Assembly: GCF_013393385.1 (NCBI RefSeq)
Contig: NZ_AP023239.1
Span: 4,712,001 to 4,776,000 of the forward strand
Origin: Paenibacillus sp. URB8-2
Lineage (GTDB): Bacteria > Bacillota > Bacilli > Paenibacillales > Paenibacillaceae
Length of the DNA stretch: 64,000 bases
Direction: 5' to 3'
Both the position numbers and the translations under genes were made by a program. Below, in pieces: positions 1 through 64,000 of this stretch. Each line of letters begins with the position of its first letter. Position 1 is the first letter of the stretch. The notes under the pieces are model-generated. The model was not told the origin of the DNA and did no database searches. It saw only the letters and a program-made list of their open reading frames with translations.

Positions 1-151
1 CGGGCGAGTTCCGCAGACAAAATGCCGGCTAGGCTTCAAATCAGACTAAGCCATTCCCGGATGATTTCTTATTTTCAATCGAAAAAACAGGTGCATTTCA
101 GCAGCGGACCCGGCCTCCAAATGATGAATTAAGTGTTATATAATCTAACAT

Positions 152-193
152 AAACCGAAAAAAACCGCATAGTTCTGCGATTTTTTTCGGTTT
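152..193. terminator. bidirectional hairpin terminator
   Basis: A long inverted repeat (arms 152-169 and 176-193, about 13 to 17 paired bases with one mismatch and a short loop) has an A-run in one arm and a T-run in the other, so it can terminate transcription in either direction. It probably ends whatever lies left of the window. No gene is supported in the first 371 bases; the stretch from 200 to 371 should hold the promoter of the importer operon, but I could not pick a convincing -35/-10 pair. Confidence 0.7.
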
Positions 194-371
194 ATTGCTT
201 AAAAATGATTTATTGAGTCATGAATCCTGACGTTAAGCACGGTTTATTCGCTGAAAACAAGTTTATTGATCCTTTCTTATGTGAGCTATCATACTGTGGG
301 TAATCCCGAGGACGCCGTGAAGGGTGACAGCAGGGAAATAAATAAACAATCGGATAGGGGAGTGTAATGGC

Positions 372-1979
372 ATGGAAAAAGGCAAGAGCAGGTTCAAGCA
401 GTACTCAAAGTTGATGATTCCATTGACGTTGAGCGCATCTTTACTATTATCCGCGTGTTCCAATTCGGACGCCACAACGGATGCAGGCGGCGCTTCGACG
501 GAGAAGGTCAAGCTGAAGGTCGAAGTCTTCGACCGGGGGAACTCTCCTTCGGGAATGACGATCAGCGACAACTACATGACCAATTACGTGCAGGAGAACT
601 TCGGTACTCCCAACAACATTGAGATCGAGTATGTGCCTGTCCCCAGATCCGAAGAAACGCAGAAGCTGAACGTCATGATGGCCAGCGCCAACGACGTCCC
701 CGATATCGTCTTCACCTATGACTCCGGTACGTTCTATCGCTATGCCACCCAAGGCGGGCTGACGGATGTGACTGAGCTCCTGGATCAGTACGGCTCTAAC
801 TTGAAAAAGTACCTGGGCGAGGACGCCCTGGCTTACGGCCAGGTGGACGGCGCGCAGCTGTCGATTCCCGGACGGCGTCTGGTGCTTGGCAAGTATGCCT
901 CCTACGTTCGCCAGGACTGGCTGGACGCGCTGAATCTTCCGGTCCCGAAGACGGCGGATGAGCTGTATAACACGCTTGTTGCTTTCAAAGAGAAGGACCC
1001 CGGCAATAGGGGCGGCAAAGTGATTCCGCTCGGCATGAGCATCGCCCCCGCACAGTATGACTCCCTGCTCTGGTCCTTTATCGAGCCGACTACCGATGAA
1101 CAGCGGTACACGCTGACCCAGAAATTGGGCTCCGCCGACATTCCGGTTCTGCTCCCCGGATTTAAAGAGGGCCTCCACTTTATGAATAAACTGTATAACG
1201 AAGGATTAATCAGCAAGGATTTTGCGCTGGATGAAGATAAGAAGCAGCTGTGGCAGGACGTGCAGAACGGTCTGGTCGGCGCTTACACCGAGGATGCCGG
1301 CGAAATGTATTTTGATTATACCAACACGTACAAGAACCTGGAGACCAATGTGACAGGAGCCAAAATGACGCCGATTGATCCTTATGCGAATTCCGAAGGC
1401 GTAACGGTCAAGCCTGTCTATGCGCCAAATGCGATGTACATCATGATTCCGAAATCCAGCAAGCATGCGGTCGAGGCGATCAAATATCTGGACTGGATGG
1501 CTTCCGGCAACAACCTGTTTTTCATGCAAAACGGCGTCGAAAGCGAGAACTACACTCTGGTTGACGGTATTCCGGTAGCGAAGGCTGACGCTCCTCAGGA
1601 GGTTACCGACCGGATGTACAACTACGGCGATATGGCCATTATTGCCAATGGCAAATATATCGGCGATGAGAAGAGCAATGCCGAGGCCTATATCCGTCAG
1701 GTGCCGGAAGAGTATCAGGATCTGATGAGAACATCCGTCGAGATTTCCAACACGAATCCGATCGAACCCATCGTCATGCCGGTGCCGATTCAAGCCGAAT
1801 CCAAATACGGCAGCGGTCTGGAGAGCAAATACAAGGAGATCATCGTGAAGACCGCCATGGTGAGCGAAGATGCTTTTGACAGCACATACGATTCGCTGAT
1901 GAAGGAATACATGGCGGGCGGCGGACAGGCCATCCTGGATGAACGCACGAAAGTCTACAATGAAATGATCAAGAAGTAA
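372..1979 (+). CDS. LplA-type extracellular solute-binding lipoprotein (sugar ABC importer)
   Basis: This is the substrate-binding lipoprotein of a carbohydrate ABC importer, tethered outside the cytoplasmic membrane. A basic N-terminus and hydrophobic stretch end in the lipobox LSAC with Cys29 as the lipidated residue. The mature part, about 505 residues, has the length and layout of the large LplA/YtcQ-like binding proteins of Paenibacillus (family 1 solute-binding fold). The ATG at 372 is preceded by a purine-rich AGGGGAG ribosome site. It is the first gene of a run with two permeases, an MFS transporter and an unknown protein on the same strand. The substrate cannot be read from the sequence; an oligosaccharide or a polysaccharide breakdown product is inferred from the family. 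No ATPase gene is nearby. Confidence 0.9.
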   Translation: MEKGKSRFKQYSKLMIPLTLSASLLLSACSNSDATTDAGGASTEKVKLKVEVFDRGNSPSGMTISDNYMTNYVQENFGTPNNIEIEYVPVPRSEETQKLNVMMASANDVPDIVFTYDSGTFYRYATQGGLTDVTELLDQYGSNLKKYLGEDALAYGQVDGAQLSIPGRRLVLGKYASYVRQDWLDALNLPVPKTADELYNTLVAFKEKDPGNRGGKVIPLGMSIAPAQYDSLLWSFIEPTTDEQRYTLTQKLGSADIPVLLPGFKEGLHFMNKLYNEGLISKDFALDEDKKQLWQDVQNGLVGAYTEDAGEMYFDYTNTYKNLETNVTGAKMTPIDPYANSEGVTVKPVYAPNAMYIMIPKSSKHAVEAIKYLDWMASGNNLFFMQNGVESENYTLVDGIPVAKADAPQEVTDRMYNYGDMAIIANGKYIGDEKSNAEAYIRQVPEEYQDLMRTSVEISNTNPIEPIVMPVPIQAESKYGSGLESKYKEIIVKTAMVSEDAFDSTYDSLMKEYMAGGGQAILDERTKVYNEMIKK

Positions 1980-2066
1980 GGTTGGATCTTAAGTAAAGTC
2001 CGGCGGGGCTGGCCCGCAAGTCAGGCTGTCAGCCCTTAAAGACTGTTCGTAAAGGAGGCGTACCCC

Positions 2067-2969
2067 GTGAAAGCTGGCATTTATTACAAAAGATATTGGC
2101 GTCTTTATGCCCTGCTGCTGTTCCCTTTGATCTATTTTTTCATCTTCAAATACGGCCCGATGTATGGCGTACAGATCGCGTTTAAGGATTTCAACTTTTT
2201 CCAGGGCATTTCCGGCAGCAAGTGGATCGGCCTGGACGCGTTCCGCGAGGTGTTCCATAATCAGGAATTCTACAAAACGCTGCGGAATACGCTGATGCTG
2301 AACTTCCTGGACCTGCTGATATCTTTTCCCGCGCCGCTGATTCTGGCCATTATGCTCTACGAGCTGAACATCGGCTGGTTCAAACGCCTGTCGCAGACCA
2401 TTCTGTACATTCCGCATTTCATCTCCTGGGTCATCATCGGCGGGATCGTCACCCAGGTGTTCGGCACCCAATCCGGCATGATCAACAACCTGCTTGAAGG
2501 CATGGGATTCAGCGCAATTCCTTTTCTTACGGCAAAAGAAAGCTGGCTCGTCACCTACCTGATCACAGGGGTATGGCAGAGCGCAGGCTGGGGAACGATC
2601 CTGTATCTTGCCGCACTGACCGGCATCAACCGCGAATTGTTCGAGGCGGCGGAGATCGATGGCGCGAACCGCTTCCAGCGCATCCGGCACATCTCGATTC
2701 CGGGCCTCAAGACCACCATTGTAACCCTGCTGATTATCCAACTCGGCAACATGATCAGCATCGGCTTTGAACGTCCATACGTTATCGGCAACATGGCGGT
2801 CCGCGATTACTCGGATGTACTCAGCACTTTTGTATACCGGATCGGCATCGAATCCGGGCAGTATACGATCGCGACGGTCGTCGGGCTGTTCCAGGCGGTG
2901 GTCGGTCTAGTCTTCCTGCTGATCGCGAACTTTGCCTCGAAGAGGCTGACGGGCGACGGGATTATTTAA
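2067..2969 (+). CDS. ABC importer permease, LplB/YteP type
   Basis: First inner-membrane permease of the importer, 300 residues with six predicted membrane helices. The cytoplasmic EAA loop reads EAAEIDGANRFQRIRHI and is followed by IPG, as expected where the ATPase subunit docks. The N-terminal signature around FKYGPMYGVQIAFKDF is typical of LplB-type permeases. The start is a GTG at 2067 with a strong AAAGGAGG site 8 bases upstream. It lies 87 bases behind the binding-protein gene and 30 bases before the second permease, so the three are probably co-transcribed. Confidence 0.93.
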   Translation: MKAGIYYKRYWRLYALLLFPLIYFFIFKYGPMYGVQIAFKDFNFFQGISGSKWIGLDAFREVFHNQEFYKTLRNTLMLNFLDLLISFPAPLILAIMLYELNIGWFKRLSQTILYIPHFISWVIIGGIVTQVFGTQSGMINNLLEGMGFSAIPFLTAKESWLVTYLITGVWQSAGWGTILYLAALTGINRELFEAAEIDGANRFQRIRHISIPGLKTTIVTLLIIQLGNMISIGFERPYVIGNMAVRDYSDVLSTFVYRIGIESGQYTIATVVGLFQAVVGLVFLLIANFASKRLTGDGII

Positions 2970-2999
2970 CAGTTAAAAGACAGACAAGGAGTGGGATTC

Positions 3000-3872
3000 A
3001 TGAGTGAAAAACGCGTCAATCGCCTGTTCGATATTTCGAATATCGTTCTGATTTCATTAGCTGTTATCGTCTGTATAGCTCCTTTTATCCATATTATCGC
3101 CATTTCCTTCAGCTCGTCCCGGTCGATCATGTCGGGCAAAGTGACGCTGTTCCCGATGGAGATCACCTTCGAAGCGTACAAGCGGGTGTTCGGCGATACC
3201 TCCATGCTCCGCTCGCTGGCGTATACGATTTTTCTAACCTTGTTAACGACGGCATGCAGCATGCTGATGACCATGATGGCGGCGTATCCGCTGGCCAAGT
3301 CCAATCTTCGCTGGAAAAGCCTGTTTATGTTGATTATCGTCATCACGATGTTTTTTAGCGGAGGCATGATTCCCGAATATTTGCTGATCCGCGATCTGGG
3401 ACTGATCAACACCACCTGGTCGCTCGTGCTGCCCAATCTCATCAGCCCGTTCTACCTGATCATTCTGATTACCTTCTTTAAAGGGATTCCGGATTCGCTG
3501 GAAGAAGCGGCTGAAATTGACGGAAGCAATCACTTCAGAACGCTATGGAGCGTCATCCTTCCGCTGTCCTCTCCGGTGCTGGCCACGCTCAGCCTGTTCT
3601 ATGCCGTAAACCGTTGGAACGGATTTCAGGATACGCTGATGTACATCACGAAGCCCGAACTGTACCCGCTGCAGCTGAAGCTGTACCAGATTGTGAGCAA
3701 CGCCCAGGCCAGCGACCTGCTTCGCAGCGAAGGGGTCGGCATGTTCGAAGTTATGCCCGAAGGGCTAAAGGCGGCCAGTGTAATCTTTGCAACCATCCCG
3801 ATTCTGCTCGTCTACCCGTGGCTGCAGCGTTACTTCGTGAACGGAACCATGGTCGGCGCAGTGAAAGGATAA
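3000..3872 (+). CDS. ABC importer permease, LplC/YtcP type
   Basis: Second permease of the importer, about 290 residues, six predicted membrane helices, with the EAA motif EEAAEIDGSNHFRTLW followed by a proline-containing segment, and the C-terminal GTMVGAVKG ending usual for YtcP-type permeases. A longer reading from GTG at 2991 is possible, but the AAGGAG site at 2986-2991 overlaps that codon, so ATG at 3000 is the better start. It should pair with the upstream LplB-type permease; the energising ATPase is missing here and is probably a shared MsmX-like protein encoded elsewhere. Confidence 0.92.
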   Translation: MSEKRVNRLFDISNIVLISLAVIVCIAPFIHIIAISFSSSRSIMSGKVTLFPMEITFEAYKRVFGDTSMLRSLAYTIFLTLLTTACSMLMTMMAAYPLAKSNLRWKSLFMLIIVITMFFSGGMIPEYLLIRDLGLINTTWSLVLPNLISPFYLIILITFFKGIPDSLEEAAEIDGSNHFRTLWSVILPLSSPVLATLSLFYAVNRWNGFQDTLMYITKPELYPLQLKLYQIVSNAQASDLLRSEGVGMFEVMPEGLKAASVIFATIPILLVYPWLQRYFVNGTMVGAVKG

Positions 3873-3897
3873 CGAACTTTTAGTAGAAGGTGTGCAC

Positions 3898-5085
3898 ATG
3901 ACAAGGCCGACATGGCTTGAAGGCTTTCCTACCGTTTTATTTCGCTTAAGGGGATTTTATTTGCTGACGGGATTGGCCGGAGGGCTGCTTAATCCCTATA
4001 TCAGCACCATTTTTATCGATCAGGGCTTGAACCGGGACCGGGTGGGCATGATCATGGCGTTCTCCTCGTTTCTGGTTATCGCCGCCCAGCTATTCTGGGG
4101 GAGGATGGCGGACAAGTACCGCATGACCAAGCTGATTCTGGTCTTAAGTTTGAGCGTTCCGGCTATGGCGGCCCTGCTGTTCCAGCTGCCCTCGGTCACG
4201 ATTCTGATTATGAGCTATATGCTCTACATCGCTTTTACCGCACCGCTTGCTCCGGTGAGCGACGCGTATGCCGTAACGGCGGCTTATGCGGCAGGCTCCT
4301 CCTATGGGACCATCCGCTGCTTTCAGAGCATCGGGAACGCATTCGGCGGCTATGCAGCAGGATCGTTTGTTGCGGCGTATGCGCCGAAGTATCTGGGCAT
4401 CCCGTTTCTCCTGTTTACCCTTATCGGGATTCTCATTATTCTCGGCTTTCCCAAACAGTCGGATGTGAAGGTCAAGACCAAAAGCTTCTCCAGCGGACTG
4501 GCCGGGCTGCTTAAGCATAAGACGGTGCTGCTGTTTCTGCTGGCCTGCCTGCTCATCAACCAGACGCTGACTGCATTTAACACCTATTTTGTGGTGGTCT
4601 TTCAGATGGCGGGCGGCAGCTACCAATGGTCGGGCATCGCGCTGATGATCGCCGCTTTCTCCAATGTTCCCTCCATGTTCCTGTCGGCGTATATCATTAA
4701 GGTTCTCGGTGTGGAAAAAACAATGCTCCTCGGAGCACTCGCCTATATTTTGCGTTGGGGCATCCAGTTCATGTTCCCGGTTCCGTCCGTGATGGTGGGC
4801 GTGCAGGTCTTGCAGGGCTTGTCCTTCGGTCTCCTGTACGTGACGGCGGTGGAATTCATGGTGCGGATCGTGCCGGAAGAGATGCGTACGACCGGGCAGA
4901 GCATTCTGTCGATCGTCTTCTCCGGGCTTGCCGGAATACTCGGAAATCTGCTGAACGGCTACCTGCTGGAAGCGGGCGGCCCGTCCGCCATGAACCTGTC
5001 CTGTACGATCAGCGCTGCGATTGGCGCCGCGCTGCTGCTTGCAATTACAAGAACCCGGAAAGGTACGGTGACCGATGCCAGATAA
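3898..5085 (+). CDS. MFS transporter
   Basis: A 12-helix major facilitator superfamily carrier of about 395 residues. Its shape resembles the LacY-like/MFS_1-like group: a short N-terminus (PTWLEGFPTVLFRLRGFYLLTGLAGG), a loop motif GRMADKYRMTK between helices 2 and 3 corresponding to the GxxxDRxGR-type MFS motif, and a long central cytoplasmic stretch near residue 200. ATG at 3898 has AGAAGG 7 bases upstream; GTG at 3892 lacks spacing. It follows the ABC permease by 25 bases and overlaps the next gene by 11 bases, so it likely serves the same pathway, perhaps moving a product or a monosaccharide. The substrate and direction are unknown. Confidence 0.85.
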   Translation: MTRPTWLEGFPTVLFRLRGFYLLTGLAGGLLNPYISTIFIDQGLNRDRVGMIMAFSSFLVIAAQLFWGRMADKYRMTKLILVLSLSVPAMAALLFQLPSVTILIMSYMLYIAFTAPLAPVSDAYAVTAAYAAGSSYGTIRCFQSIGNAFGGYAAGSFVAAYAPKYLGIPFLLFTLIGILIILGFPKQSDVKVKTKSFSSGLAGLLKHKTVLLFLLACLLINQTLTAFNTYFVVVFQMAGGSYQWSGIALMIAAFSNVPSMFLSAYIIKVLGVEKTMLLGALAYILRWGIQFMFPVPSVMVGVQVLQGLSFGLLYVTAVEFMVRIVPEEMRTTGQSILSIVFSGLAGILGNLLNGYLLEAGGPSAMNLSCTISAAIGAALLLAITRTRKGTVTDAR

Positions 5086-6745
5086 TCCCATGCTTACGAT
5101 GTCGGAAGAACAGTTGTTACTGGTCGCTCAGGTGATGAAGGAAATGGACGCTTGCTATGACCCCAAGGCGCAGATGATCGCCGAAGAGGTAAAGGGCGAG
5201 CGGTTCCATGTAACAAGAGAAAGCGCGCACTACGCCCTCGGGCTGCTGCTTCGAGACGAAGGAGAAGACGCCGAGACGGCCTTCAAGGTGATCGGACGCG
5301 TGCTGGATATGCAGCTGGCTGTAGACGGTGAAATCTATGACGGCACCTTCCTGGAATCGCCGGAGCGCCCCCGGCCTCCCGCGGGCTATACCGCCTGGGG
5401 AACCTTCCCTCCGGGATATGGTTATGCCAATCCGGATGCCATGGATGAGGTGTACCGTCGCTTTGCGGAATATGCAGGTTTGCAGGCTCCGGAGCTCTTC
5501 GGGATGTTCCGCAGAGCCGTGGACGAAGTGTATCCCAGGGTATGGAGAAGCTTTGACCCCAACTGGCGCGAGTTCATCGCGTGCACGTTCGCGCTGATCC
5601 TGGAGCATTTTGAAGAGAAACTGCCGAAGGAGCTGGCGGAGCGGATCGACCGGGCCATGCACCGTACCGTATCGGCCTCGTTCGAAAGATACCTCTCCCA
5701 GTCGATTCCCACGAATACCAACATCGAGCTGATGCATCTGTTTATTGCCCATTACTACGGACACCGGTATCACCAGTTGGGGTGGACTGTGCATGCGGAG
5801 CTCGGCGCGATGCGGCTGCTGGAGGACTACCGGGAGTTCCATTCGTTCGCCGAGTTTAACTCCAGCACGTATTACGGCGTCGATCTTACGGTGCTCGGCA
5901 TGTGGAGACGGTACGGACGCACCGCTTCCTTCAAGGGCATCGGGCGCGAGCTGGAGCATGGCCTGTGGGAGGATATCGCCGACTTCTACGAGCCGAATCT
6001 GGAGAACCTCTGCGGCCCTTATGCCCGCAGCTACGAGAATGAAATGACCGAGCACAGCTCCATCGGGGTGTTCATCTACTTGGCGCTTGGAGCCGGTTAC
6101 CGGCATTTGACGGGAATCAACTGCGAGACCAGCCATGACCCCATGATCGCGCTGGTCGGGATCGATGTGCCGGAAGCCGTGCGCATGAAGCTGCGGGATT
6201 CCCAAGGAGAACGCTTCGCCTACAGAAGGTTCAAAGAGTTATGCGAACGGGACCTGCCGGGGCGCAATCGCAATGTCTGCGCCGCCAGCGCCTGGATCTC
6301 GGAGCGGCTGATGATCGGCGGCATGTCCGGCAGCCGGAACACAAACGGGCAGATGCATAACGCCACCGCCCACTGGCTCGCCGAAGACGGCCGGCGGTAT
6401 ACCATGCGCATGGTCCGCCGGGCTGTCGGCGAGACGTGGAACTCGCATCTTCGCGGGATGACCTTTAACGCGGAGGCCGGGAAGCGGCGGCTCGACATCG
6501 CCGCCGAATTTCACAGCGAGGTCCCGGTCGAGCTCGTCTTTGAAATCGGCGGTGAGGAGGTCGGCGGCGTGGAAATCTCGCCCGGCCGCTGGCATCTGCC
6601 GGGTCTCCAGGTGGCTGTGGAGGCGGATGCCCCCGAACCGATCCTTGTACATACCGGCACGAAGGCGGAGATTGTGTATCCCGTGCATGCGGGGGATCAG
6701 GTGTGGGAGAAGATGGCGTTTGTGCTCAGGTTTGAGGGGGAGTAG
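5075..6745 (+). CDS. unrecognised 556-residue cytoplasmic protein, possible (alpha/alpha)-barrel carbohydrate-active enzyme
   Basis: I do not recognise a family with certainty. No signal peptide or membrane helix is visible. The first 370 residues are rich in amphipathic helices and contain conserved-looking polar patches, including TNTNIELMHLF and EFNSSTYYGVDLTVLGMW, which resemble motifs lining the cleft of (alpha/alpha)-barrel polysaccharide lyases and hydrolases. The last 150 residues look beta-rich (RRYTMRMVRRAVGETW onward), a layout shared with heparinase-like two-domain enzymes. It overlaps the MFS gene by 11 bases and ends the importer operon, so a role in processing the imported saccharide is a reasonable inference. 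ATG at 5075 is used; an ATG at 5090 is the alternative. It could instead be a scaffold or hypothetical protein with no catalytic activity. Confidence 0.75.
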   Translation: MPDNPMLTMSEEQLLLVAQVMKEMDACYDPKAQMIAEEVKGERFHVTRESAHYALGLLLRDEGEDAETAFKVIGRVLDMQLAVDGEIYDGTFLESPERPRPPAGYTAWGTFPPGYGYANPDAMDEVYRRFAEYAGLQAPELFGMFRRAVDEVYPRVWRSFDPNWREFIACTFALILEHFEEKLPKELAERIDRAMHRTVSASFERYLSQSIPTNTNIELMHLFIAHYYGHRYHQLGWTVHAELGAMRLLEDYREFHSFAEFNSSTYYGVDLTVLGMWRRYGRTASFKGIGRELEHGLWEDIADFYEPNLENLCGPYARSYENEMTEHSSIGVFIYLALGAGYRHLTGINCETSHDPMIALVGIDVPEAVRMKLRDSQGERFAYRRFKELCERDLPGRNRNVCAASAWISERLMIGGMSGSRNTNGQMHNATAHWLAEDGRRYTMRMVRRAVGETWNSHLRGMTFNAEAGKRRLDIAAEFHSEVPVELVFEIGGEEVGGVEISPGRWHLPGLQVAVEADAPEPILVHTGTKAEIVYPVHAGDQVWEKMAFVLRFEGE

Positions 6746-6804
6746 GATCTGCAATCCACGGTATGCTCGGATAACTTACTCCGGTGCAAGCCAGAAAAGT
6801 GCCC

Positions 6805-9189
6805 TCATCGTTCCCGGCTAACCATATAATTCAATAAATGCTTCAGAAAAGCGATATTGCGGGGCACCTCTTTCAACGCTTCCATTGCAAGGCAGTAGTG
6901 CTCCCACATCTCTTTTCTGGCGCCTTCCTGACCAAGGATGGACACAAATGTCGAACTGTTATTTTGGGTATCCTGGCGGGCGGGCTTGCCGAGCACGAGC
7001 AGATCACCTTCCAAGTCAAGCAAATCATCCTTAATCTGAAAGGCAATGCCTGCATGATAGGCGAATTTCTTCAAAGCCGCGATTTCCGGCTCATTCACCT
7101 GAGCAAGTATCGCGGGCATAACCAGAGAAGCTTCAAAGGCAACACCGGTTTTATAAAAGCACATCATATTCAATTGCTCCAGTGTCAGCGCTTTTCCTTT
7201 GGAATGCAAATCCATCGCCTGTCCCATACACATATCTTCCGCCTTCCCGGCCGAATATTGCATCAAGGAAAGCACGATTTTAGCGTCGAACTGATCAAGC
7301 GACGCTTGTTCATTGATCGCCTTCTGGATGAGAAACAGACCGGTTAATTCCGCCGTGGCGCTATTATGCACCTGATGCAGGGTCGGACGCCCTCTTCTGG
7401 TAGATGCGTTATCCTGGGAAGGCAGATCATCGAAGATCAAAGATGCGGTATGCATATATTCCAATGATCTTAGAAGAGGCGCGATGGCCGATGCATTCAG
7501 TCCATATTCATTTACACCCATTACCCAGGTCAATATCGGCCGTATCCGCTTCCCGTCCCCTTCGAGACTGTAATTTGCGGAATCAATAAGCGGTTCTTTC
7601 ATCGGAGGACTCCCGGTATTTTTCGGAATCTGCAATAGGTTATTGATCTGATCGCGGACCGTTTTAATCGTATCCTGAAAGTCTTCCTTTTCCCTCTGAT
7701 CGTTTTTCAAAAAGGTATTCATCTGGTCCCGCAGCAGCTTATCGAAGAAATCAACATCTTCCGCTTTTCGAACCATCTGCCCTATGAGACGATGGAATTC
7801 CGGATTTCCTGAAGCAAATATTTCCATGATTTCGTTATACTTTTCATTGCCTAAGCGTTCTTTACAACGTTTGAGACCGTTGATTGCACGATCCAATATC
7901 ACCTCACGGGTCTTGATGTCGGACTGATACACGTTATGGATCAAATTGGAAATGACCGTCCAGTATAATTCATAGGGATTGATAAGATCCGAACGTTGTT
8001 TATGGTATTTTAAATAATAGGTATAAGGCGTTACCGCACCATCTCTCCTATCATCGAATATATCCGCAAAATCATCAGCCAACTGGTTGTAAATGCCGTA
8101 AAAGAACGTTCGATCATCAAAACCTTCATCTTTGGGAGCGCTAATGACGGAACGGACAATCAACCTGGAAGAAGAGGATTTTAAAATGATAGGTATATAA
8201 AGCTCTTCGTTCGTGTAATTGGCATTGGATAGATCCTTGGCGCGGTCCATATCCTGGGAATGAAAAAATACATAAGACTGCTCAAAAAATGTTTTCTGTG
8301 TTTCCGGCCGCTGAAGGCCCTTAATATATTCAAAAGCATCCCGGAGCTCTGAATGGACATATTGAATGAAATCCATGTTATTTCCGGCCCACCCGCTAAT
8401 TTCCGGAACAAATCCAGTGAGAAGCGCGGTACGGATCATACGGGAATATTGTTCTTTCTCATGAGCGGTTAAGACCTGGGAATCGAGAAGATCGTCAATG
8501 AAAGGATAGGTCAAACCATAGGAAAACCCTAGCCTGATAGCTTCATCAAGTCTCCGCGCACGTTCCGCAGGCGCTGTTTCATCGTCCATCTCCTCTATCA
8601 CATGCAAAACAACCCCGACAATGATCTTGATCAGTTTTCGCTGGGACTGCTCGGCATTCATTTCTTTCGGAATATGGGAGGACACGTTCTTAAGTTTGTC
8701 TATCACCCAAATCGCGGCCGTTTCTATACCTTCCTTCTGAGCCCATCGATAAAACCCGGCCAAACTCATATACTCCGGCTGGTCTCCACGCTTTGCTGCG
8801 GTGGAATGAATCAAGTGTTTTTTGATGTCGGCAACCACATGTTGAATCCTAGTCTGTGTGTCAGGAGAATCAAGGGCTTTGCCCAGATCCCTCATGTAAA
8901 TGTAGGAGACGCTTCGATCCAAGTAATCATCCAATTTACCCGTATAATTCAGCCACCCGATATATCTATGATAATCCCGAGTATCAGGTTTTCTTCTTCC
9001 CCGCGAAAAAAAGGATAGCCATTTATGATGACGCACATGGTTCCGTTTCCACAATTGGATATCTTTTGTCAGGGCAGGCACATAAGTCTTCTCCATAACC
9101 TGCATATAAAGGGATGCAAAATACTGAGCCGCCTTCTGCTCAGCCAGCCGATACGATGTATCGGCGTAATCCGTAAATTCCACATTCAT
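6805..9189 (-). CDS. two-domain class I isoprenoid synthase: terpene-synthase-like N-half fused to prenyl diphosphate synthase
   Basis: About 794 residues, more than twice the length of an ordinary polyprenyl synthase. The C-terminal 300 residues are a clear trans-prenyltransferase: GKRIRP near residue 540, first Asp-rich motif DDLPSQD at about 587, then RRGRPTLH, and second motif FQIKDDLLDLEGD at about 720. The residue five positions before the first motif is Ala rather than the Tyr or Phe found in FPP synthases, which suggests a C20 or longer product. The N-terminal 500 residues are all-helical with Asp-rich segments DDYLD (about 86), IDDLLD (about 232) and DDFADIFDD (about 372), compatible with a second class I isoprenoid fold. 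ATG at 9189 fits the AGAGGT site better than ATG at 9198. The N-terminal function is inferred, not proven. Confidence 0.85.
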   Translation of the reverse strand: MNVEFTDYADTSYRLAEQKAAQYFASLYMQVMEKTYVPALTKDIQLWKRNHVRHHKWLSFFSRGRRKPDTRDYHRYIGWLNYTGKLDDYLDRSVSYIYMRDLGKALDSPDTQTRIQHVVADIKKHLIHSTAAKRGDQPEYMSLAGFYRWAQKEGIETAAIWVIDKLKNVSSHIPKEMNAEQSQRKLIKIIVGVVLHVIEEMDDETAPAERARRLDEAIRLGFSYGLTYPFIDDLLDSQVLTAHEKEQYSRMIRTALLTGFVPEISGWAGNNMDFIQYVHSELRDAFEYIKGLQRPETQKTFFEQSYVFFHSQDMDRAKDLSNANYTNEELYIPIILKSSSSRLIVRSVISAPKDEGFDDRTFFYGIYNQLADDFADIFDDRRDGAVTPYTYYLKYHKQRSDLINPYELYWTVISNLIHNVYQSDIKTREVILDRAINGLKRCKERLGNEKYNEIMEIFASGNPEFHRLIGQMVRKAEDVDFFDKLLRDQMNTFLKNDQREKEDFQDTIKTVRDQINNLLQIPKNTGSPPMKEPLIDSANYSLEGDGKRIRPILTWVMGVNEYGLNASAIAPLLRSLEYMHTASLIFDDLPSQDNASTRRGRPTLHQVHNSATAELTGLFLIQKAINEQASLDQFDAKIVLSLMQYSAGKAEDMCMGQAMDLHSKGKALTLEQLNMMCFYKTGVAFEASLVMPAILAQVNEPEIAALKKFAYHAGIAFQIKDDLLDLEGDLLVLGKPARQDTQNNSSTFVSILGQEGARKEMWEHYCLAMEALKEVPRNIAFLKHLLNYMVSRER

Positions 9190-9371
9190 ATGATTCATTA
9201 CCTCTACTTCTATTTTTGTAAAATCGGATTCATGTTCATGTGTTAATACGGGAAAAAGGCTTTTTGGTTACCAAATCGTTATGAGGGTAATACCACCTGG
9301 CTGAAGCCATAATAAAAAGCCGCGCCCAACGCGGATTCCAACAGGGATATGTTCTTGTCCTTTTACAGACA

Positions 9372-9428
9372 GGAAAACCGCCTTTTGCCCAAAATAAATC
9401 GATACCATTTCAGGGACGGCGGTTTTCC
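9372..9428. terminator. inverted repeat, probable terminator
   Basis: Perfect 11-base arms (GGAAAACCGCC at 9372-9382 and GGCGGTTTTCC at 9418-9428) enclose a 35-base spacer. It lies just after the small membrane gene of the two-component cluster and before the isoprenoid synthase gene, both on the minus strand, so it probably separates the two transcripts. The T-run is short, so termination would be weak or the element has another role. Confidence 0.45.
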
Positions 9429-9454
9429 ACATCAAATTCATTCTATTTTGACAA

Positions 9455-9655
9455 TCAACGTTTCTTTCTTGTTCGAATCCAATGTACCAACAGAAATATA
9501 AAGGCGATAAGCAATATAGCGCAGATTAAGAAAGTTTTTATATAGCCGCCGACCTGCAGCAAGGAATCGCTTTGGAAAGATAGCGCCGATATGCTCATGC
9601 ACGTTAAACCCATTCCTATAAAAAAAATGGCAATCAGCCACTCTATTTTTTTCAT
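9455..9655 (-). CDS. small two-helix membrane protein coupled to a sensor kinase
   Basis: A 66-residue protein with two predicted membrane helices (residues 6-25 and 36-58) and a basic tail WIRTRKKR. Its ATG overlaps the stop codon of the upstream histidine kinase gene in an ATGA arrangement, which implies translational coupling and roughly matched amounts. I do not recognise the family. From position it may be an accessory subunit or modulator of the kinase, but this is inference only. The longer overlapping reading frame at 9438-9701 is a frame shadow. Confidence 0.7.
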   Translation of the reverse strand: MKKIEWLIAIFFIGMGLTCMSISALSFQSDSLLQVGGYIKTFLICAILLIAFIFLLVHWIRTRKKR

Positions 9656-11061
9656 GCATTTCCCTCCCCAAATTGAGATTGCAGGACAAACCGGATTTCA
9701 AATCGGGTGCCTTCTCCTATTTTACTGGAAACATGTATTTCTCCTTTTTGCAGTTCTACCAATTTCCTCACTATAGATAATCCTAATCCGGTGCCTCCAA
9801 ATTGACGGGAACGGGACTTTTCCACTCTATAAAACCGTTCAAAAATATAGGGAAGCTCATCAGCGGGAATCCCCATTCCGGTATCCTCTACAATAAATGT
9901 TACAGAATCGGCTTCATACAACAAATATACCTTAATGCCTCCCCGCTCTGTATAACGAATAGCATTTTCAAGCAGGTTCAGTACAATCTGCTCCATCCGT
10001 TTACGGTCTGCCCATACGCATGAGGTCGCTCCGGATTGCTGCATCGATAGACTTAAATTTTTTTGTCTGGCCTTCAGTTCAACCTTCCTGACCGCGTGTT
10101 CAGCCAATTCGGACAAATCGATCCATTCAAGAACAAGCGTGATTTTGCCTTCTTCCATCTTTGCGAGATCAAACAAATCATCGACCAGATGCTGAAGCCG
10201 GACCGATTCTTCATAGATAATATCCAGGTATTGATTTTTCTCCGCTTCGGTCTCATAAAGCTCCTCCTTCACCACCCGGGAATAACCCTCCAGATAAGTG
10301 ATCGGCGTACGCAGCTCATGAGATATATTGGCAAAAAACTCCTGGCGTGTATCCCGGTAACGCTGTAGATCAACCGCTAGATCATTGATTGCTTCGGCTA
10401 AGGCGCCCATTTCGTCTCTGCTTTTGAGTGCCAGTCTCGTTTCCAGCTCACCGGCGGCAATTTTGCGGGTCGCCTGCTGCATTTGCAGTAACGGACGGGA
10501 TAAAAATTGGGCGATAATCCATGTGATCCCAAGGGCCAGTAAGAATGCGCCCATTCCGGAGAGGGTGAGTAAATTTCGCACACCGGACAACGATTTCTCC
10601 ATCTCTTCGGTAGAAGACATGACATAAAGGGCGGAAGCAACAGATCCTCCTTCATGTATGGGCTGCCCCGATACAAAATAACGGTGTCCTGCAGGATCCT
10701 CGTACAGTAAGTTCACCTTTTTTCCGGAAAAAATCTTATGCAGGTCAGAGGCCCGGATAAAGGTTCTGTCCGATGAATCGTGGACTCCCGAATGAAGGAT
10801 CACCGCTCCATCCTGCCGAATATTGAAAATACTTACATTTGAGAACTCGGCAAAGGTCTTCATGGTTTGCTCAGACGTCGTATCGGTGGAGTCGGCCATT
10901 ACCGTAAAGTGGGAAGTAAGCTCCTCCGTGTCGGTCTGCATGCGGGCATAATAATAGTTAGTGAACATACGGTCAATGGTGAATCCCAGAAATACCAACA
11001 CAATCAGGAATACGGTGATGATAATCAGACCAAGCTTCAATCCGATCCGGTTGTTTCTCAT
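9652..11061 (-). CDS. membrane sensor histidine kinase (HAMP/HisKA/HATPase)
   Basis: A 469-residue OmpR-class sensor kinase. Helix 1 (about residues 8-30), an extracytoplasmic sensor of about 130 residues with no recognised domain, helix 2 (about 165-185), HAMP, then the H-box ISHELRTPITYLEGY with phosphorylatable His near 248, N-box NLLENAIRYTERGG, G1 EDTGMGIP and G2 GGTGLGLSIV. All catalytic motifs are intact. Its start overlaps the stop of the response regulator gene by an ATGA, and its stop overlaps the next small membrane gene in the same way. The signal is unknown; the layout resembles envelope-stress or antibiotic-sensing kinases of Bacillota. Confidence 0.93.
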   Translation of the reverse strand: MRNNRIGLKLGLIIITVFLIVLVFLGFTIDRMFTNYYYARMQTDTEELTSHFTVMADSTDTTSEQTMKTFAEFSNVSIFNIRQDGAVILHSGVHDSSDRTFIRASDLHKIFSGKKVNLLYEDPAGHRYFVSGQPIHEGGSVASALYVMSSTEEMEKSLSGVRNLLTLSGMGAFLLALGITWIIAQFLSRPLLQMQQATRKIAAGELETRLALKSRDEMGALAEAINDLAVDLQRYRDTRQEFFANISHELRTPITYLEGYSRVVKEELYETEAEKNQYLDIIYEESVRLQHLVDDLFDLAKMEEGKITLVLEWIDLSELAEHAVRKVELKARQKNLSLSMQQSGATSCVWADRKRMEQIVLNLLENAIRYTERGGIKVYLLYEADSVTFIVEDTGMGIPADELPYIFERFYRVEKSRSRQFGGTGLGLSIVRKLVELQKGEIHVSSKIGEGTRFEIRFVLQSQFGEGNA

Positions 11062-11765
11062 TCCTGTTCTCCGGAAACAAAAAACTTATAGCCAACTCCC
11101 CATACCGTTTGAATAGGGTTGTAAGTCATTCCCGCCTTCTGCAGTTTTTCACGTATATTCTTGATATGGGTATCCACCACCCGGACTTCGCCCTCATAAT
11201 CATATCCCCATAACCTTTCAACGAGTTCCTCCCTGCTGAAGGCGCGCTGCGTGCTTTGGGCTAATAAAGCCAGCAGATCGAACTCCTTCGGGGTAAAATC
11301 GACAAGCTCCTCTTGAATACGAACCTCCCTCGCGTCGGGGAATATGATCATTTGCGGAAATTCAACTGTCCACTGCTGAGGCTGCGAGATTTGTGTGATC
11401 GTTGATCTGCGGATTAACGAATATATTCGGGCCAGGAGCTCTTCGGAATCAAAAGGCTTTGTTAAATAATCGTCCGCACCTATCCCCAAACCATGAATCT
11501 TGTCCTTGGTTTCAGTACGTGCCGTCAGCATTAAAATCGGAACCATTTCGGTTTCTCTGATCACCTTGCATACTTGCCAGCCATCCATATCAGGCATCAT
11601 GACATCAAGTAAAATAATATCAAAGGAATGCTTCTTGACCATGGATAACGCCTCCAGTCCTGTAGCCGCCTCCTTAATCTGGAATCCCTCCTTCATCAAA
11701 TAAATCCGAAGTAGGTTCCTCATATTCCATTCATCATCGACAATTAACACTTGAAGTCTCGACAT
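11058..11765 (-). CDS. OmpR/PhoB-family response regulator
   Basis: A 235-residue response regulator. The receiver domain has the acidic pair DDE near the N-terminus, phospho-acceptor Asp54 in LLDVMMPDMDGW, and the conserved Lys in LTKPFDSEE. A C-terminal winged helix (VDFTPKEFDLLALLAQ through VWGVGYKF) binds DNA. The track start could be extended to 11813, but an AAGAAGGTGGG site lies just before ATG 11765, which also begins exactly at the receiver fold. It heads a three-gene coupled unit with the kinase and a small membrane protein. Confidence 0.93.
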   Translation of the reverse strand: MSRLQVLIVDDEWNMRNLLRIYLMKEGFQIKEAATGLEALSMVKKHSFDIILLDVMMPDMDGWQVCKVIRETEMVPILMLTARTETKDKIHGLGIGADDYLTKPFDSEELLARIYSLIRRSTITQISQPQQWTVEFPQMIIFPDAREVRIQEELVDFTPKEFDLLALLAQSTQRAFSREELVERLWGYDYEGEVRVVDTHIKNIREKLQKAGMTYNPIQTVWGVGYKFFVSGEQE

Positions 11766-11815
11766 TATGCCCACCTTCTTCGTTCTCTTAGTTTTATTTA
11801 AATGAAGTTTCAATA

Positions 11816-11850
11816 AGAAAAAGAAGCTTCTTGAATAGAAGCCTCTTCCC
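11816..11850 (-). terminator. hairpin terminator
   Basis: On the minus strand a 9-base stem (AGAGGCTTC with AAGCTTCT-type partner, one G-U pair) and 7-base loop is followed by TTTTTCTT. It sits directly after the stop of the 78-residue Cys/His protein gene and before the response regulator gene. Confidence 0.6.
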
Positions 11851-11868
11851 CCGGCTTTGATCTTTTAC

Positions 11869-12105
11869 TCAATGCTTCTTGTTTCGCATAATAAGCGGCA
11901 TTAATACTAAATGGGAAAGGGGACACAGTAGAAGCAGGCTGTATGAAAGAATATTACCAGATATTCCTTTTACGGAATTTATTACAAGCAAAACGGCTAC
12001 CAGAACAATCGGGGCGATACAGCATAATTTCATTATTAAGCTGTTTAAGTTATGCTTCTTACTGTTTCCTTTACTTCCATGGTTGTGATTCCCGCAGCAA
12101 CTCAT
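11869..12105 (-). CDS. small Cys/His-rich membrane protein, DUF2933-like
   Basis: A 78-residue protein. The N-terminus MSCCGNHNHG carries vicinal cysteines and histidines, then two predicted membrane helices (about 28-45 and 52-70). The second contains LCPLSHLVLMPL, close to the CPLxHxxM core of small DUF2933 proteins often found near metal and multicopper genes. ATG at 12105 follows an AAGAGGT site by 7 bases; the GTG at 12108 is less likely. The function is unknown. A metal-related role is suggested only by the Cys/His content and the neighbouring copper-type genes. Confidence 0.65.
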   Translation of the reverse strand: MSCCGNHNHGSKGNSKKHNLNSLIMKLCCIAPIVLVAVLLVINSVKGISGNILSYSLLLLCPLSHLVLMPLIMRNKKH

Positions 12106-12256
12106 CACTATTACCTCTTTTCATTCTTATAATCTCATGCTTTGTATCTTCTTTGCGCATTAGCTCATTTTGTTCCTTCAACTCCATCAGTTCTTCCTGA
12201 AGATGTTCAGTTGTAACTCGTTTCTTATGACCTCCATGGTTATGTCCCCCACGCAT
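12071..12256 (-). CDS. small His-rich coiled-coil protein
   Basis: A 61-residue hydrophilic protein starting MRGGHNHGGHKK, with a central charged helix (TEHLQEELMELKEQNELMRKED) that looks like a short coiled coil. A GGGAGG sequence lies upstream, although the spacing of about 13 bases is long. It overlaps the start of the following small membrane gene by 35 bases. The shared HNHG motif of the two proteins suggests they act together, possibly in metal binding. I recognise no family. Confidence 0.5.
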   Translation of the reverse strand: MRGGHNHGGHKKRVTTEHLQEELMELKEQNELMRKEDTKHEIIRMKRGNSDELLRESQPWK

Positions 12257-12467
12257 TCCAAACTAATTGCCTCCCATATGCTTTGTTATTTAATACTCTT
12301 ATTGTAAGAAATGATTATGGAGAAAATATGTTGAAAATTTGAGGTAACCGTGTACTTGAGTTGCGTTTGCTAATTTATTAAAAAACAAGCTGACTATCCG
12401 CCCATTAGGCATGTACGTTAACCCAAGTCTCATACGATACAATATAAACAAGCAGGGGGTTGCACTC

Positions 12468-13049
12468 ATGTCAAACTGGATAATCGCAGCTATCTTTTAT
12501 GCTTTTATTATTGGATGGTCATGTGGCTTTATTTATCGGTTCCGTTCATCTGTTACGGGTACAATTGCAATGATTACGCCAATGGTAAGCGGGATGATTG
12601 TCGGCTTTGGCGGCGGGACGATCGTTGGAGCCGGATTTTCATCGAATTTGTTCCTGTCATTGTTGATCAGTGTGCTAACAGGCATACTCGCAGGGGGGAT
12701 AATTGGCTCTTTAATCCATATAGGAGCATTTCTAAACGGGGCTCTATCCGGTATGATGGCCGGTTTGATGGGGGCGATGCTTATTGTTATGCTGCCTTCG
12801 TCCGAGTGGAATCGAGTGATTTTTATTTTTATGGTCGTTGGCGGTTTTCTCCAATTTGTTCATACCCTTATGCTCCAAGGTCAGATTGAGGAATCTGTGC
12901 TGAAACGAGCCGCTTGGATCTTTCGTACTCCATCACTTATGTTTCTGGCTATCGCTGCTTTAATTATTCTTTACTCCGCCGGCAGCTCATCCGATACTTT
13001 AATTCCTAACCCTAAGCATCCAAACCATTCTATGATAAACATGAAATAA
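12468..13049 (+). CDS. six-helix membrane protein of unknown function
   Basis: About 193 residues, almost entirely hydrophobic, with six predicted membrane helices rich in Gly and Ala (for example VGFGGGTIVGAG and NGALSGMMAGLMGAML) and a short polar C-terminal tail containing His and Met. The ATG at 12468 follows AGGGGG by 8 bases; an earlier ATG at 12411 lacks a ribosome site. Its 3' end overlaps a convergent hypothetical gene by about 80 bases. Small glycine-rich membrane proteins like this can be channels or carriers, but I make no assignment. Confidence 0.7.
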   Translation: MSNWIIAAIFYAFIIGWSCGFIYRFRSSVTGTIAMITPMVSGMIVGFGGGTIVGAGFSSNLFLSLLISVLTGILAGGIIGSLIHIGAFLNGALSGMMAGLMGAMLIVMLPSSEWNRVIFIFMVVGGFLQFVHTLMLQGQIEESVLKRAAWIFRTPSLMFLAIAALIILYSAGSSSDTLIPNPKHPNHSMINMK

Positions 13050-13417
13050 TCCTTGGTGTACCTAAAGCCATACTCCATTTCTTTTTTTCGGATGAATATT
13101 TCAATTCTAATATTCCAAAACCCAACATGCCCCAATCTCTTTAAATCTGAAGCTGTATCTTCCATCCATGATATAGCTTCAGACAGTGCCTCTATTCCAC
13201 TGGCGCGATTTTGAAGCACTAAGGCGTTCACTCCGTTCCCTTCAAAACTGACACTAGTAATTATCGTGCGCTCTTGATCCGACAATAACTCATCAGCCAA
13301 CTGTGATAAAAAACGTAAGTCTTCTATAGCGTTAGAAACGTCAAGAGGCTTACCAGGGCTATCGGACCAGACGGCGGTTGCAGCAACCAAAACCTGAAAA
13401 GCAAGAATTGCGTTCAT
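12971..13417 (-). CDS. hypothetical soluble protein
   Basis: A 148-residue protein beginning MNAILAFQVLVAATAVW. The first 17 residues are hydrophobic and may be a signal or simply a buried helix; the rest is mixed helix and strand. A strong AAGGAGGG site lies 7 bases before ATG 13417, so the reading frame is probably real despite the roughly 80-base convergent overlap with the membrane protein gene at its 3' end. No family recognised and no clear operon partner. Confidence 0.55.
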   Translation of the reverse strand: MNAILAFQVLVAATAVWSDSPGKPLDVSNAIEDLRFLSQLADELLSDQERTIITSVSFEGNGVNALVLQNRASGIEALSEAISWMEDTASDLKRLGHVGFWNIRIEIFIRKKEMEYGFRYTKDYFMFIIEWFGCLGLGIKVSDELPAE

Positions 13418-13560
13418 ATCGTATCCCTCCTTCTACTTATTTACCACTAGATTGGACCCGCCCGTCTATTTTTATACCTCTACTAAAAATCTACATAGAT
13501 TCAACATATTCATATGGTAAATTAAGTATAATAATTGTTAAAAATTCGGAGGAAAAGGAG

Positions 13561-13614
13561 ATGAACAGTCATGTTTTTCGAAAAATGGTTGAAGCATGGA
13601 GGGTTATTGAATGA
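13561..13614 (+). CDS. 17-residue leader-type peptide
   Basis: A short frame, MNSHVFRKMVEAWRVIE, sits behind a GGAGG site at 13549-13553 and overlaps the start of the next gene: its stop lies across the ATG at 13611, and its own sequence contains the GGAGG serving that gene. This is the arrangement of a translated leader coupled to the downstream cistron. A TATAAT at 13527-13532 may be the -10 of the transcript. Whether the peptide is made is unknown. Confidence 0.35.
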   Translation: MNSHVFRKMVEAWRVIE

Positions 13615-13886
13615 TCAGTGATTCTTTATTTGCAGATTCCATTGTCTTTATTCTTCTCCTATTCATACTTCTTACCCTGGCAACGATCACCTTGGGAGTA
13701 TTGAGGTTTGTCCATTTGTATGCCCATGCTTCAAGCCAGAATCACCAGCCCCATCTCTCCTCTGAAAATATCATCCCGCGTCAAGACCGTCACATTGAGC
13801 ATAGCGAAAGCAGCAGCCTCGCACTCGATTATGTGAAGCGGAACTTTTTCACTGACACTGCCATCACTTTGGAAAATAAGCATTAG
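13611..13886 (+). CDS. single-helix membrane protein upstream of parM
   Basis: A 91-residue protein with one N-terminal membrane helix (about residues 8-32) and a polar cytoplasmic tail containing several His residues and ending near ALDYVKRNFFTDTAITLENKH. ATG at 13611 follows GGAGG by 8 bases. It is 27 bases ahead of the actin-like gene, so it probably belongs to the same operon. A membrane anchor for the filament system is possible but only inferred from position. Confidence 0.6.
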   Translation: MISDSLFADSIVFILLLFILLTLATITLGVLRFVHLYAHASSQNHQPHLSSENIIPRQDRHIEHSESSSLALDYVKRNFFTDTAITLENKH

Positions 13887-13913
13887 GACAGGCCAATAAG
13901 GGAGGAAATTGTC

Positions 13914-15053
13914 ATGAGTATCAGACAGGCCGCAGTAGATATTGGCAACGATGCGTTAAAAGCCTATGTTCAAGGGCTGGATCAGGAAGTTTATATTCCA
14001 AATGTTATCGCCGAAATCGGCCCATCCCGTGATATAGTGGAATTTGAAAAGCATCCCCTGGATGGTCTCCATGTCGAGATCCTCTCTAATGCGCTTAAGC
14101 GCGGGCAAGGAGTTTATGCTGTCGGTAATCTGGCTGGAGGATACACCCATAATGACGAACTCACAACGGTTAGTGAAAAGTCGGAAGCGGATCAACCCGT
14201 GGTTATGCTGCTGACTGCATTGGCTTATGATGCCGCTCAAGCATTGAGCGAACAGGATGGAGTAATCGAAGCTACATATTATCTTTCAACGGGGCTGCCT
14301 TTAAGTGAAGCGAAGCGGGGAAAGCGCAAAACCTTTAAAGCAAGGCTAAAGGACAATACTCATGAAGTTCGGTTCAAAACCACTCCGGAAATCGGCGGCA
14401 AAGTGGTACGATTGAAATTCGAAGAAGTGTTGGTTAATATTGAAGGTCATGTCGCGTTAATTGATCTGACGACGAATGAAGATGGAACGGTCCGCAATGA
14501 GGAACTGACACGGATGACCGTGCTTATTAATGATATCGGCGGGCTTTCTACCGATGCGGCTATTATTCATGAGGATGGGACCGTCGATAATATTTATTCG
14601 GATGGAATTAAGGAGGGAGTTTCCCCCTATCTGGATGAAATCATGGAACGGGTCCAGCATGAAATCGGATACCGGTTTTTGAACAGACAACAGCTAGTCG
14701 AAATCATTACTTCGGTAAACAAAGAGGAACGTAATTTTATCTGGTTCAGAGGGAAACGGATAAGCATTCAGTCCATTGTGGATGAAGTATTGATCAAAAT
14801 CGCCCGTGAAGAATATAAACTGATCAGGAACTCTTGGAACAAGGTTCCCAGTATCCGCGTTGCCTATCAAATCGGCGGCGGTTCCTTGCTTCTTAAACCT
14901 TACCTTGAGAAGATAAATGAACAGGAAGAGGGCTATCCGCTTCGCTTTGTCGGAGCGAAGGATTCGATATGGATGATTGCAAGGGCATATTACAAATTAC
15001 TGGCTGTCTACCTTCAATATAAATCCGAACAAGTGTCTGCCACAACAAAGTAG
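13914..15053 (+). CDS. parM: ParM/StbA-type actin-like ATPase
   Basis: A 379-residue actin-like protein of the ParM family, which forms nucleotide-driven filaments that push DNA molecules apart. The actin nucleotide motifs are visible: phosphate-1 AAVDIGNDALKAYV at the N-terminus, phosphate-2 INDIGGLSTDAAII near residue 205, and adenosine motif YQIGGGSLLLKPYL near 325. GGGAGGA lies 8 bases before the ATG. The next gene encodes a ParR-like ribbon-helix-helix protein, which supports the assignment. Such cassettes are classic on plasmids, so this one may be a remnant of an integrated replicon or a chromosomal homologue with another cargo. No parC repeat array was found upstream. Confidence 0.88.
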   Translation: MSIRQAAVDIGNDALKAYVQGLDQEVYIPNVIAEIGPSRDIVEFEKHPLDGLHVEILSNALKRGQGVYAVGNLAGGYTHNDELTTVSEKSEADQPVVMLLTALAYDAAQALSEQDGVIEATYYLSTGLPLSEAKRGKRKTFKARLKDNTHEVRFKTTPEIGGKVVRLKFEEVLVNIEGHVALIDLTTNEDGTVRNEELTRMTVLINDIGGLSTDAAIIHEDGTVDNIYSDGIKEGVSPYLDEIMERVQHEIGYRFLNRQQLVEIITSVNKEERNFIWFRGKRISIQSIVDEVLIKIAREEYKLIRNSWNKVPSIRVAYQIGGGSLLLKPYLEKINEQEEGYPLRFVGAKDSIWMIARAYYKLLAVYLQYKSEQVSATTK

Positions 15054-15064
15054 GTGGTCCAAGA

Positions 15065-15529
15065 ATGGGTTCTTCCTCACCGCAATCCCATACGGTTACC
15101 ATTACTTTGCCTGAAAATACTCCGCAGACGATTCTTGCCTATTTGGAACAATTAAAACAGTCTGGCGAAAGAACATTCAGCAACAAAATTGCGCAGTTGT
15201 TGATCGAATCGCTAAATCAGGCATGCCTAAAGGAAAAACCGCATGTTGTCATTCCGCTGCCGGAGCATCTTACCGAGGAACAGCAGGATTGGTTCAACCA
15301 TCCCTTCACAAAGCAACTTTTAATGAACTGGATTTTGCAATTGACTAGCGGCATGTCGTCCATTTCTTCTTCCAATTGCTTATCGCCATCCCTAGCGCAT
15401 CCTGAAATAAGTGAAGTCCCCCTGCGCACAGAATCGGATAATACGGCGTCTCCATCTAACCATGATTCCTTTCGGATCAGCACTTCCTACCATACCAAAC
15501 TCGTAGGTTTCTTTCTTGATGAAGATTAG
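15065..15529 (+). CDS. ParR-like ribbon-helix-helix adaptor
   Basis: A 154-residue protein. Residues 9-50 read as a ribbon-helix-helix: strand HTVTITLP, helix TPQTILAYLEQLKQ, then FSNKIAQLLIESL. This is the DNA-binding half expected of ParR, which links centromere DNA to ParM filaments. The C-terminal 70 residues are Ser-rich and low in structure, ending KLVGFFLDED; in known ParR proteins the tail contacts the ParM filament. It lies 11 bases behind parM with an AGGTGG site. Family membership is inferred from the fold pattern and from gene order, as ParR sequences diverge strongly. Confidence 0.65.
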   Translation: MGSSSPQSHTVTITLPENTPQTILAYLEQLKQSGERTFSNKIAQLLIESLNQACLKEKPHVVIPLPEHLTEEQQDWFNHPFTKQLLMNWILQLTSGMSSISSSNCLSPSLAHPEISEVPLRTESDNTASPSNHDSFRISTSYHTKLVGFFLDED

Positions 15530-15544
15530 GAGGGGGCATGAAGG

Positions 15545-16168
15545 ATGAATGAAAAAAGATCAAATACCATTAGAAAACGATATGACCGGATTTCGGGGAT
15601 CTTTGATGTAATGGAACGCATGATCAAAAAAGAATGGCGGACCGACTTGCTTAAAGGTGTGGACGGTGAAGTATTGGAGGTAGGCGTGGGGACTGGAGCC
15701 AATTTGTCCTGCTACCCATCACATGCAGCCGGCGTTACCGGTATTGATTTCAGTCCGGGTATGCTTCGCTATGCCAAACAAAAAGCAAGCCACGCTCCAT
15801 TTCCAGTAACCCTTTTGGAGATGGACGCACAGCATATGGATTTTCCTGACAATTCATTTGATTATGTCATTGCGACCTGTGTCTTTTGTTCTGTGCCAGA
15901 TCCTGTGGCTGGTTTACTGGAAATCCGAAGAGTGTGCAAGCCGGACGGGAAAGTGCTTCTGTTAGAGCATATGCGCAGCGAGCAGCCGCTTGCAGGAATA
16001 TTAATGGACCTGCTCAATCCGATCACAGTCAGAATTTCGGGAGCTAACATCAACCGCAGAACGCTGCAAAATATTGAGAAAGCAGGCTTTATCATTGAGG
16101 AGAAGGTTTCCTTGATGGGTTCCATCGTCCGCAGACTCGTGTTAAACCCCGATAAGCATGCGAATTAA
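15545..16168 (+). CDS. class I SAM-dependent methyltransferase, UbiE/phospholipid N-methyltransferase-like
   Basis: A 207-residue Rossmann methyltransferase. The SAM-binding motif I is VLEVGVGTGANLSCY (about residues 45-60), the acidic residue of motif II is in VTGIDFSPGML, and motif IV is FDYVIATCVFCSVPDP. The C-terminal part with LLEHMRSEQP and ISGANINRRT resembles bacterial phosphatidylethanolamine or quinone methyltransferases. It follows the ParR-like gene by 15 bases with GGAGGGGG upstream and ends at a strong terminator. Its real substrate is unknown; co-location with the filament genes may be incidental. Confidence 0.85.
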   Translation: MNEKRSNTIRKRYDRISGIFDVMERMIKKEWRTDLLKGVDGEVLEVGVGTGANLSCYPSHAAGVTGIDFSPGMLRYAKQKASHAPFPVTLLEMDAQHMDFPDNSFDYVIATCVFCSVPDPVAGLLEIRRVCKPDGKVLLLEHMRSEQPLAGILMDLLNPITVRISGANINRRTLQNIEKAGFIIEEKVSLMGSIVRRLVLNPDKHAN

Positions 16169-16183
16169 AATAGTGATTGCAAT

Positions 16184-16217
16184 AGAAAACCGAAGGCTAA
16201 ATAGCCTCCGGTTTTTG
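16184..16217. terminator. bidirectional terminator
   Basis: A hairpin with arms AAAACCG-AGGCT and AGCCT-CGGTTTT and an AAAT loop, flanked by A- and T-runs, lies between the convergent methyltransferase and multicopper oxidase genes and can end both transcripts. Confidence 0.85.
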
Positions 16218-16231
16218 TTATTCTCATTCAT

Positions 16232-17878
16232 CTATTCCGGTTTGTTTGCTGCATTGGAGCCGGGAGCGTAAGCGGGCTTATAATCGGTGTAAGCCAATTG
16301 TTGCGCCATTCCTCCCGCTGCATGGTGAAGTTCATGGCAGTGAATCATCCAGTTTCCGGGATTATCGGCCTTAAAGGCGACAACGATCTTCTCGCCGGGT
16401 TTAACCAGAACGGTATCCTTCATGATCGCACTTTCTACTTTAACCCCGTTTTTCTCAAGGACCTGGAAGAAGTGACCGTGTACATGCATCGGATGATCCA
16501 CTGTGCCTTTATTCTCAAACGTCAGCTTTACATTATCGCCGGTTTTCACCTGAAGAGCCGAGAGTTCTGAAAAGACTTTATCGTTGATCGTATACACTTG
16601 TTGGTTCCCGTTCATCTTGGAATTCAACACGGCAGTATACTCCAGTGCAAATTTTTGGACTTTGCTTAATTCAGACTCGGCAGGCTTGCCGTAATTATAA
16701 AGATCAAACGCGGTTAATTGATCGTGCTGTACTTCCATTTCTTCGCCCTTGCTTCCCGCTACCTTAACCGGAATAACCAATTGATCGTTATATTTATTGT
16801 CATCATGCGCATCAATTGTAAAATCCTTTTGCGAGACAATATTCAACTCCACATCATAGCGTTCCCCGGGAGCGATGGTTACGATTTGATTTTGGAGGGT
16901 GGCCGGCTCTGTTATATCCTGTCCATCCGTACTTACTACCCGGAACTCTCCAGGAATGTGGATTCCATGGGAACGATATCCGGCGTTAATAAACCGCAAG
17001 CGAACGGTGTCTCCCACTTTAGTTTCCAGAGGCGTAATCAGCGAACCGGATTTACCGTTAACCGTATAAATATTGTACATGGTAGCCATCATTTCTTCTT
17101 CACTCATGCTTGCCGATCCATGAGCGCTGTGAGCGTCTCCGCCTTGATTCATCCATTCATCCAGAATTAATGTAAAGTCTTTATCCGGCTGTTCGGATTG
17201 CTTCGGCTCCACAACGAGAGCGCCGTAGAGTCCCTTGTCTACCTGCTCCGAGCTTTCCTGGTGAGAGTGATACCAATACGTTCCCGCCACATCGGCTGAG
17301 AACCCGTAGGTATAGGTTTCACCAGGCTTAACCGCATCTTGTGTAATCCCGGGCACACCGTCTGAACCTGCGGGTACAGGATAACCATGCCAATGAATAG
17401 TGACAGGTACATTAAGTTCATTTTTCAGCGTAATCTTTACAAAATCTCCTTGAGTAACACGGATTTCCTGGCCAGGGACCGTGCCATTGTAAGTCCAGAC
17501 CGCTTGGGTCGCGCCGGATGCTAATTCCCAATTGCTTTCCATAGCTGTCAGAGTAAAACCTTTTACAGCCTGCCCGGGTTTAGGCTGCGGCAAAGCCGCC
17601 GTTCCCTCTTGAACCGTACCCGCAGTGGCTTCAGGGGAAGGAGAGGGGCTGGGGCTGGGGGGAATTGCTCCCTCCGTACTGCCCGTTGCAGCTGTATCGG
17701 CCATTACATGTGAACTATGGTTCATCGGTTGGTTTGCTGCGCTGGCATCTTCTTGAACTATACTGCCCGTAACCGCCCCACCTTTAGAACCCGAAGTTTC
17801 AGTTATAAAGATACCGGCTGCCGTCCCGCCGATGATCAAGGCCAAGAAGAACAATACAATAAGAGTTTTATTGCTCAA
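16232..17878 (-). CDS. membrane-anchored or secreted multicopper oxidase
   Basis: A 548-residue multicopper oxidase. After an N-terminal hydrophobic segment and a Ser/Pro/Thr-rich linker (about residues 30-105) come three cupredoxin domains with all copper motifs intact: TIHWHGYPVP, YWYHSHQES, HPMHVHGHFF and the type 1/type 3 motif IHCHELHHAAGGM. The last ligand position is Met, as in laccase/CueO-type enzymes. It oxidises metals or phenols while reducing oxygen to water outside the membrane. The start is a TTG at 17878 with GGAGG 8 bases upstream. It is the last gene of a seven-gene run with a cytochrome b and several small membrane proteins, which suggests electron transfer to or from the membrane. 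Confidence 0.93.
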   Translation of the reverse strand: MSNKTLIVLFFLALIIGGTAAGIFITETSGSKGGAVTGSIVQEDASAANQPMNHSSHVMADTAATGSTEGAIPPSPSPSPSPEATAGTVQEGTAALPQPKPGQAVKGFTLTAMESNWELASGATQAVWTYNGTVPGQEIRVTQGDFVKITLKNELNVPVTIHWHGYPVPAGSDGVPGITQDAVKPGETYTYGFSADVAGTYWYHSHQESSEQVDKGLYGALVVEPKQSEQPDKDFTLILDEWMNQGGDAHSAHGSASMSEEEMMATMYNIYTVNGKSGSLITPLETKVGDTVRLRFINAGYRSHGIHIPGEFRVVSTDGQDITEPATLQNQIVTIAPGERYDVELNIVSQKDFTIDAHDDNKYNDQLVIPVKVAGSKGEEMEVQHDQLTAFDLYNYGKPAESELSKVQKFALEYTAVLNSKMNGNQQVYTINDKVFSELSALQVKTGDNVKLTFENKGTVDHPMHVHGHFFQVLEKNGVKVESAIMKDTVLVKPGEKIVVAFKADNPGNWMIHCHELHHAAGGMAQQLAYTDYKPAYAPGSNAANKPE

Positions 17879-17893
17879 GCCTCATTCCTCCAG

Positions 17894-18541
17894 TTACATC
17901 ATTCCCATGTTGCTGCCATTGTTCATGTTTCCGCCGTTGTTCATGCTGCCGCTGTTGTTCATATTGCCGCCGTTGTTCATATTGCTGCCGCTGCCCATAT
18001 TCATCATGTCCATGTCATCCATCATGCCGCCCGAGCTGCCGGAGGTTCCCATGCTGCCCGAATTACCCATATTCATATTAGGCTGCATGCCGCCCATGTA
18101 CTGCTGCTGCATCTGCATCATATCCTGCTGCAGCTGGTTCATGCGCTGCATCATTTGATTCATTTGATCCATCGGCACAGTGCCGCTCATTGTTCCCTGC
18201 ATTGTCGCTCCGAATCCGGCAGTTCCGTTAACATGACTGTTATGCTGACTATTCGTTGACGTAACTGTACCGGAGTTTGCAGGATTGGTTACATTAAGCA
18301 ATACTACAGAGATAATTAAACCGACGAACGAGAAAACCGCCAACTTTAACCAACCATTTGTTTTCATTATTAATATTCCTCCAATTGTACCCGTTGTTTT
18401 ACTTCCTCTTTGTTCGCTTACACCGCTAATATAGCCATACGTTTTTTTTAACAGATAATAAATTGCAAAGAGCAAACCAACGACGAGAAGAATCAGCAGG
18501 GATGCCATATACAAGTTTCCAAAGGCTCCGAGAACATTCAA
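17894..18541 (-). CDS. two-helix membrane protein with Met/Asn/Gly-rich repeat tail
   Basis: About 215 residues. The best start is a TTG at 18541 whose codon overlaps the previous stop (TTGA), with GGAGG 7 bases upstream; ATG 18574 lies inside the preceding gene. A helix (about 10-30), a linker, a second helix (about 75-95), then a polar tail with MDQMNQMMQRMNQLQQDMMQM and many MNNGGN/MGNSGS units. Such Met-rich tails bind Cu(I) in known copper proteins, so copper handling for the adjacent oxidase is inferred. An internal ATG at 18367 has its own GGAGGA site 9 bases upstream, so a shorter second product beginning MKTNGWLKL may be made, or two genes have fused. Confidence 0.75.
   Translation of the reverse strand: MNVLGAFGNLYMASLLILLVVGLLFAIYYLLKKTYGYISGVSEQRGSKTTGTIGGILIMKTNGWLKLAVFSFVGLIISVVLLNVTNPANSGTVTSTNSQHNSHVNGTAGFGATMQGTMSGTVPMDQMNQMMQRMNQLQQDMMQMQQQYMGGMQPNMNMGNSGSMGTSGSSGGMMDDMDMMNMGSGSNMNNGGNMNNSGSMNNGGNMNNGSNMGMM
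17919..17990 (-). repeat. tandem 18-bp repeat, four copies
   Basis: Four near-identical 18-base units (17919-17936, 17937-17954, 17955-17972, 17973-17990) encode alternating six-residue blocks of the MNNGGN and MNNSGS kind in the Met-rich tail. Copy number of such in-frame units can change by slippage. Confidence 0.8.
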
Positions 18542-18918
18542 TTTGTGTTCCTCCGTTTGCTTGATTTCGGCCATACGATCGCAAGAAATAAGGCCCCTGC
18601 TAGAATTACAGGCAGTGTAAATAGAAGTAATGCCGTTGTTATAAGATGAATGGCATACAATGTCCCAGTTTGGTCATGGTGCCCGCTATGCTCGCCATTG
18701 CCTGATGACACTTCCACACTGTCCATTACACCGAGAGTGAACAAGTCCGGCACGGTTGTATTCCCCAGGATTTCATTGCTCATCATGTCTGCCATGGAAG
18801 CATCCATTTGCGCGGCATTTTCTGCTTTATTGCTCCAGGAAAGCGCCAGCACAAGCATGATGATGACTGCAAACACGGAGCTGAGCTGCCAGAACGGCTC
18901 TTTTTGTTTGTTGAACAT
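18538..18918 (-). CDS. two-helix membrane protein with Met/His-rich loop
   Basis: A 126-residue protein with helices at about residues 12-29 and 88-113. Between them is an extracytoplasmic loop with MDASMADMMSNE and NGEHSGHHDQT, rich in Met and His and so a possible copper site. ATG at 18918 follows AAAGGTG. The gene ends in a TTGA overlap with the next frame and begins 3 bases after the previous one, so it is part of the oxidase operon. I recognise no family. Confidence 0.75.
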   Translation of the reverse strand: MFNKQKEPFWQLSSVFAVIIMLVLALSWSNKAENAAQMDASMADMMSNEILGNTTVPDLFTLGVMDSVEVSSGNGEHSGHHDQTGTLYAIHLITTALLLFTLPVILAGALFLAIVWPKSSKRRNTN

Positions 18919-18921
18919 GGG

Positions 18922-19221
18922 TTACACCTTTCTTCTGCACCGTACGTAGACGCCGCCTGCTATGCTGATCGCTAATAGAGGAAATGCGAATTGAACGCTC
19001 TCAAACAATAACCTCTGCACATTTGCATCTTCTTTCACTTGCATGGACAATCCCATCAGGGAGGTTTCCATGGCCTTCATCATACCCATCATGAAGCTCA
19101 TAGCCTCCTGCTCGGTCGGTCCGAAGCGGAACATCGAGATTACTATTGCGCCAAAAGCAAAGAAAAATGAGGTAGTCACAAACCAGATAAACAGCTTATA
19201 CCCTTTTTTCTGCATCCACAT
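18922..19221 (-). CDS. small two-helix membrane protein
   Basis: A 99-residue protein with helices at about residues 8-30 and 74-94 and a Met-rich segment SFMMGMMKAMETSLMGLSMQ between them. GGAGGG lies 9 bases before ATG 19221. It sits between the cytochrome b gene and the next two-helix protein in a tightly packed run. The layout matches its neighbour (two helices around a Met-rich loop), so the two may form a complex. No family recognised. Confidence 0.72.
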   Translation of the reverse strand: MWMQKKGYKLFIWFVTTSFFFAFGAIVISMFRFGPTEQEAMSFMMGMMKAMETSLMGLSMQVKEDANVQRLLFESVQFAFPLLAISIAGGVYVRCRRKV

Positions 19222-19245
19222 GACAAAGGCCCCTCCCTTCGTTGA

Positions 19246-19710
19246 TCATCTTGCCTTCCGTTCCTTTTTCTTAGGCCACTTTAATGCATGGGACTTCATA
19301 TAGATGTGCCAGATCACGCTCGCTGCTGCCAGATAAGTCAATTTTTCATGAATCCATAGTGTAAAAGCCGCTGCGGCGTGGTTGCTGTCCATGAAGAGCC
19401 AGATAACAGCTCCGGTAATAATAAAAATCAGAGTAGTAATGAAGGTAAAGAGTCCATAACCGGTTGGGCTGAATACAAGCCATGGCTTTTTGGTCTTATC
19501 CCGTCTCAGGATACGAATAATTTCGTAGATGATGACCATCAGGGTCAGCAGGACATACACAACCGCTGCCAGACGGTGCACTAAATCCGCCGTTGCAATA
19601 TCATACTGCATCACCCAACCATACTTCGCTCCTGCCATTGCAATTCCGCTAAGTGCCAAGATGGAGAACACAAGCGCCCATAGCCAGTGAAGGATAATAT
19701 CAAACTTCAT
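19246..19710 (-). CDS. cytochrome b561-like membrane protein
   Basis: About 154 residues with four predicted membrane helices. Histidines placed in helices (IILHWLW, LVHRLAAVVYVLL, LWIHEKLTYLA, IWHIYMKSHALK) match the pairs that bind heme b in small di-heme cytochromes such as cytochrome b561 and formate dehydrogenase gamma subunits. It would move electrons across or within the membrane, and with the multicopper oxidase two genes further on suggests an electron path. The start is uncertain: ATG 19710 lies 12 bases behind GAGG, while ATG 19719 is too close. Confidence 0.8.
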   Translation of the reverse strand: MKFDIILHWLWALVFSILALSGIAMAGAKYGWVMQYDIATADLVHRLAAVVYVLLTLMVIIYEIIRILRRDKTKKPWLVFSPTGYGLFTFITTLIFIITGAVIWLFMDSNHAAAAFTLWIHEKLTYLAAASVIWHIYMKSHALKWPKKKERKAR

Positions 19711-19734
19711 TGCCCGCATCAACCTCAATCCGTG

Positions 19735-20307
19735 TTAGTCTTTGTTTGTTTCCGGTTCATCCGGACTTGCCTTAGTGGTATGAGGTTTCTCCTCAATTGA
19801 ATTGGATTTCATTTCGTTTCCTGCTGTAAGTACAGCCCCAGTGGAAGAGGCGACAGGCGTTTTATTGATATTTTGCTTCACATAACTGTACAAGAAAGCG
19901 ATCAAAGCTACTACAAAAAGAATAGTCAATATTTTTACAAAAAATGTTAATATTCCCGAAACGCTCCAAGCGGATACAATCCCCATTCTGTTCGGATTAA
20001 ATCCACCATTCATCAAAATGCCCAGCAGATACAAAACGATGATTACGCCTATAAACGTAGCAGCCAGGACAAAAATGGTTTTTAACATCGGATCATTGCT
20101 AATCACCTGTTTTCCTTTGTTATAGGACTCTTTAAAGTAAGCATTTTTAAGCCAAACTGCAAGTCCAACCACAAGGCTAATAATCAAAGCCACCAACAGT
20201 AATTGAGTTACGGTGGAAAGTATTCCGCTGATTACATTCCCCGTGCCTCCATAAGTCCCCATATTCACCGAGCCTTGAACACTTCCGGACATATCCATAT
20301 CCATCAT
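19735..20307 (-). CDS. three-helix membrane protein, operon member
   Basis: A 190-residue protein beginning MMDMDMSGSVQ, a Met/Asp-rich extracytoplasmic N-terminus, followed by helices at about residues 30-52, 78-98 and 115-140 and a hydrophilic C-terminal tail. GGAGGAG lies 10 bases before ATG 20307. It is 23 bases after the preceding gene of the run and 24 bases ahead of the cytochrome b gene. Unknown function; it looks like a membrane subunit rather than an enzyme. Confidence 0.72.
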   Translation of the reverse strand: MMDMDMSGSVQGSVNMGTYGGTGNVISGILSTVTQLLLVALIISLVVGLAVWLKNAYFKESYNKGKQVISNDPMLKTIFVLAATFIGVIIVLYLLGILMNGGFNPNRMGIVSAWSVSGILTFFVKILTILFVVALIAFLYSYVKQNINKTPVASSTGAVLTAGNEMKSNSIEEKPHTTKASPDEPETNKD

Positions 20308-20330
20308 TTCTTGTTTCTCCTCCTTCTAAT

Positions 20331-21269
20331 TTAAATATGTTCTTCCGTATTAGCCGGTTCCGGTCTCGATACAACCAAGCTTCGGATCATTCCAATTAAC
20401 CCGACCACCAATAAGACAATGAACAATACGGTAATCGTCGTCATGAGCCCTGGAATTTGAATGCCCCTGATGCTAAACCCATTCGATTGGTTTGGGGGAA
20501 CCATATTGGATGCTTCCGTAGCAGAGAGATTCCGAGCCTGTACAACGGTTTGTTCAATTTCATTGTTGACCCACCGGTTCAGGCTATCCATTTCCATAAC
20601 GGTTTGCGCCATTTGATAAATGACATTGTTCGTTTTCCGGATATCACCACCCCCGTTATCAGCTGCAGCCGGGGCTTCAGAAACGTTGGACAGGAATAAA
20701 TCTTTGGCATCATTCAGCTTAAGATATACGTTGTTAAGCGCTGTTTGGCTCTGAACCAACAGGCTATAACGGTTTACATACATCTGATAAGTTGGAGTGG
20801 CCGATTCGGTAAACCCGGTCTGAGATTTCATCGTTTGATCCAGCTGATTTACCAGATATACACTCTCAGACAAAAGGTAAATGCCTCTGTTATAGTTCTG
20901 TAGCTGTACCGGATTTTGCACACCGGCCTGACCACCAGTTCCACCTGATTCACTGTTACCGTAAGTTGCTGCGCTCGCCGGTATAGCGTAAGGGTATTCC
21001 GACATCAAATCCGCCAATTGCTTAACCGTTTGATTCGCGCTTGATACCTTCTTCTGCAGTTCATCAATAGGATTCACATTCATACTCGGAGTTGCCTCCG
21101 ATTGCTGCATGGCAGAGTGTTGGCTCTGCGCGCTTGTTTCATTTACCGAGGTTCCAAATTGATTCCAAGATACGAGACCGCTTTTAGAAGCGAACCATCC
21201 GATATATCCAAGGCCGGATAAGATAATGGTCACGAGAACGAAACCAATGATGCTGCGAATTGCTTTCAA
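20331..21269 (-). CDS. membrane-anchored extracytoplasmic helical protein, first gene of the oxidase operon
   Basis: About 312 residues. An N-terminal helix (about 5-27) and a C-terminal helix (about 282-304) flank a long extracytoplasmic part that is mostly helical and rich in Gln, Asn and Thr. It has repeated NQL/YNR segments that look like a coiled bundle. No catalytic motif is visible. The start is a TTG at 21269 with the strong site AAGGAGGTGA 6 bases upstream; the longer frame from 21362 is not supported. As the first gene, after a structured leader, it may be the scaffold of the complex. Confidence 0.75.
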   Translation of the reverse strand: MKAIRSIIGFVLVTIILSGLGYIGWFASKSGLVSWNQFGTSVNETSAQSQHSAMQQSEATPSMNVNPIDELQKKVSSANQTVKQLADLMSEYPYAIPASAATYGNSESGGTGGQAGVQNPVQLQNYNRGIYLLSESVYLVNQLDQTMKSQTGFTESATPTYQMYVNRYSLLVQSQTALNNVYLKLNDAKDLFLSNVSEAPAAADNGGGDIRKTNNVIYQMAQTVMEMDSLNRWVNNEIEQTVVQARNLSATEASNMVPPNQSNGFSIRGIQIPGLMTTITVLFIVLLVVGLIGMIRSLVVSRPEPANTEEHI

Positions 21270-21351
21270 AATATTCTCACCTCCTTTATGAAGAGTACAT
21301 CGATGTCTTTGCCCGTAGCTAAAGAATACCAACTCACTTTGGGGAAAGTAT

Positions 21352-21382
21352 GAAGAAACCATGAGGAAAGCATGGTTTCTTC
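21352..21382. promoter_or_regulatory. 12-bp perfect hairpin in the operon leader
   Basis: Arms GAAGAAACCATG (21352-21363) and CATGGTTTCTTC (21371-21382) are perfectly complementary with a 7-base loop. They lie between the proposed promoter and the first gene of the oxidase operon, inside a leader of about 140 bases, so the element could be an attenuator, an RNA stabiliser, or an operator for a dimeric regulator. Confidence 0.5.
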
Positions 21383-21412
21383 AAGATAATTAAAATGCAC
21401 AGCCGCTACGCA

Positions 21413-21448
21413 TGTTCCGCATTATAATTCGGAGTATGGTTTATCAAG
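21413..21448 (-). promoter_or_regulatory. probable SigA promoter of the oxidase operon
   Basis: On the minus strand TTGATA is followed after about 15 bases by TATAAT (complement of 21421-21426). The -10 is perfect, while the spacing is short. The same bases also spell TATAAT on the plus strand at 21423-21428, so the divergent nuclease gene may share this core. Prediction from motifs only. Confidence 0.4.
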
Positions 21449-21474
21449 TCTCATAATGGAGGAAATGATTGAAC

Positions 21475-22743
21475 ATGGTATCGAATATCGAACAGCATAT
21501 CAAGGAATATAAATCGGATCCGGAATCCGTGTATCATACATGGTTTCTAAATAACAGTGATCGTTTAAAGGCATTTCGTACAATAAAGAGCGGACTATAC
21601 GATGTAATCAAAGCGATTGAGGCAAGGACATTCGGAAATGATTTCAAAGGGTCTCCGCTTGAATTTGTATTGGCGGCGATATGTGAACAGAAACAAGTAT
21701 TTGAAGGAGCGGCTCACGCCTTTTACTGGAAGCCGAAAATGCGTATTCCCGATATTTACGAAAATGAAGAGCATCAGCTTGCTTTTGGAAGATTCTTAAA
21801 GTCGGTTTCCCAGGCGACCCAGGAAAAAAATATCGTGACGGAGATATTGAACTTGGACAGCTTACAAATAAAAGGGCTGGGACCGGCTGTAGCCAATATC
21901 CTATATTTCCTTCACCCTACCCTGTTTCCACCGTTTAATACGGCAATTGTCAATGGATTTAACCAGTTGCTTGGGCGCAAGATCAAGCTTGGATCATGGC
22001 CGGCATATTTGGAGATGCGAGAAGAACTGCTTGAAATGAATGGAGCCTACCGCCCGGCCTTCTCCAAAGATTTGGGGGCGATTGCGGGATTCATGTTTGA
22101 AATCGGGGCAGGTCGGATCATTATTAGCGAAAATGCAGAGAAATACCTGACTGCGGAAGCTGCCAAGCGGGAAAAGACCAACCTCAAGAGGCATAAAGAC
22201 GTAACCAACGAGATCAAAGAGAACAATGAACACAGTGAAATGCAGTATTATCTGGCCAGACTCGGAAACGCGCTGGGCTATCAGGTGTGGATCGCACAGA
22301 ACGATCATAATCGCAAATGGAACCGGCATGTTCTTGGAGAGTTTTCAGTCTCTTCCCTGCCACCATTGAACGTTCCGAAATCCGTGGCTGATACTATATC
22401 CTTCATCGACGCGATCTGGTTGGATGAGAAGAACAACATTATATCCGCTTTTGAAGTTGAAAAAAGCACCTCCATCTATTCGGGGATTCTAAGGCTGCAT
22501 GATTTATCGTTGTCACTTGGAAATCACGATTCCCGGCTATACCTGATTTGTCCCGACAACCGAGAGAAAGAAGTTCAAGCTCAACTGCTCCGCCCCTCAC
22601 TTCAGCGGAAGAGCGTCAATAACATATCCTACATTCTATTCTCAGACCTTCGCTGCGACTGTGACGCCATGTGCAAATACGGAAGTTCTTCAGACGTTCT
22701 TAATCAGATATCAAAGGTTTGTGCTGCCCCATCTGTTCGGTAA
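21475..22743 (+). CDS. helix-hairpin-helix plus PD-(D/E)XK nuclease-like protein
   Basis: About 422 residues. The first half contains IKGLGPAVANILYFLHP (about 130-147), a helix-hairpin-helix-like GxG segment as in DNA glycosylases, followed by NTAIVNGFNQLLG. The second half has FIDAIWLDEKNNIISAFEVEKS, with D...(ExEK) spacing of a PD-(D/E)XK nuclease active site, as in several type II restriction enzymes. No methyltransferase is adjacent, so if it cuts DNA it must recognise modified, damaged or foreign DNA. Start: ATG 21475 is 11 bases behind GGAGGA; TTG 21469 at 5 bases is the alternative. The function is inferred from motifs, and it stands alone between the oxidase operon and a transporter. 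Confidence 0.65.
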   Translation: MVSNIEQHIKEYKSDPESVYHTWFLNNSDRLKAFRTIKSGLYDVIKAIEARTFGNDFKGSPLEFVLAAICEQKQVFEGAAHAFYWKPKMRIPDIYENEEHQLAFGRFLKSVSQATQEKNIVTEILNLDSLQIKGLGPAVANILYFLHPTLFPPFNTAIVNGFNQLLGRKIKLGSWPAYLEMREELLEMNGAYRPAFSKDLGAIAGFMFEIGAGRIIISENAEKYLTAEAAKREKTNLKRHKDVTNEIKENNEHSEMQYYLARLGNALGYQVWIAQNDHNRKWNRHVLGEFSVSSLPPLNVPKSVADTISFIDAIWLDEKNNIISAFEVEKSTSIYSGILRLHDLSLSLGNHDSRLYLICPDNREKEVQAQLLRPSLQRKSVNNISYILFSDLRCDCDAMCKYGSSSDVLNQISKVCAAPSVR

Positions 22744-22752
22744 AATATAGAA

Positions 22753-22795
22753 AAAGGCCGTGTTCAGCAGCATTGCTGCATGGAACACGGCCTTT
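22753..22795. terminator. bidirectional terminator
   Basis: Perfect 13-base arms (AAAGGCCGTGTTC and GAACACGGCCTTT) with A- and T-rich flanks sit between the convergent nuclease gene and sugar-binding lipoprotein gene. Confidence 0.9.
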
Positions 22796-22807
22796 GCCGT
22801 CTATCGT

Positions 22808-24418
22808 TTATTTCGTTGCTCTGTCATAACCGTCCTGTTTAATCTTCAGCCATTCATCCAAGCCGAGGCGTTTCAGCTCTTTCTGATAATCTCCCCACTG
22901 CTCATTCACTTTGCCGTTCTGGTACCATTCGGTACGCATTCTGAGCACATAGGCGAACAAGTCCGCTTCAATCGTCGTGAGGCGGTCAAGCTCTTCAATC
23001 GAATTGAATACGCTTGGCATTACGTTATCCGCTTTCATGTGTGGAGCCATGATGTTCTTGATAATATCCATTCTGCCTTTGGCGTCATCCGGCACGGTCG
23101 TGTATTTACCATAGTAGGAATTAAGAACAGCCAGTGGCCCGCCGACACTTGTTTTCTCACGAAGTTCAACTGGAGCTGCGCCTTCGAGCGGCAGATGCTT
23201 CAGCATGCCTTTGGCTTCATCAAATTCAAAGATGTTCTGCTGCGTAGTGTCCCCGTAGGTTCCCCAGTTGTCCTGCACGGACTGAACCGGTTCATACAGC
23301 TGATCCACCCATTTCGCAGTCGCATCCAGGTTTTTATTTGCACTCGTAACAACCATTTTACCGCGGCCAAGACCAATGCCGTTTGTTCTTGTTACGTTAA
23401 TTTCACCATCGGGACCAGCGAGCGGCGGCAATACATCATAAGTATCGTTTCCTCCGGAGATGTTGGCCTTATCCCAGGAGAAGTACAGACCGTATTTTTG
23501 ATCCTTCCCTTTGGCAAGGTAAGTACTCCAGTCCTGCGTATAAGCTTCAATATCAATGAGTCCTTCTTTATAAAGCTCATTGATATAGGAAACAGCGTTT
23601 TTATAGCCTTCCTCCGCCGGCGTAAATATCACTTTGCCATCATTGCTTACGACCGCATGGTCGGGATTCTCTCCCAGTCCGAAAGCAGCAAAGAGGTAGG
23701 TCAGATCTTCTGCTCCCGGCTTGTTAATAAAGGACAAAGGAATTTCATCCGCCTTACCGTTGCCATTCGGATCTTTTGTCTTGAACGCGATCAACACTTT
23801 CTTCAGTTCTTCCGTTGTTTTCGGCATTTCAAGTCCAAGCTTCTTGAGCCATTCCACATTGATCCAAGGCATGCTGTCTACAGCCTGAATTCTTTCTTTT
23901 CCACTGCCCAGCTCTTCAATCCAAGGGAAACCATAAATCTTTCCGTCCGGCGCCGTAATCATGCTCTTGTATTCAGGGGCTTCTTCCAGCACTTTTTTAA
24001 AGTTGGGCATATCCTTCTCGATCAGATCATTAAGCGGAATGATGGCACCATCTTTAGCGAGTTTGAGCAGCTCATAATCGCTGTAGTCTGCATTGAAAAT
24101 AGCATCGGGAAGATCGCCGCTTGCGACGGCCAAGTTTCTTTTTTCCACAAACACGTCTCTGGTGAAGTTTTTCCAATTAATATGAACATTCGTTTTTTCT
24201 TCGAGACGTTTATTGATCAGCTTTTCATTTGGATCGGCTGGTGCCAGCGGGGAGCTTTGCGTAATAATATTTAGGGTTACTTTACCGTTTGGATCCTGTT
24301 CTTTACTAGATGCATTCCCTCCCCCTCCGCTACTGCATGCAGTAAGGAACACCAGAGAAGCAAGTATAGAGGCGGAAGCTGCTTTTGCCAAGACTCTTGA
24401 CTTTTTTAATCTTTTCAT
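22808..24418 (-). CDS. LplA-type extracellular solute-binding lipoprotein
   Basis: A 536-residue binding lipoprotein of a second carbohydrate ABC importer. The real start is ATG 24418 with GGAGGT 9 bases upstream; the longer frame to 24571 has no ribosome site. The signal peptide ends in FLTAC with Cys28 as the lipidated residue, followed by a Ser/Gly-rich linker. Length and the long C-terminal region match LplA/YtcQ-like proteins. It is the last gene of a three-gene run with two permeases. A 504-residue open frame on the opposite strand over this gene is a shadow. Confidence 0.92.
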   Translation of the reverse strand: MKRLKKSRVLAKAASASILASLVFLTACSSGGGGNASSKEQDPNGKVTLNIITQSSPLAPADPNEKLINKRLEEKTNVHINWKNFTRDVFVEKRNLAVASGDLPDAIFNADYSDYELLKLAKDGAIIPLNDLIEKDMPNFKKVLEEAPEYKSMITAPDGKIYGFPWIEELGSGKERIQAVDSMPWINVEWLKKLGLEMPKTTEELKKVLIAFKTKDPNGNGKADEIPLSFINKPGAEDLTYLFAAFGLGENPDHAVVSNDGKVIFTPAEEGYKNAVSYINELYKEGLIDIEAYTQDWSTYLAKGKDQKYGLYFSWDKANISGGNDTYDVLPPLAGPDGEINVTRTNGIGLGRGKMVVTSANKNLDATAKWVDQLYEPVQSVQDNWGTYGDTTQQNIFEFDEAKGMLKHLPLEGAAPVELREKTSVGGPLAVLNSYYGKYTTVPDDAKGRMDIIKNIMAPHMKADNVMPSVFNSIEELDRLTTIEADLFAYVLRMRTEWYQNGKVNEQWGDYQKELKRLGLDEWLKIKQDGYDRATK

Positions 24419-24473
24419 AGGATATGACCTCCAAATTAGAATGAATATATTCCATCTATGTGCAGTTCGTTTC

Positions 24474-25355
24474 CTATTTAAGGGAACCGACCATGACACC
24501 CTTTTCAAAATACTTTTGAAAGAACGGATACATAATAAGAAGAGGCAAACTGGAAATAACAATCGCAGCATATTTGATGATTTCGGACAATCGTTTCATT
24601 TCCGCCATGGCGAGCTGATCACTGATCATACTTGGATCAACCTGATTCTGAATCAGGATAGAACGCAGAACGAGCTGCAGCGGATGAAGGTTCGGATTAT
24701 CCAAATAGATCATGGCATCAAAGTAGGAATTCCACTGGCCAACAAAGGCATAAAGAGCAAGCACGAAGATAATCGGTTTGGAGAGCGGCAATACAATGCT
24801 GAGGAATATCCTCATCTCCGACGCCCCATCCACATTGGCTGCTTCCCTCAGTTCATTAGGCACTCCTTTGAAGAAGGTTCTGGACAAAATTATGTTCCAT
24901 ACGTTGACCGCTCCAGGTATGATCACAGCCCAAGGCGTATTTAGAAGACCCAGATTCTTGACCAGCAGGTAAGTTGGAACAAGTCCTCCTCCAAAGAACA
25001 TCGTAATGATGAACAAGGTCATAAAAATACTTTTGCCTTTTAGCCTGTCATCCGACAGGGCATATCCTGCACATATAGAGACCAGGACGGTAAGAATAGC
25101 AAATGAAGAAGCGTAAAATACAGCGTTTCCAAAACCTCGGATCATGGCCGGATTGGAAAGAATCTTTTGATATCCTTCAAATGACCAGTCCGAGATTTTG
25201 AACGATAATCCTTGGCTGAGCAGTACCGACGGATCCATTAAGGATGCAATGACCACATAAATGAGCGGAAGCACCACCATCAGTACGGCCAGTATCAAAA
25301 AGGTGGTATTCAGTATGAGAACAAAGCGGTCCAACCTCGAATGTTTGATAAACAT
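24474..25355 (-). CDS. ABC importer permease, YtcP type
   Basis: A 293-residue permease with six predicted helices, EAA loop REAANVDGASEMRIF, and the C-terminal YFEKGVMVGSLK typical of YtcP/LplC. AAAGGAG lies 9 bases before ATG 25355. It sits 34 bases behind the LplB-type permease and 55 bases before the binding-protein gene. No ATPase gene is linked, as is usual for this group, which uses a shared ATPase. Confidence 0.92.
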   Translation of the reverse strand: MFIKHSRLDRFVLILNTTFLILAVLMVVLPLIYVVIASLMDPSVLLSQGLSFKISDWSFEGYQKILSNPAMIRGFGNAVFYASSFAILTVLVSICAGYALSDDRLKGKSIFMTLFIITMFFGGGLVPTYLLVKNLGLLNTPWAVIIPGAVNVWNIILSRTFFKGVPNELREAANVDGASEMRIFLSIVLPLSKPIIFVLALYAFVGQWNSYFDAMIYLDNPNLHPLQLVLRSILIQNQVDPSMISDQLAMAEMKRLSEIIKYAAIVISSLPLLIMYPFFQKYFEKGVMVGSLK

Positions 25356-25389
25356 GACTTGTGACTCCTTTCTTAAGTAACATCCTTTC

Positions 25390-26343
25390 TTAATAAAGAC
25401 CTTCGCCCTCGTTCAGTCTTTTCACAATAAAATTAACCGTGATGAGCAAAATGACGTTGATGAGAGAGTTAAACAACCCTACTGCGGCTGAGTATGCGTA
25501 GTCGCCGGACTGCAAACCAATTTTGTAAACATAAGTCGGAATAATCTCAGCTGCAGGCAGGTTCGTTGTCGTTTGCAATAGATAGGCCTTTTCAAATCCA
25601 ATCGACATGATGCCGCCCGCAGCAAGGATAAAGACAATGGCCATAATCGGACGAATGGTTGGAAGATCAATATGACGTATCCTTTGAAGAAGATTGGCAC
25701 CATCCAGATTTGCTGCATTATGTAACTCTGGATCAACGTTGGCAAGAGCTGCCACATAGATAATCGAGGCCCAGCCCGCACCCGTCCAAATATCCGAAAG
25801 AATATAGATCCAGCGGAAGTATTCAGGACGAGACATGAACATAATCGGTTCATCTGTAATCCAGCTAAAGAGTTGGTTGATTGGTCCTGCCGGGGATAAG
25901 AAGATAAACAACATCCCGCACACGACGACGACGGAAATGAAGTTAGGTGCATACAGTAACAATTGTATGTTCTTTTTGACCCCAGCCCTGCGCACCTGAT
26001 TCAACATCAAGGCAAGCAAAATTGGAACGGGGAAGCTCAGAATCAAACCGAAAAAACTTAATTTAAGCGTATTCATAAAAATAACTGAAAAATTGGGGGA
26101 AGACAGGAATTTCTCGAAGTTATAAAAACCTACCCAATCACTTCCCATAATTCCTTTGATCGGGCTGAAATCTTTAAAGGCAATAATTGCACCATACATA
26201 GGACCGTATTTAAAAATAAGGGTCAGGATCAGAGCCGGTGCGAGCAATAAATAAAGAAAGTAATTCTTCTTCACATATTCAAACATGGAGCTCTTTTGTT
26301 TTATCACCGTTTTTCTGTAATCCACTTCTACTGAGTTTTGCAA
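25390..26343 (-). CDS. ABC importer permease, LplB type
   Basis: A 317-residue permease with six helices. The signature FKYGPMYGAIIAFKDFSP lies after the first helix and the EAA loop is HNAANLDGANLLQRIRHI (Asn in place of Glu). Two ATG codons upstream lack a ribosome site, whereas TTG at 26343 has GGAGGT 6 bases upstream, so TTG is the likely start. It is the first gene of the second LplABC-type operon, transcribed from a promoter near 26437-26465. Confidence 0.9.
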   Translation of the reverse strand: MQNSVEVDYRKTVIKQKSSMFEYVKKNYFLYLLLAPALILTLIFKYGPMYGAIIAFKDFSPIKGIMGSDWVGFYNFEKFLSSPNFSVIFMNTLKLSFFGLILSFPVPILLALMLNQVRRAGVKKNIQLLLYAPNFISVVVVCGMLFIFLSPAGPINQLFSWITDEPIMFMSRPEYFRWIYILSDIWTGAGWASIIYVAALANVDPELHNAANLDGANLLQRIRHIDLPTIRPIMAIVFILAAGGIMSIGFEKAYLLQTTTNLPAAEIIPTYVYKIGLQSGDYAYSAAVGLFNSLINVILLITVNFIVKRLNEGEGLY

Positions 26344-26436
26344 TGCCTTTACCTCCATTCTTGTAAAGTTATATTTGATGCAGCAAGAGAGCAATTAAAG
26401 GGCTTTCATTGTTGCATATTTCCTTCCTGCATTTAC

Positions 26437-26465
26437 AATTTACCAAATACTTCACCACTAGTCAA
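26437..26465 (-). promoter_or_regulatory. SigA-like promoter of the second sugar importer
   Basis: On the minus strand TTGACT (complement of 26460-26465) and TAAATT (complement of 26437-26442) are 17 bases apart and point at the importer operon. Positions 26344-26829 hold no gene; besides this promoter there is a terminator-like hairpin near 26725-26791. Confidence 0.5.
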
Positions 26466-26724
26466 TAGATATTTGTAAATAAAAAATTGTTCAATTGACA
26501 ACATAAATGCATACTCAATGTTTACATAGTTTTAAACAAACAAAAAATCATGGTTATTTAAGAGATAATTATCCATTATTTAACTTGATAAATTCAAAAC
26601 GAGTAGAAAAAAAGCAATATTTATACACACTAAAGTGAATATGAATGTAAACTAAATTGTGCATTTTCCGACAATCCTCGCCGCGGATGAAATGGAGGAT
26701 CTCCAGTTAAGAACGCGACAATAA

Positions 26725-26791
26725 AACCTGCCACTTTCGCACATGGGCTTAGCCGTCATACGGCATTTGCGCTTGCGGTTTGCGGCAGGTT
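26725..26791 (-). terminator. long stem-loop, probable terminator
   Basis: Arms AACCTGCC (26725-26732) and GGCAGGTT (26784-26791) enclose a loop with further pairing (GCCGT with ACGGC). On the minus strand the stem is followed by TTTTATTGT. It would end the catabolic operon whose last gene stops at 26830. Confidence 0.5.
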
Positions 26792-26829
26792 ATGGCAGGC
26801 TTCGATTTTTGATTCTGGATATTGTTCTA

Positions 26830-27759
26830 TTAATTGTTCAGATACGGACGGATCGCCGATTCCAACTCGTTTTCATTGTCCATGGAAAAGTTTGCATTGC
26901 TAATCAGCTTCCAATTCTCTGAATGCCATACAGTTTCTTGCGGTTCTACGGTCTTTAATTCACCGAGCGTTTCTAGTTCCAGAAAAAGGTGATTCGTATA
27001 GCATTCAAACGAAACGCCATAATCCGGATAAACCGCATGCACGTTGTGATGGTAAGTTTTGATGAATAAATGGCCCTTGTTGAAATAGGCAGCCCAGCCC
27101 TCTTCATTATTCGTTCCGAATTTAAAAGGTTTCGCTGTTTCATCTTGCTGCAGCAGGATATAACGTTCACCCCAATAGACACGGTGGTCGTTCATTTGAC
27201 TTTCGGGCCATAAAGCAAGCACCCGGTTTGGCAGAGTGAGCGTCTCTCGTTTGGCCTGGGGAATGATCGCTTTACCGCCCGCAGCCATGACGGACAAGGC
27301 CCAGGGTGCAAACATGACAGGCCAGGCCCCCATATTGGTAATACGGTGATGAATCGTAACTTCACCATTATCGGGATTCATTTGAACCTCAATCTCTTTT
27401 TGCATATGGGTCCAGGTTTCCGCATCAGGAGTCAGCACAATGCCATTTCCGGCCTTCCGCCACCGCACGGGTCCATTATCCGGGTATGTCGTTCGGGGGA
27501 CAGACTCCGGGCTCGTCCACAGCCGATGTCCTCCGTAAATATGCCATTCTCCTCCGCCGACAACCGAGAAATTCTCGCCTGTTTCTTTAAACTGCCGCTC
27601 GGTATCTTCAAAGAATACATTATCGCCGCCAGTAAAGCCAAAATGGATAATTCTCGGTCCGAACTCTACCGTTGCGACGAGGCTTATCGTGCCATTTGTA
27701 ACTTCCACACATTTTCCATAGTTCCCATAAATAATGGGCCGCACGCATAGCTCTGCCAT
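26830..27759 (-). CDS. aldose-epimerase-like protein, DUF4380 type
   Basis: A 309-residue beta-rich protein. Residues near the N-terminus (ISLVATVEFGPRIIHFGF), then GGEWHIYGGHRLWTSPE and GYTPD-like positions, match the galactose mutarotase-like fold, especially the DUF4380 group with its conserved GGHRLW. The fold usually binds a sugar and may interconvert anomers, so here it may handle the sugar or sugar acid brought in by the linked importer. GAGGGG precedes ATG 27759. It is 17 bases after the PotC-type permease gene, at the end of the operon. Activity is inferred. Confidence 0.72.
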   Translation of the reverse strand: MAELCVRPIIYGNYGKCVEVTNGTISLVATVEFGPRIIHFGFTGGDNVFFEDTERQFKETGENFSVVGGGEWHIYGGHRLWTSPESVPRTTYPDNGPVRWRKAGNGIVLTPDAETWTHMQKEIEVQMNPDNGEVTIHHRITNMGAWPVMFAPWALSVMAAGGKAIIPQAKRETLTLPNRVLALWPESQMNDHRVYWGERYILLQQDETAKPFKFGTNNEEGWAAYFNKGHLFIKTYHHNVHAVYPDYGVSFECYTNHLFLELETLGELKTVEPQETVWHSENWKLISNANFSMDNENELESAIRPYLNN

Positions 27760-27776
27760 TATGAACCCCTCGCAAG

Positions 27777-28577
27777 TTATTCCTCAGTAATAGCCTTCGA
27801 ATTCCGCTGCGCAAACAGTCTGCTGCCCGCGATCGCGATTAAGCCTAACGAGAATAAGACGATCAACGTATAGACCGCATTAATCTGCGGCGAATAGCCG
27901 TGACGGATCATGGACCAGATGAGCATAGGCAGGGTATTGTCCGTTCCAATCAGAAAGAAGGATACAATAACTTCGTCGAACGAAATCGTCAGCCCGAGCA
28001 GCGCTCCGGCCAGCACCGCGCCTTTGATATTCGGGAGTGTAATGAGCAGAAAGGTCCGCATCGGCGAGGCGCCCAGATCCATAGATGCAAACTCCAGATT
28101 TCGATCAAATCTTTTCAAACGGTCCATAACCAGAAACATTACAACCGGTGTGATAAACGTGATATGCCCGATAATGACAGTCATCAGAGAAGCATCCACC
28201 TGCAGAAACTTGAACAGCAGATTGAGCGAGGTCCCAATAATAATTCCCGGCAAAATGTAAGGAAGAAGAATCAAAAATTGCAGGAATGATCCCCCGCGTA
28301 TCCGGTATCGCTGAAACAAGTAGGCCGCCAGTGTACCAAATACAATTGCGCACAGCGTGGCAGGCAGGCTAACTATCAAACTGTTTTTCGCGGCAACCCA
28401 GAGCTCCGTATTCGAGAACAACCCCCTGTACCAATCGAATGTCAGCTTCTTGATCGGGAGCACCTGGACTTTCGATTCATTGAAGGAGAACAGGATCGTC
28501 ACCAGAATCGGAAGATACAAGAAGGTGTATACGATGAACGCAAATAGTAGCGCCCCCACATATTTCAAATACTTCAT
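27777..28577 (-). CDS. ABC permease, PotC type
   Basis: A 266-residue permease with six predicted helices and the EAA-like loop EFASMDLGASPMRTFLLITLP. It belongs to the spermidine/putrescine/thiamine-type importer family (PotC). AAGGAGG lies 7 bases before ATG 28577. It pairs with the PotB-type gene upstream (11-base gap). The sugar-enzyme neighbours suggest the transported solute may not be a polyamine; that is inference from context. Confidence 0.88.
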   Translation of the reverse strand: MKYLKYVGALLFAFIVYTFLYLPILVTILFSFNESKVQVLPIKKLTFDWYRGLFSNTELWVAAKNSLIVSLPATLCAIVFGTLAAYLFQRYRIRGGSFLQFLILLPYILPGIIIGTSLNLLFKFLQVDASLMTVIIGHITFITPVVMFLVMDRLKRFDRNLEFASMDLGASPMRTFLLITLPNIKGAVLAGALLGLTISFDEVIVSFFLIGTDNTLPMLIWSMIRHGYSPQINAVYTLIVLFSLGLIAIAGSRLFAQRNSKAITEE

Positions 28578-28588
28578 GAACAGCCTCC

Positions 28589-29431
28589 TTACTCCTCAAA
28601 GATTGCCTGTACGTTCCCGATTTTGCGCGCTGCCGCAATGACCAACAATAGGAACAGCAGCATAATCATCGAAAGCGCAGCGCCGAGCGGCCAGTTATAA
28701 CTGTTGCCGAATTGCGTTTGAATCATGTTTCCATACATAATTCCCGACGTGCCTCCGACCAGCGAGGGTGTCATGTAGTCTCCGAACGAGGTAATGAAGG
28801 CGAACATAAACCCCGTCACGACACCCGGCATACTGAGGGGAAAGACAACTGTCCAGAATGCCCTTGATCCGCCTGCTCCCAAATCTGCCGCGGCCTGCAG
28901 CAGATTGCCGGGAATTTTCTCGATGGCACTATAGATCGGGATAAAAGTGAACGGTATCGCGATGCACAGCATCGTGATGACGACCGCGGAGCTGTTGAAC
29001 AACAGCGACGAGGAAGGCTGTTTTAAAATCCCTGTCATTACCAAGAGCGAGTTAATGAACCCGGATTCTCCCAAAATCGACCTCCAGGAATAGATCCGCA
29101 CTAAATACCCCACCCACAACGGAGCCAGCACCCCAAGAAACAGGATCGTCTTTATGGTTCCTCTCCGGTGATTGACGAACAATGCCAACGGATAGCTTAT
29201 AAGCGCCGACAGCACCGCGACAATCAAAGCCAGCTTGATCGTTTTCCAAAGCAATGACAAGTATATCGGATCCTGGAAAATTTTCGAATAATTTTGAATA
29301 CTAAGGCTGTGAACGATCTGGAAATTATCAATACTCCAGAAGCTGAACAGCAGCATCGCAGAAACAGGCAGGACGATGAACAAGAGTACCCATATGGAAA
29401 TCATAATCAGCATCAGGTTTTTCCCGTACAT
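28589..29431 (-). CDS. ABC permease, PotB type
   Basis: A 280-residue permease with six helices and the loop LLQAAADLGAGGSRAFWTVVFP, the PotB-type counterpart of the EAA motif. The ATG at 29431 begins one base after the ATPase stop, and the ribosome site lies inside the ATPase gene end, so the two are translationally coupled. It forms the heterodimeric channel with the PotC-type protein. Confidence 0.88.
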   Translation of the reverse strand: MYGKNLMLIMISIWVLLFIVLPVSAMLLFSFWSIDNFQIVHSLSIQNYSKIFQDPIYLSLLWKTIKLALIVAVLSALISYPLALFVNHRRGTIKTILFLGVLAPLWVGYLVRIYSWRSILGESGFINSLLVMTGILKQPSSSLLFNSSAVVITMLCIAIPFTFIPIYSAIEKIPGNLLQAAADLGAGGSRAFWTVVFPLSMPGVVTGFMFAFITSFGDYMTPSLVGGTSGIMYGNMIQTQFGNSYNWPLGAALSMIMLLFLLLVIAAARKIGNVQAIFEE

Positions 29432-29432
29432 C

Positions 29433-30518
29433 TTAGCTCCCCCACTCTTTGACTATAACCGCATCCTCCGGACGGAAGAACAGATCCACGCTCTCTCCCT
29501 CAGAGAATTTCACGTTCCCGTCGTCCTTCTGCTGCTTCATCAGAATATGTGTTCCTCCAGCCTCTCTAAACGTCAACTCTCTATCCGCACCATAATAGGT
29601 TTCTTCCACGAAGACCGCGCTGAGACGGTTAACATACCGTTCATCGTCTTTGGAGATTCGGAGCTTCTCCGGACGGACCGAAATGTAAACATGCGGCTCT
29701 CCCGAGAGATTCGAAGCCTCATTTGTCATCGCTTGAAGCCCGGCGTCACTCACAAAGCGGGTTGGCCCTTCCATTCTTCCTTTAATCAGATTAGATTTTC
29801 CGATAAAACCGGCAACAAAGCTCGTTTGGGGCATTTCGTAAATCTCCTCTGGCGAACCCACTTGATGCAGCACGCCGTTCTTCATTACGGCAATACGGTC
29901 CGACAGGCTCAGCGCTTCCCCCTGATCATGCGTGATGTACACGAAAGTGATGTCCACTTCCCTTTGCAGATGCTTCAGCACCCGCTGCATTTCTTGCCTT
30001 AGATGAAAATCGAGCGCGGAAAGCGGCTCATCCAGCAGCAGAACTTCCGGTTTGGAAATGAGTGCCCGGGCTAACGCGACACGCTGCTTCTGTCCGCCGC
30101 TGAGCTGATTCGGAGAACGGTCAAGAAACGGGTCCATACTTACCATCTTCAAGCTTTCGATCACTCTGGAACGAATCTCATTCTTCGGCACCTTCCTGAG
30201 TTTTAGAGGATAAGCCACGTTGTCATAGACTGTCATATGGGGAAAAAGGGCATAGTTTTGAAACACGGTGTTCACATTCCGCTTGTAGGGAGGAATATGG
30301 TTAGCCGAGGTTCCGGATAGATACACCGCCCCCTCGGTCGCATGATCAAATCCCGCTATCATTTTCAGCGTTGTCGTTTTACCGCAACCGCTCGGTCCTA
30401 CAATGGAAAAAAATTCCCCTCTTCTGATCGACAAGTTTAAATCTTTGATTGCCTCGTAATTGCCAAATCGTTTCGATACCTGGCGCAGCTCCACTACAGC
30501 CTGTTCTTGATTGATCAT
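29433..30518 (-). CDS. ABC ATPase, PotA type
   Basis: A 361-residue ABC ATPase: Walker A GPSGCGKTT, Q-loop FQNYALFPHMTVYDNV, signature LSGGQKQRVALARAL, Walker B LLLDEPLSALD and switch His in YITHDQGEA. The C-terminal 120 residues are a TOBE-type regulatory domain, as in PotA and CysA. ATG 30518 follows AAAGGAGA; the longer frame to 30563 has no site. It is the only importer ATPase gene in the whole window, in contrast to the four sugar importers, which lack one. Confidence 0.92.
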   Translation of the reverse strand: MINQEQAVVELRQVSKRFGNYEAIKDLNLSIRRGEFFSIVGPSGCGKTTTLKMIAGFDHATEGAVYLSGTSANHIPPYKRNVNTVFQNYALFPHMTVYDNVAYPLKLRKVPKNEIRSRVIESLKMVSMDPFLDRSPNQLSGGQKQRVALARALISKPEVLLLDEPLSALDFHLRQEMQRVLKHLQREVDITFVYITHDQGEALSLSDRIAVMKNGVLHQVGSPEEIYEMPQTSFVAGFIGKSNLIKGRMEGPTRFVSDAGLQAMTNEASNLSGEPHVYISVRPEKLRISKDDERYVNRLSAVFVEETYYGADRELTFREAGGTHILMKQQKDDGNVKFSEGESVDLFFRPEDAVIVKEWGS

Positions 30519-30584
30519 GAGGTCTCTCCTTTCCAAAGCAAGGCTGCGGCCGCTAAGCCGCACCCTTCCATGCAGATGATTCGG

Positions 30585-31724
30585 TTATTGAGCCGCTTTG
30601 ACTTCATTCCACAGCTTCACGCGTTTTTCAAAGCTTTCCGGGAAGGCTACGTACACAAGATTGTTGAAATAATTCGGATCATCCATATGCGAAACCTTTT
30701 TCTCCTCGTCGGTCAGCTTGTTTGCCGAGTCGGCATTCACCCCGCCGTAGCTCGTCTTCTTGATCAGCTGCGCCTGAACTTCCGACGAAATCAGATAATC
30801 GATATATATGTGGACCAGTTCGGGATCTTTGGCATCCTTGCCGATGACCGCATTGTCAATCCACACCAAAGCTCCTTCTTTCGGAATCACTTCCACGATA
30901 TTCTTTCCTTCTTTTTGAAGATCTGTAATCATCGTCGGTCCCATAGAGAAGCCGATCCAGCCTTCGTCGCTTGCCATCAGATTTTTTCCGTCTTCAAAGC
31001 CGGCGTAATAGGTACGAACCAGCGGTTTCTGTTCGAGCAATTTGCTCTTCACTTGTTCCATCTGCTCGTCCGTCAGGTTATACGGATCTTCGAAGCCAAG
31101 AAGCATCGCTGTCATTGCCGTTTGATTGGCCGCATCGTCCAGGGTAACGATCTTTCCGCTGTACTTCGGATCCCATAATGCGCTCCAGGAGTCAATCGGT
31201 TCTTTGATTTTATCCGCGTTCACCATCATAGGCAGCGAACCCCAGGCAAACGGAACCGCAAAGGTCTTTCCGTCCTTTACTACGTGCTTATCGTTGAGCG
31301 ACTTCATATTTGCGATTAGCTGATTTGTATTCGTGAGCTTCGCCAAGTCAATCGGTTGAATCAAATTCATTTTGTAGTAACGGTTCACGGACCCGCCATC
31401 CATGAAAATCAGGTCGTATTTTACAGAACCGGACGCTGCTTTGGCGAACATTTCATCAACGCTGCCGGCATAAGTGACTTTAACGGTTACGCCGTATTTT
31501 TGTTCAAAAGGCTTCACCCATTCATCTTCCTGATATCCTTCCCAGGACAGCACATTAATCGTTTCACCTTTGAACTTCGCCAGATCCTCGCCGCCATTTG
31601 CAGGAGCAGCAGAGCTTGCCGTTCCGGCGCCTGAATTTGTGGAGCTTGTGTTGCCGCCACATCCGCTGAGCCCAACCAGAATGACTACAGATATCAGAAC
31701 AATCAGTACATGTTTCAGTTTCAT
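30585..31724 (-). CDS. extracellular solute-binding lipoprotein, PotD type
   Basis: A 379-residue lipoprotein of the PotD/PotF group (family 8-like solute-binding fold) with lipobox LSGC (Cys22) after a hydrophobic segment. FKGETINVLSWEGYQEDEW after the linker is the typical PotD start of the mature domain. GGGAGGA precedes ATG 31724. It lies 66 bases ahead of the ATPase gene. Together with the ATPase and permeases it forms a complete PotABCD-type importer. Substrate unknown. Confidence 0.9.
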   Translation of the reverse strand: MKLKHVLIVLISVVILVGLSGCGGNTSSTNSGAGTASSAAPANGGEDLAKFKGETINVLSWEGYQEDEWVKPFEQKYGVTVKVTYAGSVDEMFAKAASGSVKYDLIFMDGGSVNRYYKMNLIQPIDLAKLTNTNQLIANMKSLNDKHVVKDGKTFAVPFAWGSLPMMVNADKIKEPIDSWSALWDPKYSGKIVTLDDAANQTAMTAMLLGFEDPYNLTDEQMEQVKSKLLEQKPLVRTYYAGFEDGKNLMASDEGWIGFSMGPTMITDLQKEGKNIVEVIPKEGALVWIDNAVIGKDAKDPELVHIYIDYLISSEVQAQLIKKTSYGGVNADSANKLTDEEKKVSHMDDPNYFNNLVYVAFPESFEKRVKLWNEVKAAQ

Positions 31725-31740
31725 GTTCTTCCTCCCTTTA

Positions 31741-32769
31741 TTAATCTGCCCAGCAAATGATTGTCTTTAGACCGTTAAGGTTGCCGGCAAGCAGAATCTC
31801 TTTCGCCTCTTCCGGAGATACCACCCGTTCGACCAATGGATTCAACACGATTTGATTACGCGCCACACATTCGATCGCTCTGGACCAGACAGCAGGAGAA
31901 TTGGTCCGACCGAAAATACGGATGCCTTTAAAAATGATTTCTCTGTGCGGAAAATGGTCGGTATGACTATCATTAAAACCGTACAAGATAATCCTTCCGC
32001 CCGTGCTGGCATATCGAACCGCATCTTTCACGGTATTCGACAAACCGACGGCGTCGATGACCAATTGAAAGCCACCCCTATCACGTATGCTCGGATGCTC
32101 TTTGAGCGCGGCGGCCTGCCCGTCGAATGGGATCAGGTCGTCTGCTCCGAATCTTTGAAGTAATTCCGCGCGCTCCGGAAGCTTGTAAACTACGCTGACA
32201 CGTCCGGCTCCCATCATTTTGACGATTTGTGTAAAATACAAGGCGGCGGGACCGTCTCCGTAAATGAGCACATGTTCCCCTGGCAGGAGGCCTGCGTTGT
32301 CCACAGCTCCAAAGGGACATGCCATGGGTTCGAAAATTGCAGCCGAAACATCGCTCATTTCAACCGGAATTTTATGTGCGCTTTTTGCCGGAACCCTGAC
32401 ATAATCGGCCCATCCGCCGTTTTCGTTGATCCCGAGCTCACAATAATTCGCGCAAAATTCCGGCTGTGAAGATTTGCAAAAAAAGCATTCGCCGCAAGGC
32501 ACCCCCGGATCAATTACGACTCGGTCTCCCTCTTTCAATTCTTTGACATTGCTGCCTGTCTCAATCACTTTCCCGGTTATTTCATGGCCTAATATATAAG
32601 GCGGGGAATAGGGGAACTTGCCATTTATAATTTCAACATCCGTGGCACAGACACCGGTATAGCTTACACGGATCAGTGCCTCGGTGGGACTAATCTCAGG
32701 AATCGGGACCTCTTTTAGAGCTAGAATCCCTTCCCCTTCCCATATAAGTGCTCTCATCATGCCCGCCAT
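31741..32769 (-). CDS. zinc-dependent medium-chain alcohol/polyol dehydrogenase
   Basis: A 342-residue medium-chain dehydrogenase. Catalytic zinc ligands appear in GVCATDVEI and GHEITGKVIETG with the conserved Glu, and the structural-zinc cysteines in PCGECFFCKSSQPEFC. The NAD-binding motif is IYGDGPAALYFTQIV, where the third Gly of GxGxxG is Ala. It oxidises a secondary alcohol, polyol or sugar acid, with NAD or NADP. GGAGGA lies 6 bases before ATG 32769. It is the second gene of the catabolic operon, behind the enolase-superfamily enzyme by 62 bases and 16 bases ahead of the PotD gene. Confidence 0.87.
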   Translation of the reverse strand: MAGMMRALIWEGEGILALKEVPIPEISPTEALIRVSYTGVCATDVEIINGKFPYSPPYILGHEITGKVIETGSNVKELKEGDRVVIDPGVPCGECFFCKSSQPEFCANYCELGINENGGWADYVRVPAKSAHKIPVEMSDVSAAIFEPMACPFGAVDNAGLLPGEHVLIYGDGPAALYFTQIVKMMGAGRVSVVYKLPERAELLQRFGADDLIPFDGQAAALKEHPSIRDRGGFQLVIDAVGLSNTVKDAVRYASTGGRIILYGFNDSHTDHFPHREIIFKGIRIFGRTNSPAVWSRAIECVARNQIVLNPLVERVVSPEEAKEILLAGNLNGLKTIICWAD

Positions 32770-32831
32770 TCGATCTCCTCCATTGGCATCCTGGCTTTCA
32801 ATCGACTGTTCCGTAAAATAAGCTCCTGGTT

Positions 32832-33971
32832 CTAACGGTCGCAGCGGTATTTTTCCAGCGCTTCTTCATTCAACTCGACGCCCAAACCGGGCTTGTCGGT
32901 AATTTCGGCGTACCCGTCCTTGACTGTAACGTCGCTGAGCAGCATTTCCTGACGGATCGGCGTCTCAGCTACACAGTATTCCAGTAAGGCGCCGTTCGGT
33001 ATCGCCGTGACCAAATGCAGGGAAGCGGCAATAACGATTCCGCTGCTCCAGGCATGGGGCACACAGGTAATATGATGCGCATGAGCAAGCTGGGCAATTC
33101 GCTTCGCTTCGCTGAGTCCTCCGCAGCGGGTCACATCCGGCTGGACAATATCGACTCCGCCTTGCTCGATCAGTTCTTTGAAGCCGTAGCGCGTCGTTTC
33201 ATTTTCTCCTCCGGCGATGCGGATGGAGGTTGATTCCGCCAATTTGCGGTAACCTTCGTAATCGTCGGCGAAGAGCGGTTCTTCGATCCAGTAAGGAGCG
33301 AAAGGCTCAAGCTCTTTGACGAGCGCCATGCGCGAGGCGGCGTCGATTGGGTGGTCGTCGGACGGAATAAAGCCGAGATCGAACAACAAATCGATGTTCG
33401 GGCCCGCCGCTTCGCGGGACGCTTTTACCAATTCTACAATCTCCCGGTTACCCTGCTCGAATCCGCCCCAACCCAATTTGATCGCCGTATAGCCCTGCTC
33501 GACCCACTTCTTCGTTTCGTCATAGGCTTCCTGCGGGGTATAAGGCATCAGCGTGCTTGCATATGCCCGGACCTTGCCGCGCTGCGCGCCTCCAAGCAGC
33601 TTGTACACCGGCAGATTGAGCGCCTTGCCCATAATATCCCACAATGCGATATCGATCCCGCTGATGGCATGGATGACGACTCCCCTTCTACCATAGAACG
33701 TGCTTCCAACATACAGCTTCTCCCAGATGCGTTCGATTTCGAATGGATTCTCTCCGATGAGCATTTCTCCGAGCCCTTGGCAAATACGGTGGGAGGAAGG
33801 CGTATCGATAATCGATTTGACCACCCACGGAGCCGAATCCACTTCGCCAATCCCGGTAATTCCTTCGTCCGTGTGGACTTTGATAATGATTCCATCCTGG
33901 GCGCTATCATTGATTAATTCAATTGTATTGCCTTGTCTTACGGGGATTGCTTCGACTCTTGTGATTTTCAC
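32832..33971 (-). CDS. mandelate racemase/muconate lactonizing enzyme family protein, probable sugar acid dehydratase
   Basis: A 379-residue enolase-superfamily enzyme. The metal-binding acids are visible in LLFDLGF (Asp), YWIEEPL (Glu) and IAGGENET (Glu). The catalytic Lys is in AIKLGWGG, and a His-type base appears in PHAWSSGI, as in the mandelate racemase subgroup that includes sugar acid dehydratases. It abstracts a proton next to a carboxylate and most likely dehydrates an aldonate or aldarate. Start GTG 33971 has GGAGGA 8 bases upstream. First gene of the operon, facing a GntR regulator whose operator overlaps its promoter. Confidence 0.9.
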   Translation of the reverse strand: MKITRVEAIPVRQGNTIELINDSAQDGIIIKVHTDEGITGIGEVDSAPWVVKSIIDTPSSHRICQGLGEMLIGENPFEIERIWEKLYVGSTFYGRRGVVIHAISGIDIALWDIMGKALNLPVYKLLGGAQRGKVRAYASTLMPYTPQEAYDETKKWVEQGYTAIKLGWGGFEQGNREIVELVKASREAAGPNIDLLFDLGFIPSDDHPIDAASRMALVKELEPFAPYWIEEPLFADDYEGYRKLAESTSIRIAGGENETTRYGFKELIEQGGVDIVQPDVTRCGGLSEAKRIAQLAHAHHITCVPHAWSSGIVIAASLHLVTAIPNGALLEYCVAETPIRQEMLLSDVTVKDGYAEITDKPGLGVELNEEALEKYRCDR

Positions 33972-34011
33972 GTCATATCTCCTCCTGCTGAATGTGATGT
34001 TTCATGACAAT

Positions 34012-34047
34012 AATATAAAGTGTCATTTGTAGATTGTCAACAATCTA
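34012..34047 (-). promoter_or_regulatory. promoter of the catabolic operon overlapped by a GntR operator
   Basis: On the minus strand TTGACA (complement of 34035-34040), a 17-base spacer and TATATT (complement of 34012-34017) form a near-consensus SigA promoter. A perfect 18-base palindrome (34030-34047, arms TAGATTGT and ACAATCTA) with core TTGTCAACAA covers the -35 box. This fits repression by the neighbouring FadR/FCD-type GntR protein. Confidence 0.75.
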
Positions 34048-34111
34048 TTTCGGTGTATAATAAGCTTATCACTGCTCACAGGGTAATTAACTCACATAGT
34101 AATTAATCTGG

Positions 34112-34157
34112 TTGACAGCATTTTACTAAAACAAGTAAATTGTTTTTTGTAGACAAT
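34112..34157 (+). promoter_or_regulatory. regulator promoter with second GntR operator
   Basis: On the plus strand TTGACA (34112-34117) is followed after 17 to 18 bases by TAAATT (34136-34141), a plausible promoter. Just downstream, TTGTAGACAA (34148-34157) has the same TTGTNNACAA core as the palindrome at 34030-34047, so the regulator probably represses its own gene. Inferred from motif match. Confidence 0.6.
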
Positions 34158-34176
34158 AATCAGATCGGAGATTCTT

Positions 34177-34827
34177 ATGACAAATCCCAATGATTTAGAA
34201 AACTTTCAGTTTAAAAAAAATGATACTGTTTCTTTGCGTCAATTTGTTTACCAGGAAATTCGCGAAGCCATTATCAAGGGGCATCTCGAACCGGGGGCCC
34301 GATTGCGCGAGGTGGAAATCTCCAAGCAGATGAACGTCAGCCGCGGTCCGATTCGCGAGGCGATCCGAATTTTGGAACAAGAAGGCCTGGTCATTTCCCA
34401 TCCTTACCGGGAGACAGTCGTTGTTGACCTTTCCGAAGAGGAAGTCATTCATTTGCTCGTGCCTACCCGGCGCAATTTTGAATTGTTTGCGGCACAGAAG
34501 GCTGTCAGCGTGCTGACAGCCGACGATTTTGCCTATTTGGACAACATTATTCTGAGTATGCAGGAAGCGAGCAATCAGGATGATCTGGACCGTCTCTCGG
34601 ATCTGGATCTGAAATTTCATGAACGAATTGTAGAACGCTGTGTTTCGCCCGCCATGTTCCGCATCTGGAACAGCATCTCCGGCAAGCTCCACGCGCGTTT
34701 TCTGATTCAGGGTTACAGCCATTCTTCCTTGCAGACCGTAGTGGAAGAACACCGCGAATTGCTTCAATTGATCCGCAGTGGAGATAACGAACGCATCGAG
34801 CAACATTTGCAGATACACATCAAGTAG
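34177..34827 (+). CDS. GntR-family transcriptional regulator, FadR/FCD type
   Basis: A 216-residue regulator. The N-terminal winged helix (QFVYQEIREAIIKGHLEPG... VSRGPIREAIRILEQEGLV, about 22-80) is typical GntR. The C-terminal all-helical FCD domain (from about 90) carries the metal-type residues DLDLKFHERIV and a later EHRELL motif. It binds a small-molecule effector, likely an intermediate of the divergent sugar acid pathway, and releases DNA. The gene is followed 22 bases later by a HAD phosphatase. The two TTGTNNACAA boxes in the shared intergenic region are its probable operators. Confidence 0.9.
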   Translation: MTNPNDLENFQFKKNDTVSLRQFVYQEIREAIIKGHLEPGARLREVEISKQMNVSRGPIREAIRILEQEGLVISHPYRETVVVDLSEEEVIHLLVPTRRNFELFAAQKAVSVLTADDFAYLDNIILSMQEASNQDDLDRLSDLDLKFHERIVERCVSPAMFRIWNSISGKLHARFLIQGYSHSSLQTVVEEHRELLQLIRSGDNERIEQHLQIHIK

Positions 34828-34848
34828 CATAAGGAGGCATGAGTTTAG

Positions 34849-35601
34849 ATGCAGGATAGCAAAAAAATATGGGTTGGTTCCGAAATCTTACATGTTCGGG
34901 CGGTAGCTTTCGATAAAGACGGTACCTTGTTCGATTCGCTGAAATTCTGGTCTTATATCGATGAATTGAGGATGAGCGAATTTACACGTCTCACAGGTCC
35001 TGAATACGCTGATGACTGGAGCGCTATGATGGGCTTTGCGCAACCGGATCGCATTGACTACACCGGGGTGCTGGCGGTAGCCACGACGCTGGAGGAAATC
35101 ATTCTGACTGCGGGGCTCCTTTATCGTCTGAAGGGATGGTCCTGGTTCGAATGCAAGCAAAAGGCGCAGCAAATTTTCGCGAACGCCGACCGGCAACTTC
35201 AATTGGAGCATGCTTTCCACTCGACGGATAACGTGCCTGATATTTTTCATCATTTGCATTCCCAAGGGATCTCCGTCGGAATCATGACATCGGATGCTTA
35301 CGAACGCACATCACGGCTCATGCAGATGCTGAAAGTCGATCATGTGCTGGACTTTGTCATAACCCCCGAGCAAGTAAGCAAAGGAAAACCGGACCCGGAA
35401 ATGGTGTCTAAAGCTTGCGCGATGCTGAAGATTTCACCCGGGGAGCTGGCCATTGTCGGTGATTCCGTGGCGGACGTCCAAATGGCGAAAGCTGCCGGAA
35501 GCATCGGAATCGGCCTCATTACGTACGAAGGTTCGGAAAAGGATTTGTCTCCGCATGCGGACTTTTTAATCCATTCTCTATCGGAGATCCAAGTGAAATA
35601 A
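34849..35601 (+). CDS. HAD-superfamily phosphatase
   Basis: A 250-residue HAD hydrolase. Motif I is VAFDKDGTLFDS with nucleophile Asp and acid Asp two residues later; motif II is GIMTSDAYERT; motif III Lys is in VSKGKPDPEM; motif IV is VGDSVADVQMAKAAGS. A helical cap of about 70 residues lies between motif I and II, as in phosphoglycolate-type phosphatases. It hydrolyses a phosphate ester of unknown identity. It follows the GntR gene by 22 bases with AAGGAGG at a slightly long spacing. Role in the linked sugar acid pathway is inferred from position. Confidence 0.82.
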   Translation: MQDSKKIWVGSEILHVRAVAFDKDGTLFDSLKFWSYIDELRMSEFTRLTGPEYADDWSAMMGFAQPDRIDYTGVLAVATTLEEIILTAGLLYRLKGWSWFECKQKAQQIFANADRQLQLEHAFHSTDNVPDIFHHLHSQGISVGIMTSDAYERTSRLMQMLKVDHVLDFVITPEQVSKGKPDPEMVSKACAMLKISPGELAIVGDSVADVQMAKAAGSIGIGLITYEGSEKDLSPHADFLIHSLSEIQVK

Positions 35602-35603
35602 GA

Positions 35604-35648
35604 AGAAACGGCTTCGCCGTCCTCTGGAAGAGGAAGGCATCCGTTTCT
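35604..35648 (+). terminator. hairpin after the HAD gene
   Basis: Arms AGAAACGG (35604-35611) and CCGTTTCT (35641-35648), with an inner stem TCCTCT/AGAGGA, follow the stop at 35601. There is no T-run immediately after, so it may act with the next hairpins. Confidence 0.45.
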
Positions 35649-35652
35649 CGTA

Positions 35653-35701
35653 AAAATATCAGGTTAAGGATAAGCGCGAAGCTTATACTTTCTGATATTT
35701 T
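35653..35701. repeat. inverted repeat
   Basis: Arms AAAATATCAG (35653-35662) and CTGATATTTT (35692-35701) are perfect and enclose an inner stem ATAAGC/GCTTAT. It is a cruciform-like element between two convergent transcripts, function unknown. Confidence 0.5.
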
Positions 35702-35704
35702 AAA

Positions 35705-35747
35705 AAATAAGCGCCTGAACCTGTGTAAAGGTAGAGGGCGCTTATTT
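35705..35747. terminator. bidirectional terminator of the beta-galactosidase and HAD transcripts
   Basis: Perfect 11-base arms AAATAAGCGCC (35705-35715) and GGCGCTTATTT (35737-35747). On the minus strand the stem runs into TTATTTTTT, a good U-run for ending the beta-galactosidase transcript; on the plus strand TTTGTT follows. Confidence 0.75.
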
Positions 35748-35777
35748 GTTCTTGATCATACTCTATCCCGCTTGCCG

Positions 35778-38810
<3,033 letters not shown>

Positions 38811-38956
38811 TTATTCGAACAAAAATACGCCAGTCGCCTAACAATAATCCACTCTCCAGACAAGTACACGAAATAGCAAAACAATAGATAGTTTCCTTGC
38901 TAACAATAATTCGTTACATTAGAAGTAGTCCCATAGAAAACACAGGGAGGGCTTCG

Positions 38957-40294
38957 ATGAAAAAGCATATTCCGCTCCTTCTATTGATCGTCTTCGTTTG
39001 CTTCACCTGTCTGATAACCTCATGTGTTCCTTTGGCATCGGAAGCATCAGGGCAGGACAATCGGATTCCCCCACCTTCAAAAGTAAAACTGGTCGTCTGG
39101 ATATGGGAAAGCGCCAAAGCCCCTTTGGAAGCCAATATCGCTGAATTTAACCGGGAATACCCTAACATTCAAATCGAATTTCAAACGATGAAATCCTCTC
39201 AACTTTATCAAAAGTTTCTAGTCGGCACCAATACAAAAGATCCTGTTCCTGATATCATTACGGTGGAATCGAGCTATGTGCAGCAAATGGTGAATAATCG
39301 GGCTTTATACGATATCACCGATCAAGTCCGGCCATACCGCAAGGTTATGAATGAATTCAAATGGGCGGATGCGATCAGTGCCGGACGATATTACGCCATG
39401 CCTTGGGACAGCGGACCTGTCATGCTCTTTTACCGCAGAGACCTCTTTGAGCTTGCGGGGCTGCCCTCGGATCCGCAGTCCGTTGCCGATACGATCCGAA
39501 CTTGGGACGACTTTTATCAGGCTGCGAAGCGCATAAAAGAAGCTGCGGGCGTTGATATGATCATGGAGTCCAAAAGCAGTTCCAGCAATCGGTGGTTCGA
39601 ATTGATGATGTGGCAGCGCGGGCTGTGGTATTTCGACAAGCAAGGCAATCCTGCAACACATCGGCCGGAAATCAAGGATCTTGCCCGTTTCATCGTGAAA
39701 ATGACAAATGAAGGCTACGTTTATGATGCCAAAAGGTGGAGCGTCGAGTGGTTTGAGGCCATCCGTCAAGGAAAAGTCGCCACTCTTGTCATCGGTTCCT
39801 GGATGGATGGAGCTCTGTCGAAATGGATCGCCCCCGAGCAATCCGGCTTGTGGGGGGTTGCGCCCATGCCGAAATGGTCATTGGAGGATTCGTATGCATC
39901 AGCAAACGATGGCGGTTCGAACCTTGCGATCAATGCGTATTCCAAACACCCTAAAGAAGCGTGGAAATTTATCGAATTTATGCTTGGCCGGAAGTCTTCT
40001 CAAATAAGAACGCTTAAAAATGGAGCGATTTTCCCTTCACTGGAGACCATATACGACGATCCGATCATGGATGAGCCCATCTCCTATTTCGGCGGGCAAC
40101 CGGTGCGCAAGCTATATGTGAAGGCAATCAAAGAAATTTATCCTCAAGGATATACAAAAGGATTTCCGACCGCTACGCAGATGATGACAGACGCGTTCGC
40201 CCAAATCTATCTGGAACGGCGAAGCGTGGATGATGTAATGGATACCCTTTCCGAACAACTCAAATCCAAATTGGATGAACCGCAAAGCCCTTGA
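38957..40294 (+). CDS. orphan extracellular solute-binding lipoprotein
   Basis: A 445-residue lipoprotein of the MalE-like family 1 group. Start ATG 38957 follows GGGAGG by 7 bases; the frame extending to 38897 lacks a site. Lipobox ITSC (Cys23). VVWIWESAKAPLEANIAEFNREYPNIQIEFQ resembles MalE/UgpB-type proteins. No permease is adjacent; nearby permeases (44.9-46.7 kb) have their own binding protein, so this is either an extra specificity factor for them or a relic. It is divergent from the intact beta-galactosidase gene with about 170 bases between. Confidence 0.88.
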   Translation: MKKHIPLLLLIVFVCFTCLITSCVPLASEASGQDNRIPPPSKVKLVVWIWESAKAPLEANIAEFNREYPNIQIEFQTMKSSQLYQKFLVGTNTKDPVPDIITVESSYVQQMVNNRALYDITDQVRPYRKVMNEFKWADAISAGRYYAMPWDSGPVMLFYRRDLFELAGLPSDPQSVADTIRTWDDFYQAAKRIKEAAGVDMIMESKSSSSNRWFELMMWQRGLWYFDKQGNPATHRPEIKDLARFIVKMTNEGYVYDAKRWSVEWFEAIRQGKVATLVIGSWMDGALSKWIAPEQSGLWGVAPMPKWSLEDSYASANDGGSNLAINAYSKHPKEAWKFIEFMLGRKSSQIRTLKNGAIFPSLETIYDDPIMDEPISYFGGQPVRKLYVKAIKEIYPQGYTKGFPTATQMMTDAFAQIYLERRSVDDVMDTLSEQLKSKLDEPQSP

Positions 40295-40313
40295 ACTCAA
40301 AGGCTTTGCGGTT
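40278..40313. terminator. bidirectional terminator overlapping the lipoprotein stop
   Basis: Perfect 12-base arms AACCGCAAAGCC (40278-40289) and GGCTTTGCGGTT (40302-40313). The left arm overlaps the end of the lipoprotein gene. It separates two convergent transcripts. Confidence 0.8.
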
Positions 40314-40337
40314 CTTTGCGCTTCTTTCCGGCTCCGT

Positions 40338-41582
40338 TCAATGGCTGTATCCGGCCTGCCTCCGAGCATCCGGATCGCTCGGGTCAATATAATCGGCTTT
40401 CCTGTTTCCCATGATCCATTCCCGGGTTTCCTCTGCGTCAAGGTGAGCGTTCGCCAGTTTTGGGTCAAACACGAACCTCGCAAGCACTTCCGGTTTTTCT
40501 CTGGTGCCGGATATTGGGCGCAAGCTATAGCCGAAACGCACCGGACGGGGATGAAGCAGATACATCTCGAGCGGTTCGGGTCCGCAGCTCTTATTGCCCA
40601 GCCCGTTCTGTTTGAAGTCAATCGAGACGAAGACCTCATCCTTCGAAATCAGTTCATGCTGGTGCTTAGCCTGGTCCAGATCGTCGCTCGTAAATGGCAA
40701 GGCGGAGAAGGATAACGGCGTATCCGGCACGATCAGCAGGCCATCGCCATCCTCATTGATCAGGCTCGCCCAGCGGACATCCTCCTTGTTCCCCGTTTCT
40801 TGGGGAAATATGTAAGGCTCCGCTTGATCCCCCACTCGCCCGCGGTACCGTCCCAGGGCGGCTCCCGCTTTGCGGTCGGGATAGCTTTCGAACGGTCCGC
40901 GGCCGTACCATTCGAGCCCGCCGTAGCTGCCGGGCAGGGCGAAACGGACACCGAGCCTCGGCAGGACCGGTAAATCGCCGTACGGTTCGATCGCGTTCTC
41001 AGTATGGACCCAACCGTTCCCCCAGACCGTATAGACGCATTCATGGCGAAAACCGGTTTGGCGCTTGCCATCCCAGTGTATAACGGTCCTGATCAAGATT
41101 TTATCAGAATCGGTATCGTCCACAGAGAATGCCTCCAGCGTCGGCTCAAGCTGATGTAATCCGACCGCATACCATCCATTTTCGCCCACGACATAGGAGC
41201 TTTTGAGATCGTTGTCTACCGGAGCACGGAATACTTGAAGTGCAGGACCGCCATCTGGCGTTAAGAGCAGCCGTCCATTCAACGTCCACGAAGATAAGCT
41301 GCCTCTTAACCCGTCGAATACCAACTCAAATCCGCTGCCAGTTACGCGGACTAAGTCACCTTGCCGCGTGCACGATACCGGGGGCATCCCGTCCGCCGTT
41401 AGCAGCGGCTTCGGCGGAGCCGCCACAGGGAGCTTCCATTGCTCCCAGGCCACCTCATGCCCTTTGTCTGCCCACGGAGCCTTATCGGATAGATGAAAGC
41501 TCACACGCAGCCTGTATTCGGCACCGGCGGCGGGGGAGATTTGCGGAAGCGGAATTCTCAGCAGCCCTTCCGCTCCAGCACC
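40338..41582 (-). pseudogene. lacZ: 3' part of a GH2 beta-galactosidase gene split by IS630
   Basis: The C-terminal 414 codons of a second LacZ-type enzyme: the linker after the TIM barrel and the large beta-sandwich domain (PLPRLGVRFALPG, ESYPDRKAGAALGRY). The start of this segment is immediately behind the left end of the IS element (TA at 41583-41584). Removing the IS and one TA joins it in frame to the 5' part at 42796, with no stop codon at the junction. It carries no promoter of its own, so it is probably not made in its present state. Confidence 0.9.
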
Positions 41583-41584
41583 TA

Positions 41585-44865
<3,281 letters not shown>

Positions 44866-44890
44866 TCACCTCGTAAACGTATGATTCTTA

Positions 44891-45727
44891 TTATCCTTTC
44901 ACAGAACCGCCAAATATGCCGGATACGAAAAAGCGCTGGAAGAAGCTGAACAGCAGAATCATAGGAATGAGACCGATGACGGCTCCTACCATTACGGCTC
45001 CATATTGGACGACGTTACCGGGTTCGACCATCATCGAAAGCATAAGAGGAAGGGTAAACAGATCTTCAGAGCTTACCGCTACCAGCGGCCAAATGAAGTT
45101 CCCCCACTGCTGCATGAACATGACAATGCCAAGAGCAGCGCAGGCCGGCTTCATGGTCGGCAGGACGATTTTCAAGAACGTATTGAATTCGCCAGAGCCG
45201 TCGATGCGAGCGGATTCGATCAGCTCATCCGGGAATGCCAGCAGCTGCTGCCTCATCAGAAACACGCCAAAGCCCGTAACAAGATAAGGCAGAATCAGCG
45301 CATAGTACGAATTGATCAAGCTGAGCTTCGTCATAATGATGAACAAGGGCACAAGGGAAATTTGGATTGGCAGCATCATGGTCAACAGAACGATAAAAAG
45401 TAGAGTATCCCTGCCCTTGAACCGGAATTTTGCAAACGAATAACCTGCAAGAGAGGCAAAAAAAATAGTGCTCACCGTCGTGACGGATGAAACGAACAAA
45501 CTATTGAATAACGACCGCCAGATCGGCATTTCCTCCTGAAGCGCCTTCAGATTGGCTATAAAATCGGCCCCGGGAAATTTAGGCGGAGGCAGCTTGAAAA
45601 TTTCGCTGTCCGGTAAGGTCGATGCGGTAAACATCCAATAAAAGGGATAGACGGAAATGACAACGCCGATTGCGAGCAATACATACATCAGTAGTTTGAC
45701 GAGTTTCTGTTGCATTTTGTAGGACAT
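44891..45727 (-). CDS. ABC importer permease, MalG type
   Basis: A 278-residue permease with six helices, EAA loop ESARIDGSGEFNTFLKIVLP, and the C-terminal FFVSGIFGGSVKG usual for CUT1 MalG-type proteins. Its ATG overlaps the last base of the MalF-type stop (TGATG), implying coupling. It lies 32 bases before the broken beta-galactosidase gene. Substrate predicted to be a galactoside or galacto-oligosaccharide from the linked GH2 genes. Confidence 0.92.
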   Translation of the reverse strand: MSYKMQQKLVKLLMYVLLAIGVVISVYPFYWMFTASTLPDSEIFKLPPPKFPGADFIANLKALQEEMPIWRSLFNSLFVSSVTTVSTIFFASLAGYSFAKFRFKGRDTLLFIVLLTMMLPIQISLVPLFIIMTKLSLINSYYALILPYLVTGFGVFLMRQQLLAFPDELIESARIDGSGEFNTFLKIVLPTMKPACAALGIVMFMQQWGNFIWPLVAVSSEDLFTLPLMLSMMVEPGNVVQYGAVMVGAVIGLIPMILLFSFFQRFFVSGIFGGSVKG

Positions 45728-46656
45728 CAGATTTCCCCTCCTTTACCGATCCGGATTTGCAGGTAGGAAAGGATGGCGATCACGATAGTGACCAAATAAG
45801 CGCCTGCGGAGGCCAGACCGAAGTTAAAGGTTCCGAAAGCAATATCGTATAAATAATACATAGCTGTCATTGTGGCATTGCTCGGCCCACCCCGCGTGAG
45901 CACATACGGCTCAACGAACAATTGGAGGGTACCGATCGTCGAGATAATCGTGCAGAACAGAAGCACCGGCTTAAGCATAGGCACAGTAATTTTGAAGAAG
46001 CTTATGATCCTTCCGGCCCCGTCAATGCTTGCCGATTCATACAAATCTTTTGGAATGGACTGCAGACCGGATAAGACAATAATGCTGTTGTAGCCGGTCC
46101 AGCGCCAGGTTATGGCGACGATGATCATCACTTTGGCCCAGAAAGGATCTGTTCTCCACGCGACATGTCCGCCAAACAAGCTTAGAAGATGATTGATTAG
46201 CCCAAAGTTCTCATTGAACATTAAGGAAAACACCAAAGAATAAGTGACAAGGTCAATTAATACCGGAAGAAAAAAGCCCAGACGGAAAAACGTGCGGAAT
46301 CTGATCAGGCTGGAGTTGATAAACACGGCGACAACCGTGGCGAGTGATAGCATGATGGGCACTTGGATGATCAAGATTTGTCCTGTGTTTGATAATGACT
46401 TCCAAAAAAGGGGATTGGTTAATATGTTTTTGTAGTTGGTAAGCCCAATGAATGTCAAACCACTCGAATTCCATTGACTGAAGCTGAGCATTAGTGAATA
46501 AAGGATAGGGTACAGAATAAACACAGAAAATAAAGCGAAATACGGAAGGATGAACACATACGGTACAACGTGAATCCATTTGAGCCTGGCGCGCTTTTGA
46601 ATAGGGTTTCCTTGATTGAGAGCGCGAGTCGTTTCTGTTTCTGGCGTGATGTTCAA
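45727..46656 (-). CDS. ABC importer permease, MalF type
   Basis: A 309-residue permease with six helices and EAA loop ESASIDGAGRIISFFKITVP. The first 25 residues are cytoplasmic and basic, followed by the YVFILPYFALFSVFILYP helix typical of MalF/LacF-type permeases. Coupled to the MalG-type gene and 58 bases behind the binding-protein gene, across a hairpin (46685-46706) that may cut down permease expression relative to the lipoprotein. Confidence 0.92.
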   Translation of the reverse strand: MNITPETETTRALNQGNPIQKRARLKWIHVVPYVFILPYFALFSVFILYPILYSLMLSFSQWNSSGLTFIGLTNYKNILTNPLFWKSLSNTGQILIIQVPIMLSLATVVAVFINSSLIRFRTFFRLGFFLPVLIDLVTYSLVFSLMFNENFGLINHLLSLFGGHVAWRTDPFWAKVMIIVAITWRWTGYNSIIVLSGLQSIPKDLYESASIDGAGRIISFFKITVPMLKPVLLFCTIISTIGTLQLFVEPYVLTRGGPSNATMTAMYYLYDIAFGTFNFGLASAGAYLVTIVIAILSYLQIRIGKGGEI

Positions 46657-46684
46657 GCGACAACCTCCTCACCAAGAATAAATA

Positions 46685-46706
46685 GCCCCCAGTATTACCC
46701 AGGGGC
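46685..46706 (-). terminator. intercistronic hairpin
   Basis: A GC stem (GCCCC / GGGGC) followed on the minus strand by TATTTATTC lies between the lipoprotein and permease genes. Such hairpins commonly protect the lipoprotein mRNA and reduce read-through, giving more binding protein than permease. Confidence 0.5.
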
Positions 46707-46714
46707 GTGATGCC

Positions 46715-48052
46715 TTACTGGGCAACCTTCAAACCGGTCGTTTTGGCGGATTGTTCTTCCGCTTCTTTCAAAGCATCCAAAGGACTCTTATTGCCGCTCA
46801 TGACCGCACCCAAAGCATCGGTCAGAGGCTTGCGGAAATCGAGAAAATGCGGACCGTAATAAAGTTCCGGAATGTTATTCGAGACATTACCGAAAAATTC
46901 GGCATATGCGAACCCGAAGTAATCATCCTGCTTTTTGAAGTTTTCCGTTTGGTAATAAGGCTGCCAAGAAGGGAACAAGCCGAATTTCAACTGCACATCC
47001 TGACCTTCGTTGGTGAGCAGGTTATATTCGATGAAAGCCCATGCTGCTTCTTGGTTTTTGGACTGGGAGGAGATCGCAAGCAACGAGCCGCCGCTGTTCG
47101 CTTGATTCGGTCCGCCTTCGGTAAAGGCAGGAAGCGGGAATACTCCCCATTTCCCTTTCAATTCCTTCGCTTGGTGCCGCAGCGTGCCGGCGTACCATAC
47201 GGGATAAATCACGGTTGCAGTATTTCCGTTGACAACCGCGCGCACACGGTCGTCCCAAGTCGGAGAATTAAACACAATCCCCTCATTTTTCAATTTCAGC
47301 ATCATATCCATGGCTTTAACCGATGCTTCACTGGTGAACTTAATATCGCCTTGGTCATTGTAGAATTCGCCCCCCAACTGGTTCAGCATAATTTGCCACC
47401 AGGTCGGGTACTCGACGCCCGAAGTGTCCATGGTCGTCATTTTGACCTTATCGCCCAGCTTGCTTTGCAGTTGCTTGCCGGCACTAATAAATTTATCCCA
47501 AGTGGTGAGCGTTTTCGGATCGATACCGGCTTGTTCGAAGAAATCCGTGCGATACCAGACCCCAACCGGACCCAGGTCCCAAGGCGCTGCGTATACTTTG
47601 CCTTCCTTTTCTACTGTTATCCAGGATGTTTTGGCAAATTCGTCCTTATGCGCGTTCAATTTCCCGCTTAGGTCAACAAACTGATTCTCGAACTTCATGA
47701 GGAAGTTTTGCATGTCCCGCTGCTGGATCTGGATCACATCCGGCGCACCGACTCCCGCGGTTAGAGGAGGAATAATCTTGTCATAATTGGAGGTAACGCG
47801 CTGTACGGTGACTTTGACATTGGGATACATTTTGTTAAAGCCGGCGATGGAGTCTTCCAAAGCGTCTGCGGCATCATTCCATGCAGCGACCTTGATATCC
47901 CCTTTCAGGTCTTTCCCTGATTTTGCTGCCGATTCCGTATTCTTAGCCGGTTCCGCCGACGGTTTGGACGAACTCGTCGGTGTGCTGGAGCAGCCGGTGA
48001 ATAGCGTTGCCGCCAACAAAATCATAGAGCTCGTTCTCATCCATTTCTTCAT
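46715..48052 (-). CDS. MalE-type extracellular solute-binding lipoprotein
   Basis: A 445-residue binding lipoprotein of the family 1 group, lipobox FTGC (Cys21). The mature start DIKVAAWNDAADALEDSIAGFNKMYPNVKVTVQRV is typical of MalE/LacE-like proteins. ATG 48052 is 7 bases behind GGGGG; a TTG at 48055 is the alternative. It heads the importer operon for which a cre-like box sits at 48097-48112 and which lies directly downstream of the YesMN pair, so induction by that pair is likely. Confidence 0.92.
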   Translation of the reverse strand: MKKWMRTSSMILLAATLFTGCSSTPTSSSKPSAEPAKNTESAAKSGKDLKGDIKVAAWNDAADALEDSIAGFNKMYPNVKVTVQRVTSNYDKIIPPLTAGVGAPDVIQIQQRDMQNFLMKFENQFVDLSGKLNAHKDEFAKTSWITVEKEGKVYAAPWDLGPVGVWYRTDFFEQAGIDPKTLTTWDKFISAGKQLQSKLGDKVKMTTMDTSGVEYPTWWQIMLNQLGGEFYNDQGDIKFTSEASVKAMDMMLKLKNEGIVFNSPTWDDRVRAVVNGNTATVIYPVWYAGTLRHQAKELKGKWGVFPLPAFTEGGPNQANSGGSLLAISSQSKNQEAAWAFIEYNLLTNEGQDVQLKFGLFPSWQPYYQTENFKKQDDYFGFAYAEFFGNVSNNIPELYYGPHFLDFRKPLTDALGAVMSGNKSPLDALKEAEEQSAKTTGLKVAQ

Positions 48053-48096
48053 CAAGAATCCCCCTTCATTTAAGATTCTCCCTCATTATAGATTGA

Positions 48097-48112
48097 ATGA
48101 AAGCGCTTCAAA
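48097..48112 (-). promoter_or_regulatory. cre-like catabolite box
   Basis: ATGAAAGCGCTTCAAA, centred on AGCGCT, resembles the CcpA/LacI-type cre consensus with one or two mismatches and lies 45 bases before the lipoprotein start, a position suited to repression by CcpA. Confidence 0.5.
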
Positions 48113-48157
48113 ACTAGTGGGTGTTTGGACTTGGTTGTATAATTGCACGAAAAAGAA

Positions 48158-48181
48158 ACCGCTTTCTTTATAGAAAGCGGT
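48158..48181 (-). terminator. terminator after YesN-type gene
   Basis: Arms ACCGCTTTCT and AGAAAGCGGT with a 4-base loop, followed on the minus strand by TTTCTTTTTC. It separates the two-component genes from the importer operon. Confidence 0.85.
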
Positions 48182-48206
48182 CAGGTTGATTTTTGTTCGG
48201 TTGGTG

Positions 48207-49385
48207 TTATCCTTTTGTTTGGTTTCGGTATTCGCTGGGCGTCTGCCCGGTACATTTCTTAAACCATTTGCTGAAATATTTTTGATCCGCTATGCCGATT
48301 CTTTCGGAAATTTCATTAACTTTCCAATCGCTGGTGGACAGCAGCTGCCGTGCACGCTCCAATCGTTTATTGAAAATAAACTGAATGACGTTCTCCCCTG
48401 TCACTCTCTTGAACACGGTACTGAAGTGGCTGCGGCTTAACCCGATGGTATCTGCAATATCTGTTACTTGAAGAGGTGTATGCAGGTTGGAATCGATAAA
48501 TTGGATGGCGTGAAGAATCGCTTCCGCATTTTGTCCTTTACGAATCTGGTAATTTTGTTCGAATGTCCATAATTGATACAATCCCTCCACCGCATTAAGC
48601 CATTCATGTAGCGTTTGTACAGGCTTTCCTTGGATCCATCTCAGTTGGGAATGCTTGAGCTTCCATTGCACCAGCTCTTTCTCTACCACCCTATCTTGGC
48701 CTTTCGGGTAAAATAAAAAAGCCATGTCCTCCAAGCCGGAAACAAATAAATAGCCTTCTTCCGGAAGGGTTCGGGATAAGGTGCTTTGCAGTCCCTCCCA
48801 TCCTTCTTGCTCCTCATCTTCATGGATCAACAGCATCGTTTGTGCTCCACTCAATAGCCACTTCCGTGAGGCTGCGAGCATATGCAGACAATCGGCCAGT
48901 TCTGCCTGCTCATTGTTGGACTCCAGCCAAGACCAAAGCCTGGTGGATATTTGGGCGATCAGACCGCCAAGCGACTCCGATTGTTTCTTTAAATTTCGGT
49001 CAGCCATTATTTCCGACCCGATTTTGCTAAGATAGCCTTCCATTTCTTCATCGTCGAACGAAGTTTTCAACACATAACCGGAAATCCCGTATTTAATTGC
49101 TTTCTGGGCGTATTGAAAATCGGAATGGCAGCTTAACAGCAAAATTTTCGTTTCCGGTGACAACTCTTTAATTTTGCGCGTCAGCTCTATGCCGTTCATC
49201 TGTGGCATGACAATATCGGTAATGACAAGCTCCGGCCGATGAACCAAAAACTGGTTCCAACCGATTTCGCCATTAGCCGCATCGGCAATAACAGCCATAC
49301 CGAACCGCTCCCAATCGACCATTTTGATTAGTCCCTTACGAGCTAGCTGTTCGTCATCCACAATCATGACTCGAATGCTGTCCAT
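48207..49385 (-). CDS. YesN-type response regulator with AraC DNA-binding domain
   Basis: A 392-residue regulator. The receiver domain has MIVDDEQLARKG and phospho-acceptor Asp57 in VITDIVMPQMNG. A central linker of about 150 residues has no recognised motif. The C-terminal AraC domain has two helix-turn-helix units, one in TDIADTIGLSRSHFSTVFKRVTGEN and one in ISERIGIADQKYFSKWFKKCTGQTPSEYR. AAAGGAGAATGTGA precedes the ATG, which lies inside the upstream kinase gene (32-base overlap). It likely activates the adjacent importer operon. Confidence 0.92.
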   Translation of the reverse strand: MDSIRVMIVDDEQLARKGLIKMVDWERFGMAVIADAANGEIGWNQFLVHRPELVITDIVMPQMNGIELTRKIKELSPETKILLLSCHSDFQYAQKAIKYGISGYVLKTSFDDEEMEGYLSKIGSEIMADRNLKKQSESLGGLIAQISTRLWSWLESNNEQAELADCLHMLAASRKWLLSGAQTMLLIHEDEEQEGWEGLQSTLSRTLPEEGYLFVSGLEDMAFLFYPKGQDRVVEKELVQWKLKHSQLRWIQGKPVQTLHEWLNAVEGLYQLWTFEQNYQIRKGQNAEAILHAIQFIDSNLHTPLQVTDIADTIGLSRSHFSTVFKRVTGENVIQFIFNKRLERARQLLSTSDWKVNEISERIGIADQKYFSKWFKKCTGQTPSEYRNQTKG

Positions 49386-51096
49386 TCACATTCTCCTTTC
49401 GAATGGGGCAACGGATCAGGACGGTTGTTCCCATTCCCGGCTTGGATTTCAAGGATATCCCATACGTTTCACCGAAATGAAGTTGAATCTTCTCATGAAC
49501 GTTCGCCATTCCGAGTCCTTTTCGTGAGGGTCGATCGGCTGGCGGTTTCAGAATCTGGGCCATTCTTTCCTCGGTGATGCCCACTCCATCATCGGAGAGT
49601 ACTATAAGAAGCTCCCTGCCAGACTGCCGGATTTGGAGCCTAATTGTTCCTTGGCCGTCGATCAGTCCATGGAAAAATATGTTTTCCATTAACGGTTGAA
49701 GGGTCATCCGGGGAAGAAGGCAATCCATCAGTTCTTCGTCGACACCCGATATGTATGTAAAGCTTTCGCCGAATCGAAATTTTTGAATTTGCATATAATG
49801 GTGAATCACCGTAAGTTCTCTCCGAAGGGTGACTAATTCTTGGGTGATGTTTAAACTATCCTGCAGCACGTCGACCAAGTGGGAGATCATGCGGTCTATC
49901 TCTTTTTGCCCGTTCAACCGCGCCTTCCATTGGATGCTGTTCAAAGTGTTATACAGCAAATGAGGATTAATCTGATAATGAAGCGCCTTCAATTCTGCTT
50001 CTCTTTTCTGCTTTTCCGTTAAAGCGATTTGCTCGAAAAGGGATTTAATTTGTGCGATCATATGATTAAAGCTGGCCGCCATACGGCCGAGCTCGTCAGC
50101 CGACTCTACAGGAATTTGCACGGTAAAGTTGCCTAGACTTGCCTTATGCATGGAACGAATCAATTGTTTGATCCGATTCGTGATGGTTGCAGAGAAGAAC
50201 CCGGCCAAGATCACAGACAGAACAACCGATAAAAGAATGAAGATGAGCGTATACTTCCAAATGGCTTTCGACGTACTTTGGAATACAGCGGCCGGCACCC
50301 TGGCCTCTATGATCCAACCATTCGTGTGAAGAATATCCTTCCATACCACATCGTTTGTTTGAGGGGTAAAATTGTCCGACGTTTCGTAGATGATATCGCC
50401 GCCGGGGCTCCGTATAACCAGATGAGAGCGCGTATCCTTCTCGAAAGAATGGAACAATTGTACAAGTTCGCCTGCATCCATATCGATCAAAATTTTGCTG
50501 CCCGATTGGATGCTGTAATCCTTACGAATGGGAATGATCAGGCTGATTACTTTATTTTCGTTAATAGAAGGCTGAAAAAAGGTATTGTAATATTGTGGCG
50601 GGTGGAATCCGACCCAAAGGCGCTCTTCATCGTGAGCACGCTTCCACTCTGGCCATTCGGTTAACTTGCCTGAAATCAGATACTCGTTGCTGCCGTAATA
50701 ATAGCCGGAAGAGGTTATTACAAAAGCACCAATTATGTTAGGAGAAATGTGGGAGCCCAAAAATTTAAGAAAATTATTTTGCTCCACTAATTCATTGTAC
50801 GATTGAGGTTTGTGGTCGCTCAGTTTGCTTAACGCCGGAGGGATAAGATACGTCAGAATATTATCTGCAATAAAATTCATTTGCTTGAGGTTGGTGTCCA
50901 TTTGCAGTTTCAGCTGCCTGATGGTCGAACGGCCATAGTTTCCAAATTCGACCTGTACAAGCTCGGACGATTTGAAATAGGATGTGGAACCAAGCGTAAT
51001 CAGTGGAATCAAGGCAACCAGCAACGAGAAAAGGATAAGTTTCACTCTAATGCTTTGTTTAGGCGAAAGAATACGGAATTTTCGAGGTAGTCGCAT
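49354..51096 (-). CDS. YesM-type membrane sensor kinase
   Basis: A 580-residue kinase of the YesM/LytS-like group. A membrane helix near 20-40, a large extracytoplasmic sensor of about 240 residues, a second helix near 285-305, HAMP, then the His-kinase domain with H-box YQINPHLLYNTLNSIQ and ATPase boxes PLMENIFFHGLIDG, SDDGVGITEERMA and GLGMANVHEKI. Such kinases sense extracellular sugars, often with a binding protein. Its gene overlaps yesN and is 322 bases downstream of the fructanase gene on the same strand. AAAGGAAGTG lies upstream of ATG 51096 but at a long distance. Confidence 0.9.
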   Translation of the reverse strand: MRLPRKFRILSPKQSIRVKLILFSLLVALIPLITLGSTSYFKSSELVQVEFGNYGRSTIRQLKLQMDTNLKQMNFIADNILTYLIPPALSKLSDHKPQSYNELVEQNNFLKFLGSHISPNIIGAFVITSSGYYYGSNEYLISGKLTEWPEWKRAHDEERLWVGFHPPQYYNTFFQPSINENKVISLIIPIRKDYSIQSGSKILIDMDAGELVQLFHSFEKDTRSHLVIRSPGGDIIYETSDNFTPQTNDVVWKDILHTNGWIIEARVPAAVFQSTSKAIWKYTLIFILLSVVLSVILAGFFSATITNRIKQLIRSMHKASLGNFTVQIPVESADELGRMAASFNHMIAQIKSLFEQIALTEKQKREAELKALHYQINPHLLYNTLNSIQWKARLNGQKEIDRMISHLVDVLQDSLNITQELVTLRRELTVIHHYMQIQKFRFGESFTYISGVDEELMDCLLPRMTLQPLMENIFFHGLIDGQGTIRLQIRQSGRELLIVLSDDGVGITEERMAQILKPPADRPSRKGLGMANVHEKIQLHFGETYGISLKSKPGMGTTVLIRCPIRKENVNGQHSSHDCG

Positions 51097-51338
51097 GATT
51101 CACCCAACTCACTTCCTTTGATGTATTAGCGCCCCATTTTCGATAAATCCATGTATTAATATAAATTCGCCAACATTTGAATTCATCCCTTTTTTACCCA
51201 TCAAAATCTTCTAACGGGTATGACGCCAAAGGATGTTTGAACCCTCGGGAGGCCTCTCCGCTAATGTTTCGAGATGCTAGCGCAAGCTTATGAAATGCTG
51301 CAAATCTTTCTCCGACTTTGAAACGCGGTTGCCAAAGA

Positions 51339-51368
51339 AGCGCCGGTTACAGGAAGTAACCGGACGCT
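51339..51368 (-). terminator. terminator after the fructanase gene
   Basis: Arms AGCGCCGGTTAC (51339-51350) and GTAACCGGACGCT (51356-51368, one bulge), with a 5-base loop. On the minus strand TTCTTT follows. Otherwise 51097-51417 holds no gene and no clear promoter motif. Confidence 0.7.
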
Positions 51369-51417
51369 AATTTTGTACATTATGCGGCGTCAACACTCGA
51401 AACGTAATACCGGGACC

Positions 51418-54400
51418 TTATTGTACCTTAAAATCGTCGACGTTCAGATGGCCCCAACCGCCGGTCGCGGTATCGACCAGCTTGATATATACGACTTCGC
51501 CCAGATAGCCGGAAGCGTCCAGCGTCATTCTGCGGTAGGTCTCTTCATCTTCAAAACCGACGTTCGTCGTTTTCAGCAGCACTTGATCATCCGACGCTCT
51601 TACCAGGGCGACATATAAGTTCTCATAGTCGTTTCCGCCGCCCATCAGGAAGCTAATCTCCCCGCTTCCGGACAGCTTGAAATTGCCCGATTTCAGGATA
51701 CCGGTCGCGCCGTCGCCGCCCGCTTCGCCATTGTATCCCCAAAGATGATAAGTGTCGCTGTGGTTGAAAGGAAGAACGCCAAAGAAGTTTTTCTCCTGCG
51801 AGACATTCTTGTCGCTGAATGCATTGCCACTGACTACCGTCCATCCGGTCAGGTCGCCGGTTTCAAAATCCGGATTAATCAAATCTGTGGCGGTCGTATC
51901 AACTGGCTTCGGAGGAGCGGGCTCAAAATCTGTTTTGTTTTTGTAAATGATGTTATCAAAGGCGGTTGTCGAGCCCGATACGCCCAAACCGAAGTATCCG
52001 CCCGTGAACGAAGGATCACTGACCGTGATGATCCGTGCTTTGTCCAGGTAAACCTGGATCGAATCTTTCTCTGTTACTACTTTCAGGTTGTACGTCTTGT
52101 TGGCTGTCAGGTTGAGCCCGTCTTCTGCGCCATAAACGGCGAGAGACACCGATTGGCCTCCGGCCGATTTGATCAATTTCACCGTGTTAGTCCGGACATC
52201 CAATCTTGCCATATACGCGTTCTCTCCCAATCGGTCGGAACGGAATATCAAATCTCCGGAGCCGACCGGATTCGGAACATAGTCCTGATTCGGGTCATTC
52301 GGGTGAGAGTCGGTATCGAGAATCCGGATATCGGCTTCATACGAGAAGTCGCCGCCCGTATTGCCCGAAATGGTGATGGCATCCATTCCGGCCGTTTCCC
52401 CCTGCTTGCCATAGAGGGTATCCGCCCACATGCCGTTTATCGTGGTCCATCCGTTCAGGTTTGTTTTGACCGGGGATTTGCCCCAGATCGATTTCAGCGG
52501 GTAAATGTCCAGCGACTTGAGCGTCACGTCCCCGCCGATACTGCACACTTCCAGCCCGGTGCTGCGCGGGTCGGGGAAGACCTGATCGGTAATTGCAGAG
52601 GTACCGTTATTGCCGAATACTTCAACCGCAGAACGATCCACAAAGAGATGCATCTTGACCGTATCGTTCTCAGGCCGCAGCGGCGCCTCATGTTTGTCTT
52701 TTACATGGATGCCGTAATTGAAGTTGCCGGATTTCGAGCGGTCGACGAACAGGTTCTGCTTGGCAGCATCATACCCGACCACGGTCTGTTCAGGAGTGTC
52801 TCCGTGCTTGATCGTGCCCTTGTGCACTTTAAAGCCGAATTCGGAAGCCGTCGATTGGGATAAATCAAACTCGGCTAGGATTTCATACACATCCGAGGTC
52901 TTGGAAATGGCATTTGAGGTTCCGGCCGAAATCAGCTGGTTTTCCATCGTGATTTTGCCGCTGTGGTCACGGATTTTTTCCAGGCTGACCGGCGTTTGCT
53001 TGAGCCGAAGTCCATCTTTGGTCCGGGTCAGCTCCATCTCTCTCGGTAGTGTCAAAGAGCTTCTCCACGTCGTGGTCGGCGTTTTATTGGCGTACTGCCA
53101 ATTGCTCATCCAAGCGAGCCAGTACCGCTCCCCGTTCTTCCCTTCTATGTTGTTGTACGGAATACCGGCATAGAAGTCCGCGCCATAGTCCGCCCACAGC
53201 ACCTGATCCGCCGGATTGTCGTTCACAAACCGCTTGCCGTCAAAATCCCCGATGAAATACTGCATGCCGGCCCCGCCGCCGATCGAGCCGTTTTGCAGAC
53301 TGACCAGCAGCACCCACTTTTTGCTGCTCGGATTGCCGTCGACTGGGAGGGTAAATAATGCCGGACATTCCCAAACGCCTGCCTCCCTGCCGTTCGTCGA
53401 AGGAACCCACTCTCCGACGATTCCTTTCCATTCGGTAATCGTACCGCTCTCGTACTGCTCCGGTTCCTTCGGTTCTTGCGCTTTATTATCGACTGCCGCG
53501 GGAATCGTTCCCGTGTTGTAGACATTGACGTCGTCCACATTCATATGGCCCCAGCCGCCGGTCGCATTATCGACGATTTTGATGTACAGAACCTCGCCCA
53601 AATAGTCCGAAGCGTCCCAGACGAATCGGCGATATTTTTCATCGTCCGCCCAGTATTTGTTCTCTTGCCGGATCAGCTCCTTATCGTCGGAAGCTCTAAC
53701 CAAAGCAACATACCGGGTAGCAATATCATTGCCCCCTCCGATCATCAGGTTGATTTCACCTGAACCGCTTAGCTTGAAATAGCTGGAATGGAGCTCGCCT
53801 GTCAAAGCGTCATAAGGAGGAACCGCCGCTCCCCATAAATGGCTGTTGCCCTGCTGCCCGAAAGGTCCGCCCCAATATTCCGTCGCTTCGGAGACATGCG
53901 CGTCCGTAAAAGCGTCTCCTCTTACACTTTTCCAGCCCGTCAAATCTCCAGTCTCAAAATCATGGTTCTCAATCTCGGCAGCCTCCGTGACAATATATTT
54001 TGTCTGTAGCACGCCCTGGAATTGGACCGAAGCATCCGAAGCGTGAAGACCGAGCAGGCCTGTAGAGTAGTCTGCATCCTCCGTATCAATAACCGGCGTA
54101 CCATTCAGAAACACTTTAATCGCGCTGCCGGCTGCGCTTGTTTTCAGATGGTACGTTTTGCCTGATTCGACGACCGCCTCTTTCTCCGCGATAACCGTGC
54201 TTGCACCGTTTACCGTTTTGATCAGCCGGACCTTGTCGTTCGCGTCATCAAGCACGGCTTCGTAACCGTTTTTCCCGTCTGCGTCCGCACGGAATACAAG
54301 CGAGCCAAAGCCGGAGGCGTCGTCATAATGGGAAATGCTCAGGGCGGTCTCATAGCTGAAATCGGAAGCGGTCTCTCCGCTCATGGTGTAGGCATCGTTC

Positions 54401-55575
54401 GTGGAGCTTCCGAGCTTTCCGGAGTTATTGTTCGACCATGTTCCCGAAACGGGTGTCCAGCCGGAAATATTGGTCACAAAATTTGCGGTGTTGGTAAACT
54501 TTACGTTCCGGAAGACCGCGGACGAGTTCCAGGTCGACAGTCCGAAGTAGCCGCTTCCGAAAGACGAATCCTGCTGGTCGATAACCAGCTTATCGTCCAC
54601 ATAGATTTTCACCCGATCGTCAATCGTCTCGACTTTCACATGATACGTCGTGGAAGCACGGAGATCGGCGGGCTTGGAGACAATTTCCGTAATTGAATCG
54701 TTTCCAATTTTTCCGAACGTTAATTCATCGGTTTCCGTATTCAGCATAGCGACATAGCCGCTCTTCATTTCCAAGTCCGCGCGGAATACCAGTCCTCCCG
54801 CCCCGATCAGCGTGTTGTTCTCAATAGGCATCACGTCGGCTTCGTACACAAACGACTGCCCGCGCTGCGTCGATACGGCAAAGGAGTAGCCCCCGGCTTG
54901 CCCGGTTCCCTGGATGCCGCCGTCCGGGCCGAATTCGCTCTGGTAGGTCCACTCTTTCAAGTTGGGCGACGTATAGAACATGATTCTGTCTTTGGCTGCG
55001 AGAGTCATTACCCACTGGTTGGATTCTTCATGCCAGAAGACGTTCGGGTCGCGCCAGTCGGGGGCGGGCGGATTCGGCATGACAGGGTTGCCTTCATATT
55101 TTGTCCATGTCCGGCCTCTGTTCGTGCTGTAGGCTAGACTTTGAACCTGCCTTGGTCCATTGGCGTGAGTGAAGATGGCCACCATCGCATTTTTGCCGAA
55201 CCCGGCGGTATTGTTATAATCGATGACTGCACTCCCCGAGAAAATGACACCGTTCTCATCCGGCGCCAGAGCAAATGGCAGCTGCTCCCAATGAATAAGG
55301 TCCTTGCTGACCGCGTGTCCCCAATGCATGGGGCCTTGAGTCTTCTCGTAAGGGTCGTATTGGAAAAACTGATGATACTCCCCCTCGAAATAAATCATTC
55401 CGTTCGGGTCATTCATCCAGTTCGCTTGAGGTGAGAAGTGAAACTGATTTCGGTGAACCTCGTTGTAATAGTCTGAGTCGGCAGCCTGGCCGGAAGCGTT
55501 AGCGGTCGAGCCAGCCGGAAATGCCAAGGCGAGCGTTAGTGTTAAAGCGGCTAGCGTTTTTCCCTTTTTACTCAA
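51418..55575 (-). CDS. secreted modular GH32 fructanase with interrupted catalytic domain
   Basis: A 1,385-residue secreted enzyme of glycoside hydrolase family 32 (levanase, inulinase or invertase-like). Start TTG 55575 gives a standard signal peptide (SKKGKTLAALTLTLALAFPAGSTANASG); ATG 55611 has no ribosome site. Nucleophile Asp56 is in WMNDPNG, transition-state stabiliser Asp176 in WRDPNVFW, and acid/base Glu736 in WECPALF. RDP and ECP normally lie about 50 residues apart but here are separated by about 560: two concanavalin-like domains and one FETGDLTGW-type domain are inserted into the beta-propeller. The C-terminal sandwich of GH32 follows (LFVDRSAVEVFGNNGT), then another copy of each accessory module. 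It probably degrades extracellular fructan. Confidence 0.9.
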   Translation of the reverse strand: MSKKGKTLAALTLTLALAFPAGSTANASGQAADSDYYNEVHRNQFHFSPQANWMNDPNGMIYFEGEYHQFFQYDPYEKTQGPMHWGHAVSKDLIHWEQLPFALAPDENGVIFSGSAVIDYNNTAGFGKNAMVAIFTHANGPRQVQSLAYSTNRGRTWTKYEGNPVMPNPPAPDWRDPNVFWHEESNQWVMTLAAKDRIMFYTSPNLKEWTYQSEFGPDGGIQGTGQAGGYSFAVSTQRGQSFVYEADVMPIENNTLIGAGGLVFRADLEMKSGYVAMLNTETDELTFGKIGNDSITEIVSKPADLRASTTYHVKVETIDDRVKIYVDDKLVIDQQDSSFGSGYFGLSTWNSSAVFRNVKFTNTANFVTNISGWTPVSGTWSNNNSGKLGSSTNDAYTMSGETASDFSYETALSISHYDDASGFGSLVFRADADGKNGYEAVLDDANDKVRLIKTVNGASTVIAEKEAVVESGKTYHLKTSAAGSAIKVFLNGTPVIDTEDADYSTGLLGLHASDASVQFQGVLQTKYIVTEAAEIENHDFETGDLTGWKSVRGDAFTDAHVSEATEYWGGPFGQQGNSHLWGAAVPPYDALTGELHSSYFKLSGSGEINLMIGGGNDIATRYVALVRASDDKELIRQENKYWADDEKYRRFVWDASDYLGEVLYIKIVDNATGGWGHMNVDDVNVYNTGTIPAAVDNKAQEPKEPEQYESGTITEWKGIVGEWVPSTNGREAGVWECPALFTLPVDGNPSSKKWVLLVSLQNGSIGGGAGMQYFIGDFDGKRFVNDNPADQVLWADYGADFYAGIPYNNIEGKNGERYWLAWMSNWQYANKTPTTTWRSSLTLPREMELTRTKDGLRLKQTPVSLEKIRDHSGKITMENQLISAGTSNAISKTSDVYEILAEFDLSQSTASEFGFKVHKGTIKHGDTPEQTVVGYDAAKQNLFVDRSKSGNFNYGIHVKDKHEAPLRPENDTVKMHLFVDRSAVEVFGNNGTSAITDQVFPDPRSTGLEVCSIGGDVTLKSLDIYPLKSIWGKSPVKTNLNGWTTINGMWADTLYGKQGETAGMDAITISGNTGGDFSYEADIRILDTDSHPNDPNQDYVPNPVGSGDLIFRSDRLGENAYMARLDVRTNTVKLIKSAGGQSVSLAVYGAEDGLNLTANKTYNLKVVTEKDSIQVYLDKARIITVSDPSFTGGYFGLGVSGSTTAFDNIIYKNKTDFEPAPPKPVDTTATDLINPDFETGDLTGWTVVSGNAFSDKNVSQEKNFFGVLPFNHSDTYHLWGYNGEAGGDGATGILKSGNFKLSGSGEISFLMGGGNDYENLYVALVRASDDQVLLKTTNVGFEDEETYRRMTLDASGYLGEVVYIKLVDTATGGWGHLNVDDFKVQ

Positions 55576-55695
55576 AATGGAATCAACACCTTTCCCTGCA
55601 AATGTGGACATTTACTTTGACACGTTAATCATCCTATTCCCTGCCGAAATCTTTCATTCGTTGTTTGTCTGCTGGGCAATGCCCCCTCTTCAAAT

Positions 55696-55711
55696 ATGTA
55701 ATCGCTTGCAA
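55696..55711 (-). promoter_or_regulatory. cre catabolite box upstream of the fructanase gene
   Basis: ATGTAATCGCTTGCAA matches WTGNAANCGNWNNCW at every fixed position. It lies about 120 bases before the TTG start on the minus strand, so CcpA-mediated repression of the fructanase in rich sugar is likely. The gap 55576-55939 holds no gene. Confidence 0.65.
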
Positions 55712-55763
55712 AATAGTGGGTTAAGCCCCATAGCATGGACTCCCCAACCTATTTTAAAAAAAA

Positions 55764-55779
55764 TTGGAAGCACTTTCAA
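55764..55779. promoter_or_regulatory. second LacI/CcpA-like palindrome
   Basis: TTGGAAGCACTTTCAA is a near-palindrome with one mismatch to the cre consensus. Being about 70 bases from the first box it may form a paired site or serve the divergent CueP gene. Confidence 0.4.
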
Positions 55780-55939
55780 TATATTATTTTGAAGGAAGTT
55801 TTCCCACCTCTATGAACCTTTCTTTACAATGTACGAAGTTCTATTAAATAGCACACTAACATTCGAAGTGCCAAACGATATTGCAAATCGGTGCCGATCT
55901 AAATTACAATTCACAGGAGGGTGTGAAAGGAGTTTGAGA

Positions 55940-56476
55940 ATGAGAAAGAAGATTTTTATAACTGCGGCTTTGGTCGCTGTCTTATTAGGAACATATGTCA
56001 TCGCAGGCGGGGATAAAACAAAGGAGACTGCAAAACAGACGACCGCTGACATCAAACAATTGGTAAATAACTACAGCTCAGGAAAGCTTAACGCTAAATC
56101 TGCATCGATTACATCGGATCAACTTACCGTGACTGCAGACAACAATAACAAAACGACCTACAACCTGCCCAAGAACGAATTTTTCGTTTCTATTGCTCCA
56201 TATGTGAATAAGACGCATCCTTGTGCCACCCATAGCTTGACGGGTTGTCAGGGAGAAATGGCGAATGAGAAATTCAACGTAACGATAACGGATCGGGACG
56301 GCAAGGTCGTGATTCAAGATGAACTCCAATCTTTCGACAATGGATTTATCGATTTCTGGCTCCCGCGCGACCAAACCTTCCACGTAAAAATTGAGCAGGG
56401 CGGCAAAAGCAGCGAATCAGAAATCTCTACTTTTGAAGACGACGACACCTGTATTTCCACCATGAAATTGACTTAA
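55940..56476 (+). CDS. cueP: CueP-type copper-binding protein
   Basis: A 178-residue secreted or membrane-anchored protein. A short N-terminal hydrophobic signal (about 5-22) is followed by a domain with NKTHPCATHSLTGCQGEM, the Cys-His-Cys metal motif of CueP, which binds copper outside the cytoplasm. A beta-rich domain with a late Cys in DDDTCISTMKLT follows. AAAGGAG lies 7 bases before ATG 55940; the longer frame from 55829 has no site. It stands alone, divergent from the fructanase gene. It supports a copper theme together with the multicopper oxidase operon. Confidence 0.85.
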   Translation: MRKKIFITAALVAVLLGTYVIAGGDKTKETAKQTTADIKQLVNNYSSGKLNAKSASITSDQLTVTADNNNKTTYNLPKNEFFVSIAPYVNKTHPCATHSLTGCQGEMANEKFNVTITDRDGKVVIQDELQSFDNGFIDFWLPRDQTFHVKIEQGGKSSESEISTFEDDDTCISTMKLT

Positions 56477-56673
56477 TTTTGCGGTACATTCCTTGCCCGT
56501 TTGAACGAGTTATAAGATCTTTTAAGACAAAAATAGCCTATTTGGCACGTTTAAAGGGCACCTATTATTAGTAGATGCCCTTGGCTTGATACCGTTTTCG
56601 TTATACAACGCCGATAACTTAGAAGATATTATTTATGGTACGGTTCACCGCCTTGTCTGTAACGGCAAGTTTT

Positions 56674-56698
56674 AGGGCCATCCTCGACGGATGGCCCT
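56674..56698. terminator. terminator between CueP and the P-loop NTPase
   Basis: Perfect 10-base arms AGGGCCATCC and GGATGGCCCT with a 5-base loop and TTTCT after the stem on the plus strand. A weaker stem of the AAGGGCA/TGCCCTT kind precedes it near 56555-56590. Confidence 0.8.
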
Positions 56699-56730
56699 TT
56701 CTAGAATTATTAACCAATCATTTTCTTGTA

Positions 56731-57372
56731 TCACAATCCAAAGTGTTCACGAACTAATCTAAATTGTTCTTCAACACTCAAACTAGTTGTTCTTTCAATG
56801 GTCTTGATACCATTGTTAACACAGGCATTTCTAATATCACGAGAAAACTTAACCATGTTTTTGTTGCCGTTTTTGATTGTTTCCGTTGGATTAGCTGTAA
56901 GGTTAATAACATCCAAAATCATCTTATGGTCTTCCCTAAAGAAATATAGCCTTTCTATTTCTTCATCAGACGTACAGAGACATATCATTCTTTCTTTAGG
57001 AATAAAGGACAATATTTGTTCGGGCATTATTCCTAAATCTATTATGATTGGTATATCAGTAGGCATTTTCAACAAATCGATAACAAAAAACTCCATCATT
57101 TCTTCGACAATTTGAAAAAGCCATTCACAATGTTCATCGTTCGGTTTATTAAACCATTTATCCCAGTCCAAACCAGGATAAGGATATTGAAGGGCAGGGT
57201 ATTCAACAGGGCTAGTGAATGGCCTATATTTTAAGACATTATCCTCTAACGTTTGAAATCCTAACTCCTCAACAAATTTCTTCGTCATTGTGGTCTTGCC
57301 TGCGCAACAACCACCATTTAACCAATAAACATGGTTTAATTGTTCTTTCAGATAATTATCATTAACTTTCAT
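56731..57372 (-). CDS. P-loop NTPase, probable small-molecule kinase
   Basis: A 213-residue protein. Walker A is LNGGCCAGKTTMTKKF near the N-terminus, and the rest has AAA/shikimate-kinase-like layout with a DLGIMPEQI segment that could bind the second nucleotide or substrate. Such solitary kinases phosphorylate small molecules or modify antibiotics, so a function cannot be named. The ribosome site GAGGAGGG lies 5 bases before ATG 57372 and is partly covered by a hairpin. Confidence 0.75.
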   Translation of the reverse strand: MKVNDNYLKEQLNHVYWLNGGCCAGKTTMTKKFVEELGFQTLEDNVLKYRPFTSPVEYPALQYPYPGLDWDKWFNKPNDEHCEWLFQIVEEMMEFFVIDLLKMPTDIPIIIDLGIMPEQILSFIPKERMICLCTSDEEIERLYFFREDHKMILDVINLTANPTETIKNGNKNMVKFSRDIRNACVNNGIKTIERTTSLSVEEQFRLVREHFGL

Positions 57373-57377
57373 ATTTA

Positions 57378-57402
57378 CCCTCCTCAAATTTTAATTTTGA
57401 GG
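57378..57402 (-). promoter_or_regulatory. hairpin over the ribosome site of the P-loop NTPase gene
   Basis: A stem CCTCAAA (57382-57388) / TTTGAGG (57396-57402) overlaps part of the GAGGAGGG ribosome site (57378-57385 as complement). Folding would hide the site, suggesting a translational control point. Weak, 7-bp stem. Confidence 0.3.
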
Positions 57403-58014
57403 AAGTTGGCGGATTCTTATCGGCTTTCTATAACACTGAAAGTACATATTAAATCCTCCTTTCCGAAGCATAGTAATATTATTCCATCAATTGCACGTAT
57501 ATCCCTTCTATACTCTACAATTTCCCCCTATCAACTTAAATCCGGTTCAAGTCAACTTTAGGACATATATCATATTCGTGACCTAGTACCAATCCCCCAA
57601 ATCAAGGGGTCACGTGTTGAGATCCTTCGTCAGCTTGAGTATATGTCATACCAACTTAAACCCTTGTTGTTTCATTTCGTTTTCCAAAAATAGAAGCATT
57701 ATCCCAAAATATACATAAGGATTATTGACTCATCGCGATTTTCTTGGGTTGTGAGTTGTAATTCAGTTTGTCATAAAAAAGGCCCTTTTTAAATGAAGCA
57801 CGTGATCATTCCGGAGGCCATACCTACTTATTTTACAAACGTACAGCCCGTGATGGAATATCCCTTTATAGTTATCACGGAGCTGAAATTATCTCCACAA
57901 ATTAATGGACCGAGCAACCTGACTCTGGAACCCACTTTTGTAACTTTCGATCGGAATGGATTATTGTTGTGCTGCTATTATCGGGGCTGATGGGTTTTAT
58001 CTTTGACTGGCTGC
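57403..58014. other. gene-poor stretch
   Basis: AT-rich with no convincing frame; the 65-residue frame at 57793 has no ribosome site and no recognisable content. A weak hairpin GTGACC/GGTCAC occurs near 57580-57615. Nothing else supported. Confidence 0.4.
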
Positions 58015-58336
58015 TCAAATGTTCGTTCGTCCCCGTACAGTCTTCTCCAGAAAGCTCATGAACTCGTACTCCAGATAAAGATCAGGGTCTTTATAGTCAG
58101 TCAGCGAATTGGATATAAAATGAAATGCCAGAATTCTGAGCTTTTTGCTGCCAGAATCCACCGGCCCCGAGACATGATGAAGATACTACTCCTTGAAGGA
58201 TTTCTTCTCCCCATGCTTCAAGGACGTATTGAATTATCCGCAAGCACAGTCCAGGCTACTTCTGAGAAATATGAGATAGTACATCTTGCCCGCTGATATA
58301 ATAATCATTTCTCAGGAAAATTTCATGAATTTGCAT
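58015..58336 (-). pseudogene. decayed gene of unknown function
   Basis: On the minus strand an ATG at 58336 with GGAGA 7 bases upstream begins MQIHEIFLRNDYYISGQDVL, a normal-looking coding start. An internal stop occurs after about 26 codons, and a frame change near the middle is needed to reach the continuation SLTDYKDPDLYLEYEFMSFL. The total length (322 bases) is not a multiple of 3. It looks like a gene of about 107 codons with one nonsense and one frameshift mutation. I cannot name the family. Confidence 0.45.
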
Positions 58337-58722
58337 TCTGTTTTCTCCACTATTGCTAATGAAGTAGGTGAACATGTACTGCCAGCCGAGTCAGGCTTGC
58401 TTCTTTTAGTAGTACAGCATTTTTGAACAATAGTTGCTGGGATATAAATAATTATCCCTGAAGCTAGTTACTCTCGCCTACTAATTTTACATATTTATCC
58501 ACTATAACTTTAACCCCTTCCAAGCGCACGTTCTAACCAACATTATTATTCGTTTCATTTATCAAATATAAAATCATTACAAGCTTTTTTTAAATGGTTG
58601 ACTCCATAAAATTAAGATCTTGAGATTTCAAATTTAGAAAAGACCAAAGAACCGTCAACTGTTAGCTGAAGGTAAGTTAAACTTTAAAAAATCACTTCTC
58701 TCTCCCCCATCAACATAACCTC
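58337..58722. other. gene-poor stretch
   Basis: AT-rich spacer between the decayed gene and the unknown membrane protein gene. No supported frame, promoter or terminator. Confidence 0.4.
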
Positions 58723-60165
58723 TTAATAATGTGAACTACGATAATTCCGGTCCAAAATGTGACTTACGTGCTCCAAATGTTCAGGTTGCTCATAACAGAA
58801 ATTTGCCACTGTAATAATTTGAATGGACGACGGTGTATAAGAATTGATCCTGCTAAAAGAATTCGAACTCCTCAAACATGGAGCAATATAATCAAATAAC
58901 AGTTCTATAGCTTTATCGAATTCGTGAGTTGTAAAATCTCCATACCTCATGCGAAACTCCTTCTCCAAAAACCCCCTTGCCTCAGGTTCATTGTCAAAGC
59001 GATTTTTCTGACTCTGCTTGTGACTTTGCTTCCATTCTTGCATATGCAGTTCCCTTTTCCCCTGCCTCCGGTCGACTTCAGTGACTTCGTTCCTGCCATT
59101 TTGCTCATTTCGTACCCAATCGTTGTTCTCTGCCCACCGCCGTCTGTTGTCTTCATAAGATTCCGCTTTTCGGCCAGCCCTCTCCGATAAATTCTCGAAA
59201 AGATTTTGCACCCCCGCCGGAGCTATGCTAATTGCATAAGCGCCTGTCTTTTGGGCGGCTTTTGTACTTAACCATGTTATGGCGAAAGAGATCAGAATGT
59301 TTACCAGTCCAATTGAGTCAAAAAGTTCCCATGCTATACTCCTCAAAGGTACTTTATAATTCCCGGTCACATACATAATTGAACTGAACGCAAAAAGAAT
59401 CGGAATGAAGGCCAGCAAAACCTTGATATTATGGTAAATATTGCTAATTACTGTTTGTGATGCCGCCCATTCCCTGATTTTGTTCTCGATCTGTGATAGC
59501 AAGTTCTTAAGGGTTGGCTGTTCTTTTTCCGCTTCTTCCTCCACTTTTTGATTTACTCTATTCCTCTTTAATAAAAAATTAACCTCAATCAGTTTTTCTT
59601 TCAACAATCCATAGATAATCGAAAAATAGAGAGTATTAATAAAGATCAATAGTGCCCACATGGCGATAACGAAAACGACACTTACGAAAATGGATGCCGC
59701 ATCGAAATGTCCACCGTTTAATTCATTTACCTCAACAACAATCCTGAAAAAGCTTACTTTTGTTTGGAGTTCAGTGAGAATTCCCTCGTTCCCGCTAGCC
59801 AGAGTGTTGAAATTGGCATTGTCATTTATGACAAAATAACCGCATATCTTATCGTAGACCTGTGTAAGAAAGAAAACTGCCCCAATATAGACAAATAAAT
59901 TGATCAAGTTAGACCATATCGGATGACGCCTACTAATGTTAAGTTTCATTTTCTTAAAGAGAAAAGTCTGCAGATATTTTGAAACTTTCTCGCAAAGCTG
60001 GTAAAACAGATGACCTATTTTTGACAGCAGCAGGTAATACCATCTCCAAAGCCCATTCTTCGAAGTCTCAAACATCTCCTTTCCACACCAATAAGGTGCA
60101 TTAAAGTATAACAAACCAAAAGTAAGGGCCATCGCGATAAAACTGGTTATATATTCCAATTTCAT
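58723..60165 (-). CDS. unknown multi-helix membrane protein with charged cytoplasmic domain
   Basis: A 480-residue protein. Predicted membrane helices at about residues 5-22, 84-105, 158-185, 250-270 and 285-305, with a charged coiled segment NRVNQKVEEEAEKEQPTLKNLL between. The last 170 residues are polar and basic, with long runs of Arg, Asn, Gln and Lys (EDNRRRWAENNDWVRNEQNG), probably a cytoplasmic helical domain. No catalytic motif. Its base composition is AT-rich like the nearby gene-poor spacers, so it may be acquired. Function unknown. Confidence 0.65.
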   Translation of the reverse strand: MKLEYITSFIAMALTFGLLYFNAPYWCGKEMFETSKNGLWRWYYLLLSKIGHLFYQLCEKVSKYLQTFLFKKMKLNISRRHPIWSNLINLFVYIGAVFFLTQVYDKICGYFVINDNANFNTLASGNEGILTELQTKVSFFRIVVEVNELNGGHFDAASIFVSVVFVIAMWALLIFINTLYFSIIYGLLKEKLIEVNFLLKRNRVNQKVEEEAEKEQPTLKNLLSQIENKIREWAASQTVISNIYHNIKVLLAFIPILFAFSSIMYVTGNYKVPLRSIAWELFDSIGLVNILISFAITWLSTKAAQKTGAYAISIAPAGVQNLFENLSERAGRKAESYEDNRRRWAENNDWVRNEQNGRNEVTEVDRRQGKRELHMQEWKQSHKQSQKNRFDNEPEARGFLEKEFRMRYGDFTTHEFDKAIELLFDYIAPCLRSSNSFSRINSYTPSSIQIITVANFCYEQPEHLEHVSHILDRNYRSSHY

Positions 60166-60487
60166 TTCTCCTTCAACAAGTCTTGATTATCTACAAGAGT
60201 CGACTTCAATAGACCTATAGTAACAAGATTCGGACATATGTATTGGTACAAAAGTCACCCTATCAGCCTTACGTATATAGGTTATCATTCATTAGGCTAG
60301 CAATACCCCAGCGTAGATTAGATTCGTTGCAAGTCGCTGGCTTGCACACCGCTATTCGCGGTTGGCTACCAGAGCAAAAGCTTCGTGGGAAGAGCTTCCT
60401 CTAACTATTTGCGCACGTTGGGCATCGAGGCCTGGTGCAAGTAAAGGCTTGCGCCGATATGAGGAGCCGGATCCCTCTTGTTAAAGA
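60166..60487. other. spacer with possible remnant sequence
   Basis: No gene is supported. Bases 60330-60470 are more GC-rich than the flanks and contain two TGCAAG/CTTGC stem pairs, which may be a degraded mobile-element or structured-RNA fragment. I could not match it to a family. Confidence 0.3.
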
Positions 60488-60491
60488 TAAA

Positions 60492-60517
60492 AAAACCGAT
60501 CCCTGAAAGGAACCGGT
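60492..60517 (-). terminator. terminator retained behind the ptsI remnant
   Basis: On the minus strand a stem of the ACCGG-TTCC / GGGAT-CGGT kind with a short loop is followed by TTTTTTT. It lies about 40 bases behind the stop of the ptsI remnant, as expected for its original terminator. Confidence 0.7.
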
Positions 60518-60557
60518 AAGAACTGTTTGGAAAATTGTAATACAAAACAGAAGTAAC

Positions 60558-60825
60558 TTAAACCATCAGCGGGTAACGGGCTACAAGTGCGGCGGCTTCC
60601 TCGGCGGTGCCGAGCTCGAGCGTCTTGGCAGCCAAGTTCTTCATTTCGGCGGCGGCCAGTTGGATATCTGGTTGCGAGCCGGAAGAATAGAAGTGGCATT
60701 CATGCTGAATTCATCCAATCCAAGATCTAGCAGCGGTGAAATGGCTGCCGAATCGCCAGCCATTTCACCGCCATGCCCGTCCATTTGCCTTGGGCGTGGG
60801 AGAGCCGAAATAATTGCCGGTGTAA
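60558..60825 (-). pseudogene. ptsI: decayed 3' end of PTS enzyme I gene
   Basis: On the minus strand, three frames together spell the end of phosphotransferase enzyme I: AHAQGKWTGM in one, GGEMAGDSAAISPLLDLGLDEFSMNATSILPARNQI in the next, and MKNLAAKTLELGTAEEAAALVARYPLMV to the stop at 60558. The GEMAGD and LGLDEFSM motifs are diagnostic of the C-terminal PEP-binding domain of PtsI. At least two frameshifts and loss of the 5' 450 codons make it non-functional. It directly abuts the subtilisin-like gene, which suggests deletion or recombination here. Confidence 0.8.
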
Positions 60826-60894
60826 TGAATTTTCACGCGAAACATAACTCCAGCCGACCCACTCGGAGGAGCTACTCGTTTGATCCCCTATTGA

Positions 60895-61941
60895 TTACTT
60901 AGTCGCAATCCCCTTTTTCAACGCCATTTCTAAGTCCAACAGACCATACCCGAATTCATTGTTCCTGCCGTTTTTATCCTGTTTCCCTAAGTTTTTAGCT
61001 GTGTCTTTCAGAACCTTTTCAATTTTAGCAGGTGTGAGTACTGGATTGACGGCCTTCAATAACGCAACTGCAGTTGCGACCTGTGGGGCTGCAAAAGATG
61101 TGCCCGTATCGAGATACCATTTTTCTTCGCTGTCGAAAACTCTTATTTGCGTTGCTGGGGCGACAAGATCCAGCTGGCTACCAAAGTTCGACCCCGATGT
61201 TCCTTCTGTATTCCAAGTCCCTCTTTTATCGTTAATATCCGTACCGCCAACAACAATCACATTATTGTTTATGGCCGGATATTCATAAATTTTCTTATTA
61301 TCGTTACCGGAGGTTGTGATAATTGATACGCCATTTGCAACTGCCTTATCAATGGCTTGCTGCATCTTTTTCTTTTGAACCTTAGTGGATGCAGAGTTAG
61401 GATTTGTAAAAATGATTCCGCTGCTAAAGTTAATCGCAACGATATTCAATTTATTCTTCTTGACGTAGTTATCTACCAGATCGTTCAGAGCAAAAATGAA
61501 ACGGTCTGCTGTAGAATGACCTTGAGCATCGCATATTTTATATTGAATTGTTTGGATCGGATTATTGTTTTTAAAATCATTGACGCCTACACTGTATGTA
61601 ATTTCATCGCTTATCCACTGTACATTGGTACCGTGCGGATTTTCGGTATAATAATCCGAGAAAGGATCGCCGAAGTAACTGCCCCAGTCGGGAAAATAAA
61701 TCGCATCCTTGATCAATTTCCCGTACCATTGATCAAAATAGGCTTTGTCGATGCCGCCATCCAAAACAACGATATAAGATGTTTTTAACTTTTTTCCCTT
61801 AATTAGTTTCGCTGCCTGGGTGACTTTTATTTTTTCTTTAAAATATAAGCCTTCATTGTAGCTTGTTTGTGCAAAAGCATTCTGCAAAAACGTAAAACAA
61901 AGAAAAATTGTCAAGAATGAGGTCAACCAGCGTTTTTTCAT
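60895..61941 (-). CDS. secreted subtilisin-like serine protease (S8)
   Basis: A 348-residue S8 peptidase with a signal peptide (LTSFLTIFLCFTFLQNAFAQ, about 5-25). The catalytic Asp is in VVLDGGID, His in NPHGTNVQW, and Ser in GTSFAAPQVATAVALL; the oxyanion Asn lies in TTSGNDN. No large propeptide is obvious, so it may not autoprocess in the usual way. It acts outside the cell or at the envelope. No clear ribosome site was checked beyond ATG 61941. It lies next to the ptsI remnant and alone. Confidence 0.88.
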   Translation of the reverse strand: MKKRWLTSFLTIFLCFTFLQNAFAQTSYNEGLYFKEKIKVTQAAKLIKGKKLKTSYIVVLDGGIDKAYFDQWYGKLIKDAIYFPDWGSYFGDPFSDYYTENPHGTNVQWISDEITYSVGVNDFKNNNPIQTIQYKICDAQGHSTADRFIFALNDLVDNYVKKNKLNIVAINFSSGIIFTNPNSASTKVQKKKMQQAIDKAVANGVSIITTSGNDNKKIYEYPAINNNVIVVGGTDINDKRGTWNTEGTSGSNFGSQLDLVAPATQIRVFDSEEKWYLDTGTSFAAPQVATAVALLKAVNPVLTPAKIEKVLKDTAKNLGKQDKNGRNNEFGYGLLDLEMALKKGIATK

Positions 61942-62196
61942 TTACATCCCTCCGATGTGTAATACTGACAATATTAATAATGCGTCTATGATTTGTCGAT
62001 GTTAAAATTCACTCCTTAAGCAGGTAATTTTGCGGCACTACAGACCCATAAAACGCATTTCAGGTTTCCACCTATATGCAGATGATTTTGCGAAAGAAGT
62101 AAACAAGTTGGAAATAGCCTCAAAAATAAAATACGGTCACTCTAATCCTGAACATATTCCTCTTGAACCTAGAAGATAAGACAAAGAGTACGACAA

Positions 62197-62382
62197 ATGA
62201 AAGATCTAAACCGTTTTACATTAAATCGCCTGGTGAACCCGGAAGAAATCAAGCGCATTAGTCACAGCGATCTTGAGGTCATTGAGGCTTTTATTCACTC
62301 TCTTATTACGCAGTTCACGGCCAAACTAAACGAACAGGAAGCGTGGATTAGAGAACCGGAGCGACGATCGGGCCAAAATTAG
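62197..62382 (+). CDS. small helical hypothetical protein
   Basis: A 61-residue frame, MKDLNRFTLNRLVNPEEIKR onward, with an amphipathic helix (SDLEVIEAFIHSLITQFTAKLNEQEAW). AAAGAG lies 8 bases before the ATG, a weak site. The composition looks coding but there is no family match. Confidence 0.35.
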   Translation: MKDLNRFTLNRLVNPEEIKRISHSDLEVIEAFIHSLITQFTAKLNEQEAWIREPERRSGQN

Positions 62383-62502
62383 TCCCAGCTATCCCCCTCA
62401 ATACACGCCCCGGATTCCTTGCCCTGCTTAGGTTTTGGAAGTTCTAATCCCCCTTGGTTTCTTTCCCTCTCCCCTGGCTTTTCCTGCTTTAAAAGATAAA
62501 AA

Positions 62503-62551
62503 AAAGACTGGATCAACGGTCGAGTCATCAATCGAACCGTTTCCAGTCTTT
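62503..62551 (-). terminator. strong hairpin with U-run on the minus strand
   Basis: Arms AAAGACTGGA (62503-62512) and TCCAGTCTTT (62542-62551), plus inner arms AACGGT (62515-62520) and ACCGTT (62536-62541). On the minus strand eight T residues follow, a good intrinsic terminator. It implies a minus-strand transcript from the right. Confidence 0.75.
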
Positions 62552-62590
62552 GGTCTTGTTTGGACAGTGATTTTTATCCTGGACACTTAT

Positions 62591-62965
62591 TTAGGGTCGT
62601 GGACAGGTGTGAGTAACAGTTATAACTGAGACTAAAAAGTACCCAAATGAAGTCTTTTTCAATATATATCTGAGACAAATAATAACTATAGATGATATAA
62701 TACCGGGTTTTATGTATTTTAATTGAGATAATTCGTAAACTGCTAATTTGAATGTCACTTCTCTAGCCATACACATCTGTAATGATGACTCCCTAGTCGG
62801 TATACTTATGTCCCGCAAATACACTAGGTACACCAAACACTTTTCCCCTTGCAATTCTGACGGAACTACCTTTATATAAGGCATACCAAGAGACTTCAGC
62901 TGAGCATCTAAAGAAATCGTTCTAAGCATTGTTAGCTTTGGCCAACAATATGCTCTTTCTCTCAA
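62591..62965 (-). CDS. uncertain 124-residue frame upstream of a terminator
   Basis: A frame starting at TTG 62965 reads RTISLDAQLKSLGMPYIKVV, which looks coding, but there is no ribosome site and the C-terminal third is hydrophobic AT-rich text with no family. It lies directly before the minus-strand terminator at 62503-62551, so it may be a decayed or unrecognised gene. The stretch 62383-63247 otherwise holds no supported gene. Confidence 0.25.
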   Translation of the reverse strand: MRERAYCWPKLTMLRTISLDAQLKSLGMPYIKVVPSELQGEKCLVYLVYLRDISIPTRESSLQMCMAREVTFKLAVYELSQLKYIKPGIISSIVIICLRYILKKTSFGYFLVSVITVTHTCPRP

Positions 62966-63161
62966 ACACTTTATTTAGCGTTCCATTGAACAGAATTATT
63001 TATTTAAACTCTAATTGGAACATCTATCCTTGCTTTGACTAGAACAAAACGGCGTTTACACTACAATTAATAAAAAGCGAAGAGGCACCGTTTTAAGAGT
63101 TCGACCAGTTTTTTCTAATCGAACTCTCTTCCCCTATTCTACCTGCTTGTACACAACCGTG

Positions 63162-63211
63162 AGCGTCAAATAGCCCCCACCTTGTACTCAAGATGAGGGC
63201 TATTTGACGCT
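63162..63211. repeat. 15-bp perfect inverted repeat
   Basis: Arms AGCGTCAAATAGCCC (63162-63176) and GGGCTATTTGACGCT (63197-63211) with a 20-base loop. No T-run on either side, so it is not a standard terminator. It lies between the lectin gene and the spacer; weaker stems (AGAGTTCGA/TCGAACTC at about 63096-63128) occur nearby. Confidence 0.6.
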
Positions 63212-63247
63212 TACCTGTAAGTTAACACACGCTATGCTGGCTACCGC

Positions 63248-64000
63248 TCAATTCACAGCGTGACCCGGCATATCCATTAGTGCGAACACATTACGGAAAC
63301 CGGGAAAGTGACGTATTTCCACCGGTCCTTCCCAGAACGGACCGGTAAGCATGTGCATGTGTCCGCCCGTTAGCGACGTGCTGCCCCCTACCCATGGAGT
63401 TCCTCCCGTAGGTGGTTTCCGTTCGCCGTACCGATACCATAGAATCTTGCCGTCGTGTGTGAAGGCATAGAGAACGCCGTCCCCCGAAGCCACGACCTCC
63501 TGAAATCCGCCCCAGCCAGTCCCGATCTCCTTTCCTTGTTCCCAGTCGAACGTGCCGGTCAGGTATCCGAGATGCTTATATCGTAGTAGTACTCCGTCCT
63601 TACGAATAGCGTAGATGATTCCGTAACCGCCGGAAAAGACCTTGGCCATGTCTGCAAAGCCCCACCCGACTTTGACCGCGGAAGGCCAGTTAGTGCCGCC
63701 GGAAGGAGCGTCGTGATGGCGGTACCAGAGCAAATCACCGTTTGGCAGGATTCCGTATACAACGTATTCGCCTCCCGAGAAGATCGACTTGAAGCTATTC
63801 CAGCCATTCCCGACCACACGAGGTCCGCGCCAGCGGGGGGAACCATCCTCGGCTCCGTCGTGCCCATACCACATTAGAACACCATCCGGTTGTACACCAT
63901 AAATCGCGGCACCTCCCCCCGAGAAGACCGAAGTAAAGCCGCCCATGCCGGTCCTGACCAGCTTGGGACCTTCCCAAGAGGTCGAACCACCTGGACGGCT
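63248..64000 (-). CDS. tachylectin-2-like beta-propeller lectin, truncated by the window edge
   Basis: The frame is open to the right edge, so the N-terminus is outside. Within the window about 250 residues contain repeats of about 45 residues of the form GW..F..VFSGGxGxIYAIxxDGxLLWYRHxG (at least four: IYGVQPDGVLMWYGHDG, VYGILPNGDLLWYRHHD, IYAIRKDGVLLRYKHLG, LYAFTHDGKILWYRYGE), the tachylectin-2 repeat, which folds as a beta-propeller binding sugars such as GlcNAc/GalNAc. The C-terminus beyond the repeats is PGHAVN. The carrier domain, if any, and the signal peptide are not visible. Confidence 0.85.
   Translation of the reverse strand, partial: SRPGGSTSWEGPKLVRTGMGGFTSVFSGGGAAIYGVQPDGVLMWYGHDGAEDGSPRWRGPRVVGNGWNSFKSIFSGGEYVVYGILPNGDLLWYRHHDAPSGGTNWPSAVKVGWGFADMAKVFSGGYGIIYAIRKDGVLLRYKHLGYLTGTFDWEQGKEIGTGWGGFQEVVASGDGVLYAFTHDGKILWYRYGERKPPTGGTPWVGGSTSLTGGHMHMLTGPFWEGPVEIRHFPGFRNVFALMDMPGHAVN

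Follow-up and report, generated by a model that had tools for sequence, protein, structure and literature searches.

The operon and its products

The window, a 64,000-nucleotide stretch of the genome of the soil bacterium Paenibacillus sp. URB8-2 (contig NZ_AP023239.1), carries seven tightly packed minus-strand genes, here called g1 to g7 in reading order, at positions 16232 to 21469, coordinates that take in 200 bases upstream of g1. The intergenic gaps from g1 to g7 measure 23, 24, 24, 3, −4, and 15 bases, assuming that g1 begins at TTG 21269, g3 at ATG 19710, and g6 at TTG 18541. Three genes (g1 at 21269, g6 at 18541, and the oxidase gene g7 at 17878) probably start at TTG behind a good ribosome site, and a Met occupies the place equivalent to the g6 start in three relatives (L030, L041, and L056). 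A sequence-only reading had already described the tight packing and the three TTG starts with strong ribosome sites, and both descriptions hold, with no gap above 24 bases and a single overlap (−4). It also found only the oxidase and a cytochrome b recognisable, in agreement with the profile searches, in which g7 and g3 were the sole proteins to pass a Pfam cut-off and the other five (g1, g2, g4, g5, and g6) fell below every Pfam and NCBIfam cut-off. Its description of these five as small Met/His-rich membrane proteins can be kept for g4, g5, and g6; it fits less well for g1, which is 312 amino acids (aa) long, and for g2, both being weakly Met-rich. The Met content is 3.8% in g1, 4.7% in g2, 11.1% in g4, 5.6% in g5, and 14.4% in g6, relative to a baseline of 2.9% in window frames of at least 150 aa (mechanical frames); g4 and g6 are clearly Met-rich. 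The spacing and the recurrence in related genomes confirm the operon of seven genes and its conservation within Paenibacillus.

The g1 product (20331 to 21269, TTG start) has a membrane helix at either end and a predicted outer helical bundle. Its AlphaFold2 model (mean pLDDT, 63.9) places helices at residues 67-90, 120-149, 161-196, and 207-254, and the whole-family alignment retains almost no invariant columns (two). The g2 product (19735 to 20307; 190 aa) has three predicted membrane helices and a Met-containing N-terminus outside the cell. Zinc-ribbon-like CxxC motifs occur at the C-terminal end of six of the eight aligned g2 relatives from outside Bacilli, and one of the three such relatives scanned scored above the Pfam zinc-ribbon cut-off. 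Three small proteins with two helices each are predicted to display Met-rich segments outside, which in g5 are also His-rich. In g4 (18922 to 19221; 99 aa), the outer-loop residues G46, M48, M51, S54, and M56 are invariant, and the Met pattern is the same in 11/11 aligned sequences. In g5 (18538 to 18918; 126 aa; 3.2% His), M42, M46, and H81 are invariant, with Met and His both lying within the predicted outer loop. The g6 product (17894 to 18541; 215 aa; TTG start) has a C-terminal tail of 130 aa, predicted to lie outside, in which 28 residues are Met.

The g3 gene (19246 to 19710) encodes a cytochrome b561-type protein, 154 aa long if translation begins at ATG 19710 and 160 aa long if it begins at TTG 19728, that scores 44.1 bits against PF01292 (cut-off, 30.1). 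Simple hydropathy marked three helices; the four-helix fold comes from the structure model and fold matches. Four His residues (H14, H51, H127, and H141 in the 160-aa numbering) are invariant in all 11 aligned sequences and align with H18, H57, H155, and H169 of the gamma subunit of Escherichia coli formate dehydrogenase-N (1kqf_C; E value, 3.6e-4 for the chain and 0.026 for the stretch), which we take to be the heme ligands of that subunit. The g3 product is of the cytochrome b561 type, and its four His are those expected for the binding of two hemes.

The last gene, g7 (16232 to 17878), encodes an accessory 548-aa membrane-anchored multicopper oxidase. Its Pfam matches (PF07732, PF07731, PF00394, and PF13473) identify a three-cupredoxin-domain enzyme, and it carries the copper-ligand motifs HWHG, HSH, HPMHVHGH, and HCHELHHAAGGM. 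The protein scores below the NCBIfam cut-offs for the CueO equivalog (131.3 of 525 bits) and copper_res_A (207 of 478.95 bits).

A 26-bp element, ATACTTTCCCCAAAGTGAGTTGGTAT (21326 to 21351, minus strand), lies 56 bp before g1. It is found upstream of g1 in all 16 Paenibacillus loci that have g1, and upstream of three of the four reduced modules, and is a probable promoter or operator. The promoter scan found no sigma-70 site at the element; the scan was no better than chance in the window (8 promoter-like sites versus 11.0 ± 3.9 in shuffles), and the terminator scan was no better than shuffles (8 sites versus 5.4 ± 2.5). Also associated with the operon are genes for an OmpR-type response regulator (11058 to 11813) and a HAMP histidine kinase (9652 to 11061), both on the minus strand.

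Conservation of the gene set

All seven genes occur in order in 12 of the 20 Paenibacillus loci examined, the window included, and g4 is present in 16 of 100 Paenibacillus genomes, all of them among the 18 that have g2. Outside the class Bacilli, the g3 and g4 profiles matched the same seven genomes of the phylum, and the g4 profile was absent from all others of the 378 genomes examined. The eight loci found there, two of them nearly identical and from one genus, all keep the g3-g4-g5-g6 order with a g1-type gene ahead, and g2 is missing from two. The small genes thus proved to be linked when their co-occurrence and order were followed in other genomes, as the sequence-only reading had proposed to check. 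In L058 to L061, g1 was assigned by position, architecture, and profile, without BLAST support. Profile links stood at 93.9% for g1 and 97.0% for g2, and because the alignments include members with their own BLAST matches (L062; L056), these links are less telling for the remaining members. In genome G358, the g3 frames are open across 146 to 147 aa, and the stops counted in its matches fit the C-terminal end of the profile. A weak g3 match was seen in G311 (E value, 4.5e-4), and L056 contains a siroheme decarboxylase-type gene, which fits an anaerobic host. When the search was extended to the small classes and the order that surround the non-Bacilli matches (10, 3, 4, and 4 genomes), no further genome emerged; g3 relatives were absent from plasmids at an E value of 1e-5 with a single query sequence, and no relative was found on viral contigs.

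None of the eight non-Bacilli loci has an oxidase in the operon, and in three (two from one genus) an oxidase lies nearby. The oxidase was also lost in three Paenibacillus loci, where the g1 to g6 frames stay open with mostly low pairwise dN/dS, a value to which the partner that retained the oxidase contributes; g4 in the pair L032/L029 gave a high ratio (0.641) with few changes. Between two Paenibacillus clades, dN was lowest for the cytochrome g3 (0.076), with g4 at 0.089. Because the set persists without the oxidase outside Bacilli and after the losses in Paenibacillus, the conserved core is the six genes g1 to g6 and not seven. On the same comparisons, the oxidase is an optional addition outside the core set, and we infer that Paenibacillus added it to an older six-gene set.

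Copper context and known systems

Some relatives of the oxidase are encoded in plasmid copper-resistance islands of Bacillales (47 to 53% identity). Three of the 12 listed relatives were examined: copZ is adjacent in L084 and L086, of which one additionally has genes for a metal-sensing repressor and a heavy-metal P-type ATPase alongside, and L085, the best-scoring relative, lies in a stretch without a labelled copper gene. At loci with all or part of the gene set, a metal-sensing repressor and an HMA-domain P-type ATPase adjoin the g2-g6 module of L039, a P-type ATPase fragment and CopD neighbor L060, and an HMA protein and a DUF1541 protein neighbor L057 and L044, respectively. No copper gene was recognised, by eye and BLAST with Pfam on some frames, at L056, L058 (a 7-kb contig), or L061. 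From the Met/His content, the invariant positions, and these neighbors, we infer a role in copper handling by association, although the Met-rich segments could bind silver or have another use.

The plasmid copper islands (pBM69, pPmC-142-2, and the Paenibacillus sp. Cedars plasmid) resemble the operon in their related oxidase and, in all three, a two-component system; copZ is found in two and a heavy-metal P-type ATPase with a metal-sensing repressor in one. The profiles of g1, g3, g4, g5, and g6 had no match on the three islands. A g6 tblastn match on the Cedars plasmid (E value, 2e-6) is short, lies inside the oxidase gene, and looks like Met-rich sequence. The manganese oxidase MnxEFG of Bacillus sp. 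PL-12 likewise combines a multicopper oxidase with small accessory proteins, which bind copper and may bind heme; however, MnxG is very large (139 kDa, versus 548 aa for g7), and the description available to us names no membrane cytochrome, which the present operon includes (PMC5622069). CcoG, to the knowledge of the authors of a 2020 review the first specific bacterial copper reductase (PMC7558416), and the PepSY_TM protein CrpH, listed among bacterial copper reductases shown or suspected (PMC13038864), are also membrane proteins tied to copper reduction or copper-enzyme function, but PepSY or ferredoxin-type domains are absent from the Pfam matches of g1 to g6. Among the titles and abstract openings listed from an open-access library, with most subscription journals outside it, no paper was recognisable as describing the gene set. 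The sequence-only reading knew of no described system with these genes, our searches found no characterised complex, and g1 to g6 would form an apparently undescribed membrane complex.

A proposed copper-handling complex and its alternatives

We hypothesize that g1 to g6 form a six-subunit membrane complex that handles copper at the outer face, to which the multicopper oxidase was appended, and assign this reading a probability of roughly 0.45. The six proteins would assemble into a single complex, with g1 as a doubly anchored scaffold and the menaquinone pool as the redox partner of g3. Copper, most likely as Cu(I), may be bound by the g2 N-terminus and the Met/His segments of g4 to g6, and g3 would set the redox state of the bound metal. 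The direction is a guess; quinol electrons would most likely reduce Cu(II) to Cu(I) via g3, enabling its capture. In Paenibacillus, the CueO/laccase-like oxidase could then oxidise surplus Cu(I) using oxygen, and the nearby two-component system probably controls the operon via the 26-bp element.

The sequence-only reading was right that the genes specify membrane proteins, one of them of the heme b type, with outer parts rich in Met, and the set is now seen to be conserved. It had also suggested that a heme b protein passes electrons to an oxygen-reducing or metal-oxidising copper enzyme outside the cell. In such a chain, the heme b complex would oxidise quinol and its electrons would reach the oxidase by way of the small proteins, so that oxygen is reduced extracellularly. 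In favor of it, 12 of the 20 Paenibacillus loci have the oxidase as the last operon gene; looser patterns find the copper-ligand motifs in all 12 of these oxidases (strict ones missed six loci owing to conservative changes), and close copies (66 to 100% identity) are confined to 13 of 100 genus genomes, all with the cassette. We nevertheless consider this chain unlikely, and it is unsupported as the core function because g1 to g6 persist without an operon oxidase, in all eight non-Bacilli loci and, open and mostly at low dN/dS, in the three Paenibacillus loci that lost it. Six of the 12 complete loci, moreover, have a gap of 86 to 138 bases before the oxidase, and oxidases of ∼51 to 52% identity occur in two genus genomes without g2.

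An improbable alternative is a nonredox membrane sponge storing copper or silver, in which g3 just organises the complex. g6-type Met-rich proteins do accompany g2 without a cytochrome in L035, L039, and L043 and occur in tandem repeats at L059, but, between the two Paenibacillus clades compared, dN is lower for the cytochrome than for any of the other five core genes, and its four heme-ligand positions are invariant. These positions, with the Pfam match and predicted four-helix fold, liken g3 to the PF01292 family (hydrogenase-1 cytochrome b, formate dehydrogenase-N gamma, and superoxide oxidase). A superoxide-oxidase-like or oxidative-damage system, in which g3 moves electrons from extracytoplasmic radicals to quinone and copper stress is met by Met-rich loops that serve as sacrificial scavengers, appears very unlikely. 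The operon differs from the known PF01292 systems named above in that it holds no hydrogenase or iron-sulfur partner and has instead five other small membrane proteins with no known domain.

Multicopper oxidases require oxygen. A doubtful but farther-reaching proposal is that g1 to g6 constitute a quinone-linked membrane metal oxidoreductase of a new kind, in which a di-heme cytochrome b would wire menaquinone to outer Met-rich copper in aerobic and anaerobic Bacillota, with copper redox controlled without oxygen and the oxidase added later by Paenibacillus. The roles of the two halves are testable because the oxidase has been lost naturally in some loci. Specific bacterial copper reductases are few, and a conserved heme b-type complex with Met-rich partners, present both with and without a multicopper oxidase, would be a candidate for oxygen-independent control of copper redox state.

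The seven-gene operon and its distribution in Paenibacillus

The sequence-only reading had described a tightly packed minus-strand run of seven genes with only two recognisable products, and both points held. The run extends from 21269 down to 16232 with intergenic gaps of 23, 24, 24, 3, -4, and 15 bases. Pfam identified g3 (cytochrome b561-type) and g7 (multicopper oxidase); the predicted doubly anchored protein g1, the predicted three-helix protein g2, and the small membrane proteins g4, g5, and g6 reached no cut-off in either Pfam or NCBIfam. Hydropathy and charge predict that the Met-containing segments of g2, g4, g5, and g6 lie outside. Residues G46, M48, M51, S54, and M56 of the g4 outer loop and M42, M46, and H81 of g5 are invariant in 11/11 aligned sequences, and the predicted outer C-terminal tail of g6 carries 28 Met in 130 residues, with short tails in L059 and L062 among the aligned relatives from outside the class Bacilli. 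The g1 protein is predicted with low confidence (mean pLDDT, 63.9) as a helical bundle with a membrane helix at either end, and structure comparison of this model returned generic fold matches only. A second multicopper oxidase is encoded in the same genome (5.58 Mb, single contig) at genome coordinates 4144744-4146174 (two matched pieces, 59% and 46% identical).

Co-occurrence and conserved order of the genes, proposed earlier as one check on the operon, were seen in Paenibacillus: of the 20 stretches read (the window's own included), 12 carry the complete g1-g7 in order. Three others (L030, L032, and L041) keep g1-g6 and lack an intact oxidase, while the contig of L033 ends within g6 and a close oxidase lies at the start of another contig of that genome. 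The remainder are reduced modules, with g2 and g6 only (L035, L039, and L043) or g2, g3, and g6 (L044). Across 100 genomes of the genus, g2 was found in 18 (20 copies; closest named relative, Paenibacillus rhizophilus, 92% identical), g4 in 16, all among those 18, and close oxidase copies (66 to 100% identity) in 13, all among those 16. Wider searches matched only the window's genus, with 6 matches for g2 across the order (198 genomes, 43 genera) and 4 for g3 across the class (398 genomes, 145 genera).

The cassette outside the class Bacilli and the role of the oxidase

A g3 profile search of 398 genomes of the phylum matched nine: besides the genome of the window itself, seven non-Bacilli genomes matched clearly, and G311 gave a weak, partial match. 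The g4 profile recovered the identical seven non-Bacilli genomes (7/378 from this phylum). Eight loci were read from these seven, L062 and L063 being nearly identical and from one genus. The genes g3-g4-g5-g6 are adjacent and in order behind a g1-type gene in all eight, and a g2-type gene lies between the g1-type gene and g3 in all except L058 and L061. BLAST supports g1 in L056, L057, L062, and L063; in the remaining loci it was assigned from position, architecture, and profile comparison (93.9%). Most g2 assignments are weak by BLAST (profile comparison, 97.0%). Extra g2-like and g6-like genes adjoin the cassette in L059 (8992-12484), L056 (9997-10946), and L062 (4107-5848), and the g2-like proteins of these non-Bacilli loci often end in CxxC zinc-ribbon-like motifs.

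None of the eight loci has an oxidase inside the operon, and the oxidase is therefore accessory, the six membrane genes being the system. A different oxidase, with an N-terminus resembling a Tat signal, lies close by on the opposite strand in L062 and L063, and L059 has an oxidase with a broken reading frame downstream. In L056, a siroheme decarboxylase-type gene (12418-12870), which fits the anaerobic route of heme synthesis, lies near the oxidase-free cassette.

Within Paenibacillus, g1-g6 remain open in the three loci that lost the oxidase. L030 has no clear remnant (a weak 40-residue match with stops overlaps the end of g6), L032 has an internal deletion, and L041 retains only the first 54 residues. 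Pairwise dN/dS of g1-g6 is 0.11 to 0.30 for L030 versus L031, 0.03 to 0.22 for L041 versus L034, and 0.08 to 0.30 for L032 versus L029, but 0.64 for g4 in the last pair (few changes). These values and the open frames fit a cassette function without the oxidase, an argument weakened by recent losses and by the partner locus, which kept its oxidase.

Putative control region and neighbouring genes

A 26-bp element lies 53 to 59 bp upstream of g1 in all 16 Paenibacillus loci with g1, and before g2 in the reduced modules L035 (231 bp), L039 (231 bp), and L044 (67 bp); it is absent upstream of the module in L043. It occurs once in the window versus 0 in 100 shuffles, and its pattern was not found in the eight non-Bacilli loci. 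The promoter scan of the window placed no sigma-70-like site at the element. Near the operon are a two-component response regulator (11058-11813) and histidine kinase (9652-11061). The regulator has relatives in five of the eight non-Bacilli loci and, among the 19 other Paenibacillus stretches, in 13, although a few stretches may be too short to reach it. This regulator may bind the 26-bp element.

The operon is also adjoined by a plus-strand Alp7A/ParM-like actin gene (PF22128, PF17989; 13914-15053) with its small partner (15065-15529). Actin relatives (78 to 97% identical) occur in 12 of the 19 other stretches, with one copy shared by the overlapping L034 and L035 and a piece only in L039; a distant actin-like gene (25%) adjoins the cassette in L059, L062, and L063. 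Among the 15 plasmid relatives listed of 44 records, identities are 52 to 60%, labels are mostly ParM/StbA, and the best is on pBM69. A plus-strand membrane protein gene with no Pfam match (12411-13049) has relatives near many Paenibacillus loci, including reduced g2-g6 modules.

Copper association and proposed function

The link of the cassette to copper is probable and draws on gene neighbourhood. In L039, the module is adjoined by genes for an HMA-domain P-type ATPase and a metal-sensing repressor. Near the cassette, L060 has a CopD protein and part of a P-type ATPase, and L057 has an HMA protein; a DUF1541 protein lies near the module in L044. Inspection by eye, BLAST, and a Pfam scan of part of the frames recognised no copper gene in L056, L058, and L061. 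The oxidase family is broad (4240 matching plasmid records). Three relatives (47 to 53% identical) were read among the best 12 listed. The neighbours include copZ on pBM69 and on pPmC-142-2, where genes for a metal-sensing repressor and a heavy-metal P-type ATPase are also present; the Paenibacillus sp. Cedars plasmid has a two-component system, with no labelled copper gene within the stretch read. Profiles of g1, g3, g4, g5, and g6 had no match in these three stretches; a short g6 tblastn match falls within the oxidase gene of the Cedars plasmid.

The oxidase of MnxEFG is much larger than g7 (PMC5622069), and the Bacillus subtilis copper import system is described with a different gene set (PMC13344008). 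Heme-copper oxidases are supported by CrpH, which belongs to the PepSY_TM proteins (PMC13038864). Titles and abstract openings listed by searches of the open-access literature yielded no recognised description of the cassette, which may still figure in subscription journals or passing mentions.

The membrane cassette with its heme b-type protein is real and conserved, and apparently undescribed. We propose that g3 would connect menaquinone with copper that g4-g6 would hold, the likeliest roles being reduction of Cu(II) and binding of Cu(I). This direction is suggested tentatively, from the general chemistry of Met-rich sites, which prefer Cu(I) and have a high potential. In Paenibacillus, the oxidase may add an oxygen-dependent safety step.
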